NCBI GenBank assembly: GCA_949289845.1 | Contig: CASEPN010000002.1 | Span: forward strand, 1-64,000 | Direction: 5' to 3' | DNA from: an uncultured Bacillota bacterium | Lineage (GTDB): Bacteria; Bacillota_I; Bacilli_A; RFN20; CAG-826 | Length of the DNA: 64,000 nucleotides | Shown here: in pieces, positions 1-64,000 of the stretch | Layout: every line of letters begins with the position of its first letter | How positions within the stretch are numbered: the stretch's first letter is position 1 | Position numbers and translations under genes: made by a program | Notes under the pieces: generated by a model | Databases searched by the model: none | Told to the model about the DNA's origin: nothing | Seen by the model: the letters and a program-made list of their open reading frames with translations, nothing else

Positions 1-114
1 GGGACTGAGCTTGGTGCAATCCCCTCCTCTGGAACCGCCTGCTCTGGTTCCTGTGGGATTTTCTGCGGAAAAAGCAAAGGTCTTTGCATTGCTGATCATC
101 CAATACGGATTCAT
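1..114 (-). CDS. DUF2961 / GH172-like protein, N-terminal fragment
   Basis: Only the first 38 codons lie in the window; the gene runs off the left edge. The start ATG (112-114) follows a GTGAGG Shine-Dalgarno 8 to 9 nt upstream. The peptide carries SAENPTG near residues 16-22 followed by a Gly/Arg-rich stretch and DCTKLSP. This matches my memory of the N-terminus of DUF2961 proteins, which include GH172 alpha-glycosidases acting on fructo- and arabinofuranosides. Substrate cannot be judged from the fragment. G+C is lower than in the neighbouring housekeeping genes, so acquisition by transfer is possible. Confidence 0.6.
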   Translation of the reverse strand, partial: MNPYWMISNAKTFAFSAENPTGTRAGGSRGGDCTKLSP

Positions 115-152
115 AGGTCTTACCTCACTTGTTTTGACGTATCTGATATAGG

Positions 153-179
153 TCTATAATACTATTACGGGAATGTCAA
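153..179 (-). promoter_or_regulatory. Promoter of the DUF2961-like gene
   Basis: Read on the minus strand, a perfect TTGACA (-35) is followed after 15 bp by TATAGA (-10). The start codon lies about 40 bp downstream, leaving a leader with a Shine-Dalgarno. The spacer is 2 bp shorter than the optimum. Confidence 0.4.
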
Positions 180-272
180 TCACTATTCATTTTATGGATT
201 TGACAGGCTTGCATTTGTTACTGTCAGCGTTCCGTCTGTCACAAACAGACTAAGGGAACAGCAGGGCTTATT

Positions 273-419
273 TTATTTTGCAAAGGTTATTTTGATTTGT
301 AGCTTGTTATCAATGAAGATTGCTTCGGTGCTTCCACCCATACGCTCAATCAGCAACTTAGCTGTCGCCGCACGGACCCATCCGTCCCCGAAACTACGAT
401 CTTCTCCCTTCCAAGGCGA
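273..419 (-). pseudogene. Possible LacI-type regulator C-terminal remnant
   Basis: The stretch 180-596 holds no intact gene. On the minus strand a 48-codon open stretch ends in a TAA (273-275) and is closed upstream by an in-frame TGA. Its residues (WVRAATAKLLIERM, then GGSTEAIFIDNKLQI) resemble the end of LacI/PurR-type effector domains, where a helix with LLxERI is followed by a short strand. There is no usable start. It could be the relic of a regulator that served the carbohydrate gene to its left. The similarity is short and may be chance. Confidence 0.25.
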
Positions 420-596
420 TCATGCCGCGTTCCCCTCGATCCGCGAACGACTTTTCCAAAGGATCCCTTGCCCATGCCCAGGCAGCCTCGCATAAGGAAA
501 AAGCAGGCGCCGTCTTGATTATCGGGGCTTGCCACGAAACGATCCGGGCCCGTCTGGGAGCGTTTCTCGCAGGCCAAGCAATTCGCCAAGGCATAA

Positions 597-621
597 GAAA
601 AGGGCCTCGCCGAGGAGGCCC
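597..621 (-). terminator. Terminator of the rpsF-ssb-rpsR operon
   Basis: On the minus strand a 7-bp GC stem (GGGCCTC paired with GAGGCCC) is followed by TTTTC. It lies about 55 bp after the rpsR stop. Confidence 0.8.
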
Positions 622-676
622 AGGGAGGACGGTTCTTGTTGTGATTTCCGGGACAAGCGAGCCCGGGAACCTACAC

Positions 677-913
677 CTAGCGCGCCATCTGTCCCGGATA
701 GGGAAGAAGGGCCATGTAGCGGGCGTTCTTGATGGCCTTGGCGAGCTGCCTCTGGTACTTGGCGCTCGTGCCGGTCTGGGCGCGGGAGCTGATCTTCCCG
801 TCCGGGTTGATGAAACGGGACAGGAGCTCGACGTCCTTGAAGTCGATGTGGGTGATCTTGTTCTTCTTGAAGTAGCAGACCTTCTTGCGAGGCCTCATCT
901 TCTTGTATGCCAT
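677..913 (-). CDS. rpsR: 30S ribosomal protein S18
   Basis: The 78-residue protein is the usual S18 length and has the family core: [19 protein letters not shown] and a C-terminal [19 protein letters not shown]18 binds the central domain of 16S rRNA as a pair with S6. It is the last gene of rpsF-ssb-rpsR, 18 bp after ssb. The ATG at 911-913 is chosen because AAGGAG lies 9 nt before it; an in-frame TTG two codons earlier is too close to that site. Confidence 0.97.
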
Positions 914-931
914 TTTCAATGTTCTCCTTAG

Positions 932-1375
932 TTAGAAGGGCAGGTCTTCCTCGGTGTTGATGTCGAAGGAAGCGGTCTCGGCCCTTTCTTCCGTGGGCTC
1001 GGGGTCGATCGGCCCCGCGCCAGGGACGCGCTCGTCGGACTTCCTCGATCCGTTCATGAACTCGAAGTTATCGCAGCGCACGCGGATGCTGTTCCTCTTG
1101 ACGTTGTCCCTGCCGACGTAGGAATCCGCCTCCAGGCGTCCGGTGACGCCGATGGTGGAGCCCACCTTGCAGTACTTCATGAGGGTCTCGGCCCTGGGGC
1201 CGAAGAGGGTGCAGTCGATGAACAGCGTGTACTTGTTCTTGTCCTCGTTGGGTCCGGGACGGCGGAAGCTGTCGTTGACGGCCAGGCGGAAGGATACGAC
1301 TGGCTGCCCGGTGCTGGTCTTCCTGAGCACAGGATCCCTGACGATGTTTCCTACGAGCACGACGTTGTTCAGCAT
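932..1375 (-). CDS. ssb: Single-stranded DNA-binding protein
   Basis: A 147-residue SSB with an N-terminal OB fold (about 1-105, beginning MLNNVVLVGNIVRDPVLR), an acidic Pro-rich linker, and the C-terminal tip EEDLPF that recruits replication and repair partners. It protects single-stranded DNA during replication. The Shine-Dalgarno GGAGGAGGGG lies just upstream of the ATG. It sits between rpsF and rpsR, as in most Firmicutes. Confidence 0.97.
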   Translation of the reverse strand: MLNNVVLVGNIVRDPVLRKTSTGQPVVSFRLAVNDSFRRPGPNEDKNKYTLFIDCTLFGPRAETLMKYCKVGSTIGVTGRLEADSYVGRDNVKRNSIRVRCDNFEFMNGSRKSDERVPGAGPIDPEPTEERAETASFDINTEEDLPF

Positions 1376-1400
1376 ACTTGACCCCTCCTCCGTTCGGTCT

Positions 1401-1685
1401 CTATTCGTCGACGACGATGAGATGGCGGATTACGTTCCTGTCGAGCTTCGCCAGACGGACGAACTCGTCGAGGGATCCCGGCTCGGCGTCGATCTTGAGA
1501 TCGACGTAGTAGCCCTTCTTCTCCCCGGCGATGTCGTAGGCGAAGTCCTTGATCCCGAGTTCCTTGCTCTCCTTCACCTTCGCGCCGCAGTCGGCGAGGA
1601 TCTTGGAAAGCTTCTCGATCTCGGCCTTGCGCGCCTCGTCATCGAGATTCGCGCGCAGGATGTACATGATCTCGTACTTCCTCAT
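1401..1685 (-). CDS. rpsF: 30S ribosomal protein S6
   Basis: A 94-residue S6 with the typical start (MRKYEIMYILRANLDDE) and central KDFAYDIAGEKKGYYVDLK. It forms a heterodimer with S18, encoded two genes downstream. TAGGAGGT lies 6 to 7 nt before the ATG. It is the first gene of the operon; the 5' leader carries a long hairpin that may mediate feedback by S6:S18. Confidence 0.97.
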   Translation of the reverse strand: MRKYEIMYILRANLDDEARKAEIEKLSKILADCGAKVKESKELGIKDFAYDIAGEKKGYYVDLKIDAEPGSLDEFVRLAKLDRNVIRHLIVVDE

Positions 1686-1702
1686 TTCGCACCTCCTAGT
1701 TT

Positions 1703-1735
1703 CGGTCTATGGGCCATGTCATGCATGGCCATAAG
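1703..1735 (-). promoter_or_regulatory. Candidate S6:S18 autoregulatory hairpin in the rpsF leader
   Basis: On the minus strand the leader folds into a stem of about ten pairs with single-base bulges (arms 1707-1718 and 1724-1735), followed immediately by ACCGA and then the rpsF Shine-Dalgarno. A hairpin with a nearby CCG, mimicking 16S rRNA, is the known S6:S18 leader motif. I have not matched this one to the consensus in detail. Confidence 0.35.
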
Positions 1736-1772
1736 AGCTGTGGCCTCCCGTCCTTCCCGGGAAGCGTGGGCT

Positions 1773-1801
1773 ACTATACGCCCTGAGGAAGAAGACAGGA
1801 A
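1773..1801 (-). promoter_or_regulatory. Promoter of rpsF-ssb-rpsR
   Basis: On the minus strand TATAGT (1773-1778) is a good -10. The -35 at 17 bp is TTCCTG, a weak match. The transcript would start near 1766, giving an 80-nt leader that includes the hairpin. Confidence 0.4.
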
Positions 1802-1807
1802 GGAAAT

Positions 1808-1824
1808 CCTTCCCTAAGGGAAGG
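1808..1824 (-). terminator. Possible lysS terminator
   Basis: A 7-bp inverted repeat (CCTTCCC/GGGAAGG, 3-nt loop) lies about 50 bp after the lysS stop and is followed on the minus strand by a weak ATTTCCTT tract. Confidence 0.4.
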
Positions 1825-1874
1825 GGACGTCGCCTCTCCCCTGCCCTCAGCCTAGTTATAGGTTGGCAAACGGG

Positions 1875-3362
1875 CTATTTGCCCTCGTCCTTCATCGTCG
1901 GGAAGAGAAGGACCTCGCGGATATTGCTCTGCTCCGTGAGAAGCATGACCAGGCGGTCCACCCCAAGGCCGATCCCTCCGGCAGGAGGCATCCCGTACTG
2001 GAGGGCCTCCAGAAAGTTGAGATCCATGTCGTTGGCCTCGTCGTCCCCCCTCTCGCGGGCCTTGAGCTCCTCGATGAACCGCTCCTTCTGGTCGAAGGGG
2101 TCGTTGATCTCGCTATAGGCATTGGCGAACTCCGTCCCGCCCACGAAGAACTCGAAGCGGTCCACGAAGCGCGGGTCCGCGGTCTTCTTGGTAAGGGGCG
2201 AGACTTCGATCGGGTAGGTGCAGACGAAGCAGGGCGAGATGAGCGTCGGCTCGACGAACTCGTCGAAGAACTCCTGCATGATGTAGCCGGTGGAGTTCCA
2301 ACTCTTCTTGAGCTCGAGATGATGTTCCTTGGCAAGGTCGAGGGCTTTCTCGAAGGGAATGTCCTCCCGGAAGTCGATACCCGTCTTCTCGAGGATGAGG
2401 TCCGCCATATGGTAGGAGGGGAACTCGCCCGAGAGATCGATCTCCTGCCCGTTCCAGAGGAACTTCTCCTGATGGAGCACTTCCTTGGCGAGGTAGTGAA
2501 GGAGGCCGGAAAGCCATGCCTTCATGTCCTGGAGGTCGGCGTAGCCTTGGTATAGCTCGATCGTGGTGAACTCGGGGTTATGCTTCGCGTCGATCCCCTC
2601 GTTCCGGAAGATGCGCCCGATCTCGTACACCTTCTCGATGCCCCCGACGAGGCACTTCTTGAGGTTCAGCTCCGTGGCGATCCTCAGATAGAAGTCCTTG
2701 TCGAGCGCGTTGTGGTGGGTGATGAAGGGGCGGGCGGCCGCGCCGCCGAGGATCGGGGAAAGGATGGAAGTCTCCACCTCGACGAAGCCGAGGGAGTCGC
2801 AGTAGTCGCGGATGCCCTTCACAATCCTCGAGCGCGCCAGGGCGATCTTCCTCGAGGAATCGTTGACAATCAGATCGAGGAAGCGCCTCCTGTAGCGTTC
2901 CTCCGTGTCCTGGAGGCCATGGAACTTCTCCGGAAGCGGCTTGAGGCACTTGACGATGGGGACGTACTTCTCGACCCGGATGGTGAGCTCGCCCGTCCTC
3001 GTCCTCATGAGGGTCCCCTCGACCCCGGCGATGTCCCCGAGGTCGCTGAGCTTGAACGCCTGGTAGTCGTTCTCTCCCACAACGTCCTTCGCGATCCAGC
3101 ACTGGATGGAGGCGTCCTGGTCCTTGAGATGGAAGAAGGAGGCCTTCCCCATCTTCCGGAGGGACATGATCCGCCCGGCGGTCTGCCCGCGGATCGGCGA
3201 GGAGAGAAGCGCCTCCTCGTCCTTTCCTTCGCCTTGGGCGATGAGGTCCTTTACGTCATCCTTCTTCTCGTACTTGCCCCCGTAGGGCTCGTAGCCGAGC
3301 TCCCGGAGAGCGTTCAGCTTCTCCCGGCGGGCGGCCTCTTGGTCAGTCAGCTTCTCGTCCAT
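1875..3362 (-). CDS. lysS: Lysyl-tRNA synthetase, class II
   Basis: A 495-residue class II LysRS charging tRNA-Lys. It has an N-terminal OB anticodon-binding domain (about 50-150), class II motif 2 (FRNEGIDAKHNPEF) and motif 3 (GLGVDRLVMLL) near the C-terminus. The ATG at 3360-3362 is preferred because GGAGG lies 9 nt before it; a TTG five codons upstream would overlap that site. The position near dusB and ftsH is typical of Firmicutes, though here four unrelated loci intervene. Confidence 0.97.
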   Translation of the reverse strand: MDEKLTDQEAARREKLNALRELGYEPYGGKYEKKDDVKDLIAQGEGKDEEALLSSPIRGQTAGRIMSLRKMGKASFFHLKDQDASIQCWIAKDVVGENDYQAFKLSDLGDIAGVEGTLMRTRTGELTIRVEKYVPIVKCLKPLPEKFHGLQDTEERYRRRFLDLIVNDSSRKIALARSRIVKGIRDYCDSLGFVEVETSILSPILGGAAARPFITHHNALDKDFYLRIATELNLKKCLVGGIEKVYEIGRIFRNEGIDAKHNPEFTTIELYQGYADLQDMKAWLSGLLHYLAKEVLHQEKFLWNGQEIDLSGEFPSYHMADLILEKTGIDFREDIPFEKALDLAKEHHLELKKSWNSTGYIMQEFFDEFVEPTLISPCFVCTYPIEVSPLTKKTADPRFVDRFEFFVGGTEFANAYSEINDPFDQKERFIEELKARERGDDEANDMDLNFLEALQYGMPPAGGIGLGVDRLVMLLTEQSNIREVLLFPTMKDEGK

Positions 3363-3428
3363 AAGGAAAACCTCCAAAGACGCGCGAATTTTAGTGCATG
3401 CGCTGGAGGTTAGCCACCGAAGGGCAGG

Positions 3429-3836
3429 CTATTCGTCCCTTGGCCTCTTGATCTCCGGGCCGAACTCCTTCTCGAGGTCGTGGACGATGCCGGGGACGCT
3501 TTCCATCACGCGTGTTTCCCGCACTTCCCCGGTCTCCAAGTCCTTTTCCGTATAGGTGACTTCCGTCACGGGGACACGGCCCTCGAGATATTCCCCTTGC
3601 CAAAGGGAGTCATAAGGAGCGTCCCTCCCGTCCAGCAGGAACTCCTTGCCTTTGTAGCTTGCGCGCATCGCGAAGTAATGGCAGACGCAGAACTCGATTT
3701 CCGAGTTGCCAACGGAATACCGGATCTTCTCCTTGGAAAAGTTAAAGCCAGGGATGTAGGGGTATTCCACCGCAAAGCCATCGTAAGCAACCGGGATCAC
3801 CATTGGTTCACCCGGCGCCATGTAGGGGTGAAACAC
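3429..3836 (-). CDS. Unrecognised protein of about 135 to 152 residues
   Basis: I do not recognise a family. The sequence is rich in aromatic and acidic residues (MVIPVAYDGF, IPGFNFSKEKIRYSV) with no membrane segment and a charged C-terminus ending IKRPRDE, so probably a small soluble beta-rich protein. The listed start is a GTG at 3834-3836 with only a distant GAGGGA. The frame stays open 19 more codons with protein-like content, and an AAGGGGAG site lies 6 nt before an in-frame CTG at 3885-3887, so the true start may be there. It lies 66 bp upstream of lysS, without a clear terminator between. Confidence 0.7.
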   Translation of the reverse strand: MFHPYMAPGEPMVIPVAYDGFAVEYPYIPGFNFSKEKIRYSVGNSEIEFCVCHYFAMRASYKGKEFLLDGRDAPYDSLWQGEYLEGRVPVTEVTYTEKDLETGEVRETRVMESVPGIVHDLEKEFGPEIKRPRDE

Positions 3837-3931
3837 CCCCGCGATCTTTCCCTCTGCGTGAGAGCTGAAATCAAACGAAAGAGCCAGGCAAATCTCCCCT
3901 TATTTTTTAGGTTTTGGGCAAAGCCGCCCTT

Positions 3932-5329
3932 TTAGAGCGGCCGGAAGGGGCTCGGCCCCTTGTTCAGGGCGTTGGCGCTGAGCCATTCGTAGTACGCCCT
4001 CAGGGCCGAGAGGCGGGACTTCAGGGAATTGAGGTTCCGGGGGCCGGAGGGCTCTTTGATTTCCCTTTCCGTTTCCTCGATCGCCTTCCTGGCGAGAAGA
4101 AGGACCTCGTCCAGGGAGCAGAAGCCCATGACGAAATTCCCATCGTCCAGGGCGGTAAGGGCGCCCCTCACGTAGGAGATGTAGCTGCTCGCCGTCCTCG
4201 GCGTCTTGCCGTTCTTGATGAGATCGGCGCGGAAGGCGTCGAGCCCATAGGCGATGAGAAGTTCCCGGGGCGCCTTCTGGGACGCTCCGCGCGCCTTCTT
4301 TGAACCGAAGTCTTCGCGGTGGAGGAGAAGCCTTTCCGCGGACCCCTTTCCTTCCTCCTCTTCCGCGCTTTCGAGGAACACCTCGCGGAAGAAGTCGTCC
4401 CCGGAAAGGCGGGCGTGGCCGAGGCGGGACTGGCCGACAGCGGGATCTTCCTCAAGGCAGAGGGCGCCCGAGTAGGGGTACACATAAGGGTTATGGACCC
4501 CGCAGTAGTCGATGAAATCCATATCCCTTCTTCCCGCCTCCTTGTCGCGGAGATACTGGAAGTAGGTGGCGAGGCTCTCACGGACGATCCGTCCGCCCGC
4601 GCCATTTGACTCGGAGTAGTGATGGTGGAGGAAGTGGAAATACTCGTGCGCGTAGACGGAGAGGACCTCCTCGATACCTTGCGGCGTGCCGATCCGCTGC
4701 GTCCAAGGCGCATGGTTGAGGGCGTTCGCGCGGAAGATCGCGTTGAGGTAGAGGACGATTTCCTTCTTCCCGCCGATCTCGCGGTACTCGCCGAGCTTCA
4801 CCGCCTCCATAGGGCGGTTCTCATAGCTCTCGATGGCCTCGTCGTAATCCCTGCGTAGCCCAGGGTTCTTGATGGAGCGGCGTTCGGGGGCAACGCTCTT
4901 CTTTATCGCGCGGTGATATGCGGCGTCGCGAGTTCCGCCAGACCTCAGGATCTCCATGGCCCAGGAGATCGCTCGATGCGCCGCAATCGCGATCTCGTCG
5001 CCTTCCTCGGCAAGTTTCCTGGCCTTGGCAGCGATTTCTTCGTGCCTGTCGAGGTCGTAGAGGAGCGCGATCGAATAGGCGAGGACGCACTTCCCTTCCT
5101 TGAGGAGGCGGGTGACGAGCTGGTGGAGCCACTCCTCCGAGAGCCTGCGCGCCCTCCCCCTGTAATGGACGCGCTCCACTTTGTCGTCGAAGACGATGCC
5201 GGGTTCTTCCTCGGGCACGCAGGGAAGTCCCTGCATGAGCCTCTTAAGAAGCTCCAGGCACCCCTTTCCTTCCCTCACCAGGTCCCCTTCGAGGTTGCGG
5301 GGCAACAGGTTTTTATCGATGAGAGCCAT
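3932..5329 (-). CDS. Putative HExxH zinc metallopeptidase with C-terminal recombinase-like helical domain
   Basis: A 465-residue soluble protein. HEYFH at residues 228-232 followed 19 residues later by E251 (in RESLATYF) fits a gluzincin zinc site (H228, H232, E251). The N-terminal 200 residues are helical and unrecognised. Residues about 370-460 (from LDAFRADLIKNGKTPRT to YYEWLSANAL) look like the SAM-like core-binding domain of tyrosine recombinases, without any catalytic domain. There is no signal peptide, so it should act in the cytoplasm. AAGGAG lies 7 nt before the ATG. Substrate and role are unknown. Confidence 0.75.
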   Translation of the reverse strand: MALIDKNLLPRNLEGDLVREGKGCLELLKRLMQGLPCVPEEEPGIVFDDKVERVHYRGRARRLSEEWLHQLVTRLLKEGKCVLAYSIALLYDLDRHEEIAAKARKLAEEGDEIAIAAHRAISWAMEILRSGGTRDAAYHRAIKKSVAPERRSIKNPGLRRDYDEAIESYENRPMEAVKLGEYREIGGKKEIVLYLNAIFRANALNHAPWTQRIGTPQGIEEVLSVYAHEYFHFLHHHYSESNGAGGRIVRESLATYFQYLRDKEAGRRDMDFIDYCGVHNPYVYPYSGALCLEEDPAVGQSRLGHARLSGDDFFREVFLESAEEEEGKGSAERLLLHREDFGSKKARGASQKAPRELLIAYGLDAFRADLIKNGKTPRTASSYISYVRGALTALDDGNFVMGFCSLDEVLLLARKAIEETEREIKEPSGPRNLNSLKSRLSALRAYYEWLSANALNKGPSPFRPL

Positions 5330-5490
5330 GCTTTTCTCCTTTCCGCGGTCCTCCGCGCTGGCAGTGCCAATATAACGTCTTCAAAAAAGAATATATCCCA
5401 AAGACATTCCGTCGTCCGTTTTTTCGGCCACCTAAAAAGGGATGCAAAGGAAAAGGGGCAGCCGCCTTTTCCCTGCATGTTCCTGCGCCA

Positions 5491-5513
5491 AAGAAAACGC
5501 CTTGAAGAGGCGC
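5491..5513 (-). terminator. Terminator of the Pr6Pr-like membrane gene
   Basis: On the minus strand CGCCT-CTTCA-AGGCG is followed by TTTTCTTT, about 30 bp after the stop codon at 5544. The rest of the 5330-5543 gap shows nothing else clear. Confidence 0.65.
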
Positions 5514-5543
5514 CTGACTCCGAAAGATTGGGCAAAACTAGCT

Positions 5544-6212
5544 TCAATCTCGGGATATTAGTTTCCCGACGAGCTTCCTGAGGTAATGGAGCCCATAGGA
5601 TATCCCCGCCGTCGCCGCGAGCATCGCCAGAAGGGCGATCGGCCAGTACCCGCCCCGGTTGAACCCGTAGAAGTCCTCCCATCCTCCGTTAAGAGGGCCG
5701 AGGGCAACCACCATCACGAGATAGACGATTCCGTAAAGAACCACGGTCGAAAGGCCAATGGGGGCGAACCTTGTCCTCATGTTCCCCGGGGAAAGCAGGA
5801 GAGCAAGGATCCCGGCGATCGGCGCGAGCGCGTGAAGGTAGAGGGAAGTCCCGAGGTACATCATCCCCCACCCCTGAGTAGGGCCTAGGAAGCAGATGAC
5901 CGTAAGGAAGGTGACCGTCGTCGCGACAACCCCGACGAAATGGACGATCGTCCCCCATTCGGGAACCTCCCATTCAGGACGGAAGGTCTTCCACCCCATG
6001 ATCCCGGCGTGAAGGAGGGACGCCAGGAGAAGGAGGAGGTTCGAGTCCACGGTGAAGTAGCGGAAGCACCCCGCCCCTTCCGAGGTCATGAACCCCGATC
6101 CCCCGAGGGGGACGAAGAAGCCGAGGATGCCGACGAAGGCGAGGGTCGCCGCGGCAAGATCGAGGAGGAGGACCAGGACAGGACGGATCCAGCGAAGAGT
6201 GGTTTTGCTCAT
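5544..6212 (-). CDS. Six-helix membrane protein, Pr6Pr-like
   Basis: A 222-residue integral membrane protein with six predicted helices. The FRYFTVDSNLLLLLASLL segment (about 50-67) is the hallmark of the Pr6Pr-like group, whose function is unknown, and an aromatic segment near helix 6 (GFNRGGYWPIALLAM) also fits. The start has no Shine-Dalgarno: TACTTT lies 7 nt before the ATG, which suggests a leaderless mRNA. A good terminator follows, so it is monocistronic. Confidence 0.85.
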   Translation of the reverse strand: MSKTTLRWIRPVLVLLLDLAAATLAFVGILGFFVPLGGSGFMTSEGAGCFRYFTVDSNLLLLLASLLHAGIMGWKTFRPEWEVPEWGTIVHFVGVVATTVTFLTVICFLGPTQGWGMMYLGTSLYLHALAPIAGILALLLSPGNMRTRFAPIGLSTVVLYGIVYLVMVVALGPLNGGWEDFYGFNRGGYWPIALLAMLAATAGISYGLHYLRKLVGKLISRD

Positions 6213-6219
6213 GGGCGTA

Positions 6220-6225
6220 AAAGTA
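6220..6225 (-). promoter_or_regulatory. -10 element, leaderless promoter of the Pr6Pr-like gene
   Basis: On the minus strand TACTTT is separated by 7 nt from the ATG and no Shine-Dalgarno intervenes. The -35 is not recognisable. Confidence 0.4.
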
Positions 6226-6635
6226 AACCATTGCCCCGGAAAGAGGAAGCGCGGAACGAATCAACCTTCTATCAGAGGAAGAGGGAACAGGGCGTGAAGG
6301 GGGCAAAAGGCAAGACCTCCTTGACCGCTTCCTCCTTCTCAGTCCTCACGAGCTCGAAAGACAGGGGGAGCGAATCAAAAGCGAGCCTCTGGACGTAAGA
6401 TCCTTCACGTAGCCTTTTTCCTTGTCTGTCAGCAAACGCAAGGATAAGGGCTACATCGGTCGGCTCAAGGGCCGCGCGCCCCCCGGGGCGGTGGCGCCGG
6501 CCTTTTCTTCTTACACAAGATTTGGGAGTGGTCCCCCTAAAACACATTTTTTGAATATGTTTTAGCGCTATCAAACACATTTTTTGGAGTAGTCCGTCCT
6601 TAAAAGGCACGTATACCTTTGTTTTCAATAAATTA
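6226..6635. other. Intergenic region without a convincing gene; 14-bp direct repeats
   Basis: AACACATTTTTTG occurs at 6541-6553 and again at 6575-6587 in an AT-rich island next to GC-rich DNA. On the minus strand the flank reads GGGGGACCACTCCC then AAATCTTGTGTAAG, faintly like the end of a mutator-type insertion sequence. A 118-codon minus frame exists (6272-6628) but begins inside the repeats and resembles nothing. I read this as a degraded insertion site after the ATPase gene. Confidence 0.3.
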
Positions 6636-7880
6636 TTAAGGACGGAGGCACCCTAAGGGGATCTGATACACCCCGTCCTCCCTTCGGAACCCTGCATCGC
6701 CATGCGTCACGACCATCAGGAAGGCAGGCTGATGGAGCTCGTCGATGTCTTCCTTCAGACGGACGAGGTTCCTTGCCGCTTCGTCCACGGCCTCTTGCTC
6801 CCTCATCTTGATCTCGATGAGCGCCCAGCGCCCGTCAGGGAACTGGAGGACGAGGTCGGCCTCCCTCCCTGCCTTGTCGCGATAGTGGTAGCTCTTCGCT
6901 CCGTGCGCTTCCCCGTAGGTGCGGAGGTCCCTCACGGCAAGTTCCTCGAAGAGCAGCCCAAAGGTGCGGATGTCCCCCATCAGCCATTCCGGCGTGGCGG
7001 AAAGGGCGGACGCGCTGATCGAAGGGTCAGTCATGTGGCGGACGGGCGAGGTGCGGATCGCCGTCTTGCTCCGAAGGTTCGGATTCCAGGCGGCAAGGTC
7101 CTCCGAGACATATAGGTTCTCAAGGGTTGCCATGAGCCGATACGCGGTGGGACGGCTCGTCCCGATATCCTCCGCGATCGCGGATAACGCGCGGGAGGAA
7201 CCGACACTTCGCGCATAAGCCCGGAGGAAGGACTCCGCGAGGCTCTCGCTTCTCTCCGCCCTTCCTCGCCTACCGGCGGGGAACATATCCATCGCGACCA
7301 GGTTCTGGAAGAAGGAACGCGCGAGGGAAAATCCCGCCTCCTTGTGCGTGACCGCGGAAGGCCATCCGCCCCGGCAGATCAAGCGGGCATAGTCCATGAG
7401 ACGAAGCGAACTGAAGCAGGCGACCTCCTCCCCGGCGAGGAGCGAGGAAAGGGATACGCTATGCTCCCCTTCGCCACTTTCGAACAGGGACATCGTCCGC
7501 ATCCTTCTTCTCGCGATCCTGCCGGTCCCGGTATGGCGGTTCTCTTCCCCAGGGACCGTGACACTCCCGGACAGGATGAAATTCCCCAGGCGATCGGAGC
7601 GATCGACCTCGTGCTTCACGGCGTCCCATAGCCTTGGAACAACCTGCCACTCATCCAGGAGCATGGGCCGCTCCCCATTCTTGAGGAAATCCAGCGGGGA
7701 AAGCCTTGCAAGCCGGATCGCGCCATCCGAGTCAAGGGCGCCGAAGTCATGCGCGCTATTCGCGTGCCTAGCGCACGTGGTCGACTTCCCGCACCACTTG
7801 GGTCCCGTTACGTAGACGGCCCCGCTCGTCCGGAGGGCTTCCTCAAGAATATCGTCGAACACACGAGCTATGTACTCCAT
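6636..7880 (-). CDS. AAA ATPase with DUF4143 C-terminal domain
   Basis: A 414-residue member of the large ATPase/DUF4143 family of unknown function, usually found in mobile or accessory DNA. Walker A is GPKWCGKS (26-33), Walker B is MLLDEW. The C-terminal part has DLVLQFPDGRWALIEIK, the beta-strand core of a restriction-nuclease-like fold (D...ExK). The middle holds a likely helix-turn-helix (IGTSRPTAYRLMATLENL). The ATG at 7878-7880 is chosen because AGGAGG lies 9 nt before it; an ATG three codons earlier touches that site. A 23-bp-period repeat array lies upstream. Confidence 0.9.
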   Translation of the reverse strand: MEYIARVFDDILEEALRTSGAVYVTGPKWCGKSTTCARHANSAHDFGALDSDGAIRLARLSPLDFLKNGERPMLLDEWQVVPRLWDAVKHEVDRSDRLGNFILSGSVTVPGEENRHTGTGRIARRRMRTMSLFESGEGEHSVSLSSLLAGEEVACFSSLRLMDYARLICRGGWPSAVTHKEAGFSLARSFFQNLVAMDMFPAGRRGRAERSESLAESFLRAYARSVGSSRALSAIAEDIGTSRPTAYRLMATLENLYVSEDLAAWNPNLRSKTAIRTSPVRHMTDPSISASALSATPEWLMGDIRTFGLLFEELAVRDLRTYGEAHGAKSYHYRDKAGREADLVLQFPDGRWALIEIKMREQEAVDEAARNLVRLKEDIDELHQPAFLMVVTHGDAGFRREDGVYQIPLGCLRP

Positions 7881-7930
7881 CGCGGGCATCCTCCTAATTC
7901 GTAGATTATCGATAAATATGGCTGATTTCA

Positions 7931-8020
7931 ATTATACTTTACAAGTTGGCAGAATTTTACTTAACAACTTGGCACGTTTTTACTTTACAAGTTGGCAAGC
8001 AATTCGCTTACATCTTGGCA
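7931..8020 (-). repeat. Four direct repeats at exact 23-bp period, with promoter
   Basis: Written on the plus strand, TTACAAGTTGGCA starts at 7939 and 7985, and variants TAACAACTTGGCA and TTACATCTTGGCA start at 7962 and 8008. The units are spaced exactly 23 bp. On the minus strand a perfect TATAAT -10 (7931-7936) directly adjoins the innermost unit, so the array covers the -35 region of the ATPase gene. A cooperative operator, perhaps bound by the ATPase's own helix-turn-helix, is the simplest reading. Confidence 0.75.
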
Positions 8021-8057
8021 ACCCCCATGAAGCAAAAGACACATCATTTCTAACGAC

Positions 8058-8094
8058 GAAAGAAAAGCCGCCCACGGCATCGCCATGGACGGCT
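8058..8094 (-). terminator. Terminator of the ABC exporter operon
   Basis: On the minus strand AGCCGTCCA pairs with TGGGCGGCT around a CATGGCGATG-type inner hairpin, followed by TTTTCTTTC. It lies about 20 bp after the exporter stop. Confidence 0.75.
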
Positions 8095-8113
8095 GAGGGA
8101 CGGGAGGGGCTCG

Positions 8114-10084
8114 CTACTCTTTGATCGCGTTCCCGGTGTAGAGCTGGTAGTACTTCCCCTGGCGGGCGATGAGCTCGTCGTGGGAGCCCCTCTCGGTGAT
8201 GCGGCCGTTCTCCAGGACCATGATGACGTCGGAGTTCTTGACCGTGGAGAGCCGGTGGGCGATGACGAACACGGTCCTTCCCTTCATGATCGCGTCCATG
8301 CCCTTCTGAACCATCTCCTCGGTGCGGGAGTCGATGGAGCTGGTGGCCTCGTCGAGGATCATGACAGGGGGGTCGGCGATGGCGCACCGGGCGATGGCGA
8401 TGAGCTGGCGCTGGCCCTGGGAGAGGTTCAGCCCGGCCTTCACGAGCATCGTGTCGTAGCCCTGCGGGAGCTGCTGGATGAAGCGGTCGGCGTTGGCGAG
8501 CTTCGCTGCGGCGACGACCTCCTCGTCGGTCGCGTCGAGCTTCCCGAAGCGGATGTTCTCCTTGATGGTTCCCGTGAAGAGCTCCGTCTCCTGGAGCACC
8601 ATCCCGAGCGAGCGTCGGAGGTCCGCCTTCTTGATCTTGTTGATGTTGATGTCGTCGTAGCGGATCTTCCCGTCGGCGATGTCGTAGAAGCGGTTGATGA
8701 GGTTGGTGATCGTGGTCTTCCCCGCGCCGGTCGGGCCGACGAAGGCGACCTTCTGCCCCGGCTCCGCATATAGGGTGATGTTGTGGAGGACGATCTTGTT
8801 CGGGACGTAGCCGAAGTCGACGTCGTAGAAGTTGATCTTGCCCCTGAGCCAGGTGTAGGTGGTCGGGGAGCCGTCCGTGTGGGGGTGCTTCCACGCCCAG
8901 AGCCCGGTCCTTTCCTCGACCTCGACGGGGTTCCCGTCCGGCCCTTCCTTCGCGTTCACGAGCTCGACGTAGCCGTCGTCCTGCTCCGCGGGAGTGTCCA
9001 CGAGCTCGAAGATGCGGACGAGGCCGGCCAAGGCCATCGCGATGGAGTTGGTCTGCTGGGCGAGCTGGCCCATCGGGCGGCTGAAGCTCCGGGACAGGAG
9101 GAGGAACTCGACGATGACGCCCGTGGTGAGGGCGGTCCCGAGCCCCATGGAGGCGAAGAGGTCCGGGTTCTCCTGGTTGGCGAAGATGAGGCCCACCCCG
9201 ATGAGGGCGATGGCGATGTACTGGACGTAGCTGAACTGGTTGACGACCGGCATGAGGATGTTCGCGTAGCGGTTCGCCTTGGTCGCCTCGACGCGGAGGG
9301 CGTCGTTCACCTTGTCGAAGGCGCGCTTGTTCCTCTCCTCGTAGTTGAACACCTTGACGACGCGCTGGCCGTTGATGAGCTCCTCGACGTAGCCGTCGGC
9401 CTCGGCGAGCGCCCTCTGCTGGCCGATGAAGTGGCGCGAGGAGCGGCTGGCGATGGCCTTGCTGAAGAAGATGGTCGGGATGGCGAGAAGGAAGGCGCAG
9501 ATGGCAAGGAGCCAGTTGGTGAGGAACATCGTGACGAGGACGGCGATCATCGTCGCGCTGCTGTTCACGATCATCGGCCAGCTGCGGGAGAGGGCCTCGC
9601 GGAGGGTGTCCACGTCGTTGGAGTAGATGGACATGATGTCGCCCCTCGTGTGGCTGTCAAAGTAGCTGACGGGGAGGTCCTGCATGTGGTTGAAGAGCTG
9701 GTCGCGGATGACCTTCTGGGTCCCCTGGGCGACGTAGGCCATGAGGTACTGGTAGAAGTAGTCGCAGGTGAGGCCGATCGCCATGACCCCGACGAAGACG
9801 CCGACGAGGATCCCGAGGAGCGCGTACTCGGCGGAAAGGTCGAGGGTCCCGACCTGGCCGGCCTGGATCCACTGGGTGGTCTTCGTCACCATCGGGGTGA
9901 TGCACTGGTCGATGACCGCGCCGGTGAAGATGGTCGCGAACACCGTGCTGACGGCGGCGACGATGATGCAGATGAAGGCAAGGGTGAAGCGGACGGGGTA
10001 GTTCCTGACCTCGACGCGGAAGACGCGCCCGATCATGGAGAGGTAGTTCCTCCCCTTCCCTTGGGTCCTAGTCGCCTTGGACAT
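8114..10084 (-). CDS. Heterodimeric ABC exporter subunit, catalytic half (TM288-type)
   Basis: A 656-residue half-transporter: six-helix exporter domain (about 1-350) then a nucleotide-binding domain with Walker A GPTGAGKT, Walker B VMILDEATSSID with the catalytic Glu, and a non-canonical signature LSQGQ. In TM287/288-type heterodimers this pattern marks the subunit giving the active Walker site and the degenerate signature. The likely role is drug or lipid export. The ATG at 10082-10084 lies 8 nt after AGGAGG; the gene overlaps the partner's end by 17 nt. Confidence 0.93.
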   Translation of the reverse strand: MSKATRTQGKGRNYLSMIGRVFRVEVRNYPVRFTLAFICIIVAAVSTVFATIFTGAVIDQCITPMVTKTTQWIQAGQVGTLDLSAEYALLGILVGVFVGVMAIGLTCDYFYQYLMAYVAQGTQKVIRDQLFNHMQDLPVSYFDSHTRGDIMSIYSNDVDTLREALSRSWPMIVNSSATMIAVLVTMFLTNWLLAICAFLLAIPTIFFSKAIASRSSRHFIGQQRALAEADGYVEELINGQRVVKVFNYEERNKRAFDKVNDALRVEATKANRYANILMPVVNQFSYVQYIAIALIGVGLIFANQENPDLFASMGLGTALTTGVIVEFLLLSRSFSRPMGQLAQQTNSIAMALAGLVRIFELVDTPAEQDDGYVELVNAKEGPDGNPVEVEERTGLWAWKHPHTDGSPTTYTWLRGKINFYDVDFGYVPNKIVLHNITLYAEPGQKVAFVGPTGAGKTTITNLINRFYDIADGKIRYDDININKIKKADLRRSLGMVLQETELFTGTIKENIRFGKLDATDEEVVAAAKLANADRFIQQLPQGYDTMLVKAGLNLSQGQRQLIAIARCAIADPPVMILDEATSSIDSRTEEMVQKGMDAIMKGRTVFVIAHRLSTVKNSDVIMVLENGRITERGSHDELIARQGKYYQLYTGNAIKE

Positions 10085-11987
10085 CGAAGTCACCTCCTCC
10101 CAGCTGGGACTCGTAGAGCTCCTTGTAGAGCGGGCAGCTTTCCATGAGCTCGTCGTTGGTGCCCTTGGCGATGACCTTCCCGTCGTCCATGACGAGGATC
10201 TGGTCGCAATCCTTCACCGAGAGGACACGCTCGGCGATGATGAACTTGGTCGTGCCGGGGAACTTCGTGGCTAGTCCCTGGCGGATGAGGGAGTCCGTGT
10301 GGGTGTCCACGGCGGAGGTGCTGTCGTCGAGGATGAGGATCTTCGGATGCTTCAGGAGCGCCCGGGCGATGCATAGCCTCTGCTTCTGGCCGCCCGAGAC
10401 GTTGGTTCCGCCCTGGACGATCATGCGATCGTACTTCTCGGGGAAGCCCTCGATGAAGCCGGAGGCCTGGGCGATGTCGCAGGCTTCCTTCAGTTCCTCG
10501 TCGGTGGCGTGCTCGTTCCCCCAGCGGAGGTTTTCCGCGATCGTTCCTTTGAAGAGGGTGTTCTTCTGGAGGACGACGGCGACCGCCTCGCGGAGGGCGT
10601 GGAGGTCATAGTCGCGGACGTCCACTCCCCCGACCTTCACGGAGCCGGAAGTTACGTCGTAGAGGCGGGCGATCATGGAGAGAAGGGTCGTCTTGCTGGA
10701 TCCGGTGGAACCGACGATCCCGACCGTCTCGCCAGAGGCGAAGTGGAGGTCGATGTCCTTGAGGACGTCGTTCTCGGGGTTGTCCTTGAAGTGGAAGCGG
10801 ACGTGGTCGAAGTCGACCGAGCCGTCCTTGACCTCGAGCACGGGGTGCTCCGGGCTCACGATGTCGGGGACCTCGTCGATGATGTGGATGATTCGCTCGG
10901 CGCTGTTCCTGGACATGACGATCATCGTGTAGATCATCGTGATCAGCATGAGCGCGATGAGGATCTGCATGATGTAGGAGAGGAGGGAGCTCAGCTCGCC
11001 GGTCGTCATCTCGGTGATAAGCACCCCGGCGGCGGTGAACTGCGGGTTCCCGTCAACGCCCGGCACCCAGGTGGTGATGAGCTGGGCGCCGAAGTAGCAA
11101 AGGAGGAGGATCGCGAGGTAGCTCGCCGTCTGCATGAGGGGGGAGTTGAAGGCGAGGATCTTCTCCGTCTTCACGAACTTCTCGAAGATGACCTCGCTCG
11201 TATCGCCGAAGCGCTTCTTCTGCTCCTCCTGCCTCCCGAACGCCTTGACGGCGCGGATGCCGGCGATGTTCTCCTGGACGTCCTCGTTCAGGTCGTCGTA
11301 GGTGCGGAAGATGCGGACGAAGAGCGGATGCACGAAGTGGGCGATGAAGATGAGGAGGGCGCCCACGGCGGGGATGACCGCGAGGAAGATGAAGGCGAGC
11401 CGCCACTCCGTGACGAAGGCCATGATCATGGCGAACACCATGAGCATCGGAGCCCTTAGGAGCGAGCGCACGATCATCTGGAAGGCGAACTGGACGTTGC
11501 TGACGTCGAGCGTCGTCCTCGTGACGATGGAACTCGTGGAGAACTTGTCGATATTGGTGAAGGAGTAGTCCTGGATCTTATAGAACATCTCCTGGCGGAG
11601 GTTCGCCCCAAGTCCCGCGGCGGCGGAAGCCGCCCAGTAGCCGGCGAGGATGCCGGTGACGACACCGCAGCAGGCGAGGGCAAGCATCACCCCGCCCCAG
11701 ACGAAGCACATCCCGACGTTGATGCTCGGCGCGCTGATCTCGTCGACGAGGTACTGCATCATGTAGGGGATGAGGATTTCCCCTGCAGTCTCAAGAGCGA
11801 CAAAAATCCAAGCAAGAATCGTGTCTTTCTTGTATTTTCCGATAAATCTCCATAAAGATTTCATCGTTCCGAGAAGGGTGTCGTGGTAGATCGGCATCCC
11901 CTGCTCGTCGAATTCCTCGTCAGCGCTCCGGAAGCGAGGGGCGTTGTTCTCGTTTTCCCGGATTGCCTTTGCGGCGTTCTTACTCAT
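10068..11987 (-). CDS. Heterodimeric ABC exporter subunit, degenerate half (TM287-type)
   Basis: A 639-residue half-transporter with a six-helix domain (about 50-350) and an NBD. Walker B is ILILDDSTSAVD, with Asp replacing the catalytic Glu, Walker A is GSTGSSKT (the usual Gly before Lys is Ser), and the signature VSGGQ is intact. It should pair with the next gene to give one hydrolysing and one non-hydrolysing site. The start overlaps the MarR gene's stop by 4 nt (ATGA), so the three genes are one operon. Confidence 0.93.
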   Translation of the reverse strand: MSKNAAKAIRENENNAPRFRSADEEFDEQGMPIYHDTLLGTMKSLWRFIGKYKKDTILAWIFVALETAGEILIPYMMQYLVDEISAPSINVGMCFVWGGVMLALACCGVVTGILAGYWAASAAAGLGANLRQEMFYKIQDYSFTNIDKFSTSSIVTRTTLDVSNVQFAFQMIVRSLLRAPMLMVFAMIMAFVTEWRLAFIFLAVIPAVGALLIFIAHFVHPLFVRIFRTYDDLNEDVQENIAGIRAVKAFGRQEEQKKRFGDTSEVIFEKFVKTEKILAFNSPLMQTASYLAILLLCYFGAQLITTWVPGVDGNPQFTAAGVLITEMTTGELSSLLSYIMQILIALMLITMIYTMIVMSRNSAERIIHIIDEVPDIVSPEHPVLEVKDGSVDFDHVRFHFKDNPENDVLKDIDLHFASGETVGIVGSTGSSKTTLLSMIARLYDVTSGSVKVGGVDVRDYDLHALREAVAVVLQKNTLFKGTIAENLRWGNEHATDEELKEACDIAQASGFIEGFPEKYDRMIVQGGTNVSGGQKQRLCIARALLKHPKILILDDSTSAVDTHTDSLIRQGLATKFPGTTKFIIAERVLSVKDCDQILVMDDGKVIAKGTNDELMESCPLYKELYESQLGGGDFDVQGD

Positions 11988-12496
11988 TCCTTTCCTCCTT
12001 CCTCGTTTTCCACGTTCAGACGCTTTCTTTCCTTCTGTTCCCGCGAGAGGAGGCTGCAGTTCTCGCGAACCTTCTCAAGCACCCTAAGGGCGATTTCCCT
12101 TTCCTCCGCGGAGATTCCCTCCCCCATGCGAAGGACGAGGGAGTCGAAGCTGGAGTGGACCCGCATGATCCAGTCCTCGCCTTTCTTGGTGAGGTAGAGC
12201 CACTTGACCCTTCTGTCCTTCGTGGACGTCCTGTTCCCGACCATCCCCTTCGCATCAAGGAGGGCGAGGTTCTGGGAAAGGGAGGCCTTGCTCAGGCGAA
12301 GCCTCGCGGCAACTTCGCGGGCGCTCGTCTTCTCCTTCCTATGGGCGAAGAGGTCGTTCAGGACCATGATCTCGATCCAGCTGAGGCTGGGATCGGAGAT
12401 GCTCGAGGCGCACTCGCGGAAAACCGAGCGGGCGCGGGCGTACGTCTCCCGGATGGAAGAGGAGAGAATTCTGTGCTGTTCAATTTTCGTTTCCAT
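11984..12496 (-). CDS. MarR-family transcriptional regulator
   Basis: A 170-residue winged-helix regulator: SAREVAARLRLSKASLSQNLALLDAKGMV (about 60-90) is the helix-turn-helix and TSTKDRRVKWLYLTKKG the wing, as in MarR. It heads the exporter operon, so it most likely represses its own promoter until a transported ligand binds. The Shine-Dalgarno is poor (GGAG about 14 nt before the ATG). Confidence 0.92.
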   Translation of the reverse strand: METKIEQHRILSSSIRETYARARSVFRECASSISDPSLSWIEIMVLNDLFAHRKEKTSAREVAARLRLSKASLSQNLALLDAKGMVGNRTSTKDRRVKWLYLTKKGEDWIMRVHSSFDSLVLRMGEGISAEEREIALRVLEKVRENCSLLSREQKERKRLNVENEEGGKE

Positions 12497-12523
12497 ATTG
12501 ACTATCTCATCTCCGCAAGTGTG

Positions 12524-12552
12524 TATTTACGCGTTCTTCCCTTAGTAGTCAA
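12524..12552 (-). promoter_or_regulatory. Promoter of the marR-ABC exporter operon
   Basis: On the minus strand TTGACT (-35) and TAAATA (-10) are separated by exactly 17 bp. GTGTG(T/A) elements flank both (CAGTGTGTTG upstream, ACACACTTG downstream) and could be the MarR operator half-sites. Confidence 0.6.
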
Positions 12553-12730
12553 CACACTGATTTTGTAAAAGTTTCCGTCTATACAATATTGCCTAATTTT
12601 ACATAGGAAATGCTATATTCCCACGCGCGATAGAACGCTCCCCATGGAGACAGGAAACATTCCAGGCATCTCGTCCAGCAATCCCCCTGGAAAGTGCTCT
12701 GCAACCAAACGCCCCGAAGTTGAAGACTAC
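12553..12730. other. Intergenic region, no gene seen
   Basis: AT-rich near the MarR promoter, then mixed sequence. No open frame or structured RNA that I can support lies between the promoter and the GH3 terminator. Confidence 0.4.
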
Positions 12731-12769
12731 CAAGAAAGGCCGGGGCTTCCTTCACAAGGAATCAGCCCC
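12731..12769 (-). terminator. Terminator of the GH3 gene
   Basis: On the minus strand GGGGCT-GA-TTCCTT pairs with AAGGA-AGCCCC, followed by GGCCTTTCTT, about 25 bp after the stop. Confidence 0.65.
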
Positions 12770-12792
12770 AGCGAATATCGGGACAACAGGGC

Positions 12793-15255
12793 CTAGCGTC
12801 CCCGGATCCTGCGGCAGGCGCGAACGATGCGGGACAACGCGAGACGAAGCTTCGGCTCGTCCGCCTTCCCTTCCTTAAGCCCGCGGATGAGTTCGTCGCG
12901 CGGGTAGTCCATCCCCGGCATGATGAGGTCGGTCCCGCCCTCGACATGCTCCCAGGCGACCGCCTGGTCCGGGGCGACGCATTCCCAGTCGCTCATCACG
13001 AACCCGTCGAAGCCGAACTCCGAGCGGAGGACGTCCTCGCATAGGTCCTTTCTCGAACCGGCGTAGGTTCCATTGATCTTGTTGTAGGAGGTCATGACGG
13101 CGATCGCCGCGCCCTCATGGATCGCGATGCCGAACGCCTTCAGGTAGATCTCGCGCAGCACGCGTTCGTCAAGGACGCTGTCGGACTTCATGCGCCCGTC
13201 TTCCCTGTTGTTGGCGGCATAGTGCTTCAGCGTGCAGGTCCTGCCAGGGATTCTCGCGACGCCTTTTGTGATCGCAGCCGCCAATTTCCCCGTCAACACC
13301 GGGTCTTCGCTGAAATATTCGAAATTGCGTCCGCAGAAGGGATTCCGCTGGATGTTCATGCCCGGGGCAAGCCAGATGTCGATCCCGGCCATCTCCATCT
13401 CCTTGGCGACGGCAGTCCCGACTTCCTCTAGAAGGGAAAGGTCGAAGCTTTGGGCGAGGATGACTCCGGCGGGGAAGGCGGTGCACCAGCAATGCCTCTT
13501 GGGCATGAGGGATAGGCTCTTGAAGAAGTTCACTGGGCGAAGATATGGCTTGGCGATCAGCACCTTCTCTGAGTAGGCGCTCCTTTCCTTCGGGTACTTG
13601 CCCTTCTTCCAGCGATAGGTGTTGGCAAGGCGCACCCCTGCGGGGCCGTCGGCCATGACGACGTCCTCCTCCCTCTCGCCGAATATGTCGCCGAGCCTCG
13701 TCCGGCCAGCGGCCCCGGGAGTCGTCTCCCTCGTCTCGGAAAGAAGGAACTGGTAAGTCCCGGTCAGCCCCGTGGCGAGCTCTTCATGCCCAAGGCCGGC
13801 GACGGCGGGATCCAGCGCTTCCTCGTTCCCGTAGCGGTGCTCGACTGTCTTGACCGAGGAGAGGTCCATCTCGACAGAAGGAATGCCCGCCATATCCCAG
13901 GAGGATTCCTTCCTGGGAGGAACGTATTCGGTGACCTTCCTTCCAGGATTGGAGACGTTATGGCATCTTTCCACGACTTTCTCCGCGGCGATCCGGATGG
14001 CGGCGACCGGACGGAAGTCGACGGAAGACTCGCCCACGAGGATTGCGTAATCGCCTGCGGGAATCACCCACGAGGCATCTTCCTCGCGATAAAGGGCGAC
14101 CGCCTGAATCGAGAAGCCAATCGTGAGGACGGCCTCTTCCCCTGGGGCAAGCTCAGGCGAGCGTGCGAAGCCAATCAGGGCTTTTTCTTCACGAGGAAGA
14201 TCGCCCGCGGGATAGCCGACATAGAGCTGAAGGATCTCAGCGCCCTTCCTCGCGCCCGTATTCCGGACCTTGCAGGTGAATGTGACCTCCCCTCCACGAA
14301 GTTCCGTCCTAGGCTCGCCCCACGAGAAGCTCGTGTAGGAAAGCCCATATCCGAACGGGAAGAGGGCCGGGACGCCAGAAGCATCATGGAAGCGGTAGCC
14401 GACGAAGATTCCCTCTGGATAAAGGATCTCGGGACGTTCGCCGGCCTCCTTCACGTACTCGGGGGTCGAGGGCAGGTCCTCGAGCCTCTCCGGCCAGCTG
14501 CAGGCGAGCTTGCCGGAGAACGCCGCCTTCCCAAGGAGGAGCTCAGCGAGCGCGTTCCCGCCTTCCTCGCCAGGCTGCCCCATGTAGATGATCGCCTTGA
14601 ACGGGCATTCCTCGAGGAAGGAGCAATCGATCGGCGAACCGGAGTTAATGACAAGGATGGACCGCTTGTAGCAATAGCTAACGACCCGGGCGGCTTCCAG
14701 TTCCCTCTCCGTCAGGGTCCAGTCCCCGGGGACGTTCTTCCTGTCCCGTCCCTCGCCCGCCTGGCGGGTGATGACCAGGATCCCTACATCCGTCTTGTCG
14801 AGATGAAGGTCCCCCTCCTGGATGAGCGGTAGGTCAGGCGTCCGTTCGGCGACGGAATCGAAGGCAGGGAAGAAAGACCTCGAGTCCCAGGCGGGGATTT
14901 TCCGCGTCTTTGCCCTGATTTCGCGGACATATTCCTTCCGGGAGTCCTTAATCCCGGCGTCGAGCCGATCGAGCCAGCGCCTCGTGAGGATGGCGAAGCC
15001 GTTGGCCAGAAGGCCGTCCTCCGGCATCACGGTCCCGCGATTGTTCACTTCCCCGCTTCCCGTGCCTCCTTTGGTCATGTGCCTCGCGCCCGCGCCGAAA
15101 AGCGCGACGGGGCAAGGCCTGTCCAAGGGAAGAACGCCTTCGTTCCTCAGAAGTACCATTCCGGATTCCGCGGCTCGTCTTGAAAGGAGGCGGTTCGCCT
15201 TCTCCAGCTCGCTCCCGCCACGAAGGGAGGTCGCCATTCTTGTTTGTTTGCTCAT
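12793..15255 (-). CDS. Glycoside hydrolase family 3, domain-permuted beta-glucosidase type
   Basis: An 820-residue GH3 with inverted domain order: the (alpha/beta)6 sandwich comes first (about 30-290, with FPFGYGLSYTSF at its end), then a fibronectin-III-like domain (about 310-410), then the TIM barrel at the C-terminus, with the nucleophile Asp in FVMSDW near residue 756 and CTLKHYAANNRE upstream. This order is known from Ruminococcus and Butyrivibrio beta-glucosidases. No signal peptide, so it probably cleaves imported oligosaccharides. There is no Shine-Dalgarno; TATAGT lies 6 nt before the ATG. Confidence 0.93.
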   Translation of the reverse strand: MSKQTRMATSLRGGSELEKANRLLSRRAAESGMVLLRNEGVLPLDRPCPVALFGAGARHMTKGGTGSGEVNNRGTVMPEDGLLANGFAILTRRWLDRLDAGIKDSRKEYVREIRAKTRKIPAWDSRSFFPAFDSVAERTPDLPLIQEGDLHLDKTDVGILVITRQAGEGRDRKNVPGDWTLTERELEAARVVSYCYKRSILVINSGSPIDCSFLEECPFKAIIYMGQPGEEGGNALAELLLGKAAFSGKLACSWPERLEDLPSTPEYVKEAGERPEILYPEGIFVGYRFHDASGVPALFPFGYGLSYTSFSWGEPRTELRGGEVTFTCKVRNTGARKGAEILQLYVGYPAGDLPREEKALIGFARSPELAPGEEAVLTIGFSIQAVALYREEDASWVIPAGDYAILVGESSVDFRPVAAIRIAAEKVVERCHNVSNPGRKVTEYVPPRKESSWDMAGIPSVEMDLSSVKTVEHRYGNEEALDPAVAGLGHEELATGLTGTYQFLLSETRETTPGAAGRTRLGDIFGEREEDVVMADGPAGVRLANTYRWKKGKYPKERSAYSEKVLIAKPYLRPVNFFKSLSLMPKRHCWCTAFPAGVILAQSFDLSLLEEVGTAVAKEMEMAGIDIWLAPGMNIQRNPFCGRNFEYFSEDPVLTGKLAAAITKGVARIPGRTCTLKHYAANNREDGRMKSDSVLDERVLREIYLKAFGIAIHEGAAIAVMTSYNKINGTYAGSRKDLCEDVLRSEFGFDGFVMSDWECVAPDQAVAWEHVEGGTDLIMPGMDYPRDELIRGLKEGKADEPKLRLALSRIVRACRRIRGR

Positions 15256-15261
15256 GACCAA

Positions 15262-15267
15262 ACTATA
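15262..15267 (-). promoter_or_regulatory. -10 element, leaderless promoter of GH3
   Basis: On the minus strand TATAGT is followed by six bases (TTGGTC) and the ATG. TACAAA lies 17 bp upstream as a weak -35. Transcription should begin at or next to the A of the ATG. Confidence 0.5.
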
Positions 15268-15291
15268 AAAGCAGACGGGGAGCCTTTGTAG

Positions 15292-16284
15292 TCAGTAACA
15301 ATTGTTTTCTATCATCGCCTTAAGGGTAGCTCGCATGGAAGCCATATCCCTGGCCGTTTCCACGAACTCGCGGCGTATCTTCCTGTCCCCTGGGAAGGAA
15401 CGGAAGAACTTGGGAAGAACGCCCCGGAGGATCCCGAGCGCGGTGCGTTCCCCGAAATAGGAGACCATCCTCTCGAGGTACTCCAAGGCGAAGCCGGCTT
15501 GCTCCCCGACAGTCCTCGGAAACGTTTCTTCATGCCCGTCCAGCGCGGCGGAAAGTTCCTTCGCAAGAAGAGGGTCCCCGACCCCATAGCGGGCCAGCAT
15601 CAGGAAGCTCGCCCCGGTCAGCTCCATCGCCTTCATGCTCGAGCGCGGTTCCTTGACATCCCCGGAGATGGCAAGGGGAACGGAAAGCCTCCGCCCCAGC
15701 CCCTCGATCCTCCGGAAGTCGGCGAGGCCGCTATAGCCCTGGGCCCTCGTGCGGGCGTGCACGGTGATGAGGCTTACTCCAGAACTCTCAAGAACTCTGC
15801 AAATCTCTTCTACGTTGATGGATTTCTCATCCCAGCCAAGACGGATTTTCGCAGTGACTGGCTTTTTGGACTTCCTCACCACGCCCGCGACATATTCCCC
15901 GAGCTCGCCCTCCCTCTTCAGCCAGGAGGATCCCGCCCCGGTCTTCGTCACCTTCGGCACGGGGCAGCCGAAGTTCAGGTCGAGGAAGTCGTAGGAGGCT
16001 TCCTTCTCCAGGACCTCGATGGCCTTGAGACTGTTCTCGAGGGAAAAGCCGAAGAGCTGGACGGCGAGAGGGCGGTCTCCTTCCGAGGTCGCGAAGTATT
16101 CCTTCGTCTTCTTGTTCCCATAGAGGATCCCGCAGTCGCTGATCATCTCCGTGACCGCAAGGGAGATTCCGAAAGGGCGCATGAACTCCCGGTAAGGGAG
16201 GGAAGTGATTCCTGCCATGGGCCCGAGAATCAATCGCCCGTCCAGGGGGATGCCCCCGATTGCCGGCGGGAAGGGATATTCCAT
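15292..16284 (-). CDS. dusB: tRNA-dihydrouridine synthase
   Basis: A 330-residue FMN enzyme reducing uridines in the tRNA D-loop. It has the N-terminal GPMAGITSLPYREFM, the catalytic loop LNFGCPVPKVTKTGAGSSW with the active Cys, TVHARTRAQGYSG and the FMN phosphate region ISGDVKEP. The C-terminal helical tRNA-binding domain is present. The ATG at 16282-16284 has no Shine-Dalgarno and directly follows the T-run of a terminator, an odd arrangement. Placement next to ftsH is classical for dusB. Confidence 0.95.
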   Translation of the reverse strand: MEYPFPPAIGGIPLDGRLILGPMAGITSLPYREFMRPFGISLAVTEMISDCGILYGNKKTKEYFATSEGDRPLAVQLFGFSLENSLKAIEVLEKEASYDFLDLNFGCPVPKVTKTGAGSSWLKREGELGEYVAGVVRKSKKPVTAKIRLGWDEKSINVEEICRVLESSGVSLITVHARTRAQGYSGLADFRRIEGLGRRLSVPLAISGDVKEPRSSMKAMELTGASFLMLARYGVGDPLLAKELSAALDGHEETFPRTVGEQAGFALEYLERMVSYFGERTALGILRGVLPKFFRSFPGDRKIRREFVETARDMASMRATLKAMIENNCY

Positions 16285-16291
16285 CTTGTCG

Positions 16292-16314
16292 GAAAAGGCC
16301 CGGTCTCCCGGGCC
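16292..16314 (-). terminator. Terminator between ftsH and dusB
   Basis: On the minus strand GGCCCGG-GAGA-CCGGGCC is followed by TTTTCC, 5 bp after the ftsH stop and 8 bp before the dusB ATG. Either dusB depends on readthrough or the hairpin also controls its translation. Confidence 0.8.
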
Positions 16315-16318
16315 CTCC

Positions 16319-18502
16319 TCACTCGCCCTTGGGGGCGTCCGTCCCTCCTTCGGACGGGGCGGGATCCTCGCCCTCCCCTTCGGAAGAAGAGTCGGGAGAG
16401 GGCTCCTTCGGCGCCGAAGGCTGGGCGGCGGCCTTCTTGTCCGGGAGCTTGCCGGTCCGGACGAGCGCCTCGATTTCCTCGGCGGTGATCGTCTCCTTCT
16501 CAAGGAGCGTCGTGGCGATGAGCGTCACCTCGTCGCGGTGCTCGCTGATGATGCGGCAGGCATCGCTATGGCACTGCTCGATGATGAGACGCACGGCGGA
16601 GTCGATCTCATAGGCGACTTTCGCCGAGAAGTTCTTCTGGGTGTCCGTGTAGTCCCTCCCTAGGAAGACGGAGGTGGAGCTCGTCTCGTACTGGACGGGC
16701 CCGAGCTCGGACATGCCGTAGGTCGTGACCATCAACCGGGCGAGGCGCGTGGCCTGCTGGATGTCGTTCTCCGCGCCCGTGGAGATGTCGTCGAAGAAGA
16801 TTTCCTCGGAAGCGCGGCCTCCGAGAAGGCCCGTGATCTGGGCAAGAAGCTCCTTCTTCGTCAGCAGGAAACGGTCGTCCTCCGGCGTCATGAGGACATG
16901 GCCCCCGGTCCTGCCGCGCGGGATGATCGTGATCTTCTGCACCTTCTCCGAATGCGGGAGCACGAGCCCGATGATCGCGTGCCCCGACTCGTGGTAGGCG
17001 ACCTGGCGCCTTTCCAGCTCGTTCATCCCGCGGCCATTCTTGGCCGGGCCGGCGATGCGGCGGTCAATGGCCTCGTCGATCTCCTCCATGCCGACGGAGT
17101 CCTTGTGGAAGCGGACGGCGAGGATCGCGGCCTCGTTGAGGATGTTCTCGATGTCGGCGCCTGAGAACCCGACGGTCCTCTGCGCAAGCGCGGCGAAGTC
17201 GACGGAGGGGTCGATCGTCTTGTTGCGCGCGTGGACCTTGAAGATGGCCTCGCGCCCTTCCTTGTCGGGAAGCCCGACGGTGATGATCCTGTCGAAGCGG
17301 CCCGGGCGGAGGAGGGCAGGGTCAAGGACGTCGTCGCGGTTGGTGGCCGCCATGACGAGGATGCCCGCGTTATAGGAGAAGCCGTCCATCTCGACGAGGA
17401 GCTGGTTGAGGGTCTGCTCGCGCTCGTCGTTCCCGCCGCCGAGACCCGCGCCCCTCTGGCGCCCCACCGCGTCGATCTCGTCGATGAAGATGACGCACGG
17501 GGCGGACTGCTTCGCCTTGCGGAAGAGGTCGCGGACGCGCCCGGCGCCCACGCCGACGAACATCTCGACGAAGTCGGAGCCGGAAATCGAGAAGAAAGGC
17601 ACTCCTGCTTCGCCGGCCACGGCCTTGGCCAGAAGCGTCTTCCCGGTTCCCGGAGGGCCGATGAGGAGGACGCCCTTGGGCAGGCGCGCTCCGAACTGGC
17701 TATACTTCTTGGGCTCGCGGAGGTAGTCGACCATCTCGATCATCTCGGCCTTCTCCTCGTCGCAGCCTGCCACGTCGGCGAACTTGACCTTGGAACGCTC
17801 CCTCCTGGCCGGGGACTTGTTGAAGTCCATCGCGGAACCCCCGCCCTGGCGGGACATGGCGCCCATGCGGTAGATGAGGAAGATGGTGAGCCCGCCGAAG
17901 ATCACGACCCAGAGGATCGTCGGCCCCCAGGAATCCCAGAAGGAAACCTGGTAGGCGTCGCTGACGATCGGGCCGACCGCGTAGTTAACCCAGTTCTGTT
18001 CGCTGATGTAGCCCTGCTGGTAGAGGAACTCGGAGTTCTTCCACTCGTAAGTCTTGGCGCGGAAAACCTCGCTGTAGGCATCGTGGTTCCCGAAGTCGAA
18101 ATGCCACTCGTGGGCTTCGAAGACGACGTTGACGGAATAGGTGGCGAGATAAGGGCTCCCGTTGGCGTTCCGGATGGCGAAGCCGGTGAAGGAGACGTTC
18201 ACCACCTTCTCGCCCTCGGAGACCTCGTACTGCGGGACATAGAGGTAGGTCCCCTGGGAATCGTCCGTGTTGACTCCGGCGATGCTCCCCTTGTCAAGCC
18301 CGTCAGGCCGGACCTCGCCTTCCTCGTTCGAGCCGGCGACGTAGCCGAAAAGAGCGTCCGCCTGGTTCGGGACGATCGTGGTCGAGCCTCCGCTCATCGC
18401 GGAGACGATCCAGTAGATGATGAGCCCGATGAGGATCGCCCCTACGATGTAGGGGAGGAAGCTCGTCCAGCTCCTTGTGGGTTTTTCGGGTTGGTCGTTC
18501 AT
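16319..18502 (-). CDS. ftsH: ATP-dependent zinc metalloprotease FtsH
   Basis: A 727-residue membrane-anchored AAA+ protease degrading damaged membrane and regulatory proteins. Helices at about 14-36 and 193-214 flank an extracellular domain of about 155 residues. The AAA module has Walker A GPPGTGKT (282-289), Walker B FIDEID and the second-region-of-homology arginines. The zinc site HESGH is at 504-508. The C-terminus is a long Pro/Glu/Ser tail. AGGAG lies about 10 nt before the ATG. Confidence 0.97.
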
Positions 18503-18579
18503 ATCGTCATCGCTCCTGCGTAATCGGGGTCTGCCGGCAAGGCACGGGCTCTAACATACATAAGACCCGCGCTTTGTCA

Positions 18580-19851
18580 CTATAAATCGGCGGATGCCCC
18601 CTTTGTCTCGGGGAAATGGATGTTCAGGACGGACTTGTGGTACTCCACGAAGTTCTTGTCGTAGCGAGGCACGTAGAGGATCTTCTTGTTCTTCCCGAGG
18701 AAGACGGGCCAGACACGCATCAGCTCCGGGGGGCAGCCTGCGGCGGCGAGCATCCTTCTGACCGGGACGAGGTAGCCTCCGTAGGTCGTGACGTCCGCGG
18801 GAAGGGCGCTCCGGACGGTGATGGGATAGTCGGCGTCCGTGATCCTCCTGTCCTCGGCCCCCATCGTGAAGTCCAGGTCGAAGGCGGGGCAGGAGAACTT
18901 GCAGGGCTTCTCCAGCACGTAGCTATAGGGCATCGCCAGCCCGTCGGCGTCGATCGAGAGGACATCGTACTCCTTCACAAGATAGCAAGCCCCCTTGAGG
19001 TGCATCGTCTTGTTCGTCTCAGGAGAAAGGCAGAAGGAACGGATTTCCTTGAGGAGCCTCGGAGTCACCGTCACGTGCATGGGGCAGCGGGCGTTCACCA
19101 GGGTGATCACCGCGTCCGCGTAGTCCCCGTCGGGAAGGGCGAGGAGCGAACGTATGGGCACTTCCCCAGTCTTCAGGATCTCCTCGTTGAGCGTCTTCCT
19201 CAGCCCTACGGTATCGGACTCCTTCCTCCGCATCTCCTCGAGGATCTGCTCGCGCTCGATCTCGTTCAGCTTGCTGACGACGTCGCGGCGGATGATGGAG
19301 CGCTGGGTCGCCTCCTCGTAGTTGGAGAAGGAATCGCTGAACGGAACGTTATGGGAGACGCAGTAGTTTCTGAGGTCGTCCCTCGAGTAGTCGAGGAGCG
19401 GGCGGACGATGATCATGTCCTCGTAGGTGGAGACCCTGCTCCAGCCGTAGTGCTGGCCCTTGATCCCGTGCTGCTTCAGAAGAAGGTAGTTCTCGATGAC
19501 GTCGTCCAGGTGGTGGGCGACGAAGAGGGCGGCCGCCCCGTGCTTCCGGAAGCACTCGAGGAAGAATCCATAGCGAAGCTTCCTCGCCCAGTTGGCGATC
19601 TCGGCCTCGCTCTTGCCCTCGGGCGGGGTCGCCTCGTTCACTTCGAGAAGGAGACCGCGCTCCTGGCAGTACTTCTCCACCCCCTCGCGAGCTTCCCGAA
19701 GGTTCTCGCCCATGTGGTAGTCGACGAAGCAGACGACCGGCTTCACCCCGTCCTCCTGCATCATGTCGAGGAGGGCCATGGAATCTGGACCGTAGGTACA
19801 GGCGACAAGATAGACGCTTTCTTTCCCGAAGTCGTAGTTAAGCTGGCTCAT
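18580..19851 (-). CDS. tilS: tRNA(Ile)-lysidine synthetase-like protein, divergent ATP loop
   Basis: A 423-residue N-type ATP pyrophosphatase in the usual tilS place before ftsH. TilS makes lysidine-34 in tRNA-Ile(CAU). The PP-loop reads CTYGPDS (18-24) instead of (V)SGGxDS, and the conserved RNxIR element is RSIIR, so two key motifs are altered although HHLDDVIE is kept. AGGG lies 8 nt before the ATG at 19849-19851; it overlaps rqcP by 14 nt. No hprT lies between it and ftsH. Confidence 0.85.
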   Translation of the reverse strand: MSQLNYDFGKESVYLVACTYGPDSMALLDMMQEDGVKPVVCFVDYHMGENLREAREGVEKYCQERGLLLEVNEATPPEGKSEAEIANWARKLRYGFFLECFRKHGAAALFVAHHLDDVIENYLLLKQHGIKGQHYGWSRVSTYEDMIIVRPLLDYSRDDLRNYCVSHNVPFSDSFSNYEEATQRSIIRRDVVSKLNEIEREQILEEMRRKESDTVGLRKTLNEEILKTGEVPIRSLLALPDGDYADAVITLVNARCPMHVTVTPRLLKEIRSFCLSPETNKTMHLKGACYLVKEYDVLSIDADGLAMPYSYVLEKPCKFSCPAFDLDFTMGAEDRRITDADYPITVRSALPADVTTYGGYLVPVRRMLAAAGCPPELMRVWPVFLGKNKKILYVPRYDKNFVEYHKSVLNIHFPETKGASADL

Positions 19852-20116
19852 CTTCAACCCTCCCGTTGACGACATCCGACAAGACCTCGTACATCGAGCT
19901 GGCCTCTTCTTTCCGGGCGTAGGGCCTGACCTCGAGGACGCGGACGACGACCTCCCTCCTTCCGAGAAGAAGGCGGATCTCGTCCCCTGCGGAAACTTCG
20001 CTCATGGGCTTGGCCGCCTTCCCGTTCAGGAAGACGTCGTGGTCGTCGCAAAGCTCCTTGGCGGTCTCCCGCCTCTTCGTGAGCCGCGACACCTTGAGGA
20101 ACTTATCGATGCGCAC
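19838..20116 (-). CDS. rqcP: S4-domain RNA-binding protein RqcP
   Basis: A 92-residue S4-domain protein (MRIDKFLKVSRLTKRRETAKEL) of the YabO/RqcP type, which helps RqcH add alanine tails to nascent chains on stalled 50S subunits. It lies between mfd and tilS, as yabO does in Bacillus. The GTG start has no Shine-Dalgarno; TAAAAT lies exactly 6 nt before it, so a leaderless start is likely. It overlaps tilS, implying coupled translation. Confidence 0.88.
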   Translation of the reverse strand: MRIDKFLKVSRLTKRRETAKELCDDHDVFLNGKAAKPMSEVSAGDEIRLLLGRREVVVRVLEVRPYARKEEASSMYEVLSDVVNGRVEDEPA

Positions 20117-20122
20117 GGTTGG

Positions 20123-20128
20123 ATTTTA
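20123..20128 (-). promoter_or_regulatory. -10 element, leaderless promoter of rqcP-tilS
   Basis: On the minus strand TAAAAT, then CCAACC, then the GTG start. No good -35 at 17 bp. It sits in the 145-bp gap after mfd, which otherwise shows only T-rich sequence. Confidence 0.4.
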
Positions 20129-20261
20129 TCACGCACGGGAAGCGCATAGGCGCGCCCGCGCCGCACAAACCGGGCAATAAGGCGTTCCGAAATATTCGTG
20201 CGTTCGAAAAACCGAAAAATGACCTCTCTTTTGCTCAGAAAACCAAAATGAAGGACTTTTG

Positions 20262-23200
20262 TTATGCCCGGGCTTCGTCCTTCTTTTTCAGATAAAGCCT
20301 GTGGATGCCGGTGACGACCTTCCCTAGAAGCGAGAACCATCCTTCATGGACCTTCACGGAGACGCGAAGCTTCTTGTCCGCGAAGGACACCTTGATGAAC
20401 CCCATGTCCTCCTGGAGGAGGGAGAAGAGGTCGAAGCCGATCCCGGGGATCCTTGAGAACTTAGGAGAAAGGTACACGTCGAAGTATTCCTTCCCCGATT
20501 CGTAAGAGGAGAACTCTTCCTCCTTGAGAAGCAGGTCGATCCTCTTCTTCTCGAAGAGGTTCTTCAAAGGCGTCGGGAAGCGCCCGTATACGTCCCGGAT
20601 CCTCTTCATGAGCGACATCAGCCCGTCGATGGAGGAGACGTCCTCGATCTCGCGGTACATCGAAAGCTTATCCGCCTTCACCGCGTATTCATCAGGGATG
20701 TAGGCGTCCACCTCCACCATCTGGATGGGCTCCCGGGGCGGGGCCTTCTTCCCGGTCTTCCGCTCCTCGACGGCTTCTGAAAGAAGCGAAAGGTATAGGT
20801 CGAGGCCGATCGCGTCGATGAAGCCGGCCTGCTCGGCTCCGAGGATGTCCCCCGCCCCGCGGATCATGAGGTCGCGCTGGGCGATCTTGTACCCGGAGCC
20901 AAGGTCGGTGAACTCCTGGATGGCCTTGAGCCTCTTCTCCCCTTCCTCTGTCATCCTCTTTCCTGCCCGATAGGTGAGATAGGCGTAGGCGATGCGGTCC
21001 CCGCGCCCGACCCTTCCCTTGATCTGATAGAGCTGGGAAAGGCCGAAGTGATCCGCGTCCTCCACAACGATAAGGTTCGCCCGCGGGACGTCGATCCCGT
21101 TCTCGATGATCGAGGTCGCGACGAGGATGTCGATCTCTCCGTCGTAGAAAAGGCCCATCACGTCCTCGACCTCCTCTTTTTCCATCTGCCCGTGGATGAC
21201 TCCGATGCGGGCTTCGGGGAGGAGCCGCTGGATGGAGGCCGCCCGGAAATGGATGCTGGCGACCTTGTTGTGGAGATAGAACACCTGGCCCCCGCGGGCA
21301 AGTTCCCGGGAGAGAAGCTCCCCGATGACGTTTTCCTCGTATGGTATGACGTAGGTCTGAATGGGCATCCTGCCTTCCGGAGCGGTCGTGATCTCGGAAA
21401 GAGGCCGGACCCCGAGGAGGGACATCTGGAGAGTCCTCGGGATCGGGGTCGCGGAAAGCGTGAGGACGTCCACCCTCCGCTTCAGCTCCTTGATCCGCTC
21501 CTTCTGCTCGACGCCGAAGCGCTGCTCCTCGTCGATGATGAGAAGCCCAAGGTCCTTGAACGAGACCCGCTTGGAAAGAAGCGCGTGGGTACCAATAACG
21601 AGGTCGACTTCCCCAAGGGACATGGCCTCGATCGTCCGTTTGGCGACATATGGCTTCACCAGTCGCGAAAGCTGGGCGATCCGCACCCCTTTCCCGGCGA
21701 AACGGTCCTGCGCGAGCTCGAAGTGCTGCCTGGCCAGAAGGGTCGTCGGGCAAAGGATCGCGACCTGCTTCCCCGCGAGAAGCGCCTTGTAGGCGGCGCG
21801 AAGGGCGACCTCCGTCTTCCCGAACCCGACGTCCCCGCATAGGAGGCGGTCCATGATCACCGGCTGCTCCATGTCCGACTTGATCTCGGAAAGGGCGCGC
21901 GACTGGTCATGGGTAAGCTCGTAGGGGAACTCGTCCTCGAATTCCTTCTGGAGCTCGTCGTCCTCGGGGAAGGCGTAGCCAGGCTCCAGGGCGCGTTCCT
22001 TATAAAGCGCGTAGAGCCTGTCCGCGAGGTCGCCGACCTTCTTCTCAATCTGCTTCTTCTTTTTCGCCCAGTCGTTGGTGCCAAGCCTGCTGAGGCGCGG
22101 GGACACCCCCTCCCTTCCCGCGTACTTACGGAGAAGCCGGAATTGCTCCAAGGGGACGTAGAGGATCTTTCCCTCCGCATAGGCGACCTTGATGAAGTCC
22201 CGGTGGATGCCGTCCTCCTCCATCGTCTCCATGGAAAGGAACTGACCGATGCCCCGGTACTCATGGACGACGAAGTCTCCTGGCCGAAGCTCTTCCGCGG
22301 ATCGGAGGATGGTCGCGTTCTTGAAGCGAGCGGTGAAACGGCTAGAGACAGTTCTTCTTCCAAAGAGCTCGTTCGGGGAAAGGAAGGCGACCTTCAGCTC
22401 GGGAAGTTCGAACCCGCGGGAGAGAAAAGCCTGCGAAAGGGCGACTTCCCCATCCGGGATAGAAAGCCCCTCGACCTTTTCGTAGGAGATGCCTTTCTCC
22501 TCAAGGAAGGAGGTGACCAGGCCCTGGTGTTCGATGTCGCCTCCGCAGATGACGACCTTCTCCCCGAGGGACAGGTAGCTTTCGATCGTCGGTCCGATCG
22601 CGCTCATGCCCGTCCCAGCAGACACCGCCTCGCGGAAGGAAAGTACGATATCGCTATCTTTCTCCGCGAATCGCCGGGTTTTCCCAACCCGCATCCCGGA
22701 AGGGAAGGCTTCCCGTGGAGCCATGTAGTGACGGAGCCCAAGAGGGATTCGGAAGGAGGATTCCAGCTCCGAATAGTATTCGCGGGACTCCATGTCGATG
22801 TGCTCAAGGGCCTCGGAGTAGGAGTCCTCGTCGAGGATAAGCATCTCCTGAGGCCGGAAGTAGTGGAGGATCCCCCAGGGCTTATCCGCGGCCAGACACA
22901 TGTAGCGGTAGTTCGAGGGACGATCTTCCTTTTCAAGGATCCCGGCGAGGCTGTTCTCAACGTTCATGGTCAGCTGCCGCAGGTCCTCGGGACGAATCTT
23001 CTTCCCCTCTTCCTCAAGGAGCGCGTGCACCTTCTCCCCAAGGAGGACGTCTCCTCCTTCCGGAAGAAGGAACTCGGAGGCGGGGAGCACCACGGCTTCC
23101 TCCCTACGCGCGACGGAGGACTGGGTCTCGATGTCGAACTCGCGGATCGATTCCAGCTCGTCGTCAAAGAATTCGAACCGAAGGGGCTTCCTCTCGTTCA

Positions 23201-23741
23201 CGGAGAAGATGTCGAGGACATCGCCGCGGAGCGCGAACTGAAGGCTTTGATCGATCTTGTTGACCTTGCGGTAGCCCATCCTTACCAGGGAATCCCTGAG
23301 GGAGGTCAGGCCGTATCGCTCCCCCTTCCTGAGCTCTAGCCTTGAGGAAAGGAACGTCTCCGGGCTCATGAGGAAGCGGAGGACCGCGGAAGGATGCGTA
23401 ACTAGTACCCCGGACCTCGCCCGGAGGGAGGCGTTCATCGCGTAGAGCCTCTGGGCCATCAGCTCCTTGGAGGAGGAGACCGCCTCCGCTCTCAGAAGCT
23501 CGTCGGAAGGGAAGAAGAGGACCTTCTCCTCAGGAAGGAAGGACAGAAGGGACTCGTAGATCTTCTGGGCCTGGTATTGGTTCGGCGCGATGATCGCTCG
23601 CTTCGCAGGATTTCCGTGCTTTTCCAAAAACGCGAAAAGCACCGCGGTTCCGATGGGGGAATTGAGGACAAGTCGCCGCTTGGCGTTGAAAATGTCGCCG
23701 ATCGGAAGGTCGCCGATCGCATCGAAAACATCGCGCGCCAT
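20262..23741 (-). CDS. mfd: Transcription-repair coupling factor
   Basis: A 1159-residue Mfd, of normal length. N-terminal UvrB-like modules (about 1-450), an RNA-polymerase-interacting domain (ELRPGDFVVHEYRGIGQF), then a RecG-like helicase with Walker A GDVGFGKTEVALRAA, DEEQ, and motif VI region, and a C-terminal UvrA-binding domain. It removes stalled RNA polymerase and recruits UvrA. It begins 3 bp after the pth stop with AGGGGATAGGGA before the ATG, so it is cotranscribed with pth. Confidence 0.97.
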   Translation of the reverse strand: MARDVFDAIGDLPIGDIFNAKRRLVLNSPIGTAVLFAFLEKHGNPAKRAIIAPNQYQAQKIYESLLSFLPEEKVLFFPSDELLRAEAVSSSKELMAQRLYAMNASLRARSGVLVTHPSAVLRFLMSPETFLSSRLELRKGERYGLTSLRDSLVRMGYRKVNKIDQSLQFALRGDVLDIFSVNERKPLRFEFFDDELESIREFDIETQSSVARREEAVVLPASEFLLPEGGDVLLGEKVHALLEEEGKKIRPEDLRQLTMNVENSLAGILEKEDRPSNYRYMCLAADKPWGILHYFRPQEMLILDEDSYSEALEHIDMESREYYSELESSFRIPLGLRHYMAPREAFPSGMRVGKTRRFAEKDSDIVLSFREAVSAGTGMSAIGPTIESYLSLGEKVVICGGDIEHQGLVTSFLEEKGISYEKVEGLSIPDGEVALSQAFLSRGFELPELKVAFLSPNELFGRRTVSSRFTARFKNATILRSAEELRPGDFVVHEYRGIGQFLSMETMEEDGIHRDFIKVAYAEGKILYVPLEQFRLLRKYAGREGVSPRLSRLGTNDWAKKKKQIEKKVGDLADRLYALYKERALEPGYAFPEDDELQKEFEDEFPYELTHDQSRALSEIKSDMEQPVIMDRLLCGDVGFGKTEVALRAAYKALLAGKQVAILCPTTLLARQHFELAQDRFAGKGVRIAQLSRLVKPYVAKRTIEAMSLGEVDLVIGTHALLSKRVSFKDLGLLIIDEEQRFGVEQKERIKELKRRVDVLTLSATPIPRTLQMSLLGVRPLSEITTAPEGRMPIQTYVIPYEENVIGELLSRELARGGQVFYLHNKVASIHFRAASIQRLLPEARIGVIHGQMEKEEVEDVMGLFYDGEIDILVATSIIENGIDVPRANLIVVEDADHFGLSQLYQIKGRVGRGDRIAYAYLTYRAGKRMTEEGEKRLKAIQEFTDLGSGYKIAQRDLMIRGAGDILGAEQAGFIDAIGLDLYLSLLSEAVEERKTGKKAPPREPIQMVEVDAYIPDEYAVKADKLSMYREIEDVSSIDGLMSLMKRIRDVYGRFPTPLKNLFEKKRIDLLLKEEEFSSYESGKEYFDVYLSPKFSRIPGIGFDLFSLLQEDMGFIKVSFADKKLRVSVKVHEGWFSLLGKVVTGIHRLYLKKKDEARA

Positions 23742-23744
23742 TCC

Positions 23745-24314
23745 CTATCCCCTCTGGTTGATGCGGCTCATCGCCGTTTCAAGCCCCTTGGTCCCGATGA
23801 GGAGGAAGGCTTCCGCGGCCTTCTCCACCGCAAGGTCGATCTTCTTCCTTGCCTCAGGGCCGGGCTTCCCCAGGACATAGTCCACGGGGTTATGGAACGG
23901 GGGCTCCCCGATTCCGAGGCGGATCCTTGCGATCTTCTCCGTCCCCATCAGCTGAATGATGGAGCCGATCCCCTTATGGCCTCCCGAGGAGCCGGCGGGC
24001 CTGATCCGGATCGTCCCTTCCGGGATCGCCATCTCGTCGTAGGCGACGTATATCTCTTCAGGAGGAATCCGGTAGAAAGATGCGCAGGCCTGGACGGACT
24101 CGCCGCTCAGGTTCATGAACGTCGTCGGCTTAAGGACGAGGACGGAATCGCGGAACACGGAATCCCGCAGAATCCCGTACTCCCCCTTAAACCCCGTCCT
24201 ATCGAAGGAAACGCCTGCTTTCCTCGCGAAAGCGTCGATCGCGTCGAAGCCGAGGTTGTGCCTCGTCCCCTCGTATTCCTTCCCGGGATTCCCGAGGCCG
24301 ACGAAAAGGATCAT
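23745..24314 (-). CDS. pth: Peptidyl-tRNA hydrolase
   Basis: A 189-residue Pth that releases tRNA from prematurely dropped peptidyl-tRNA. The catalytic His is in TRHNLGF (residue 19), with TFMNLSG and VAYDEMAIPEG carrying the substrate Asn and Asp, and GGHKGIGSI. It overlaps the flavodoxin-like gene by 4 nt (ATGA). Confidence 0.97.
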   Translation of the reverse strand: MILFVGLGNPGKEYEGTRHNLGFDAIDAFARKAGVSFDRTGFKGEYGILRDSVFRDSVLVLKPTTFMNLSGESVQACASFYRIPPEEIYVAYDEMAIPEGTIRIRPAGSSGGHKGIGSIIQLMGTEKIARIRLGIGEPPFHNPVDYVLGKPGPEARKKIDLAVEKAAEAFLLIGTKGLETAMSRINQRG

Positions 24315-24865
24315 GCCTCGGAGACGGCCTCCCGTTCTTTCTCAAGCGTGCGGATGACCGAGACCACCCGGTCCACCTTCTCCTGGTCGTAGAACTCGAT
24401 CGGGTTTTCCAGAAGGGCCCGGAGGGAAGAGGGATCGCTTTCCGGAGAGATCGAGGGGTCCTTGATGCTCATTTCGACGGAGCGCTTCATGAGGATGTTC
24501 TGGGGGAAGCGCAGCTTCTTAAAGTCGAAGGAGCCGCGGAACTGGTAATAGCGGACGTGGTACATGTCCAGGAGGTTCCTGCTGATCATGTCCGCCCTGC
24601 CCTGCTTAGTCGGAACGGAGATGCCGACTGAATAGATCAAGATATCCTTGCCCTCGAGGGAGTCGTACTCGGCGAGGAAATCGTCCAGCCCCTGGATGAT
24701 GCCCCCGCGGACCCAGCCGCCGAATACGACGCAGTCGTAGTCCTTGGCCTTCCTGAGGTTCCAGCGGCTCATCTTGAGGACGTCCCCTCCGACAGCGGAG
24801 GCGATGTCGCGGGCGTAGCGCTCCGTGTTCCCTTGGTTCGTGCAATAGAGAATGAGTGTCTTCAT
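24311..24865 (-). CDS. Flavodoxin-domain protein
   Basis: A 184-residue flavodoxin-fold protein. The FMN phosphate loop is CTNQGNTERYA (8-18) and the second loop has VFGGWVRGGIIQGLDDF. The size and C-terminus resemble HemG-type flavodoxins, but the substrate is unknown. It heads an operon with pth and mfd. There is no Shine-Dalgarno; TAGAAT lies 10 nt before the ATG. Confidence 0.85.
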   Translation of the reverse strand: MKTLILYCTNQGNTERYARDIASAVGGDVLKMSRWNLRKAKDYDCVVFGGWVRGGIIQGLDDFLAEYDSLEGKDILIYSVGISVPTKQGRADMISRNLLDMYHVRYYQFRGSFDFKKLRFPQNILMKRSVEMSIKDPSISPESDPSSLRALLENPIEFYDQEKVDRVVSVIRTLEKEREAVSEA

Positions 24866-24875
24866 AGCCGCGAGG

Positions 24876-24920
24876 ATTCTAACACCCTGGAGTGCTTGTC
24901 CGCGGATACTTCTATATAGT
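24876..24920. promoter_or_regulatory. Divergent promoter region, flavodoxin-pth-mfd versus popT
   Basis: The two starts are only 62 bp apart. Minus-strand -10 TAGAAT at 24876-24881 and plus-strand -10 TATAGT at 24915-24920, each 7 to 10 nt from its ATG. Neither has a good -35, and no Shine-Dalgarno is present in either direction. Confidence 0.45.
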
Positions 24921-24927
24921 GTCCACC

Positions 24928-25890
24928 ATGACTGCGAAAGAATGGTTCTCCGACTTCGCCAGGGGCACTTCGTTCGGCCTTGGCATGATCCCGGGCGTCT
25001 CCGCCGGCACGATGGCGATCGTCGTCGGCATATACGAGAAGCTCGTCGGCAACATCTCCCGACTCAGGAAAGACTTCTGGAACGCCGCGATGACCCTCAT
25101 CCCCATCTGCCTCGGGGCGGTCATCGCCGCGATCGTCCTCCTCATCGCCGTGACCTACGGCTATGACTACGCCCCCTTCGCGATCTCATGTCTCTTCACA
25201 GGGCTCCTCCTTGGGACGCTCCCCATCATCACGAGGGAGGTTTCGTTCAAGGAAATGAAGACGAAGGACTGGCTCCTCCTCGTAGGGGGCTTCCTCCTCG
25301 CCGCGCTCATCGGGGTGTTCTCCCTTCTCTCGAAGATCTTCTGGCACTTCGATCTCGAGAGCTACTTCGTCGCCGGGGAATGGTGGATTTATCCCGTCGT
25401 CATCCTCGTCGGCTTCATCGCGATGGCCGCCTGCATCGTCCCGGGCATCTCCGGGGCGATGATCCTCCACATATTCGGCCTCTACCAGCCGACCATGGGC
25501 ATCTTCATCGGCGACAACTCGATGTTCCACAACACAGACCGGATCCCCTCGGGAATCGGGATCACCCTGTGCCTGCTCCTCGGCATCTTCCTGGGGGCGA
25601 TCGCCTCCAGCAAGGTGATGAACGACCTCATCACAAAGCACAGGAAAGTCACCTTCGAGGCGGTCCTTGGCTTCATCCTCGGGAGCATCCCCGCGATGTA
25701 CCTCAACCAGGACGTCGTCGACCTGGCGGAGGGAGGCTACACGTGGTTATATGAAGTGACGCCGGGCTGGGAGTACGGCCTCGGGGCGGCTCTTCTCATC
25801 CTTGCCGCGGTAGGCTTCTTCTTCGTCTCAAGGCTCGTGGTCAAGCGCCAGCAAGAAGAGAAGCAAAAAGAAGAAATCCCAGCAGAATAA
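24928..25890 (+). CDS. popT: DUF368 undecaprenyl-phosphate transporter
   Basis: A 320-residue DUF368 membrane protein with about eight helices and the two internal repeat motifs IPGVSAGTMAIVVGIYEKL (about 20-38) and VPGISGAMILHIFGLY. PopT-type DUF368 proteins return undecaprenyl phosphate to the inner leaflet for peptidoglycan and polymer synthesis. The ATG at 24928 lies 7 nt after TATAGT with no Shine-Dalgarno; an earlier in-frame start would precede the -10. The C-terminal tail is charged and Gln/Lys/Glu-rich. Confidence 0.9.
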   Translation: MTAKEWFSDFARGTSFGLGMIPGVSAGTMAIVVGIYEKLVGNISRLRKDFWNAAMTLIPICLGAVIAAIVLLIAVTYGYDYAPFAISCLFTGLLLGTLPIITREVSFKEMKTKDWLLLVGGFLLAALIGVFSLLSKIFWHFDLESYFVAGEWWIYPVVILVGFIAMAACIVPGISGAMILHIFGLYQPTMGIFIGDNSMFHNTDRIPSGIGITLCLLLGIFLGAIASSKVMNDLITKHRKVTFEAVLGFILGSIPAMYLNQDVVDLAEGGYTWLYEVTPGWEYGLGAALLILAAVGFFFVSRLVVKRQQEEKQKEEIPAE

Positions 25891-25904
25891 CGTTGGTTAT
25901 TAAG

Positions 25905-25930
25905 AAAACGCCGGTCGCCCGGCGTTTTTT
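25905..25930. terminator. Bidirectional terminator, popT / FGGY kinase
   Basis: AACGCCGG-TCG-CCGGCGTT flanked by AAAA and TTTTTT serves both convergent genes. Confidence 0.9.
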
Positions 25931-25931
25931 C

Positions 25932-27521
25932 CTATTCGCCCTCCTCCTCGCGGAGGCGCTCCCTTTCCTCCTTGAGGTTAAAGTCCTTGATGTCCTTGTA
26001 GATTCCCTTCAGGCAAGGGTAGAGGCGGAGGTAGGCGTGCTCGTAAAGGTAGTCGTAGCGTTCCTTTGCCCTTGGGTTCGGGAAGAAGGAATCGCGGGTC
26101 TCCACCATCGAGTTCACCGCCTCCCGAAGGCCATGGAACTCCCCTGCGGCAAGGAAGCCCGCGATGGCGGCGCCAAGCGAGGATGACTCATACGTCTGGA
26201 CCCTGGTCACCGGCTTCCCGAGGATGTCCGCTGTGATCTGGCAGATCTCGTCGCTCCGGGAGCCTCCCCCGGAAACCCTGAGGGCAGGAATCCTCTTGCG
26301 GAGCCTTCTTTCGAACTTCTCAAGACCTTCCCTGAGGGCATACGCGATGCCCTCGACGATCGCCCGGTAGAAGTGCTCCTGGGTGATGGAGTCGCTGAAG
26401 CCGATGATCGCGCCCTTGGCAAGGGGGCGGGAAAGGGGTGGCCCCCAATAGGGCTGGAGGACAAGCCCGTCGGAGCCAGGAGGGACCTGCGGAAGCTTCT
26501 TGTCGAAGTCGGCGGCGGATGGCGCCTCCAGCATGTCCCCCGCGCGGACCGTCCCCCCGAATTCCTTGAGGAACCAGTTGATCATCCAGTAGCCCCGGTA
26601 CACCTGGATGTCCATGTTGTAGTAACCGGGGACTGCGCTCGGGTAGCCGGGAAGGAAGCGCTCGGAAACGACGTAGCGGTCCAGCGTCGTCTCCACCGTG
26701 GAGGCGGTCCCGTAGGAAATCGCCGCGACCGTCTCGTCGATGACGCCAAGGCCCAAGGTCTCGCAGGACTTGTCGCTTCCCGCTGCGTAAAGGGGCAGCC
26801 CTTCCGGAATCCCCGTCAAAACGCTTGCTTCGTGAGTGATATTTCCAAAGACCGAGCCTGAGGGGACGAGTTCCGGAAGCTGGTCCGCCCTGAGCCCGAA
26901 GATCTGGCCTTTCAGGTGACGCTCGGGGTCCTTGTACCAGCGCTGGCGCTTCATATCGATGGGGTAGTGCCCCGCGAAGGCGCTCGCGGAATCGCGGAGG
27001 TTCCCCGTAAGGAGATAGACCATGTAGGTGGAGATGTTCACGTACTTGTCCACCCTCGCCCAGACATCGGGCTCGTGCTCCTGGATCCAGTTGCTCGCCG
27101 AGCGCGCCCGGTTGTAGTTGGCGGTGTCGCTCATCCCGACGAGCCCGAAGGCGAGGCGCGAGAGAAAGGGAAGCTTCTTCCGGCAGTCGGCCATCCGCTG
27201 GTCGAGCCAGAGAATCGAGGGGCGGAGAGGCTTCCTGTCCTTGTCCAGGAGCACCGCGGTGTCGCGGAAGCAGCTGACCGTCGCCCCGACGACCCGGTCG
27301 AAAAGCGCCCCGTTCTTCTCGGCAAGGCGGCGGGAGGCCATCGCGAAGTACTCGAAGTAGCGGCCCGCCTCCTGCTCGGCGTAGTTCGGATGAAGGCTGA
27401 AGTAGGGAGGGTCGTAGGTCTCCTTCTCCATCGCGACCTGCCGCCCCTCCTTGTCGAAAAGGCCGACGCGGACGCTCTGGGTCCCCCAGTCGATCGTAAG
27501 GAAGAGTGAGTCAGAGGCCAT
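25932..27521 (-). CDS. FGGY-family carbohydrate kinase
   Basis: A 529-residue sugar kinase of the FGGY type. The N-terminal phosphate loop is LTIDWGTQSVRVGLFD, the C-terminal ATP domain has LRVSGGGSRSDEICQITADILGKPV and ESSSLGAAIAGFLAAG. The sugar specificity (xylulose, fuculose, rhamnulose and so on) cannot be read off. AGGAAGGAG precedes the ATG. It stands alone with no sugar isomerase, aldolase or transporter next to it. Confidence 0.92.
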   Translation of the reverse strand: MASDSLFLTIDWGTQSVRVGLFDKEGRQVAMEKETYDPPYFSLHPNYAEQEAGRYFEYFAMASRRLAEKNGALFDRVVGATVSCFRDTAVLLDKDRKPLRPSILWLDQRMADCRKKLPFLSRLAFGLVGMSDTANYNRARSASNWIQEHEPDVWARVDKYVNISTYMVYLLTGNLRDSASAFAGHYPIDMKRQRWYKDPERHLKGQIFGLRADQLPELVPSGSVFGNITHEASVLTGIPEGLPLYAAGSDKSCETLGLGVIDETVAAISYGTASTVETTLDRYVVSERFLPGYPSAVPGYYNMDIQVYRGYWMINWFLKEFGGTVRAGDMLEAPSAADFDKKLPQVPPGSDGLVLQPYWGPPLSRPLAKGAIIGFSDSITQEHFYRAIVEGIAYALREGLEKFERRLRKRIPALRVSGGGSRSDEICQITADILGKPVTRVQTYESSSLGAAIAGFLAAGEFHGLREAVNSMVETRDSFFPNPRAKERYDYLYEHAYLRLYPCLKGIYKDIKDFNLKEERERLREEEGE

Positions 27522-27601
27522 CCAGTTCTCCTTCCTGTAGGCAATTTAGCCCGAGGCGCGGGGCGTGGCAATCGGAAATGCCCCAAGAGAGGGTCCATCC
27601 A

Positions 27602-27630
27602 TCGAAACACACGGGCGCGCATGCTATATT
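27602..27630 (+). promoter_or_regulatory. Likely ppdK promoter
   Basis: TCGAAA (27602-27607), 17-bp spacer, TATATT (27625-27630). The leader of about 40 nt contains a small GGGCCGATGGCCC hairpin and then AGGAGG before the ATG. Confidence 0.45.
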
Positions 27631-27675
27631 TAGTCTGTTGGGCCGATGGCCCGCGAATTGTCTCAGGAGGAATCA

Positions 27676-30330
<2,655 letters not shown>

Positions 30331-30352
30331 CCCGTCCCCAAGGGACAAAGGA

Positions 30353-30380
30353 GGCCCCTCCATTTGGAGGGGCCTTTCTT
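30353..30380. terminator. Terminator of ppdK, shared with the macrodomain operon
   Basis: GGCCCCTCC-ATTT-GGAGGGGCC followed by TTTCTTCTT on the plus strand. The convergent minus-strand operon ends 5 bp beyond, so the same hairpin may stop both. Confidence 0.85.
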
Positions 30381-30384
30381 CTTC

Positions 30385-30567
30385 CTAGACCAGTTCCTTC
30401 AGGAGAAGCTCCTTCTCCCTTTGGTAGGCAGCTTCCCCGATGTCTCCCGAGCGACGGTACCTCTCGAGAAGGGCGGCGGCCTTGCCTTTGTTCCCAAGAA
30501 GGCGTTCCTTCTCGACCTCCTCAAGGGGCGAAGGACGGGCCTTCCTCGCGTTCTTCCAGAAGAACAT
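30385..30567 (-). CDS. Small SHOCT-like protein
   Basis: A 60-residue basic peptide. Residues about 30-58 (ALLERYRRSGDIGEAAYQREKELLLKEL) fit the SHOCT pattern, a short two-helix C-terminal oligomerisation module (L..Y...G.I....Y...K..LL). It starts 2 bp after the macrodomain stop, so it is cotranscribed; the Shine-Dalgarno is weak (AAAGG about 13 nt away). It could be a partner or membrane-recruitment piece of the locus, or a spurious frame. Confidence 0.55.
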   Translation of the reverse strand: MFFWKNARKARPSPLEEVEKERLLGNKGKAAALLERYRRSGDIGEAAYQREKELLLKELV

Positions 30568-30569
30568 CG

Positions 30570-31352
30570 CTAGATGCCAAGCCTTTCCTCATAAAGCGCG
30601 CGGTCCTCGTCCTTCTCGGTGACGAAGCAGACGATCGGGGCGTCCTCCCAGGCGACAACCTCCTCCAGGACGACGTCCACGGCGATGCCGCAGGCCTCTT
30701 TCCTTGGGAAACCCCTCTCTCCGGCAGATAGGCACGGGAAGGCGATGGAACGAAGCCCGGCCTTCCTTGCCAGGGACATCGCCTTCCGATAGGTCTTCCG
30801 CAGGGCGTTGAGGTCGATGTCGCGTACCCTCCCTCTGACGGAAGGACCAACGGCATGGATCACGTAAGGGGCGGCAAGGTGATACCCCTTGGTCATCCCG
30901 GCATAGCCAGGCTCGATGGGCTTGTCCTTGTCATAAAGGGCCTTGCAGGCGTTCCGGAGCTCGAGTCCCGCGGCGGAGTGGATCCTGCTGTCGAGAGAGC
31001 GATGGCCCGGGACGAAGCAACCCTGGAGCTCGACGCTCGCCTCGTTCACATAGGCGTCGGCGACAAGGCGCAGCATGTCCCCGTGGAAATGAGTGATCTT
31101 CGGGAGGGCTGAGGCGGGAAGGGATAGCACGTCAATCAAATCGGAAGCCCCCCTTTCTTCGTCAAGGAGGGCGCCTTCTAGGCGATAGAACTCTTGGGAA
31201 AGGGAGCCTGGGGGGCATAGCGCCATCAAGCCCCGGAGAAGGTTTCTCCTTTCTCCGCATCCTTTCCCGCATTGGCGGGCAAGAAAGGAATGCTCCGGGT
31301 GATCGGCCAAAAGGATTTCAATCATTCTCTCGATACGGGCGCCATCTTCCAT
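30570..31352 (-). CDS. Zinc-type macrodomain protein, ADP-ribose hydrolase family
   Basis: A 260-residue protein with the N-terminal helical extension typical of zinc macrodomains (RRNLLRGLMALCPPGSLSQEF, about 35-55) and a macrodomain from about 85. The family removes ADP-ribose from proteins. The zinc motif GCFxPxHxC reads GCFVPGHRS (111-119): Cys112 and His117 are kept but the third ligand is Ser119. The ADP-ribose loop VNAAN is VNEAS. PCLSAGERGFP is the phosphate loop. Start lies 3 bp after the antitoxin stop. Activity may be altered. Confidence 0.88.
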   Translation of the reverse strand: MEDGARIERMIEILLADHPEHSFLARQCGKGCGERRNLLRGLMALCPPGSLSQEFYRLEGALLDEERGASDLIDVLSLPASALPKITHFHGDMLRLVADAYVNEASVELQGCFVPGHRSLDSRIHSAAGLELRNACKALYDKDKPIEPGYAGMTKGYHLAAPYVIHAVGPSVRGRVRDIDLNALRKTYRKAMSLARKAGLRSIAFPCLSAGERGFPRKEACGIAVDVVLEEVVAWEDAPIVCFVTEKDEDRALYEERLGI

Positions 31353-31355
31353 AAA

Positions 31356-31625
31356 TCAAAGATATTCCAGGGCTTTTTTCAGAGTAAGGGAAGGTTTCTT
31401 TTCTTCACGGTCAGAAAGCTTCTCCGCCTTCTTTTTTCGCGGTACAGGCTTCTTCCCAACGGAAGTCCCGAGCTCGAGGGAGAATGGGAGCCGTCCCTCC
31501 CTGGCGGCGGCCTTAAGAAACTCAGTCACCGCAAACGTCATGGTTATCCCAAGCCTGGAGAACACCTTCTCGGCATCTCTTTTGACCCTGGGATCAACCC
31601 TAAGATTCAAGGTTGTCTTCGTCAT
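31356..31625 (-). CDS. RelB/DinJ-family antitoxin-like ribbon-helix-helix protein
   Basis: An 89-residue protein: MTKTTLNLRVDPRVKRDAE (RHH strand and helix 1), VFSRLGITMTFAVTEFLKAA (helix 2) and REGRLPFSLEL match RelB/DinJ antitoxins, which dimerise on palindromic operators and neutralise a RelE/YafQ RNase. No such toxin follows: the gene 3 bp downstream is the macrodomain protein. The C-terminal part is Lys-rich. The ATG at 31623-31625 has no Shine-Dalgarno, but TACACT lies exactly 6 nt before it, inside a perfect palindrome. Confidence 0.87.
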   Translation of the reverse strand: MTKTTLNLRVDPRVKRDAEKVFSRLGITMTFAVTEFLKAAAREGRLPFSLELGTSVGKKPVPRKKKAEKLSDREEKKPSLTLKKALEYL

Positions 31626-31634
31626 ATCCAAAGT

Positions 31635-31653
31635 GTAACGCTTTAGGCGTTAC
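31635..31653. promoter_or_regulatory. Operator palindrome 1 overlapping the antitoxin promoter
   Basis: GTAACGC-N5-GCGTTAC, a perfect 7-bp inverted repeat. On the minus strand its end supplies the -10 TACACT (31632-31637) of the antitoxin gene and TTGTTT lies 18 bp upstream as -35, so binding would block initiation. Confidence 0.8.
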
Positions 31654-31719
31654 ATAAACAATATTAAATTTAGAAAAACGTGGCACCGTGTATTTAATCG
31701 ACGCCATCTTGTTTTGTGT

Positions 31720-31738
31720 GTAACGCTTTGTGCGTTAC
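31720..31738. promoter_or_regulatory. Operator palindrome 2 at the glmU stop
   Basis: The same arms, GTAACGC-N5-GCGTTAC, with a different 5-base centre. It abuts the glmU stop codon. Centre-to-centre distance to palindrome 1 is 85 bp, close to eight helical turns. Confidence 0.8.
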
Positions 31739-31739
31739 A

Positions 31740-33119
31740 TCACTCTCTTTTGAGTAGTTTCTTAGCGGTTCCCGGCTTATTCGTCTGCTTGCTTCTCGCG
31801 AAAGCGGTGGCTCCTTCGGGCACGTCGTCAGTCACAACGCTTCCAGCCGCGACTAGGGCATCCTTCCCGATTGCGACAGGGGCAACAAGAACGCTGTCGC
31901 AACCGACGAAGGCGCCTTCGCCGATCTCCGTACGATGCTTCTTCGTTCCGTCGTAGTTCGCAGTGATTACCCCGCAGCCGATGTTGGCGTCCTTGCCGAT
32001 CGAAGCGTCGCCGATGTAGGAGAGGTGATGCGCCTTGGCCCCGTCGGCAACGGTCGCGTTCTTGAACTCAACGAAGTTGCCTAGCGCAGTCCCGCTCGCT
32101 ATCACAGTCCCGTTCCGGGCGTGGAAATATGGCCCGATGTGGTTGTGATCCCTGATTACGGTATCCGTCAGCCAGGAGGCGAGGACTTCGTTCTCAGAAC
32201 CGATGACGCTATCTTCGATATAGGTGTTCGGACCGATGAGGTTCCCTTCGCCAATCACGGTCTTGCCCATGATGTAGCACCCGGGACGGATGATCGTGTC
32301 CGCCCCTATGGTGACATCCGGACCGATAAAGGTCGTAGCGCTGTCTTCGATGGTGACCCCGCGGAGCATGTGCTCCCGGTTGATCCTGGCTTTCAGGTTC
32401 GCCTCGGCGATCGATAGCTGATGGCGGTCGTTCACGCCCATCGTCTCATCGATGTCAGCGACCTCGAAGGTCCCGACCTTCAGCCCCTTCTTCGCGAACA
32501 ACTCGATGACATCGGTCAGGTAGTATTCTCCGGCCGCGTTATTCGTTGTGATGCGATGCAGCGCTTCGAAAAGCTCCTTGTTGTCGAAGACATAGACGCC
32601 GGCGTTCACCTCGCGGATTTTCTCGGCCTCGTCATCGCAATCCTTCTGCTCGCGAATCTGGATGACGTTCCCGGCGGCGTCGCGGACGATCCTTCCATAG
32701 CCATGGGGCTCGTCCAGGACGGAAGTCATGATGGTCAGGAAGTTGCCGGCTTTCTCGTGGGCGTCGAAGAGGCCTTGGTAGAGCTCAGTCGTGATGAGGG
32801 GGGTGTCGCCGCAGCAGATGATGGTCTGCCCTTCCTTCCCTTCAAGAAGCGGGGCGACCTGCATGACGGCATGCCCCGCGCCCTTCTGCTCCTTTTGCCA
32901 CACAACCTCGCAGTCTTCTTTCACGATCGGCTCCGAAGTAGCGCCACCGAACCCGATGATCGCGATGAGCCGCTTGGCCCCGAGAGGCTTGAGGGCCTCG
33001 ATGATCCATTTGACCAGAGGTCTTCCCAGCACCGGGAAGGAAACCTTGCTGATGTCCTCGCGCCGGCTTTTCATCCGGCTTCCCTTGCCAGCGGCAAGGA
33101 TGATCGCATATCTATCCAT
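31740..33119 (-). CDS. glmU: Bifunctional GlcNAc-1-P uridyltransferase / GlcN-1-P acetyltransferase
   Basis: A 459-residue GlmU making UDP-GlcNAc for cell-wall synthesis. The N-terminal pyrophosphorylase has ILAAGKGSRMKSR and the C-terminal left-handed beta helix has hexapeptide repeats ending in SYIGDASIGKDANIGCGVITANYDG with the acetyltransferase residues. AAGGAG lies 4 to 5 nt before the ATG. It follows ispE by 8 bp as the end of the rpmH-to-glmU block. Confidence 0.98.
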   Translation of the reverse strand: MDRYAIILAAGKGSRMKSRREDISKVSFPVLGRPLVKWIIEALKPLGAKRLIAIIGFGGATSEPIVKEDCEVVWQKEQKGAGHAVMQVAPLLEGKEGQTIICCGDTPLITTELYQGLFDAHEKAGNFLTIMTSVLDEPHGYGRIVRDAAGNVIQIREQKDCDDEAEKIREVNAGVYVFDNKELFEALHRITTNNAAGEYYLTDVIELFAKKGLKVGTFEVADIDETMGVNDRHQLSIAEANLKARINREHMLRGVTIEDSATTFIGPDVTIGADTIIRPGCYIMGKTVIGEGNLIGPNTYIEDSVIGSENEVLASWLTDTVIRDHNHIGPYFHARNGTVIASGTALGNFVEFKNATVADGAKAHHLSYIGDASIGKDANIGCGVITANYDGTKKHRTEIGEGAFVGCDSVLVAPVAIGKDALVAAGSVVTDDVPEGATAFARSKQTNKPGTAKKLLKRE

Positions 33120-33127
33120 ATGACTCC

Positions 33128-33985
33128 TTATCGAACCGGGCTCGGCATCGTGGTGGTGATTCTCGCCATATAGCCGTCCTCCCTAAGCTTTTTCCTGGCC
33201 GCCTCGAGGCGGTCGACGTCCTCGTCGATCGCGAACACGGAGGTCCCCGACCCGCTCATCTGGATGAAGGGGAAGCCGAATCCGCTCATGATTCTGGTCA
33301 GCTCGCACACCTTTGGAAGCAGGGAACAGGCAGCTTCTTGCAAGTCGTTTCCCGCAAATCTCGATGCTTCTACCAGATTTTTAGTCCTTAAGGCGTTTAT
33401 CAATCCCTTGCAGTCGATCGGAAGACGCCTCATTTCGTCCGAAGCGCAATAGACGACCTTGGTGCTCAAGCCTTGCGCAGGCTTGGCAACAAGAACATGG
33501 AAGGCCGGGATGCCTTCGATTGGCTCGGCAACCTCGCCAATCCCGGTGACATATGCCGGGACAGGGTTCAGGAAGTACGGGACGTCCGCCCCCAACGAAA
33601 GGGCGAGCTCGCGGATTCCTTCCGGGTCATCGATGCCAGCAAGGCGATGAGCGGCGATGAGCGCGGAAGCGCAGTCAGATGAGCCTCCTCCCAAACCCGC
33701 CTCGACAGGGATTCTCTTCTGAAGGACGGCATGGAAATATAACTTACTGCCGGTTTTCTCCCGGAAGGTGCGGAAGGCCTTCGTAACAAGGTTTTTGGAA
33801 GGATCCGAGAGCCTGTCGTCGCTAACGGAAAGGATATCCTCCTTCCCTTTGGCAAGACCGACCTCGAGCGTATCTGACATGGCGAGAGGAAGATTGACCA
33901 TCTCCACATCGTGATAGCCGTCCTCGCGGCGACCTACGACCCTAAGGGCGACGTTGATCTTGGCCTTTGGCTCGAAGCGCTCCAT
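33128..33985 (-). CDS. ispE: 4-diphosphocytidyl-2-C-methyl-D-erythritol kinase
   Basis: A 285-residue GHMP kinase of the MEP isoprenoid pathway. It has AKINVALRVVGRREDGYH at the N-terminus and the ATP loop PVEAGLGGGSSDCASAL. The ATG at 33983-33985 is chosen for GGAGGAG 5 nt upstream; a longer frame to 34036 would overlap ksgA and lacks a site. The adjacency ksgA-ispE-glmU is found in other Firmicutes. Confidence 0.97.
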   Translation of the reverse strand: MERFEPKAKINVALRVVGRREDGYHDVEMVNLPLAMSDTLEVGLAKGKEDILSVSDDRLSDPSKNLVTKAFRTFREKTGSKLYFHAVLQKRIPVEAGLGGGSSDCASALIAAHRLAGIDDPEGIRELALSLGADVPYFLNPVPAYVTGIGEVAEPIEGIPAFHVLVAKPAQGLSTKVVYCASDEMRRLPIDCKGLINALRTKNLVEASRFAGNDLQEAACSLLPKVCELTRIMSGFGFPFIQMSGSGTSVFAIDEDVDRLEAARKKLREDGYMARITTTMPSPVR

Positions 33986-34032
33986 CCTTTCTCCTCCGAC
34001 TATCCCGATTGTAGCGCACGAAGCGCCCATGC

Positions 34033-34833
34033 TCACCGCTTCATTTCCTCAAACAGGCGCAGGAATCGGGAAGGGGGGACATTCTCCGCGCGTTCGCCTT
34101 GGGCAATGCCGGCTTCCTCAAGCATCCGGAAGGCCTTTTCCTTGTCGACCAGCGCGCTCAGGTCAAAGAAGATCCTCTTTCGTCTATGGAGGAAGAGCCT
34201 TTTCGCAAACGCAAGGAACGAAGCTTTATCGAAATCGATTTTTCTAGAAAAAGACAAAGAAAACACAAGGCTTTCCACATGCGGAACCGGAACAAAGGCG
34301 CCAGGAGAAACAGACATGAGTCTCTCAATGTCCGCAGAGAGGGCGAGAAGGATGGACAAAGGCCCGAACCCTTCCTCGCCCGGCTTGGCAAGGACTCTCC
34401 GAAAAACCTCCTTCTGGATCATGAACACCGCACGGCATCCCGCTCGGGCCTCCACGACGGCCTTTTCCAAAAGCGAGGTGGTGATGTAGTAAGGAAGGTT
34501 TCCGATAAGGCGGTCGTAATCGCCGAAGTTCGCCTCCAAGGCGTTGCCTTTGACCGGATGGATGCGGCCGTTGCCCCCGAAGTCCTTCTCAAGTTTCGCG
34601 ATCAATGCTTCATCAATGTCTAGAAGGGTGCAATCGCCTTCGCCTTGGGCAAGGAAATAGGAAAGCGAACCAGCGCCGGGACCGATCTCGAGGATTTTGT
34701 CGCCCGGCCTCACCTCTAGAGCGTCCACGATCGCCTTGGCGATGCGAGGATCGACAAGGAAGTTCTGTCCAACCTCCTTTTTCGCCAAGAGCATATATGA
34801 GCGAACGTTCTCGAAATACTTGTCAGCGTCCAT
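34033..34833 (-). CDS. ksgA: 16S rRNA dimethyladenosine transferase
   Basis: A 266-residue RsmA/KsgA dimethylating A1518 and A1519 of 16S rRNA. SAM motif I is LEIGPGAGSLSYFLA, the catalytic motif is NLPYY, and FVPVPHVES follows. It overlaps the rnmV end by 11 nt, with AGGAGG 7 nt before the ATG. Confidence 0.98.
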   Translation of the reverse strand: MDADKYFENVRSYMLLAKKEVGQNFLVDPRIAKAIVDALEVRPGDKILEIGPGAGSLSYFLAQGEGDCTLLDIDEALIAKLEKDFGGNGRIHPVKGNALEANFGDYDRLIGNLPYYITTSLLEKAVVEARAGCRAVFMIQKEVFRRVLAKPGEEGFGPLSILLALSADIERLMSVSPGAFVPVPHVESLVFSLSFSRKIDFDKASFLAFAKRLFLHRRKRIFFDLSALVDKEKAFRMLEEAGIAQGERAENVPPSRFLRLFEEMKR

Positions 34834-35359
34834 CCAGCGCCCTCCTAAGGTCGTCTTCCGTCAGGCCAAGCGCCTTGCATCTTTTGAGAAAGGAGCGCCC
34901 GTTGGCCTCCCCGATATGAAGCCTTTCCCCAAGTTCCTTGCGGAGCCTCGCGCTATCAGGACCTCCGACCAGGCCGAGACGAAACAAGGAGGCCTCATCG
35001 AGATCGCTAGAAGGAACAACTTCCCCAGGTACGACGTTTCGCAAGGCGATGAGGACGCTTTCCTTGTCGCTTTCGGCAATTCCCACCTTCTTTCCTCGAA
35101 CGCACTTTTCCTTGGGGACGAAGGCGTGCGCGAGTCCCGGAATGGCCTCGTCGAGGACCTTGCGAATTCTTCTTCCGGGCCCGTCAGGGTCCGTGAGAAC
35201 AATTACCTTGCGCTTCTTCGCCAGGGCGGAAATATAGGAAATTGTTTCACGTGAAATGGCAGAACCGTTAACTTCCACAAAGTCCGCTTTGACAAAGGAA
35301 GAGAGAAACTGCACATCCGTCTTTCCTTCGACTACGATCACAGGCCTGAGGTCGCTCAT
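34823..35359 (-). CDS. rnmV: Ribonuclease M5
   Basis: A 178-residue Toprim RNase that matures 5S rRNA. PVIVVEGKTDVQFL and VIVLTDPDGPGRRIRK carry the Toprim Glu and DxD. The order tatD-rnmV-ksgA is that of Bacillus. The ATG (35357-35359) overlaps the tatD stop (ATGA). Two parS sites lie at and just inside the start of the gene. Confidence 0.96.
   Translation of the reverse strand: MSDLRPVIVVEGKTDVQFLSSFVKADFVEVNGSAISRETISYISALAKKRKVIVLTDPDGPGRRIRKVLDEAIPGLAHAFVPKEKCVRGKKVGIAESDKESVLIALRNVVPGEVVPSSDLDEASLFRLGLVGGPDSARLRKELGERLHIGEANGRSFLKRCKALGLTEDDLRRALDGR
35243..35258. other. parS site 1, within rnmV
   Basis: TGTTTCACGTGAAATG matches the Bacillus parS consensus TGTTNCACGTGAAACA at 14 of 16 positions, with the central TTTCACGTGAAA palindrome perfect. 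ParB (Spo0J) loads here for chromosome segregation. It lies about 6.4 kb left of oriC. Confidence 0.85.
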
Positions 35360-36135
35360 AGGTGTTTCACGTGAAAGATCCTTTCCGCATTCTCCCTTGC
35401 GATCCCTTCGACCTCTTCCATAGGGAGAGACAAGAGCTCGGAAGCCTTCCGGTATACCCATTTCACGTATGCCGGCTCGTTTCTTTTCCCTCGGTTTGGC
35501 TCGGGCGAGAGGTAGGGCGCATCCGTTTCGAAAAGGATTCTTTCCTTGGGACAGGCAAGCAGGGCTTCCTTAGCGACCCTCGCGTTCTTAAAGGTCAGCA
35601 CCCCGCCGAAGCCGAAGTACATCCCGAGCCTGGCGAAGGCAGGCACCATTTGGGCGCTATAGCCGTAGCAATGCATCACAGCCCCGTGCTTCGGGGTATG
35701 TTCCTGAAGTATCTTGAGCGTATCTTCCGCGGCGTCCCTTGAGTGGATGGTCAGGGGCAGGCCAAGCGCATCCGCCAGCTCAATATGCTCTATGAACAGT
35801 TTCCTTTGCCTTGCCCTCAGCCCCTCGTCCTTGACCCAGTGGTAATCAAGACCGGTTTCGCCGATCGCCAGGACCTCGTTTCTCGAAGCCAGCGCCTGGA
35901 TGTCTTCCCAATCCCCGGGAGAAGATTCTTCGAGATTCTCCGGATGGAGGCCGATCGCCGGTCGACATTCAGGGTATTCCTCCGCAAGGAGCAACGCCCG
36001 TTTCGCGCTAAGGAGGTCGTAGGAGGCAACCAAAAGAAGGCCAACTCCCTCTTCCCTTGCCCTGCCCATGACGGCATCCCTCTCTTCATAGAGGTCCGGG
36101 TCATTCAGGTGCGTATGGGTGTCGATGAAGAACAT
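35356..36135 (-). CDS. tatD: TatD-family metal-dependent DNase
   Basis: A 259-residue TIM-barrel hydrolase: FIDTHTHLND (metal HxH), AIGETGLDYHW, IHSRDA and FETDAPYLSP hold the metal ligands. TatD enzymes act as 3'-5' exonucleases and in DNA repair. It begins 3 bp after the mnmE stop and overlaps rnmV at the other end. The Shine-Dalgarno is weak, suggesting coupling with mnmE. Confidence 0.96.
   Translation of the reverse strand: MFFIDTHTHLNDPDLYEERDAVMGRAREEGVGLLLVASYDLLSAKRALLLAEEYPECRPAIGLHPENLEESSPGDWEDIQALASRNEVLAIGETGLDYHWVKDEGLRARQRKLFIEHIELADALGLPLTIHSRDAAEDTLKILQEHTPKHGAVMHCYGYSAQMVPAFARLGMYFGFGGVLTFKNARVAKEALLACPKERILFETDAPYLSPEPNRGKRNEPAYVKWVYRKASELLSLPMEEVEGIARENAERIFHVKHL
35363..35378. 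other. parS site 2, tatD/rnmV junction
   Basis: TGTTTCACGTGAAAGA matches the consensus at 15 of 16 positions. It lies 120 bp from site 1, inside the last codons of tatD, so the sequence also encodes the tail HVKHL. Confidence 0.88.
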
Positions 36136-36138
36136 GGC

Positions 36139-37461
36139 TTATTTTCCCACGCAAAAGCGAGAAAAGATTTCGTCCTCGATGTCGGAGGACGAGGAAGCCC
36201 CCAGGACTTCTTTCAGAAGGGCGTACGCCTCTTGGACGGGAAGGGCGACAAGGGAGAGCGGGGCGCTTTCTTCAGAAAGGCGAGCGGCCTCCCTCAATGA
36301 GCAAGATGCGCGAGAAACCAGGTCCAGCTGGCGCTCGCTCACCAAGGCGGGGGAGTTCAGCCTCACCCCATCCAGGGAAAGCACGGAAACGATCGCGTCT
36401 AGCACGCCGGCGACCTCCCCCTTGAGCGCGGAGGCGGTTACGCCGCCAGAATCCTTTTGGGCTAGGTCGGCCTTGTTCCGTACGTGGATGATCGGGGAAC
36501 GAACACCTTCAGGAAGCACGGGTTCTTCGCCGTCGCGGATATCCGAGACAACAAGGACGACGTCCGCCTTCCGGATCGCCTCTTCCCCCATCTGGATCCC
36601 TTTTTGTTCGACCGGGTCATCGGAAGTCCGGACGCCCGCTGTATCTAGGAACCGGATAGGAACGCCTTTATGAACAATCTCTCCCGTCACAACATCCCTT
36701 GTTGTTCCGGGTATATCCGTGACGATCGCCCTCTCTTCGCCAAGCAAGGCGTTAAGAAGCGAGGACTTCCCTACATTCGGAAGACCTACGATCGCGACAT
36801 CCACGCCTTTGATGACGGCCGTTGCAGCCTTCCCCTGGGAAACAAGGTCGTCGAGCTTTTTGAGGATGGGCGGTGTCTCGCTAACGATTTTTGTGTGCAA
36901 ATCCTTATCCAAATCTTCGAATTCAGGAAAGTCTATGCTTGTCTCGATAGAGGCTAGCAAAGACGCGATCGCCTCTGTCGCTGTTTCCAGCACCTTTGAA
37001 GAAGATCCTTCCAAGGCCCCGAGGGACAAGGAAGCGCCTTCCTCGCTCGCGGAACCGATTAGAGCGTTCACGGCCTCCGCCTCGACAAGGTCCACCTTTC
37101 CGTTCAGGAACGCGCGCAGGGTGAATTCCCCGGGCTTCGCCATCCTGGCACCCTTGGCCAGGAAGGCTTTGATGATCCCTTCCCCGATCAAGGGATTCCC
37201 GTGGGCGATGATTTCCACAACTTCCTCGCCAGTGGATGATTTCCCCGAAGGGTAGGCGAGGGCGACGACTTGATCCAACGGCCTTCCCTCGCTATCGCAA
37301 AGAAGCCCGACGAAGCTTGTCCTCTCTTGGACGGAAAGGACAGAGGGGCGGCCCATCAAATCCGCGAGAACCGAAAGGACTCCCGCTCCGCTGGAACGGA
37401 CGACAAGGAGGGCGCTGCGAAGGGGCGGGGTCGCCAGGGCGACGATGGCCTCCCGGTCCAC
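36139..37461 (-). CDS. mnmE: tRNA modification GTPase
   Basis: A 440-residue MnmE that with MnmG installs the cmnm5 group on U34 of tRNAs. It has the N-terminal tetrahydrofolate-binding domain, a helical domain, the inserted G domain with GLPNVGKSSLLN (G1), DIPGTTRD (G2), DTAGVR (G3) and NKAD (G4), and the C-terminal CVGK. The GTG start lies 6 nt after AAGGAG and abuts the upstream stop. mnmG is not in this window. Confidence 0.98.
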   Translation of the reverse strand: MDREAIVALATPPLRSALLVVRSSGAGVLSVLADLMGRPSVLSVQERTSFVGLLCDSEGRPLDQVVALAYPSGKSSTGEEVVEIIAHGNPLIGEGIIKAFLAKGARMAKPGEFTLRAFLNGKVDLVEAEAVNALIGSASEEGASLSLGALEGSSSKVLETATEAIASLLASIETSIDFPEFEDLDKDLHTKIVSETPPILKKLDDLVSQGKAATAVIKGVDVAIVGLPNVGKSSLLNALLGEERAIVTDIPGTTRDVVTGEIVHKGVPIRFLDTAGVRTSDDPVEQKGIQMGEEAIRKADVVLVVSDIRDGEEPVLPEGVRSPIIHVRNKADLAQKDSGGVTASALKGEVAGVLDAIVSVLSLDGVRLNSPALVSERQLDLVSRASCSLREAARLSEESAPLSLVALPVQEAYALLKEVLGASSSSDIEDEIFSRFCVGK

Positions 37462-38601
37462 TCACTTCTCCTTTCTCATTCTCCCCTTTAGGGAGTGTAT
37501 GCGGATGCTCCCGCCGTTCCTGTGGCAAAGCTCCTTGGCGTAGGCGAGGGCCTCCTTCTGGGTGGGGAAGAGGCGGATCGCCCTCTTGCCGGTCGCAAGG
37601 CGCACCTGCCAGCGAACCCCGTCCTTCTGGCGGCTGATGTGATAGACGCGGGTCCTTCCGTTATAGAAGCCCGGGCCTCTCTTCTTCAGTTCCTCCGCCT
37701 CCTGGCGTTCCTGGCGCTCCTCTTCTTCCTCGCTATCCTCGTCGGCATAGCTCACGGCGACATCGCTTCCCGTTTCCTCGAGGGGCTTTTCATCTGATGT
37801 CGTCTCCACAGGAGAAGGTTCCGGCTCCTGGACAGGGGCTGGGGCGGGGCTTTCCTGCCCCGCAGCCTCAGCGCGCTTCACCGCGCTGGAAAGTTGGGCG
37901 GACTCCGCGGAGGCAATCGTCACGCCTCTCGACCATGCACGGTCGATCCGGTTCCGGATAGGGATGATGATGAGCGCGACGAGGAACACCCCAAGGATGA
38001 TTACGAGCCCGTAGATGACAGGCATCAGGTTCGTTGGTTCTTCCGCCTCAAGGATGGGGTAGGGGTCCCCGATTGCGGAGGCGTAGATCAAGGGAAGGAT
38101 AGAGGCGAAGTAGACGGCGGACGGGACGATCGCAAGAAGCGACTCGAAAAGGTTCAGCCTCGTCTCATGCTCCACGGTCATGAAGGAGACGAGCGAGGCG
38201 GCCGGCACCAGGATGCGGATCCAGAGGGTGTCGACGACGTTCACCAACTCATTCAGGTCCTGCTTGGTCTCGCCGGAAAGGGGGTAGATGTAGACAAGGG
38301 AGAAAAGGAGGGAGGCCACAAGCGTCGCCACGGCGACGAGCTTCAAGGACCGAACCCAGTGCGGAATCTCATACGCCCCGCGGCTAAGCGCGACGATGTC
38401 GAAGGCAAAGGTGATGAACGCGCTGACCATGAAGAGAAGCGCGGCATCCAGCGTGAAGTCGCTGAAGGCCATCGCCCCCGAGGGGAGGCTCTGGCGGAGG
38501 GGCGCCCACCACCCAAAGAATGCATTGAGGGCAATGACGGCCACCATTATCCCGAGCAGGAGGTTCAGGATGAGCGAAGCGATGTGACACAGGCGTTTCA
38601 T
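37462..38601 (-). CDS. Membrane protein with C-terminal DUF2188 domain
   Basis: A 379-residue protein with about five to six N-terminal helices (roughly 5-215), an acidic Pro/Ser/Glu linker (about 225-305), and a DUF2188 domain (RVYHISRQKDGVRWQVRLA, then LFPTQKEALAYAKELC and SIRIHS, about 315-375). DUF2188 is a small beta-alpha-beta domain of unknown role. It sits in the yidC-jag-mnmE operon where Firmicutes normally have nothing. TATAAT lies 17 nt before the ATG, so it may also have its own promoter. Confidence 0.88.
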   Translation of the reverse strand: MKRLCHIASLILNLLLGIMVAVIALNAFFGWWAPLRQSLPSGAMAFSDFTLDAALLFMVSAFITFAFDIVALSRGAYEIPHWVRSLKLVAVATLVASLLFSLVYIYPLSGETKQDLNELVNVVDTLWIRILVPAASLVSFMTVEHETRLNLFESLLAIVPSAVYFASILPLIYASAIGDPYPILEAEEPTNLMPVIYGLVIILGVFLVALIIIPIRNRIDRAWSRGVTIASAESAQLSSAVKRAEAAGQESPAPAPVQEPEPSPVETTSDEKPLEETGSDVAVSYADEDSEEEEERQERQEAEELKKRGPGFYNGRTRVYHISRQKDGVRWQVRLATGKRAIRLFPTQKEALAYAKELCHRNGGSIRIHSLKGRMRKEK

Positions 38602-38618
38602 AGAAATATCCCGCCGGC

Positions 38619-38624
38619 ATTATA
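38619..38624 (-). promoter_or_regulatory. -10 element before the DUF2188 membrane gene
   Basis: On the minus strand a perfect TATAAT, 17 nt before the ATG, just after the jag terminator. The -35 is weak (CAAAAG). Confidence 0.5.
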
Positions 38625-38648
38625 TTCGCAAAGCCGGCTTCCTTTTGG

Positions 38649-38672
38649 AAAAAGCGGAGCCTAGGGCTCCGC
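38649..38672 (-). terminator. Terminator after jag
   Basis: On the minus strand GCGGAGCC-CTA-GGCTCCGC followed by TTTTTCC, 5 bp after the jag stop. It ends the rpmH-rnpA-yidC-jag transcript. Confidence 0.9.
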
Positions 38673-38676
38673 ACGT

Positions 38677-39276
38677 CTAGTCGACGTACTTGATGACGAC
38701 CGCTCGCTCGTCCCCGACGCCCTCGCTTTCGGTCTGGATGTGCTCGAGGCCGTTCAGCTCGTTATGGACGATCCGCCTTTCATCAGGGGTCATGGGCTCC
38801 AGCTTGCAGTCGACGCGGGAGCGCTGGACGTTCCTCGCCTCGCGCCGGGCGATCCGGGCGACGCGATCGTAGCGGTCTTCCTTGTAGCCGCCGACATCAA
38901 GGAGGATGCGGTAGCGGTGGCGGAAGTGGGCGCTCACGGCGAGCCTCGTAAGCTCGTTGAGCGCCTGGAGGGTCTTCCCGCCCTTGCCGATGAGGATGGG
39001 GTTCCGGCCGCTGTCGAGGGTGATGTGGATGATGTCCTCGTCGATGTAGCCGTCCGCGGTCACCTCGACCCCAAGGCCCGCGATGGCCTGGCGGAGGTAT
39101 TCCTGCGCGTATTCGAGAGCGTCCTCGATGGAGGCGACGCAGATCGTCACGGACTTGGAGAAAAGTCCTTTCTTCTCCTCGACGAGGGTGTACTCGAGCT
39201 TGTCTGCCTCGACGCCAAGCTCGAGGGAGGCCTGTTCGATGGCCTTCTCAAGCGTTTTCGCTGTGTACTGCTTCAT
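38677..39276 (-). CDS. jag: KH/R3H RNA-binding protein Jag (KhpB)
   Basis: A 199-residue protein with an N-terminal Jag domain (about 1-50), a KH-like domain (ILIGKGGKTLQALNELTRLA) and an R3H domain (RREARNVQRSRVDCKLEPM). KhpB works with KhpA as an RNA chaperone linked to cell elongation and division. It starts 3 bp after the yidC stop, the usual pairing. Confidence 0.96.
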   Translation of the reverse strand: MKQYTAKTLEKAIEQASLELGVEADKLEYTLVEEKKGLFSKSVTICVASIEDALEYAQEYLRQAIAGLGVEVTADGYIDEDIIHITLDSGRNPILIGKGGKTLQALNELTRLAVSAHFRHRYRILLDVGGYKEDRYDRVARIARREARNVQRSRVDCKLEPMTPDERRIVHNELNGLEHIQTESEGVGDERAVVIKYVD

Positions 39277-39279
39277 AGG

Positions 39280-40872
39280 CTACCTTCCTTTCTTCTCCGC
39301 CTTCTTCATGAAGTGCTTGGAGAGATAGAGCTGGGTGAAGAGCGTCTGCACGATGCTCATGAGCGAGCCGATCGCCCAGTAGACCGTCATGGCGCTCGGC
39401 AGGCTGAAGGAGATGAGGATGGTGAACGCGAGCATGCCGATGCTCACCCACTTCATGGTCCTCTGCGTCTTCTCGGCGGCCGGGTTCGTCCCGGTCTTGG
39501 TCATGTTCTTCGTGCGCCTCTTGTTGATCCACTGGGGCAAGAGGAAGGAAAGAACCTGGAGGGCCACCATGATCACGAAGATGACCACCATGGTCCACCA
39601 GCCGTTGGAGTTGTAGTACCAGGCCCCGTTGAAGTCGAGGAGGGCGGTGCTCACCGTTTCCGAAAGCGAAAGGTTCAGGAACTCGCCCGTGCCAAGGGCC
39701 GCGGAGCCCTGGAGGGCGCCCCAGACCGCGATGAAGATGGGGAACTGGAAGACGAGGGCGAGGATCATCGACCAAGGCGAGACGTGATTCCTCTTATAAA
39801 GAGCCATCTGCTCCTGCCCCATGCGGAGCTTCTCCGCCTGGTTCGTGTTGCTGTTCGGGTATTTCGCCTGGATCTTCGCCATCTGGGGCTGGAGGGCCTG
39901 CATCTTCTGCTGGTCCATCGTGGTCTTGAACGTGAGCCCGAGGACGATGAGACGGACGATAATGGTCACCAGGATGAGCGCCCAGATCTGCCCGAAGCCA
40001 GTGAGGGCGGGCTCGAAGGACACGGAAAGGGTGTCGAGAAGCCAGGCGACCGGATAGACGATGAGGCCCTCGAGGAAGCCTTTGCTCCAGGCGTAGCCCC
40101 AGTCCTTGACCTCCATCGAGACTTCCCAGTTCTGCTGAGGGCCGTAGTGGCCGAAGGAGCCTTCGATGTTCGTGATGCAGGAAATGTTCGTGGAGATGGC
40201 GCTGTTGATCTGGTTCTTATAGGCCGTGATCCAGTCGAAGCTCGGGGCGTTCTCCGCCCCAAGCGAAATCGCGAGCTCATCGTTCCACTTGTCGTAGTTG
40301 ATCCAAAGGTTCCCGTTTCCCTCCTCGTCGTAGCCGTAGAACTTCAGGAACCCGTAGCGGCGAAGGAGGCTGTCCTCGTTCACTTCGATTCCTTCCTCCG
40401 TCCCGAGCACGTCCGGCGCGGACCAAGGGTTCACGTCCTCGGCGGTCAGGGTCGCCTTGTCCACGGCTTCGCCGTTATCGATCGCGGCGTCCACCGCGGC
40501 ATCCAGCACGAGCTGGTCGATGGCCTTGAAGTATTCGTAGCTCGGGGGAATGAACCGCTGCGCCTCCATCGAGGCGACGAGGTCGTTCACCAGGGTCGCG
40601 TTCTTGGCGGTGTAGTTCCCGTTCTGATCGACCGGGATGTATGCGTAGAGGGTGTCGTTCCCCTCCTCCCCATAGACCGCCCAGGCGAGCTCGGCGTAGT
40701 CGGCGGGGACATCGTCCTTGTCGACGTAGACGGTGACGCCCTGGTCGTAAGGGTAGGCCATGTTGGCGCGGTCGAGGTTCGAGCAGAAGCTCGCCGTGCA
40801 GCCGGAAAGCATCAGCCCTCCGACAAGAAGGGCCATCCCGCCGAGGATTTTCGCTTTAGTGCTTTTCTTCAC
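39280..40872 (-). CDS. yidC: Membrane protein insertase YidC, enlarged extracellular region
   Basis: A 530-residue YidC with a lipoprotein signal (LLVGGLMLSGC, Cys25) and the five-helix insertase core from about residue 255 (WLLDTLSVSF, IVRLIVLGLTFKTTMDQQKMQ, PIFIAVWGAL). Firmicutes YidC/SpoIIIJ proteins have about 260-310 residues. Here about 230 extra residues lie between the lipid anchor and the core. The GTG start (40870-40872) follows GGAG at 7 nt and overlaps rnpA by 17 nt. Confidence 0.95.
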   Translation of the reverse strand: MKKSTKAKILGGMALLVGGLMLSGCTASFCSNLDRANMAYPYDQGVTVYVDKDDVPADYAELAWAVYGEEGNDTLYAYIPVDQNGNYTAKNATLVNDLVASMEAQRFIPPSYEYFKAIDQLVLDAAVDAAIDNGEAVDKATLTAEDVNPWSAPDVLGTEEGIEVNEDSLLRRYGFLKFYGYDEEGNGNLWINYDKWNDELAISLGAENAPSFDWITAYKNQINSAISTNISCITNIEGSFGHYGPQQNWEVSMEVKDWGYAWSKGFLEGLIVYPVAWLLDTLSVSFEPALTGFGQIWALILVTIIVRLIVLGLTFKTTMDQQKMQALQPQMAKIQAKYPNSNTNQAEKLRMGQEQMALYKRNHVSPWSMILALVFQFPIFIAVWGALQGSAALGTGEFLNLSLSETVSTALLDFNGAWYYNSNGWWTMVVIFVIMVALQVLSFLLPQWINKRRTKNMTKTGTNPAAEKTQRTMKWVSIGMLAFTILISFSLPSAMTVYWAIGSLMSIVQTLFTQLYLSKHFMKKAEKKGR

Positions 40873-41200
40873 TTGTCTTCTCCAGTTCCGCCAATAGGGC
40901 AAGGAGCGATTCCTTCTCTTTCTGGAAAGAGGAGGTGTCGAACTCCGGCCTGGCAGCGATGATGATGTCGAAGGGCTTCCGGAAGTCGTGGGAGGAGGCG
41001 AGGATCGAGCGGATTTGCCTTTTAATCCGGTTTCTCCGGACGGCGTTCCCGCAGCGCTTGGTGACCTGGATCCCGACGCGAGATTTCCCGGCCTGGTTTT
41101 CCCTCCAGAAGAGGACGATCGCGCCCGCCTTGGCACGCCGCCCCTTCCGCTGGATGTCGAGGAACTCCTCGTGCTTCAGGATCCGGAACTCACGCCTCAC
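40856..41200 (-). CDS. rnpA: Ribonuclease P protein component
   Basis: A 114-residue basic protein binding RNase P RNA for tRNA 5' maturation. The signature is AVRRNRIKRQIRSIL with ILKHEEFLDIQRKGRR before it. The GTG start follows GGAGAGAACG. A hairpin with a T-run lies between it and rpmH, so only part of the rpmH transcripts reach it. Confidence 0.97.
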   Translation of the reverse strand: MRREFRILKHEEFLDIQRKGRRAKAGAIVLFWRENQAGKSRVGIQVTKRCGNAVRRNRIKRQIRSILASSHDFRKPFDIIIAARPEFDTSSFQKEKESLLALLAELEKTSEEKH

Positions 41201-41221
41201 CGTTCTCTCCGAGTCTAGAGA

Positions 41222-41239
41222 AAAGCCCGCGACGCGGGC
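41222..41239 (-). terminator. Attenuator between rpmH and rnpA
   Basis: On the minus strand GCCCGC-GTC-GCGGGC followed by TTTTCTC directly after the rpmH stop, 20 bp before rnpA. It would lower rnpA relative to L34. Confidence 0.7.
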
Positions 41240-41374
41240 CTAGGCGCAGATCTTCGCGCGGCCCTTCGCGCGGCGGCGGGCAAGGACCTTCCGCCCGTTG
41301 TGGGTCGCCATCCTGGCGCGGAAGCCGGCGACGTGGGCGTGCTTGATCTTGGAAGGCTGGTACGTTTTCTTCAT
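41240..41374 (-). CDS. rpmH: 50S ribosomal protein L34
   Basis: A 44-residue protein beginning [20 protein letters not shown] with [13 protein letters not shown]-like basic residues at the end, the normal L34 length and pattern. GGAGG lies 8 nt before the ATG. It is the first minus-strand gene left of oriC. Confidence 0.97.
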
Positions 41375-41410
41375 GTTATGTTCCTCCGAGTTGGCTTAGT
41401 AGCGGGAGCG

Positions 41411-41439
41411 ATTATAGAGAGCCGGCGCTCCCTTCTCAA
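41411..41439 (-). promoter_or_regulatory. rpmH promoter
   Basis: On the minus strand TTGAGA (-35, 41434-41439), exactly 17 bp, TATAAT (-10, 41411-41416). The leader is about 30 nt. It is the best sigma-A promoter in the window. Confidence 0.85.
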
Positions 41440-41495
41440 ACAAAATCGCGTGCGTTCAAGCGTACGCGCGCAAGAAGAGCTGGCTCAAGGCCGCG

Positions 41496-41756
41496 TTGTC
41501 CACAAATCCACAATCCGGTGAATAAGCCCATGTGGAAACTGTGGAGAGCTTGAGGAACGTTCGGTTTCACGAAACAAAAACCGCCATGCCCGATTGTGGA
41601 AACATCCACGGAAACCAAGGTTATCCACATCTGCGTTATCCACAATTTTGTAACGAACGAGTTTTCCACATAGGAATATTGTGGAAAACGTTTTTCTTTC
41701 GATTAGCACTTGTTAAGTTTGATGAAAAGGGTGTGGAAAACTTTGAGTTATCCACA
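41496..41756. other. oriC: oriC, left DnaA-box cluster
   Basis: Perfect TTATCCACA boxes at 41621-41629, 41636-41644 and 41748-41756 (plus), TTTTCCACA-type boxes at 41662-41670 (plus), 41680-41688 and 41732-41740 (minus), GTTTCCACA at 41531-41539 and 41595-41603 (minus), and weaker boxes near 41496-41512 and 41540-41548. The stretch 41375-41802 holds no gene. DnaA assembles here to start replication. Confidence 0.95.
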
Positions 41757-41786
41757 TGGGGCATGGTGCATAAGTCTCCTCGGTGG

Positions 41787-41792
41787 TAAACT
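41787..41792 (+). promoter_or_regulatory. -10 element of dnaA
   Basis: TAAACT lies 10 nt before the dnaA ATG and no Shine-Dalgarno is present, so the leader would be about 3 nt or absent. The -35 is unclear. DnaA boxes end 30 bp upstream, which would give autoregulation. Confidence 0.4.
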
Positions 41793-41802
41793 CCACCGCG
41801 AT

Positions 41803-43155
41803 ATGGGAACCACAGGCACGCAAATCGGAGAGCTCTGGTCGCGCGCCCTCGAGCTGATCAAGTCCCGCCTCCAGGACCCGATCTATTTCGACCCGTTCTT
41901 CGCCGACAGCCTCGTCGATCGCGTAGAAGGGAAGACGATCTACGTCGTAGCCAACTCCTCCGTCGCGGTGGCCACGCTTTCGGCCGCCCCCTTCAAGGAC
42001 ATAGCCGACCAGGCGGTTCAGGAGGTGACGCAGAGCGACTACACCGTCTGTTTCATACCAAGGCAGCTAAGCGCAAATGCTGGTGCTTCCCCGTCCAAAT
42101 CGTTGTTTTTTGCGAACGCGAAGCTGAATTCCAACTTCACGTTCCGCAACTTCGTGGTTGGGGCGAGCAACCGGGAGGCCTACCAGGCATCGGTCCTCGC
42201 GGCGAAGAATCCGGGCGCGTTCTCCAACCCCATCCTCATCTACGGGGATTCAGGATTGGGGAAAACGCATCTCCTCCAAGCCGTCGGGAACAGTGTCCGC
42301 GAGAACTCCCCGAACACCAGGGCCGTATACATCTCTTCGCACGACTTCATCGAGGAATACACCCGCTTCGTAAGGAGCGATAAGACAGAGTCCTTCGTGG
42401 GTTGGTTCCGCGATAACGCGGACGTCCTCCTCGTCGACGACGTCCAGTTCCTCGCCAACAAGCCGAACACAGAGGAGACCTTCTTCACCATCTTCAACGA
42501 CCTAATCGCCTCCTCGAAGCAGATCGTCCTCACCTGCGACCAGCACCCCTATCGCCTCGCAGGGCTTTCCGACAGGCTCAAGACCCGGTTCGTCTCGGGC
42601 CTTCCGTTGACGATTTCCGCTCCGGAACGCGAGGTTTGCGAGGAAATTCTCAAGTTGAAAATTGAATCGAACGGTTTGCGGCTCGAGGACTTCGACCCTT
42701 CGGTCATCACGTATTTCGCAGATAAGTTCGGGAAAAACATCCGCGAGCTCGAGGGCGCTTTTGCAAGGCTTCTTTTCTACGCGGTGAACCTTGCGCCAGG
42801 AAAGCGGATCGACCTTAAGACCGCCGTCGAGGCCGTGAACCCGCTTGCCGAGGTCGAGGGAGACCTCGCCGAGCTCACCGTGGAGAAGGTCATCGCAGCC
42901 GTCGCCACTACCTACGGCCTTACCGCCGCGCAGCTGACCGGCAAGATCCGCACCGCCCAGATCGCCCTGGCCAGGCACATCGCGATGTATATCTGCCGCG
43001 ACCTCCTGGACGCCCCCTTCGCCAAGATCGGGGCCGCCTTCGGGGGACGAGACCATACGACTGTGATGAACGGTGTAGAAAAAGTGGAAAAGTCCCTGTC
43101 CTCCGACAAGGAGCTGCAGCGTGTCGTGAAACGCATTGAATCGAAGCTGAAGTGA
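41803..43155 (+). CDS. dnaA: Chromosomal replication initiator DnaA
   Basis: A 450-residue DnaA. N-terminal helicase-loading domain (GELWSRALELIKSRL), linker, AAA+ domain with Walker A GDSGLGKTHLLQ and Walker B VLLVDDVQFL, and the C-terminal DNA-binding domain with FGGRDHTTVMNGVEK. The ATG at 41803 is chosen because the protein-like N-terminus starts there; the frame extends upstream through DnaA boxes. TAAACT lies 10 nt before the ATG, with no Shine-Dalgarno. Confidence 0.97.
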   Translation: MGTTGTQIGELWSRALELIKSRLQDPIYFDPFFADSLVDRVEGKTIYVVANSSVAVATLSAAPFKDIADQAVQEVTQSDYTVCFIPRQLSANAGASPSKSLFFANAKLNSNFTFRNFVVGASNREAYQASVLAAKNPGAFSNPILIYGDSGLGKTHLLQAVGNSVRENSPNTRAVYISSHDFIEEYTRFVRSDKTESFVGWFRDNADVLLVDDVQFLANKPNTEETFFTIFNDLIASSKQIVLTCDQHPYRLAGLSDRLKTRFVSGLPLTISAPEREVCEEILKLKIESNGLRLEDFDPSVITYFADKFGKNIRELEGAFARLLFYAVNLAPGKRIDLKTAVEAVNPLAEVEGDLAELTVEKVIAAVATTYGLTAAQLTGKIRTAQIALARHIAMYICRDLLDAPFAKIGAAFGGRDHTTVMNGVEKVEKSLSSDKELQRVVKRIESKLK

Positions 43156-43227
43156 CGATGATAACTTACAAAACCGCTAGTGCCCGCAAAATATACAACG
43201 TCCAGTTCGTAAGGGTTTCCGGCCGGG

Positions 43228-43290
43228 TTATCCACATATCCACCGCCCCTTATTGTTGTTATAAGAAATAGACTTAGAAATAGATTGAAT
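43228..43290. other. oriC, right part: DnaA box and candidate unwinding element
   Basis: A perfect TTATCCACA (43228-43236) is followed by the C-rich CCACCGCCCC and then AT-rich DNA beginning TTATTGTTGTTATAAG. On the lower strand this reads, 3' to 5', AAT AAC AAC AAT, close to the DnaA-trio pattern. Box, GC patch and trios in that order form the basal unwinding system of Bacillus, located between dnaA and dnaN as here. Confidence 0.65.
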
Positions 43291-43305
43291 GATTGGAGGT
43301 CGAAT

Positions 43306-44442
43306 ATGCGCTTCACAATGCCGACAGCCAGATTCGCCAAGGCCCTCGCCACCGCCGGGAGGGCTATTCCGGGAGTGGCGACGAACGCCTTCCTGCTCTA
43401 CTACAAGATCGCCGTCACGGACTCCGGTGTCGAGGTGACGGCCAGCAACGGGGGCATCTCCATCTGGACGTCGGTCCCTTTTGTCGAGGGCGACGAGACA
43501 GTGGTCAAGGACGCCGCCCCCGGCGCGGCCCTCTTCAACGCCCGCGTACTAAATGAGATCGTGCGGCGTCTGGACGGAAGCGAAATCACCATCGATGTGG
43601 TGGACCGCTCCTTCGCCAAGCTCCTTTGCGGGGACAACAGCGACTTCAGCCCGAGCTGCCGCGATGCGGATGAGTTCCCCGACATCGACTTCGAGCACTC
43701 CTCCCAGACATTCAAGATCTCCGGTCCCGACCTCGCTGAGCTTTGCGACCAGACGGTCTTCGCGACCGACCCTAACCCAAGGGTGGGCATGCCCGTTATC
43801 GGCGGCGTCAACATTCTGGGCGCGGACGGGACGCTCACCGCGACCGGGACGGATCGCGCGAGGCTTTCCCAAAAGAAGGTTCCCTGTGACCCGGACCTCG
43901 CCATCAACTGCACGATCCCCGCGGATTCCTTCCGCGAGATCGCCCGCCTTTTCGAGGACAAAGGCGAGGTGACCTTCTCCGCTAGCGAGGAAAGGGCGGT
44001 CTTCTCCTGCCGCGACATCGTCGCCACCACCAGGCTCATCAGCGGACGCTTCCCGCAGGTCCGGATTCCCGACCGCTTCCTCAGGACCCTCGTCGTCTCC
44101 TCGCGGCAGTTCATTGCCGCCGTGGAAAGGGTCCTGGCCATCGCCACCACGGAGAAGACGAAGAAGATCACCCTCTCCTGCGACGGCGAGGTCGTGAAGG
44201 TTACCTCCTACTCCGACGCAAACGGGGAGGCCACGGAGACGCTCAGGGACTGCTCCTACTCAGGCCCCGCGCTGGACATCGGCCTCAGCGGCGACTCCGT
44301 GATCGCCGCCATCCGGGCGCTTGGCTCGGAGGACGTGACCTTCGCCTTCGGAGGCGAGAAGGACCCGTTCCTGATCCACAACCCCGACGACCCCTCGATC
44401 GTCGAGCTCCTGAGTCCCAGGAGCACGGACGGAAGGGCCTAG
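43306..44442 (+). CDS. dnaN: DNA polymerase III beta clamp
   Basis: A 378-residue sliding clamp made of three similar domains. It begins MRFTMPTARFAKALATAGRAI and shows the usual internal pattern, for example KISGPDLAELCDQTVFATDP at the domain 2 start. The family norm is a C-terminal MPMR-like tail; here the end is LLSPRSTDGRA, an extended version. GGAGGT lies 6 nt before the ATG. Confidence 0.95.
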   Translation: MRFTMPTARFAKALATAGRAIPGVATNAFLLYYKIAVTDSGVEVTASNGGISIWTSVPFVEGDETVVKDAAPGAALFNARVLNEIVRRLDGSEITIDVVDRSFAKLLCGDNSDFSPSCRDADEFPDIDFEHSSQTFKISGPDLAELCDQTVFATDPNPRVGMPVIGGVNILGADGTLTATGTDRARLSQKKVPCDPDLAINCTIPADSFREIARLFEDKGEVTFSASEERAVFSCRDIVATTRLISGRFPQVRIPDRFLRTLVVSSRQFIAAVERVLAIATTEKTKKITLSCDGEVVKVTSYSDANGEATETLRDCSYSGPALDIGLSGDSVIAAIRALGSEDVTFAFGGEKDPFLIHNPDDPSIVELLSPRSTDGRA

Positions 44443-44458
44443 GGAAGGCTGGGGGAAG

Positions 44459-44479
44459 GCGCCGAGGAGGCGCCTTTTC
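44459..44479 (+). terminator. dnaN terminator
   Basis: GGCGCC-GAGGA-GGCGCC followed by TTTTCC, about 15 bp after the stop. Confidence 0.85.
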
Positions 44480-44490
44480 CATTACCAGGC

Positions 44491-44509
44491 TTTACTACTA
44501 TGTAGTAAA
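44491..44509. promoter_or_regulatory. Perfect palindrome overlapping the yaaA start region
   Basis: TTTACTAC-TAT-GTAGTAAA, an 8-bp perfect inverted repeat ending at the base before the yaaA ATG. TACTAT (44496-44501) inside it could be the -10, 8 nt from the ATG. No Shine-Dalgarno exists. It could be an operator or a hairpin in longer transcripts. Confidence 0.6.
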
Positions 44510-44752
44510 ATGCCTCACGTGGAGCCAAAGGAAGAGACAATCGCCATCCGCACCCCCTACATCACGCTGGGGCAGCTCTTGAAGTACGCGGACCTCATCG
44601 ACGAGGGCGCTATGGCGAAGCCCTACCTAGCGGAGGGGAGGGCGCTTGTGAACGGCGAGACGGAAACCCGGCGCGGAAGGAAGCTGTACCCTGGGGACAC
44701 CGTCCTTGCCGAGGGGCGCCTCATCCACCTGGTTCCCGAGGAAAGGGAATGA
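44510..44752 (+). CDS. yaaA: S4-domain protein YaaA
   Basis: An 80-residue RNA-binding S4 protein (ITLGQLLKYADLIDEGAMAK, then GRALVNGETETRRGRKLYPGD) always found between dnaN and recF in Firmicutes. It is thought to act in ribosome assembly. It overlaps recF by 4 nt (ATGA) and heads the yaaA-recF-gyrB-gyrA transcript. Confidence 0.95.
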   Translation: MPHVEPKEETIAIRTPYITLGQLLKYADLIDEGAMAKPYLAEGRALVNGETETRRGRKLYPGDTVLAEGRLIHLVPEERE

Positions 44753-45807
44753 TCCTTCGCTCCCTCACGCTCCTCCGCTTCCGCAACCACCGCAAGCTCA
44801 CGCTCGCCCCCTCCCTCGGGGCGAACGAGCTCGTCGGCGCGAACGGGGCCGGGAAGACGAACGTCCTCGAGGCGATCGACTTCCTCTCCCTCGGCCGCAG
44901 CTGGCGGACTTCCGACGTAGAGGAAGTCATCCAGGAGGGGGGAGGCGAGGCCTACATAAGAGGCGAGGTCGAGGAGGGCGGGATCCTTCGCCGGATCGAG
45001 GTCTCCTTCCGGTGCGGCGGGCGCGCAGTGCTTCTGGACGGGAAGCCGCTCGCGCGGCTCTCCGACCTCCGGGGCGCCTTCTCCGCCGTCCGCTTTACGC
45101 CGGAGGATGTCTCCCTCTTCCGGGGGCCGCCTTCGGGGAGGAGGGCCTTCCTCGACGAGTCGCTCTCCCGCCTCTCCGGGGACTATCTCCTCGCCTACGG
45201 GCGCTTCCGCCACCTCCTGGAGGAACGGAACCGCGCTCTCAAAAAGGGCAAGTGGGGACCGCTCCTGGAGACGCTCACGGAGCGCCTGGCCCTCGAGGAG
45301 GAGGGGGTCGAGGATCTGAGAGGCCGCTTCCTCCAGCGCCTTGAGAAGGCGTTCGGGAAGCTCTCGGAGGCGCTCCTTGGCCAAGGGCGCGACCCAAAGG
45401 TCCGCCTGAGGCGCTTCCTCGAGCCCGGGGAAGGCTTCGCGAGAAGGGCTATTGCCTTCCACCTCTCGCAGAAGGAGAGGGACCTCGCGCTGGGGAGCAC
45501 GCAGTCGGGGCCCCAGAGGGACGACCTCCTCGTCAGCCTGGACGGCCGCGAGGCGGCCTCCTACGCCTCCCAGGGGGAAAGCAGGGCCCTCGCCCTCGCC
45601 CTCCGCTTGGCCCCCGCCCTGATCCCGAAGGGGGCGGCGAGGCCCGTGGTCCTCCTGGACGACGTCTTCGGGGAGCTGGACCAGGAGAGAAGGAGGCGGC
45701 TCGTCGCCCTCCTCCCCGGGCTCGGGCAAAGCTTCATCACCGGCACGACCTCGCACGTCGCGGGAGCGCGCCACATCCATATCGGCAAAAAAGACTCGGA
45801 GGAATGA
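44749..45807 (+). CDS. recF: DNA replication/repair protein RecF
   Basis: A 352-residue SMC-like ATPase that helps load RecA at gaps with RecO and RecR. Walker A GANGAGKTNVLEAI (about 30-43), signature YASQGESRALALALRLA and Walker B PVVLLDDVFGELD. GAGGAAAGGG lies just before the ATG. Confidence 0.97.
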   Translation: MILRSLTLLRFRNHRKLTLAPSLGANELVGANGAGKTNVLEAIDFLSLGRSWRTSDVEEVIQEGGGEAYIRGEVEEGGILRRIEVSFRCGGRAVLLDGKPLARLSDLRGAFSAVRFTPEDVSLFRGPPSGRRAFLDESLSRLSGDYLLAYGRFRHLLEERNRALKKGKWGPLLETLTERLALEEEGVEDLRGRFLQRLEKAFGKLSEALLGQGRDPKVRLRRFLEPGEGFARRAIAFHLSQKERDLALGSTQSGPQRDDLLVSLDGREAASYASQGESRALALALRLAPALIPKGAARPVVLLDDVFGELDQERRRRLVALLPGLGQSFITGTTSHVAGARHIHIGKKDSEE

Positions 45808-45809
45808 GC

Positions 45810-47849
45810 ATGCAGGACGAAGAAAAGAAGGAAGCCCGGGACGAAGACGGCATCACCTACGGCGCCGTCGAGGTCCCCGCGAACGAAAGGGCGGTCGAGA
45901 AGGCCGACGCGGAGTACACCGCGGCGAACATCCAGGTTCTGAAGGGACTGGAGGCCGTCAGGACGCGCCCGGGCATGTACATCGCCACCACGGCGGCCCC
46001 GGGCCTTCACCACCTCGTTTGGGAGATCGTCGACAACGCGATCGACGAGGCGCTGGCCGGCTACTGCAGCCACATCTCGGTGACCCTCAACAAGGACGGG
46101 TCGGTGACCGTCACCGACGACGGGCGCGGCATCCCCGTCGACGTCGTCCAGGACTCCGGGCTATCCGGCGTCGAGACCGCCTTCACCATCCTTCACGCCG
46201 GCGGCAAGTTCGGCGAAGGGGGCGGCTACAAGGTCTCGGGCGGACTCCACGGCGTCGGCGCCTCGGTCGTGAACGCCCTCTCCGAGTGGTGCGAGGTCGA
46301 GGTCAAGAAGGCAGGCGGACTCTACCGCGTCCGCTTCGAGAACGGCGGGAACATCGTCGCTCCCCTGACCCGGGTCGGGGACGTCCCGGAAAGCGAGCAC
46401 GGCACCAAGGTCACTTTCAAGCCCGACGCCCAGATTTTCACCGAGACGACCGTCTACAACTACGACACCATCCGGAACCACCTCCGGCAGATGGCCTTCC
46501 TGAACGGCGGCGTTGAGATCGCCCTCCATGACCTCCGCGGGGAGGAGCCCGTCGGGGAGACGTTCCGCTACGAGGGCGGCATCCGCGAGTACGTCGCCTT
46601 CATCAACTCCGGGAAGACGCCGATCGCCCCGGAGGTCATCTACTGCCAGGGGGCCGAGGAGGTCACCCTCGTCTCCGGCGAGAAGCTTCGCATCTACTGC
46701 GAGGTCGCCCTCCAGTGGACGGACTACTACAACTCCGACGGCATCTATTCCTTCTGCAACAACATCTCCACGAAGGAAGGCGGGACGCACGTCGAGGGGT
46801 TCAACCTCGCCCTCAACCGCGTGATCAACGAGTACGCCCGCAAGGCGAAGCTCCTGGGCGAGAAGGACCCGAACCTCGCCACCGACGACTGCCGCGAAGG
46901 CCTCACCTGCGTCATCTCCGCCAAGCACCCCAACCCCCAGTACGAGGGCCAGACGAAGACGAAGCTCGGGAATAGCGAGGTCCGCAAGATCGTCTCGGCG
47001 ATCGTGGGCGAGCAGCTCATGCAGTTCCTCATGGAGCACCCCGTCTCCGCCCGGGCGATCGTCGAGAAGGCGAAGCTCGCCGCGAAGGGCAGGATCGCCG
47101 CCCAGAAAGCCCGCGAGACCGCCAGGAAGGGCGCCCTCGGCATCAGCTCCCTCCCCGGGAAGCTCGCCGACTGCTCGAGCAAGGACCCGGAGGTCTGCGA
47201 GCTCTACATCGTCGAGGGGAACTCCGCCGGCGGCTCCGCCAAGAACGGGCGCGACCGCGAGACCCAGGCCGTCCTTCCCCTTAGGGGGAAGATCCTCAAC
47301 GTCGAGAAGGCCCGCGAGGAGCGGATCTTCAAGAACGCCGAGATCGGCAACATGATCCTTGCCATCGGGGGCGGCATCCGCGAGAACTTCGACGTCTCGA
47401 AGATCCGCTACCACAAGATCGTCATCATGACGGACGCGGACGTCGACGGCGACCACATCCGCATCCTGCTCCTGACCTTCTTCTACCGCTTCATGCGGCC
47501 TCTTATCGAGGGCGGATACGTCTATATCGCCCAGCCGCCCCTATACAAGATTGACTACAAGGGGAACGCCTACTACGCCTATAACGACGCCGAACTTGAG
47601 AAGCTGAAGCGCGCCCTCCAGCTCCGCGAGGGCTACCCCTTCCAGCGCTACAAGGGGCTTGGCGAGATGGACGCCCAGCAGCTTTGGGAGACCACGATGG
47701 ACCCCAAGGTCCGCAAGATGATCCGCATTACCCTCGAGGACGCCGTCGAGGCGGAGAAGGTGTTCACCGACCTCATGGGCGACGAGGTTCTGCCCCGCAA
47801 GAAGTTCATCAGCGAGAACGCCCGTTTCGCGGAGAATCTCGACTACTAG
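45810..47849 (+). CDS. gyrB: DNA gyrase subunit B
   Basis: A 679-residue gyrase ATPase subunit. GHKL ATPase motifs (EIVDNAIDEALAGYC, DDGRGIPVD, GGKFGEGGGYKVSGGLHGVG), Toprim with EGNSAGGSAKNGRD and TDADVDGDHIR, and the C-terminal GyrA-binding segment. The ATG at 45810 lies 7 nt after GGAGG; an ATG two codons earlier overlaps the recF stop but sits too close to that site. The N-terminus has about 35 extra charged residues. Confidence 0.98.
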   Translation: MQDEEKKEARDEDGITYGAVEVPANERAVEKADAEYTAANIQVLKGLEAVRTRPGMYIATTAAPGLHHLVWEIVDNAIDEALAGYCSHISVTLNKDGSVTVTDDGRGIPVDVVQDSGLSGVETAFTILHAGGKFGEGGGYKVSGGLHGVGASVVNALSEWCEVEVKKAGGLYRVRFENGGNIVAPLTRVGDVPESEHGTKVTFKPDAQIFTETTVYNYDTIRNHLRQMAFLNGGVEIALHDLRGEEPVGETFRYEGGIREYVAFINSGKTPIAPEVIYCQGAEEVTLVSGEKLRIYCEVALQWTDYYNSDGIYSFCNNISTKEGGTHVEGFNLALNRVINEYARKAKLLGEKDPNLATDDCREGLTCVISAKHPNPQYEGQTKTKLGNSEVRKIVSAIVGEQLMQFLMEHPVSARAIVEKAKLAAKGRIAAQKARETARKGALGISSLPGKLADCSSKDPEVCELYIVEGNSAGGSAKNGRDRETQAVLPLRGKILNVEKAREERIFKNAEIGNMILAIGGGIRENFDVSKIRYHKIVIMTDADVDGDHIRILLLTFFYRFMRPLIEGGYVYIAQPPLYKIDYKGNAYYAYNDAELEKLKRALQLREGYPFQRYKGLGEMDAQQLWETTMDPKVRKMIRITLEDAVEAEKVFTDLMGDEVLPRKKFISENARFAENLDY

Positions 47850-47861
47850 GAGGAGCAATCC

Positions 47862-50522
47862 ATGGATAACGAAGAAAAGAAGCCCGATCTGCAGGGTTCC
47901 CCCTCCGGGGACGAGAGGGAAGAGACCCCCAGGGCAGGCATTGAGAGCGGGCTCACCGACCGCGAGATCGTCAACGAGGTGCGTTCCGCCTTCCTCGCCT
48001 ACTCGATGTCGGTCATCACCGCCCGCGCGATCCCGGACGTCCGTGATGGGCTGAAGCCCGTCCAGCGGCGCGTCATCTACGGGATGCAGCTGATGGGCAT
48101 GACGCCCGGGAAGCCCTACAAGAAGTCTGCGAAGGTCGTCGGCGACGTCATGGGCCGCTTCCACCCCCACGGCGACTCCGCGATCTACATGACGCTCGTC
48201 CGCCTCGCGCAGGAGTTCTCGCTCCGCTATCCCCTCGTGGACGGGCACGGGAACTTCGGCTCCATCGACGGGGACGAGGCCGCCGCCATGCGTTACACCG
48301 AGGCCAGGATGGCGAGGCTCGCCGTCGAGATGGTCGACGGGCTTGACGAGGACACTGTCGACTGGGCGGACAACTACGACGGCACAGAGAAGGAGCCGAC
48401 CGTCCTTCCCTCGCGCTTCCCCAACCTCATCGTGAACGGCTCGGAAGGAATCGCGGTCGGCATGGCCACCAACATGCCCTCCCACAACCTTTCGGAGACG
48501 ATCGACGCGATCTGCGCCCTTGCCAAGGACCCTGGCCTCGACGTCCTCGACATCATGGCGCGCTATCTCCACGGCCCTGACTTCCCCACCGGGGGCGTCA
48601 TTCTCGGGCGCGGAGGGATCCGCGACTACTTCCAGACTGGCGTGGGCACCGTCTCCATCCGCTCGCGCTACAGGATCGAGGAGCTTTCCGGCGGGCGCTC
48701 CCGCATCATCGTCACCGAGATCCCTTACCAGGTGAACAAGGCGACGATGGTGGAGGGCATCGCCCAGCTCGTCCGCGACAAGGTCGTCGACGGCATCAGC
48801 GACCTTCGCGACGAGAGCAACAAGGAAGGGATCCGCGTCGTCATCGACGTCAAGCACGGCTTCGTCCCCGAGGTCGTCTGCAACAACCTCCTCAAGCACT
48901 CCCAGCTCCAGGTCAACTTCGGCGTCATCAACCTCTGCCTTGTCAACGGCGAGCCGAAGACGCTCGGCATGAAGGAGATGCTCCAGAACTACATCGATTT
49001 CCAGACCGAGGTCCTGACGAGGAGGACGAGGTTCCGCCTCAACCGCGACCTCCGGAGGAGCCACATCCTCGAGGGCCTCATCCTCGCCCACGACAACATC
49101 GACGAGGTCATCGCCCTTATCCGGAGCTCCCAAAGCGACGAAGAAAGCACTGCGAAGCTGAAGGCGCGCTTCTCCCTATCCGACGAGCAGTGCCAGGCCA
49201 TCCTCGCCATGACCCTCCGTCGCCTCCAGGGCCTCGAGCAAGGGAAGCTCCACCAGGAGCTGGACGAGCTTGCGAGGAGCATCGCCGAGTACCGCCGGCT
49301 CCTCAGCGACCAGGCGAACATCATCGACCTCATGATCGAGGAGCTCCTCGAGATCAAGCGGAAGTACGGCGACCGCCGCCTCACCGAGATCAGCGACGAG
49401 GCCGCCTCTATCGACTCGGAATCGCTCATCCCCGAAAAGGAAATCGTCATCATCCTGACGAAGAACGGCTACGTGAAGAGGATGGACGACGACACCTTCC
49501 GCACCCAGAACCGGGGCGGGAGGGGCGTGACCGGCATCCGCATGGTCGCCGGCGACGTCGCCAACATCGTCATCCACGCCCGCACCCACACTGACCTCCT
49601 CTTCTTCTCCAGCTTCGGGAAGGTGTACCGCATCCGCGGCTATATGCTCCCCGACGGGGCCCGCGATTCGAAGGGCATCCCCGCGGTCAACCTCCTCCGC
49701 CTGGACGAGGGCGAGCAGGTCGTCTCGATCGTGCCTTGCGACGACTATCCGGAGGGCGAATACCTCCTCTTCTGCACGAGGAACGGCCTTGCCAAGAGGA
49801 CGCCCCTCTCGGAGTTCAGCAACATCAACGTGAACGGGAAGCGGGCGCTCGTCCTCCGCGAGGGAGACTCCCTCCTCGGGGTGAAGCGCACCGACGGGAC
49901 CGCGATCATCTCCATCGCTTCCTCCTCCGGCAGGGTCTGCTCCTTCCGTGAGGAAGAGATCCGTCCGATGAGCAGGGGTGCGAGCGGCGTCCGCGGCATT
50001 CGCCTCGAGGGCGAGGAGGAGGCGATCGACCTCACCACCTCGCTCGAGGGCGACAAGATCCTCGTCCTCACCACCCGTGGCTTCGGGAAGATCAGCTACG
50101 CGAAGGACACCACCGTCACCGACGAGGACGGGACCGCGCACCACTACGACGGCTATCGCCTGACGAGCCGCGGCTCCAAGGGCGTGCTCTCCCTCAAGAT
50201 GAGCGCGAAGAACGGCGAGCTCGCCGCGATGAGGGCCGTCCAGGGGGATGAGGATCTCATGGTCATCACCACCAGCGGCATCGTCATCCGCACGCCCCTC
50301 GACCAGGTCAAGGTGTGCGGGCGGAACACCCAGGGCGTCATCATCATCCGCCTCGAGGGCAGGCAGAAGGTCGCCTCGATCGCGATCCTCCCTCACCAGG
50401 AGAAGCCCCTTGACGAGGAAGGGGAGGAGGCCGAGGACGAGGTGAATCCCTCCCTTGCCCCTGAGGAAGAGGCCGCCCCGGAGGCCCCTGTCCATAACCC
50501 GACCCCGGACGAGGTGGAGTAG
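47862..50522 (+). CDS. gyrA: DNA gyrase subunit A
   Basis: An 886-residue gyrase breakage-reunion subunit. The catalytic Tyr lies in AAAMRYTEARM, with the QRDR region HPHGDSAIYMTLVRLAQ before it. The C-terminal six-blade pinwheel contains the GyrA box QNRGGRGVTG, which separates it from topoisomerase IV ParC. The C-terminus is a Glu/Pro-rich tail. AGGAGG lies 6 to 7 nt before the ATG. Confidence 0.98.
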   Translation: MDNEEKKPDLQGSPSGDEREETPRAGIESGLTDREIVNEVRSAFLAYSMSVITARAIPDVRDGLKPVQRRVIYGMQLMGMTPGKPYKKSAKVVGDVMGRFHPHGDSAIYMTLVRLAQEFSLRYPLVDGHGNFGSIDGDEAAAMRYTEARMARLAVEMVDGLDEDTVDWADNYDGTEKEPTVLPSRFPNLIVNGSEGIAVGMATNMPSHNLSETIDAICALAKDPGLDVLDIMARYLHGPDFPTGGVILGRGGIRDYFQTGVGTVSIRSRYRIEELSGGRSRIIVTEIPYQVNKATMVEGIAQLVRDKVVDGISDLRDESNKEGIRVVIDVKHGFVPEVVCNNLLKHSQLQVNFGVINLCLVNGEPKTLGMKEMLQNYIDFQTEVLTRRTRFRLNRDLRRSHILEGLILAHDNIDEVIALIRSSQSDEESTAKLKARFSLSDEQCQAILAMTLRRLQGLEQGKLHQELDELARSIAEYRRLLSDQANIIDLMIEELLEIKRKYGDRRLTEISDEAASIDSESLIPEKEIVIILTKNGYVKRMDDDTFRTQNRGGRGVTGIRMVAGDVANIVIHARTHTDLLFFSSFGKVYRIRGYMLPDGARDSKGIPAVNLLRLDEGEQVVSIVPCDDYPEGEYLLFCTRNGLAKRTPLSEFSNINVNGKRALVLREGDSLLGVKRTDGTAIISIASSSGRVCSFREEEIRPMSRGASGVRGIRLEGEEEAIDLTTSLEGDKILVLTTRGFGKISYAKDTTVTDEDGTAHHYDGYRLTSRGSKGVLSLKMSAKNGELAAMRAVQGDEDLMVITTSGIVIRTPLDQVKVCGRNTQGVIIIRLEGRQKVASIAILPHQEKPLDEEGEEAEDEVNPSLAPEEEAAPEAPVHNPTPDEVE

Positions 50523-50525
50523 CGC

Positions 50526-51533
50526 GTGAAGGCGCTGGTTCGCTACCAGGCGGGGAAGGGGGATCCCCCCTACCTCGCCGTCAGGCTCCGGAAGAACATA
50601 AAGGGCGCCCTCGAGAGCACCGATGCGCAGCTCGTCGACAGCCTCGACGCCAGTCCTTCAATCGTCCATTTGATCTCGCCGGAGGACGGCCCCTTCCTCG
50701 AGAAGGCGCGGGAGTACGGCGCGAAGGTCGTCGTGAGCGCCCTTTACGCGGAGGGGGAGCCTTCCGCCTCCTATCTTGGCGACAAGGAGGAGGACGGCTT
50801 CCGTCCGGTCAAGCCCCGGGCGCTGCGGATGCTCCGCCATGCGGACGCTGTCTTCGTCCCCGGGCTCAAGGAGAAGGGCGTCCTCGTCGACTCCGGGATC
50901 CCCTCTTCGAAGATCGAGATTCTTTCCCCGGGCGTGAACGTGTCCCGCTTCGAGGGTCTCGACCCTGTGGAAAGGGACGTGTTCCGCCAATACTTCAACA
51001 TCCGGGACGGAGAGAAGGTCGCCGTCGTCTTCGGCGACTACGAGAACGGCAAGATATTCAAGACTCTAGAAGAAATCGCCGGCAATCTCCTCTCCTTTCG
51101 TCTGATTTTCATCGGATACGAGAAGCATCGGGCTTTCATGAGCTCGAGGAGGAGGCGCATTTCCCGAAGGGGTCCGAAGAACATGCGCTTCGAGGCGATC
51201 CTCGAGGACGACGTCTTCCGGAGCCTCCTTCGCTCCGCCTCCTTCGCCCTTTTCATGGGCGAGGCCCCGCGGATCCTCACCCTGGAGGCGATGGCGTCCA
51301 AGACCCCTATCTTCCTTTATAAGGACCCCGGCTACGGGACCCAGTTCCGTCCCGGGGAGAACGTGATTCTCGCCGAGACGCCCCCCGCCCTCATCAAGGC
51401 GGTCGAATCGCGCGTTGCCGGGGACTATGATTCCCTTGTCGAGCGGGCCTACCGCCTCGCTCGCGCGGAGTCGCTCTTAGATCTCGGGAAGCGGCTCCTG
51501 ATGCGCTACCGGCAGATTGCCGGGGAGGAATGA
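50526..51533 (+). CDS. GT-B fold glycosyltransferase, family 4-like
   Basis: A 335-residue protein with the GT-B plan. The N-terminal half ends with DSGIPSSKIEILSPGVNVSRF, typical of GT4 linkers. The C-terminal half has VVFGDYENGKIF and the nucleotide-sugar site SFALFMGEAPRILTLEAMASKTPIFLY (E...E pattern). Acceptor is unknown; in related Firmicutes such enzymes glucosylate diacylglycerol. The GTG start follows GGAG at 6 nt, 3 bp after gyrA, so it is cotranscribed with gyrase and serS. Confidence 0.8.
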   Translation: MKALVRYQAGKGDPPYLAVRLRKNIKGALESTDAQLVDSLDASPSIVHLISPEDGPFLEKAREYGAKVVVSALYAEGEPSASYLGDKEEDGFRPVKPRALRMLRHADAVFVPGLKEKGVLVDSGIPSSKIEILSPGVNVSRFEGLDPVERDVFRQYFNIRDGEKVAVVFGDYENGKIFKTLEEIAGNLLSFRLIFIGYEKHRAFMSSRRRRISRRGPKNMRFEAILEDDVFRSLLRSASFALFMGEAPRILTLEAMASKTPIFLYKDPGYGTQFRPGENVILAETPPALIKAVESRVAGDYDSLVERAYRLARAESLLDLGKRLLMRYRQIAGEE

Positions 51534-51535
51534 TC

Positions 51536-52813
51536 ATGATCGATTGGAAGCTAATCGAAGAGAAGCCGGACTACGTGAGGGAGGCCCTCCTTAAGAAAGG
51601 GTGGGACTTCGACCCCGAGCCGGTGCTTACCATGTTCCGGCGGAGGAGGGAACTCCTCCACTCCGTCGAGGCGAACAAGGCCGAGCAGAACCGCCTGACC
51701 GCCAAGGTCCCGGCGATGAAGAAAGCGGGCGAGGACCCCTCGCCCATCTTCCGCGAGGTCAAGCGCCTCGCCCAGGAGAACAAGGATCAGGAAGCTGAGT
51801 TGAAGGGAGTCGAGGAGGGCATCCAGAAGGCCATCGAGGTGCTCCCGAACCTCCCCGACCCCGATCTTCTTGCCGGCGGGAAGGAGAACAACCAGCCGGT
51901 CCGCGAGTGGGGCGAGAAGCGCACCTTCTCCTTCGAGCCCAAGGACCACGTGACCCTGGCGGAGAACCTCGGGATCATCGACTACCGCCGCGCGGCGAAG
52001 ATCTCGGGCTCCGGGACATGGATCTACGTCGGTGACGGGGCGAGGCTCGAGTGGGCCCTCCTCAACTACTTCATCGCCGCCCATCTCCGGGACGGCTACA
52101 CCTTCATCCTTCCCCCGCATCTCCTCAACGTCGAAAGCGGATATACCTCCGGCCAGTTCCCCAAGTTCAGGGACGAGGTGTTCTACATGGAGGGGATCGA
52201 GCCCAGGAAGTTCCTCCTTCCGACCGCGGAGACGGCGCTCGTGAACCTCCACCGGAACGAGATCCTCGCCCTTGAGGACCTTCCGAGGAAATACTTCGCC
52301 TACACCCCCTGCTACCGCAAGGAGGCCGGAAGCTACCGCACCGAGGAGCGCGGCATGATCCGCGGCTACCAGTTCAACAAGGTCGAGATGGTGCAGTATA
52401 CGGAGGATGACAAGAGCGACGTCGCCTTCGAGGAGATGGTGAGGAAGGCCGAGGAGCTCCTCCAGGGGCTCGGTCTCTGCTACCGCCTGGACAAGCTCGC
52501 GGCGGGCGACTGCTCCCACTCGATGGCGAGAACCTACGACATCGAGGTGTGGATTCCCTCGATGGGCATCTACAAGGAGGTCAGCAGCGTCTCCAACGCG
52601 CGGGACTACCAGGCCAGGCGCGGGATGGTCCGCTACCGCGACGCCCAGGGGAAGATCCACTTCTGCCACACGCTGAACGGATCAGGTCTTGCCACCTCCC
52701 GGGTGTTCCCCGCCCTGCTCGAGCAGTGCCAGCAGGAGGACGGATCGATCCTCATCCCGGAGGCCCTCAGGCCCTACATGGGCGGGCAGGAAAGGATTCT
52801 CCCGAGGAAGTAA
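51536..52813 (+). CDS. serS: Seryl-tRNA synthetase
   Basis: A 425-residue class II SerRS: N-terminal coiled-coil arm (about 30-105) that binds the long variable arm of tRNA-Ser, motif 2 (YRKEAGSYRTEERGMIRGYQF) and motif 3 (LNGSGLATSRVFPALLE). The ATG at 51536 lies 7 nt after GGAGG. An ATG two codons earlier overlaps the GT stop. Confidence 0.98.
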   Translation: MIDWKLIEEKPDYVREALLKKGWDFDPEPVLTMFRRRRELLHSVEANKAEQNRLTAKVPAMKKAGEDPSPIFREVKRLAQENKDQEAELKGVEEGIQKAIEVLPNLPDPDLLAGGKENNQPVREWGEKRTFSFEPKDHVTLAENLGIIDYRRAAKISGSGTWIYVGDGARLEWALLNYFIAAHLRDGYTFILPPHLLNVESGYTSGQFPKFRDEVFYMEGIEPRKFLLPTAETALVNLHRNEILALEDLPRKYFAYTPCYRKEAGSYRTEERGMIRGYQFNKVEMVQYTEDDKSDVAFEEMVRKAEELLQGLGLCYRLDKLAAGDCSHSMARTYDIEVWIPSMGIYKEVSSVSNARDYQARRGMVRYRDAQGKIHFCHTLNGSGLATSRVFPALLEQCQQEDGSILIPEALRPYMGGQERILPRK

Positions 52814-52818
52814 TCCGC

Positions 52819-52824
52819 TATAAT
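52819..52824 (+). promoter_or_regulatory. SRP RNA promoter -10
   Basis: A perfect TATAAT lies 6 bp before the predicted 5' end of the SRP RNA. No clear -35. Confidence 0.75.
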
Positions 52825-52830
52825 CCGAAC

Positions 52831-52908
52831 GCCACCGCGAGGGCGGAAGGCCGAACCAGGTCAGGCGGGGAACCGAGCAGCCTTAAGGCCGGATGCCTTG
52901 CGCGGTGG
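52831..52908 (+). ncRNA. ffs: Small bacterial signal recognition particle RNA (4.5S type)
   Basis: The ends pair (CCACCGCG with CGCGGTGG) and the apex carries the invariant domain IV: CCAGGTCAGG, a CGG-GGAA-CCG tetraloop stem, then AGCAGCC. The CGG/CCG replaces the usual TCC/GGA, a compensatory change that supports the fold. It binds Ffh to target membrane proteins. A T-rich tract follows. The place between serS and tadA is common in Firmicutes. Confidence 0.95.
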
Positions 52909-52940
52909 TTTTCTTTTCGCCTTGGTAGGAAAATCCGCTT

Positions 52941-53399
52941 ATGGACGACAAGGAGCTCATGGGACTTGCCCTCGAGGAGGCGAGGAAGGCCGCCTCGGAA
53001 GGAGAGGTGCCCGTTGGGGCTGCCCTTTCCCTGGACGGGAAGGTCGTCGCCCTCGGACATAACGAAAGGGAGAAGGGGCTAGATATATCCGCCCACGCGG
53101 AGATCGTCGCCCTCCGGAAGGCCGCGCGGGAGCTTGGCTCCTGGAGGCTCAGGAACGCGACGCTTTACGTGACCCTCGAGCCCTGCCTGATGTGCGCCGG
53201 CGCGATCCTCCAGTCCCATGTGGGAAGGCTGGTCTTCGGGACGAAGGACCCGAAGGACGGGGCGATCGTGTCGCGCTATCGGGTTTATGACACGCCCTCG
53301 CTTCACGAGCGCCCGCTTGTGGACTTCGGAGTCCTTGAGGAAGAATGCTCCGCCCTGCTCTCCCTTTGGTTCCAGAGGAAAAGGGGCGGGCAGGAATAG
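52941..53399 (+). CDS. tadA: tRNA-specific adenosine deaminase
   Basis: A 152-residue zinc deaminase converting A34 to inosine in tRNA-Arg(ACG). HAE (zinc His and catalytic Glu) and PCLMC (zinc cysteines) are present. The Shine-Dalgarno TAGGA is about 11 nt before the ATG. It follows the SRP RNA and may be read through from it. Confidence 0.96.
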   Translation: MDDKELMGLALEEARKAASEGEVPVGAALSLDGKVVALGHNEREKGLDISAHAEIVALRKAARELGSWRLRNATLYVTLEPCLMCAGAILQSHVGRLVFGTKDPKDGAIVSRYRVYDTPSLHERPLVDFGVLEEECSALLSLWFQRKRGGQE

Positions 53400-53413
53400 C
53401 TCGGGGACCTTCT

Positions 53414-56290
53414 ATGATCGAACTTAAGGGCGTAGAGAAGGTATATCGCACCAAAAGCGGGGAGTTCCCCGCCCTCAGAGGCGTAGACCTTGTCCTTCCT
53501 GAGAAAGGCTTCGTCGCGATCCTTGGTCCATCTGGGTGCGGGAAGACGACCCTCCTTAACCTCATAGGAGGACTGGACAATCCAAGCGAGGGAGAGATCC
53601 TTGTCGATGGGGAAAGCACCAAGAGTTATAAGGACAGGGACTGGGACGCCTACCGGAACGAGAGGATCGGCTTCGTCTTCCAGAACTACAACCTCATCCC
53701 CCACCAAAGCGTCCTAGAGAACGTATCCGTCTCTTTATCCCTTGCCGGAATAAGAGGCAAGGAAAGGGGGCGCATGGCGCTTGAGGCCCTTGAAAAGGTC
53801 GGCGTGCTTTCCGAAGCCAGAAAGAGACCCTCCGAGCTTTCCGGAGGGCAGATGCAGAGGGTCGCGATCGCCAGGGCGATCGTGAATCGTCCGTCGGTGG
53901 TCCTCGCAGACGAGCCTACGGGGGCTCTCGACAGCAAGACCTCCGTCCAGGTAATGGACCTGCTGAAGGAGATTTCGGAAGAGCGTCTCGTCGTGATGGT
54001 CACGCACAACCGCGCCTTGGCGGAACACTACGCGGACCGGATCGTCGAGATGGAGGATGGAGAAATCAAAACTGACTCAAACCCTTGCAAAACCGATGTC
54101 AAAAGCGAGGTTTTATTAGGAAGTGAACGTAAGGCGAAAACGTCGATGGGCATACTCTCCGCGATAAGGAGCAGCCTCGGGGCCCTTTGGTCAAAGAAAG
54201 GAAGAACTTTTTTGACGGTCATCGCGTCAGCCTTCGGTGTTCTTGGGGTTTCTCTTGTCCTCGCTATCTCCAATGGGTTTGGGGATTTCGTGACGAACGT
54301 GGAGGAAGAGGTTGCCTCGGCGGTCCCGATGACAATTTCCCGGAACTTCTACAGCGTGGTGGAAAAGGAAGGCGAGCCGACCCCTGATAAGTTTCCCGAG
54401 GAAGACGTGCTCTATGTCCACGACACATCCACCCAGACGTACGTGAGCCACACGAACGACCTCAACAACAGGGAGTATATCGACGGGGTCCTGATGCCCC
54501 TTGTGGAAGAAGGCCTTGCAAGATCCGTCCTCCTTAACCGCGAGGGGCTCGACTTCAACATCATCACCGAAGAAGGCGTTGGAGGCGGGTCCGGCACTTT
54601 CGTCGAGGTCAACCAATACCAGTCCGCGGCACTCGGGAGCAACATGTTCAGCGGGATCACGCCCCTGCCCTCAACAATTTTTCATGAGCTATATGCCGAC
54701 GAGGAGGGGCTCTCCTCCATGTACGACCTCATCTACGGGGAGTTTCCGGAAGAACCGAACGAGCTTGTGCTTATCCTCGACCAGTACAATCGCGTGGACA
54801 TCAACACTCTCCGGAGCCTTGGTTTCTTCAAAAGCCACGAAGCCTTGCCCAAGGAGATTTCCTTCAAGGACATCGTCGGGGATGGGTCTCATCCCGGGAA
54901 GACTTACAAGGCGTTCCCGAACTCCGAGTACTTAAGCGAAGTCGAGAAGGCGACGGGGACCGTCTATGAGATCGACGACTTCGACATCGCCCGCGGTTTG
55001 CTCGGAGGGGATTTCGCCAAAGGGAGCCTTGTGGAGAGGGAGTTCACGATGCACCCTGCCCCAACAGACCTTGAGGCGATGTATGAAAGCGAAAAGGGGA
55101 TTGAACTAAAGATCGTCGGGGTGATCCGTCCTAGCGAGAACTCCTATTTCAGCCTGATGCCTTGCTCAATCGGCTATTTGCCAAGCCTTGCCGAGAGGAT
55201 TGCCGATGATGCCTCGAGCCCAGAGGGGGAGGCGCTTGGCGAGGACGCCAGGTCCGCCTGGTTCGTGCCCCGTTCCTGGAGCGATGAGAACGGGACGGAG
55301 GACGGGCTGGAGAAGCTGAACAGAGCCCTTAAGGAAGCCTTCCAGCAAATCGCCTCCGCGCTCGGGTCTTCCGGGGGTAGCGCCAGCGAGGCACTTGCCC
55401 TTTCCCAAAGGCTCCAGAACGCGATGGGGAGCATCGCAGAGAACATCTACTGGCTCGACTTCACCTATCTAAACGATGAAGGAGGCATGGCCCGATATAC
55501 CTGCTACACAGGATTTTTGGGCAAAGCGCGCTCGATCGGCACGGATTTCAAGGAAGACGAGGTCGCGAAGGTGCTGGCCAGGATTCAAGAGGAGGGGAGC
55601 CTTGCCTCCGCCGAGGCCCTCGCCTTGCTGGGGGAGGTCGTCGGCAAGGATTTCCTCGACCCTTATGCAGAAGGCCTTTCCCTCATCGACTTCCTCGCCT
55701 ACATCTCCGCTTACTCGAACATAACCTCCATCTTGATCTTCCCGGAATCCCTCACGGCAAAGCCCGCGATCATCGAGCGGCTGGACGCCTATAACGACGC
55801 AAGGCCCATGAGCGAGAGGATCTACTACACGGACATCATGGGGAGCTTCACGGATGCGCTGAGCACCTTGATCGACCTCATTTCCCTCGTTCTCCTCGTG
55901 TTCGGCTCCCTCTCCCTTGTCGTCAGCTCGATCATGACCGCGATCATCACCTACGTCTCGGTGATTGAGAGAACGAAGGAAATCGGGATTCTTAGAGCGT
56001 GCGGGGCAAGGAAGCGAGACGTGGGTGGGCTGTTCCTCGCCGAATGTCTTGTCATCGGCTTCGTCGCGGGCGTCCTTGGCGTCCTCGCCACCCTTCTTCT
56101 CTCGCTCCCGATCAACCAAGTTCTTGCCTCCATGTTCCCCGGCCAGCTCCTCGGGTCGATCGCAAGCCTGAGCGCTATCGCCGCGGTCGCGATGATCCTC
56201 ATCTCGACGTTGCTTTCCCTCATCTCCGGGTTCGTGCCTAGCAGAATTGCTTCCAAAAAGGACCCCGCCGTCGCCCTTCGGGCGGAATAA
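53414..56290 (+). CDS. Fused ABC transporter, MacB/FtsX type
   Basis: A 958-residue protein with an N-terminal ABC ATPase (1-225: GPSGCGKTTLLNLIGGLDNPSEG, LSGGQMQRVAIARAI, LADEPTGALD) fused to a permease with helix 1 near 255-280, a large extracellular domain of about 500 residues, and three C-terminal FtsX helices (SSIMTAIITYVSVIERTKEIGILRACGARKRDV). Such type VII systems move peptides or lipoproteins by mechanotransmission. No clear Shine-Dalgarno precedes the ATG. No two-component system is nearby. Confidence 0.92.
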   Translation: MIELKGVEKVYRTKSGEFPALRGVDLVLPEKGFVAILGPSGCGKTTLLNLIGGLDNPSEGEILVDGESTKSYKDRDWDAYRNERIGFVFQNYNLIPHQSVLENVSVSLSLAGIRGKERGRMALEALEKVGVLSEARKRPSELSGGQMQRVAIARAIVNRPSVVLADEPTGALDSKTSVQVMDLLKEISEERLVVMVTHNRALAEHYADRIVEMEDGEIKTDSNPCKTDVKSEVLLGSERKAKTSMGILSAIRSSLGALWSKKGRTFLTVIASAFGVLGVSLVLAISNGFGDFVTNVEEEVASAVPMTISRNFYSVVEKEGEPTPDKFPEEDVLYVHDTSTQTYVSHTNDLNNREYIDGVLMPLVEEGLARSVLLNREGLDFNIITEEGVGGGSGTFVEVNQYQSAALGSNMFSGITPLPSTIFHELYADEEGLSSMYDLIYGEFPEEPNELVLILDQYNRVDINTLRSLGFFKSHEALPKEISFKDIVGDGSHPGKTYKAFPNSEYLSEVEKATGTVYEIDDFDIARGLLGGDFAKGSLVEREFTMHPAPTDLEAMYESEKGIELKIVGVIRPSENSYFSLMPCSIGYLPSLAERIADDASSPEGEALGEDARSAWFVPRSWSDENGTEDGLEKLNRALKEAFQQIASALGSSGGSASEALALSQRLQNAMGSIAENIYWLDFTYLNDEGGMARYTCYTGFLGKARSIGTDFKEDEVAKVLARIQEEGSLASAEALALLGEVVGKDFLDPYAEGLSLIDFLAYISAYSNITSILIFPESLTAKPAIIERLDAYNDARPMSERIYYTDIMGSFTDALSTLIDLISLVLLVFGSLSLVVSSIMTAIITYVSVIERTKEIGILRACGARKRDVGGLFLAECLVIGFVAGVLGVLATLLLSLPINQVLASMFPGQLLGSIASLSAIAAVAMILISTLLSLISGFVPSRIASKKDPAVALRAE

Positions 56291-56295
56291 TCTGC

Positions 56296-56301
56296 TACAC
56301 T
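56296..56301 (+). promoter_or_regulatory. -10 element, leaderless promoter of the P-type ATPase operon
   Basis: TACACT, six bases (CAAGCG), ATG. It lies between the MacB-like stop (56290) and the ATPase start. No Shine-Dalgarno, no clear -35. Confidence 0.45.
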
Positions 56302-56307
56302 CAAGCG

Positions 56308-58764
56308 ATGGCCAGACGGAGCCTCCGCAAGGAAGAGATCGAGAAGAAGATTCTCGAGGCCGAGGAATTCGACCCGGATTTCACCATAGGACTAAGCGAA
56401 GCCCAGGTGATCTCCCGTGAGAAGAAGGGGCTGGCGAACAAGACGGCCAAGAAGGTCACGAAGACCTACTGGCAGATCGTCCGCGAGAACGTCTTCTCCT
56501 TCTTCAACCTCGTCTTCTTCGGCATCGCGATCATGCTTCTCGTCGCCCAGGCGAAGATAACTTACTTCTTCTTCCTCGCGCCGATCCTCTGCAACATCTT
56601 CCTCGGCCTTCTGGCGGACATCCACGCCCGCAGGCTCGTCGACAAGATGAGGCTCCTCACCGATCCGAGGGCCACCGCGATGAGGGGCGGGAAGGAAGTC
56701 TCCCTCCTCCCTTCCGAACTCGTCCTATCGGACATCATCATCCTTTCCCCCGGAGACCAGGTCCCCTCCGACTGCGTGGTGGTGAACGGTCGCTGCGACA
56801 TGGACGAGTCCCTCCTCACCGGAGAAAGCGACGCCGTCCCCAAGAGGGCGGGCGACCAGCTTCTTTCGGGCTCCTATGTCCGGGCGGGGAAGGTCTACTG
56901 TCGGGTGAACCGCGTGGGGGCGGCCAACTACATCGAAGGACTTCGCGAGGCGGCCGGCCAGTTCAAGAGGCCCGACAGCGAGCTCAAGGGCACCTACATG
57001 AAGCTCTTCCTCATCTGCGGACTCATCGCCATCTTCATCGGCGCCGTCACCGCGGTCACCTGGGTGGTCCTTTCCTACACGGACGGGACGGGCATCGACT
57101 ACCCCTCCTATCAGGATTTCGCGGTCCGCTTCTCAGGCTCCCTCACGGCGATGATCCCTGCCGGGCTCTATCTCCTCACCTCCCTAACCCTCACCGTTGG
57201 CGTCATCAACCTTTCCCAGAAGAAGATGAACGTCCAGGAGCTCTACTGCATCGAGATGCTGGCCCGCGTGGACGTGCTTTGCTTCGACAAGACGGGGACC
57301 CTCACCGACGGAGCCCTCGAGGTCAAGGACATCTATCTTGGGACGAAGGTCACGCGGGAGGAGATAAAACGACTGCTCCGCTCCCTCTTCGAGGCCACAG
57401 GGGACGACAACGGGACCGCCAGGGCTCTAAGGAAATACGCCGGGGACGGGAACTCCTATTCCTTCAGGGCGGCAATTCCCTTCGATTCGAGCCGCAAGTG
57501 GAGCGCGGCCAGCTTCCCTGGCATCGGGACGTTCGTCATGGGCGCCCCCGACATCGTCGAGGCGAAGGTCGGGGAAGAGCTGAGGGCAAGGTCCCTTTCC
57601 CTTGCTAAGGAAGGGCTGAGGACGATCGGACTTTACCGTTCGAAGGAAGAGTTCGCCCCCGGCTCCCTTCCCACGAAGCTTGAGATGGTCGCCCTCGCCG
57701 TCCTGAGCGACCACGTGAAGGAAGACGCGAAGGCGAACATCGACTGGTTTGTCTCCAACGGAGTCCAGGTGAAGGTCATCTCTGGCGACAACGCGATGAC
57801 CGTCTCGCGGATCGCGGAGGAATGCGGGGTTCCCAATGCCGGGAACTACATTTCCATGGAAGATGTGAAAGACGAGGAAATCCCGCAGATCGCAGACAAA
57901 TATTCTGTTTTCGGAAGGGTTAAGCCGGAGCAGAAGGCTATGCTCGTGGAGGCCCTCCAGGCGATGGGCCATAAGGTCGCGATGACCGGCGACGGGGTGA
58001 ACGACATCATCGCCCTCAAAAAGGCGGACTGCTCGATCGCCATGGCGAGCGGCAGCAGCGCTGCAAGGAACGCCTCCCACATCGTCTCCTTGGAAAACGA
58101 CTTCTCTAAGCTTCCCGACGTGGTCGCGGAGGGCCGGCGCGTCATCAACAACCTTCAGCGGACCGCCTCCTTGTTCCTGAGCAAGACGACCTTCGCGATG
58201 GTCCTCTCCCTCTTCTTCCTCATCGTCTCCTGGTTCGGCGGGCCGGACTATCCGTTCACCACGACGAACATGTACGTATGGGAGCTCGGCGCGATCGGCG
58301 CGGGTGGCTTCTTCCTCGCGCTCCAGCCTACGAACGACAGGCTGGAAGGCTCCTTCGTGAGGAACATCATATCGCGTGCCGTGCCAGCGGGATGCGCCTC
58401 GATCCTCGCTGTCTTGATCGTCTACATCATCCACTTCGCGAACCCGGGCTTCCTTGACCTTGAGACGGCACGCTACGTCGCCGCCATCACCTTCTCCATC
58501 ATCGCTTACTTCGTCTTCTTCAAGGTGTGCCTGCCCCTTGATCTCTACCGGGCCATCGTCTTCTTCGGAATCTTCGCCCTTGCCCTCCTCGCCTTCGGGC
58601 TCGACGTGGGCCTTGGCTGGGGGATCTTCGACCTCAGGGTGGACGGGATAACCCCCGCCCACTGGGGAATCATCGCCGGGCTTTCCGTCGGGCTAGGGGC
58701 ACTCTACCTCGTGATCGCGCCCTTCATCGACCGGTGGAACAAGAGAAAGGGGCAGAAGGCATGA
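56308..58764 (+). CDS. P-type cation ATPase, CtpE-like
   Basis: An 818-residue P-type pump. Actuator LLTGES, phosphorylation site CFDKTGTLTDG, hinge MTGDGVNDI, and the helix 4 motif MIPAGLYLLTSLTLTVG, which resembles CtpE-type calcium pumps more than heavy-metal pumps. No N-terminal metal-binding domain; ten helices likely. It overlaps psuG by 4 nt (ATGA). The ion is an inference. Confidence 0.88.
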   Translation: MARRSLRKEEIEKKILEAEEFDPDFTIGLSEAQVISREKKGLANKTAKKVTKTYWQIVRENVFSFFNLVFFGIAIMLLVAQAKITYFFFLAPILCNIFLGLLADIHARRLVDKMRLLTDPRATAMRGGKEVSLLPSELVLSDIIILSPGDQVPSDCVVVNGRCDMDESLLTGESDAVPKRAGDQLLSGSYVRAGKVYCRVNRVGAANYIEGLREAAGQFKRPDSELKGTYMKLFLICGLIAIFIGAVTAVTWVVLSYTDGTGIDYPSYQDFAVRFSGSLTAMIPAGLYLLTSLTLTVGVINLSQKKMNVQELYCIEMLARVDVLCFDKTGTLTDGALEVKDIYLGTKVTREEIKRLLRSLFEATGDDNGTARALRKYAGDGNSYSFRAAIPFDSSRKWSAASFPGIGTFVMGAPDIVEAKVGEELRARSLSLAKEGLRTIGLYRSKEEFAPGSLPTKLEMVALAVLSDHVKEDAKANIDWFVSNGVQVKVISGDNAMTVSRIAEECGVPNAGNYISMEDVKDEEIPQIADKYSVFGRVKPEQKAMLVEALQAMGHKVAMTGDGVNDIIALKKADCSIAMASGSSAARNASHIVSLENDFSKLPDVVAEGRRVINNLQRTASLFLSKTTFAMVLSLFFLIVSWFGGPDYPFTTTNMYVWELGAIGAGGFFLALQPTNDRLEGSFVRNIISRAVPAGCASILAVLIVYIIHFANPGFLDLETARYVAAITFSIIAYFVFFKVCLPLDLYRAIVFFGIFALALLAFGLDVGLGWGIFDLRVDGITPAHWGIIAGLSVGLGALYLVIAPFIDRWNKRKGQKA

Positions 58765-59675
58765 GAATATCCAAGGAAGTCGCGGAGGCTATCGTCCGCC
58801 ATAAACCTGTCGTCGCCTTGGAAAGCACCATCATCGCCCATGGGATGCCCTATCCCAGGAATCTTGAGACCGCGAAGGCCCTCGAAAGCGCCGTCCGCGA
58901 GGAAGGAGCCGTCCCCGCGACGATCGCCGTCATTGAAGGAGAGCCTGTCGTCGGCCTTTCGGAAGAGGAGCTTCTCGCCATCGCGACCAGGAAGGACGTC
59001 ATGAAGCTTTCGCGTCGGGACCTTCCGATCGCGCTCGGGCTTGGAAGGTGGGGCGCAACGACGGTGAGCGCGACCATCATCCTTGCGGCTATGGCGGGCA
59101 TCGAGGTGTTCGCTACCGGCGGTATCGGCGGCGTCCACAGGGGCGCGGAGGACACCTTCGACATCTCCCGTGACCTCCCCGAGCTAGGAGGGAACGACAT
59201 CACGGTCGTCTCCAGCGGGGTCAAGGCGATCCTCGACCTCCCGAAGACACTCGAGGTGCTGGAGACGGAAGGCGTTACGGTGCTTTCCTACCAGGCGCCG
59301 CATCTAGCCGACTTCTATAGCCAGGACTCCGGCCTTGCGGTCGACTACGTCGCCAAGACCCCTGAGGAGATCGCCCGCATCGTCCGTGCGCGTAGGAGCC
59401 TGCACCTCAAGGGCGGGATCCTTGTCTCCAATCCCTGCCCCGCGGAACTTGCCCTTCCCCGGGAAAAGATCGACCCCGTCATCGAGAAGGCTCTCGGGGA
59501 GGCGGAGAAGGAAGGCGTCCACGGGAAGGCGTCCACCCCATATCTCCTCGCCAAGATCGTCGAGCTCTCGGGCGGGGAGAGCCTTGAGGCGAACGTCGGC
59601 CTCGCGGTGAACAACGCGCGCCTTGGGGCGAAGATCGCCGTAGCCCTTTCCAAGCTCGAGGAGGAGGGCGAATGA
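58761..59675 (+). CDS. psuG: Pseudouridine-5'-phosphate glycosidase
   Basis: A 304-residue PsuG that reversibly cleaves pseudouridine 5'-phosphate to uracil and ribose 5-phosphate. VALESTIIAHGMPYPRN at the N-terminus, FATGGIGGVHRGAE and SSGVKAILDLPKTLE are family hallmarks. The partner kinase PsuK is not next to it. It overlaps both neighbours by 4 nt. Confidence 0.96.
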   Translation: MRISKEVAEAIVRHKPVVALESTIIAHGMPYPRNLETAKALESAVREEGAVPATIAVIEGEPVVGLSEEELLAIATRKDVMKLSRRDLPIALGLGRWGATTVSATIILAAMAGIEVFATGGIGGVHRGAEDTFDISRDLPELGGNDITVVSSGVKAILDLPKTLEVLETEGVTVLSYQAPHLADFYSQDSGLAVDYVAKTPEEIARIVRARRSLHLKGGILVSNPCPAELALPREKIDPVIEKALGEAEKEGVHGKASTPYLLAKIVELSGGESLEANVGLAVNNARLGAKIAVALSKLEEEGE

Positions 59676-60229
59676 AGGCCTCTTCCAAGTTCCGGGGGAC
59701 TCTCCAGAAGATGATGGAGACCACCCCGCTGGACGAGATCAACGTCACCTCGATCTGCGAGGCGTGCGGGGTGCATCGCCAGACTTTCTACTACCATTAT
59801 CGGAACATATATGACCTTTTGGACGAGATTTTCCTTGGAGAAAAGGTCAAGGACATGGACAAGGCCAAGAGCGTCAAGGAGCTGATCCTTGCCCTTGTCG
59901 GCTACGCGAAGTCGAACTTCGCTTTCCTCAAGGCGGCCTATTCCTCGAGCGCCCACGACATCGTCGACAGCTTCATCCTCTCTAAATCCATGACGAGGCT
60001 TCTGGAAGTCGCCTCCACCCCGGAAGGGGGCTCCCTTGGGAAGGGGGCCGCGAGGCTTCTCGCCAGGAGGATGGGCTCCTTCATCGAGAACGAGTTCAGC
60101 CATGTCTTCCGGGACACCGACATCACTGTCGCCCGCTTCGAGAGGAAGATGAAGAGGTTCGCCCAGCTCACGCAGGAGACCATCTATCCAGCGATGGTCC
60201 GGATGGCCGTGGAGGAAGGCGGCCGCTGA
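59672..60229 (+). CDS. TetR/AcrR-family regulator
   Basis: A 185-residue protein with an N-terminal helix-turn-helix (INVTSICEACGVHRQTFYYHYRNIYDLLDEIF, about 20-52) of TetR type, close to the group with HRQTFYYHF found in DhaS-like regulators. The C-terminal ligand domain is not recognisable. It is the third gene of the ATPase-psuG operon and may regulate it. Confidence 0.9.
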   Translation: MKASSKFRGTLQKMMETTPLDEINVTSICEACGVHRQTFYYHYRNIYDLLDEIFLGEKVKDMDKAKSVKELILALVGYAKSNFAFLKAAYSSSAHDIVDSFILSKSMTRLLEVASTPEGGSLGKGAARLLARRMGSFIENEFSHVFRDTDITVARFERKMKRFAQLTQETIYPAMVRMAVEEGGR

Positions 60230-60244
60230 TTGGTTCGTTTGCTC

Positions 60245-60250
60245 TATAAT
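60245..60250 (+). promoter_or_regulatory. -10 element before the M50-like gene
   Basis: A perfect TATAAT 16 bp after the TetR stop. Transcription near 60257 gives a leader of about 78 nt. Confidence 0.6.
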
Positions 60251-60267
60251 CAACCCCGCTTCCAATA

Positions 60268-60330
60268 GGAAGGACGCGCCCAGGCGCACGCACGGTGGCC
60301 AACACCGGCACGGCCTTCCGGCCTAGGAGG
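60268..60330 (+). promoter_or_regulatory. Structured leader of the M50-like gene, possible cis-regulatory RNA
   Basis: GGAAGG (60268-60273) pairs with CCTTCC (60314-60319), enclosing two hairpins: GCGC-CCAG-GCGC (60276-60287) and CGGTG-GCCAA-CACCG (60293-60307). The closing arm also lies in a competing GGCC-TTCC-GGCC hairpin (60312-60323) just before AGGAGG (60325-60330). I do not match it to a known riboswitch. Confidence 0.45.
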
Positions 60331-60334
60331 AAAG

Positions 60335-61570
60335 ATGAAGAAAAACGAAATGTTCGGGTGGATCGCCTACGCGGCGATGCTCGCCCTCGTGCTGGGGATC
60401 GGCTTCGGCGTCATCCAGCCCATGATCCAAGGGGCGAATGACGCCGACCAGATCATGAACCCTATCCTGCTCCTCGTTCTCGCAGTCATCGCCTCCCTCA
60501 TCCTGAATGCCTTCCTCATCGAGGCCGGGCATCTTCTGGGAGCGGCGATTGGGAAGTACGGGGTCCATTCGGTGAACGTCCTCTTCTTCAACTTCCAGAA
60601 GAAGGAAGGGAAGGGCGTCTCCTTCTCGTTCCGTTCCTACGACGGACTCACCGGGGAGACTGTCCTCTACCCGAAGGACGTCGAGAAGAGCAAGCCTCAG
60701 GCGGTCGTCTACATGCCGCTCGTCCTCTTCTTCGTGGAAGTCCTCGCCCTCGTCGTCTGGATCGTCCTTTGCGAGGTCGGACGCAACTCCGGCAACACCG
60801 GGCTCGTCTGGTGGGAGATCTTCGCGATCGCCGCCCTGACCGTCGGCGGGATGCTTTATCTCTACGACATCTTCCCGGCGCCTCTCGATAGCAAGAACGA
60901 CGGCTATCTTCTGACGGTGCTCACCAATGAGACGAACCGCGTCGCCTACAACAGGCTCCTTCTAGGGAACTACCAGATGCTTGTCGGGGAGAAGGCCGAG
61001 GAGATGGATGTCTACGACAACGTCACGGACTTCACCTACGGGGTGAACGACATCATCCTCTACCGCCGTCTTGCCGAGGGGAAGCTCGTCGATGCCGCTG
61101 AGATCGCCGAGAAGGCCGTCCGGAGCCAGGAAACCCTTTCCGGGCGCCTCGTCCATGAGGCGAGCTGCCAGAGGGTCTCCCTTCTCCTTCTCGCGGGAGA
61201 ACAGGAGAAGGCGAGCCTCGCCTACAAGGAGATGTCCATCGAGGACAAGAAGCACGCCTCCCTCCTCGGAAGCGCCCCGGCGGTGCGCGCCCACCTTCTC
61301 ATCTCCGGGCTCATCGACGGTTCCTACCAAGAGACAGTCCGTGCGCTCGACGAAAGCGACCGCGCGATCCGCAAGAGCCCCGAGGGCAAGCGCGCCCTGG
61401 AGGAAAACCTCATCGTCGACGGCCTCAAGATGATTCATGAGGCCCATCCCGACTGGGATCTGAGCGCCTATAACCTCGGAGACGAAGAAACCCCCGCCGC
61501 AGGCCAGGCGGAAGTCCCCGCCAAGGAGGGAGAGAAACCCTCTGGGGAAGGCGAAGGACCCAAGGAATAG
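60335..61570 (+). CDS. M50-like membrane protein, apparent pseudoprotease
   Basis: A 411-residue protein with four to six helices in the first 195 residues. IEAGH at 62-66 replaces the HExGH of site-2 proteases; Glu63 and His66 remain. The second-motif region reads FPAPLDSKNDGYLL (180-193), comparable with the (N)P...DG motif. With the first zinc His gone, catalysis is unlikely. The C-terminal 200 residues are helical, TPR-like and cytoplasmic, ending in a Pro/Glu tail. AGGAGG lies 4 nt before the ATG. Confidence 0.78.
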   Translation: MKKNEMFGWIAYAAMLALVLGIGFGVIQPMIQGANDADQIMNPILLLVLAVIASLILNAFLIEAGHLLGAAIGKYGVHSVNVLFFNFQKKEGKGVSFSFRSYDGLTGETVLYPKDVEKSKPQAVVYMPLVLFFVEVLALVVWIVLCEVGRNSGNTGLVWWEIFAIAALTVGGMLYLYDIFPAPLDSKNDGYLLTVLTNETNRVAYNRLLLGNYQMLVGEKAEEMDVYDNVTDFTYGVNDIILYRRLAEGKLVDAAEIAEKAVRSQETLSGRLVHEASCQRVSLLLLAGEQEKASLAYKEMSIEDKKHASLLGSAPAVRAHLLISGLIDGSYQETVRALDESDRAIRKSPEGKRALEENLIVDGLKMIHEAHPDWDLSAYNLGDEETPAAGQAEVPAKEGEKPSGEGEGPKE

Positions 61571-61591
61571 AAGGTTGTCATAAAGGACGCC

Positions 61592-61614
61592 AGGCCGCCT
61601 ACGGGCGGCCTTTC
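61592..61614 (+). terminator. Terminator of the M50-like gene
   Basis: AGGCCGCC-TAC-GGGCGGCCT followed by TTCCTTT. It lies between convergent genes. Confidence 0.8.
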
Positions 61615-61621
61615 CTTTGCC

Positions 61622-62230
61622 CTACCCTCTCCAAAGAACTTTATGTAGTCCAAGCTCAACGAGCCTCTTGGAGGCCTTCGCTGGGAAGTGAGGGGATAGG
61701 GTGGAGATTTCCTCCGTGCCGATCTGGTTCCTGCGGATGTAGTTCCTGAGAAGGGAGGACTCTTTCTGAAGTTCTCCCACGTCACCAAGGACGAGGTAGG
61801 AAAGGAACGCGTTGGCCGCGAGAGTCTTCTTCTCAATGGGTGCCCAAGGCTTCCTTAGGGTGAGTTTACGGCCCATGAGGAGAGTCCTCTTTCTCCCGGA
61901 GGTGGACTTCTCCGTGATGACCTCTGGCTCCATCAGCGCGGTGGGATCCCTTCCGTGCAGGAGTTCCCGAAAGGAAGTCCCAGCCCAGAAGCCAGTAGGG
62001 CTTTTGCTACCGCCTATGTAACGGAACTCCACTACCTCTCGGAATGTGGGGTCTCTGGCATCCTTTCCTCGATATAGACCATAGGCTACTCGGACGACTT
62101 CTCCTTCCTGAACCAGGCGCTTGATATATGCCTGCCGATCAATAGCGCCTGAAGGGAATTCATTTGTGGAAATGAGTGGCTTGATAGCGAATTCACTACC
62201 TTTAGGCTTTCTAGAAATACTCGCTTTCAT
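61622..62230 (-). CDS. AbiEi-like / DUF6088 antitoxin-type protein, orphan
   Basis: A 202-residue protein. Residues 4-55 (RKPKGSEFAIKPL, then IDRQAYIKRLVQEGEVVRVAYGLYRG) are the winged helix of AbiEi/DUF6088 proteins, the antitoxin halves of AbiE type IV systems. No AbiEii nucleotidyltransferase is on either side. An ACTAA-TTA-TTAGT palindrome (62246-62258) upstream could be its operator. No Shine-Dalgarno; the upstream 50 bp are AT-rich. Confidence 0.78.
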   Translation of the reverse strand: MKASISRKPKGSEFAIKPLISTNEFPSGAIDRQAYIKRLVQEGEVVRVAYGLYRGKDARDPTFREVVEFRYIGGSKSPTGFWAGTSFRELLHGRDPTALMEPEVITEKSTSGRKRTLLMGRKLTLRKPWAPIEKKTLAANAFLSYLVLGDVGELQKESSLLRNYIRRNQIGTEEISTLSPHFPAKASKRLVELGLHKVLWRG

Positions 62231-62245
62231 CGATGTATATTTATA

Positions 62246-62258
62246 ACTAATTATTAGT
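62246..62258. promoter_or_regulatory. Palindrome upstream of the AbiEi-like gene
   Basis: ACTAA-TTA-TTAGT overlaps the presumed promoter: TTGGAC lies just upstream on the minus strand and TATAAA/TATACA hexamers lie between the palindrome and the ATG. Confidence 0.5.
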
Positions 62259-62280
62259 CCAAAAACAAGAATTGGTCATA

Positions 62281-62306
62281 AAGAAAACCCGTCCAGGAAG
62301 GACGGG
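62281..62306 (-). terminator. Terminator of tldD-pmbA
   Basis: On the minus strand CCCGTCC-TTCCT-GGACGGG followed by TTTTCTTT. Confidence 0.88.
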
Positions 62307-62315
62307 CTTTGGTCG

Positions 62316-63635
62316 CTATTCCCCGGCGATCGACATGCCCTTGATAAGGATGTCGGGGCACTCCACCTTCCTTGTGGTAAGGACCATGTTCGCGTCGAGG
62401 GCGGCGCAGTCCTTCAGCATCTTGAAGAGGTTGCCGCTTAAGGTGATGAGGGTCAGGGGACGGCCGATCTTTCCGTCCACGATCTCGAAGCCCTGGGCCT
62501 GGCAGGAGAAGTCCCCGTTATAAGGGTTCAGTCCCGTGCCCAGTCCCGCGATGCTGGTGATGTAGACCCCATGGGAGACCTTCGATGCGAGGTCCTCCAG
62601 GGTCCCCTTCCCTTTCCGGAGCCTGATGAGGCCGGCGCCGATTCCGATGGACCCTCCGCCATAGCCGGCGTTCCCCGTGGTCGTCACCCCGTCCTTCTTT
62701 GCCGTTTCGCGGTTATGGAGGTATGTGAGGAGGGTGCCCTTTTCGATGAGCTTCCGGTTCTCTTTGGCGACGCCTTCGTCATCGAACCCGGAGAAGAACA
62801 CCGTCTTGTCCAAGGGCCTTTCCTCGATTGTGACTTTGGAGGAGAGGATTCTCTCGCCAAGCTTCCCGGCCAGAGGGCTCGTCTTCTTCTGGACGGACTC
62901 CGCGCTGAGGGCGCCGATGAAGGCGCGGATGAAGGAGGGAAGCACCTTGTTCTGGATGATGGTCGGATAGACGCCGCTCTTCATGCTGGAGGCGCCCATG
63001 CGCTTTCGAAGGTCGTCCCCGACCTTCCTTGCAAGGTCCGCGGGGTCGAATGCCCTGAGGTCGTTCCCGAAGAAGGAGTCGCCCGTGTCGATGGTCTTCT
63101 CCCCGTCCTTGCCGGTCACGTAGCCCCCGATGATGAAGCTGTTCCCTGCGCTCCTAAGCCTGAGCCCGTGGGAGTTCATGAAGAGCACCGTGTCGTCGCT
63201 TTCGGAATAGAACACCTCGGCGACGTCGGCCACTCCCTCTTCCTGGAAGAGAAGCTCCTCCAGCTTCTTCGCGAGGGCGATCTTCTCCTCGGGCGCGGTC
63301 TTCGCCAGGGCAGGATTCCTGACCTTCTTGGACACGTAGTGATCGCTCCCCTCGAAGAGGCCGACTTCGTCGGGCTTCTCGAGAAGGGCGGTGGAACGGA
63401 CGATCGCGTCCACCATCTCGCGATAGCCTTCCTCGTCGTCCTTCTCGGACGTGGAAAAGGCGATGTGGCCGTCCTTCACTCCGGAAGCCCAGAGGGAGAT
63501 GGAGGTCGAGACGCTATAGGAGTCGAGCTCCTTGTGGAACAAGGCGAACTCGAAGGTCTCCGAGCGGCTGACGTAGAGCTGGGCTTCCTCGAGCCCCGCC
63601 TCCTTCGCGTATTCAAAGAAGCGATCGTACTTCAT
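62316..63635 (-). CDS. pmbA: PmbA/TldE subunit of the TldD-TldE protease
   Basis: A 439-residue TldE-type subunit that pairs with TldD to process or degrade unfolded peptides and some modified-peptide precursors. It has the TldD/PmbA core (NGSxxxSAGNSF-like region, LTYLHNRETAKKDGVTTTGNAGYGGG, and a C-terminal GLGTGLNPYNGDFSCQAQGFEI). It lacks the HExxxH of TldD, as expected. GGAGG lies 10 nt before the ATG (63633-63635) and it overlaps tldD by 4 nt. Confidence 0.95.
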   Translation of the reverse strand: MKYDRFFEYAKEAGLEEAQLYVSRSETFEFALFHKELDSYSVSTSISLWASGVKDGHIAFSTSEKDDEEGYREMVDAIVRSTALLEKPDEVGLFEGSDHYVSKKVRNPALAKTAPEEKIALAKKLEELLFQEEGVADVAEVFYSESDDTVLFMNSHGLRLRSAGNSFIIGGYVTGKDGEKTIDTGDSFFGNDLRAFDPADLARKVGDDLRKRMGASSMKSGVYPTIIQNKVLPSFIRAFIGALSAESVQKKTSPLAGKLGERILSSKVTIEERPLDKTVFFSGFDDEGVAKENRKLIEKGTLLTYLHNRETAKKDGVTTTGNAGYGGGSIGIGAGLIRLRKGKGTLEDLASKVSHGVYITSIAGLGTGLNPYNGDFSCQAQGFEIVDGKIGRPLTLITLSGNLFKMLKDCAALDANMVLTTRKVECPDILIKGMSIAGE

Positions 63636-64000
63636 TCCAGTTTTCCTCCCCGTCCGCCGACGGTGATCTCCTTCACGCGGATCGTCGGCTGCCCCACGGT
63701 GACGGGCACGGAGCCCGACACGGATCCGCAGTAGCCACATCCGAGGTCAAGGTCGTTCCCGACCCGGTCGATGTTCATGAGCACTTCCTTCCCCGAGCCG
63801 ATGAGGATGCAGCCCTTCACCATCTCGGCGATCTTCCCGTGCCGGACGATGTAGGCCTCCGAGGCGGCGAAGTTGAACTCGCCGGTCGTCGTGTCGACGG
63901 AGCCTCCGCCGAAGTTGGCGACATATAGCCCTAGCTCCGTGTCCCTGATGATGTCCTCGGGCTTGTCCTTTCCCGGGGCGATGTAGGTGTTGCTCATCCT
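63632..64000 (-). CDS. tldD: TldD metalloprotease subunit, C-terminal part
   Basis: Only the last 122 codons are in the window; the gene enters from the right edge. RMSNTYIAPGKDKPEDII, GGGSVDTTTGEFNFAASEAYIV and GYCGSVSGSVPVTVGQPTIRV are the conserved C-terminal third of TldD. The zinc-site helix lies outside. The stop overlaps the pmbA ATG (ATGA). Confidence 0.95.
   Translation of the reverse strand, partial: RMSNTYIAPGKDKPEDIIRDTELGLYVANFGGGSVDTTTGEFNFAASEAYIVRHGKIAEMVKGCILIGSGKEVLMNIDRVGNDLDLGCGYCGSVSGSVPVTVGQPTIRVKEITVGGRGGKLE

Follow-up and report, generated by a model that had tools for sequence, protein, structure and literature searches.

Which role can be played by a macrodomain that is encoded where a type II toxin–antitoxin operon would carry its toxin? 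The question is raised by a three-gene locus in the window (here, the whole stretch of 64,000 nucleotides that was analysed, taken from contig CASEPN010000002.1 of an uncultured Bacillota bacterium), where a gene for a RelB/DinJ-type ribbon-helix-helix (RHH) protein is followed by a gene for a protein of the zinc-dependent macrodomain (Zn-Macro) fold and by a third gene, for a protein of 60 amino acids. The answer that we favor, with a probability of roughly 0.4, is that the locus is an autoregulated operon in which a domesticated RHH repressor would be combined with a macrodomain serving as a nucleotide-binding, ligand-sensing co-regulator, mostly without zinc hydrolysis. The pairing of RHH protein and macrodomain itself is real, conserved and so far undescribed; the literature that was searched contained no link of this kind between RelB/RHH proteins and macrodomains.

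Organization of the Locus

All three genes are located on the minus strand, in the order RHH gene, macrodomain gene, small gene. The RHH gene (31356..31625) encodes 89 amino acids when read from its ATG, with an alternative TTG start at 31631; it is followed after 3 bp by the macrodomain gene (30570..31352; 260 amino acids) and this, after 2 bp, by the gene for the 60-amino-acid protein (30385..30567). Positions, strand and spacing of these tightly packed genes are the same as in the preliminary description of this DNA. The neighborhood consists of glmU, a co-directional upstream gene outside the module (31740..33119, minus strand), and, on the other side, of a terminator-like stem (30350..30377, plus strand) between the small gene and the convergent ppdK gene. 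The dN/dS ratios are ~0.13 for the RHH gene, ~0.16 for the macrodomain gene and ~0.17 for the small gene (range ~0.13–0.18), and all three are under purifying selection. The locus gave no riboswitch or RNA leader match in Rfam, and zero sites in a sigma-70 promoter scan.

The RHH Protein and Its Putative Operator

The RHH protein, whose N-terminal DNA-binding domain is of RelB/DinJ type, scores above the cut-offs of both TIGR02384 (RelB_DinJ; 58.3 bits, cut-off 45.65) and PF04221 (27.7 bits, cut-off 22.4), and the profile of its family matches the structures of DinJ and RelB, so that the identity proposed earlier was upheld. Its C-terminal part carries the motif SLxxAIxxL and is unlike the tails of the RelB-YafQ antitoxins of the genus; since the motif is also kept in RHH proteins that have no macrodomain partner, it is not readable as a macrodomain-binding tail. 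True RHH-YafQ and RHH-Fic pairs are present elsewhere in the genus, and one genome (G181) carries an RHH gene with a Fic/DOC gene (L083:1016-1656), a separate and likely toxin–antitoxin module.

Upstream of the RHH gene there are two 21-bp palindromes with perfect arms, TGTAACGC-N5-GCGTTACA, located 85 bp apart, which the preliminary description had not mentioned. The proximal one, TGTAACGC-TTTAG-GCGTTACA (31634..31654), lies ~8 nt upstream of the ATG, and the distal one, TGTAACGC-TTTGT-GCGTTACA (31719..31739), is placed directly after the glmU stop codon. When up to three mismatches are permitted, only these two are found in the window, where shuffling predicts 0.05, and no further copy exists across the whole 1.30-Mb genome. 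Within 23 upstream regions of RHH genes from the genus, GTAACG/CGTTAC half-sites occur 54 times, while 2.3 are expected; they recur before the RHH gene genus-wide, where the surrounding sequence diverges, and 15 of the 17 exact GTAACG-N7-CGTTAC palindromes detected in the genus are located at RHH genes of this clade. Conservation of the operator, which had been suggested as a check, is thus observed across the genus with two exceptions: in G096 a search for the usual GTAACG sites before the RHH gene found none, and in G208 none was seen when the short upstream stretch was read by eye. The TGTAA core of the palindromes is common to the relO hexads of Escherichia coli, [A/T]TGT[A/C]A (PMC2812701). 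Autoregulation of the operon through these putative sites is well supported by the sequence comparison: RHH dimers would bind the TGTAACG half-sites in both palindromes, which cover the presumed promoter of the operon and the region of its ribosome-binding site, and would thereby repress their own operon.

The Macrodomain Protein

The protein matches PF01661 with 98.8 bits, and its best solved relatives are MorMacro, SpyMacro and SauMacro (30–35% identity). An AlphaFold2 (AF2) model (pLDDT 94.8) superposes over its full length on MorMacro with a TM-score of 0.93, the N-terminal three-helix bundle included. In the characterized Zn-Macros, hydrolysis needs the Cx4HxC ligands and zinc, alongside the NAAN and Dx3H motifs (PMC11490716). 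In the window protein Cx4HxC reads C112-x4-H117-x-S119, i.e., the third zinc ligand is lost, as it is in the C-x4-H-x-S motifs of G083 and G181; NAAN is replaced by NEAS, and D99 and Dx3H (D121, H125) are kept. The earlier designation as a zinc-type macrodomain therefore holds for the fold and fails for the Cx4HxC motif, one ligand of which is missing (S119).

The same erosion is seen when macrodomains are compared according to their partners. In a tree, those linked to RHH genes fall on one side (support 78/62) and those linked to the sirtuin SirTM on the other (99/93), and G096 holds both paralogues. The zinc triad is intact in 9 of 17 RHH-linked vs. all 30 SirTM-linked proteins, both NAAN asparagines are present in 4/17 vs. 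29/30, and the full catalytic set in 2/17 (G165 and G129) vs. 29/30; for these counts Fisher's test gives p < 1e-4, a value that overstates independence, as the 17 proteins are related. The RHH-linked proteins keep the adenine-site aspartate (D99) in 17/17, the loop-2 glycine in 15/17 and the histidine of Dx3H in 14/17. The fold is thus kept and the nucleotide pocket probably too, and the zinc chemistry is being lost, more than once. The preliminary description had considered an active ADP-ribose eraser, and this is not borne out, with zinc-ligand and NAAN residues eroded in most RHH-linked but not in SirTM-linked members. It is doubtful that the window protein is a hydrolase; judged from the full set in G165 and G129 and the zinc triad in 9/17, some members of the clade may still be hydrolases.

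Conservation of the Pair Within the Genus

The sample comprised 37 genomes of the genus, many of them fragmented, in which the genes of relatives are mechanically defined open reading frames with profile matches. Macrodomain genes of Zn-Macro type were present in 20 of these 37 genomes, and each of the 18 that belong to the clade described here is paired with an RHH gene. The RHH gene lies directly upstream of the macrodomain gene in 13 cases (G000, G083, G181, G104, G111, G147, G153, G165, G096, G201, G202, G203, G208) and is separated from it by a DUF362 gene in four (G024, G189, G209 and G141, in the last of which the macrodomain gene is split into two frames); in the remaining one, G129, the RHH gene and a DUF362-macrodomain pair are placed at the ends of two contigs, which fits the RHH-DUF362-macrodomain order. 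The preliminary description had named two signs of an accidental pairing, a RelE/YafQ gene between the two genes and a macrodomain that usually occurs without the RHH gene. Both were looked for and neither was found: no genus relative has a RelE/YafQ gene in between, and none of the 37 genomes has a macrodomain gene of this clade without an RHH gene. The core of the earlier proposal, an RHH autoregulator whose partner in the place of the toxin is a macrodomain, is accordingly supported. Macrodomains of the other clade are found beside or near SirTM, namely the second one of G096 and those of G159 and G197; the second macrodomain of G165, on a short contig, belongs to the SirTM-linked clade by the tree. 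In G159 the N-terminal part of the SirTM-linked Zn-Macro is interrupted by a stop (L098). The DUF362 gene found in four to five genomes encodes a 4Fe-4S protein (L043:8000-9115, L076, L102); at such loci, where the macrodomain gene is readable, the zinc ligands are fully lost in G024, G189 and G209, and intact in G129.

The usual site of the pair is between glmU and ppdK, but it follows ispE in G147, G153, G201 and G202 and is located elsewhere in G203, and these different neighbors imply that the pair is kept when its flanks change. The pairing persists through deep divergence (~35% identity), and the distances of RHH and macrodomain proteins, with glmU allowed for, give a partial r of 0.62 (0/2000 permutations), which can be taken as a mild indication. 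The neighbors of the pair in G203 include an SbcC-like gene and another RHH gene, which differs from that of the pair (L187:3200-4884). Several members also encode, between glmU and the RHH gene, a protein of ~84–91 amino acids with repeated YxxG-like units (MDWTCVYG...) and no Pfam family (L076:1799-2053, L078:1829-2104, L079:1994-2260, L012:2608-2880).

Nine genomes (G047, G171, G207, G185, G204, G196, G198, G199, G206) have the RHH gene without the macrodomain gene, mostly between a shortened glmU and ppdK, and three (G117, G123, G135) have neither, so that glmU abuts ppdK there. The orphan RHH proteins nest inside the macrodomain-linked ones, in a tree based on a small number of columns, which makes loss of the macrodomain the simpler reading; their existence also implies that the regulator is of some value without it. 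In the orphan-RHH genomes GlmU has ~334 amino acids, compared with 459 in the window, and has lost much of its C-terminal acetyltransferase part (L061, L063, L068, L069, L173, L183-L185); the macrodomain is absent from the same genomes that have the shortened GlmU.

The Small Third Protein

The 60-amino-acid protein is the product of a real conserved gene, third in order in about nine genomes of the genus, and has no family in either Pfam or NCBIfam. It had been called SHOCT-like by eye, a label that has to be dropped, as the Pfam SHOCT profile matched none of nine members at E ≤ 10. Its AF2 model consists of three helices (pLDDT 79) and gave no significant Foldseek match against the PDB, and a PDB search with the family profile returned only chance matches to helices. 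In G129 the third gene encodes an MFS transporter with the small-protein domain at its C-terminus (E 2.6e-7; L037:1211-2599), and this fusion points to a possible connection with the membrane. The protein may be an accessory part of the module, perhaps for interaction or membrane tethering.

Distribution Outside the Genus and Search for a Partner Enzyme

Zn-Macros occur in many genomes of the order and class, of which 279 and 395, respectively, were searched. At most of the 35 loci that were read SirTM is adjacent, and at none of them is an RHH gene present; within this sample the partnership with an RHH protein seems to have been invented in the genus. Other genera show a recurrent set of Zn-Macro, then DUF1848 (radical-SAM-like), then SirTM (L052:7087-9580, L053:7203-9696). 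Viral contigs contained no match to the RHH-linked macrodomain, and the matches on plasmids and phages were canonical Zn-Macros or YmdB-like proteins only, with less than 40% identity; a mobile-element or viral origin was rejected on these results, and the locus is a mostly vertically inherited chromosomal site and not a mobile island. None of the three proteins had a PADLOC match at E ≤ 1, and membership in a defense system was rejected too; the defense role considered in the preliminary description thus finds no support, for a locus mostly inherited vertically on the chromosome. The same text had suggested a transferase encoded elsewhere, and a search of the own genome for such writers, covering Sir2, SirTM, DarT and KptA, was negative throughout; DarT was found in 0 of the 37 genus genomes. 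For SirTM the query was a SirTM protein, since PF02146, by itself a poor test, left out the SirTM of G096.

What Is the Macrodomain For?

One may ask whether the RHH protein does anything other than repress, the macrodomain protein being an inducible ADP-ribosyl hydrolase that undoes the modification set by the cell's own, a phage's or a competitor's transferase. Fold and homology are those of Zn-Macros, which are proven hydrolases (PMC11490716, PMC4518038), and the intact triads together with the full set in G165 and G129 agree with such an enzyme. However, the triad is broken in 8/17 RHH-linked vs. 0/30 SirTM-linked proteins, the NAAN asparagines are changed in 13/17 vs. 1/30, the window protein misses its third zinc ligand, and its genome lacks SirTM, Sir2, DarT and KptA; moreover, an independent enzyme should sometimes occur without the RHH gene, of which there are zero cases. 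We regard this explanation as unlikely. A true toxin–antitoxin pair, with a harmful free macrodomain protein that is neutralized by the RHH protein, would account for the gene order and autoregulation typical of type II modules and for a macrodomain that never occurs without the RHH gene, which itself occurs alone; still, it is quite improbable, as a catalytic toxin would be inactivated by the varied residue losses in the active site, inheritance at glmU is mostly vertical and chromosomal (with no viral contigs and only plasmid/phage matches below 40% identity), and the RHH protein has no C-terminal tail of the kind found in the RelB-YafQ antitoxins of the genus. To our knowledge, a toxin of the macrodomain fold is not known.

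There is also little chance that the locus is a decaying remnant, i.e., an ordinary relB gene that lost its toxin, with a Zn-Macro gene that landed behind it and a pair that is slowly disappearing. What speaks against it is selection on all three genes (dN/dS ~0.13–0.18), a confidently predicted intact fold, a conserved operator and a pairing that survived divergence to ~35% identity and changes of genomic place, even if nine genomes with an orphan RHH gene, the split macrodomain gene of G141 and the erosion of the active site look like decay. The remnant with a replaced toxin that had been envisaged earlier may hold as an account of origin, but the module is conserved and under selection.

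The autoregulated operon with a macrodomain as co-regulator is the explanation that we retain. The macrodomain would descend from the SirTM-linked Zn-Macro family, uncoupled from SirTM, and would occupy the place of RelE in relBE. As its residues suggest, it most likely keeps the binding of ADP-ribose-type nucleotides, and zinc-dependent hydrolysis would be little or none in most members, the window protein included. It would work with the RHH protein and not as a free-standing enzyme, because the dependence is one-way: the macrodomain never occurs without the RHH gene, whereas nine genomes have the RHH gene alone. Repression would then change when the macrodomain binds its ligand, by analogy with the degenerate Nudix domain of NrtR. 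RelE is a co-repressor of RelB (PMC2812701) and NrtR a catalytically dead ADP-ribose enzyme that serves as an ADP-ribose-responsive repressor (PMC6800001), thus providing a precedent for each step of the mechanism. Tentatively, and with odds rather against it, the locus may be described as a toxin–antitoxin-like module in which a catalytically decayed zinc macrodomain has taken over from the toxin and, by sensing ADP-ribose or some related NAD metabolite, controls the RHH repressor. If true, an eraser would here have given rise to a two-protein switch that responds to ADP-ribose. The locus also shows that a repressor of antitoxin type can live on beside a partner that is no known toxin. One genus offers here a natural series of active sites, from intact to fully lost, so that the change from an eraser to a reader or regulator becomes directly testable.

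Comparison With Known Systems

In published cases a Zn-Macro is accompanied by SirTM, either alone or within an extended operon, or is part of a fusion (PMC11490716, PMC4518038). A clade that has an RHH partner and is losing its zinc site, absent from the literature searched, adds a further context. The SirTM-linked proteins SpyMacro, SauMacro and MorMacro are alike in fold, N-terminal three-helix bundle and zinc loop (TM ~0.9), whereas the proteins described here form a separate clade whose partner is an RHH protein instead of SirTM, GcvH-L or LplA2, and the window protein has C-x4-H-x-S as zinc motif and a changed NAAN. With relBE and dinJ-yafQ the locus shares the RHH N-terminus, a palindromic operator with a TGTAA core in front and a partner directly downstream, but this partner is a macrodomain and not an RNase toxin, and the RHH protein lacks the C-terminal tail that RelB-YafQ antitoxins carry in the genus. 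DarTG also has a macrodomain in a two-gene arrangement of toxin–antitoxin type; there, however, the macrodomain of DarG is the antitoxin beside DarT, which is absent from the genus. The likeness to NrtR concerns the proposed logic only, i.e., a dead ADP-ribose enzyme put to new use as the sensor of a DNA-binding autorepressor (PMC6800001), since the folds are unrelated and NrtR combines Nudix and HTH domains in one chain, where the locus described here would divide sensor and repressor between two proteins.
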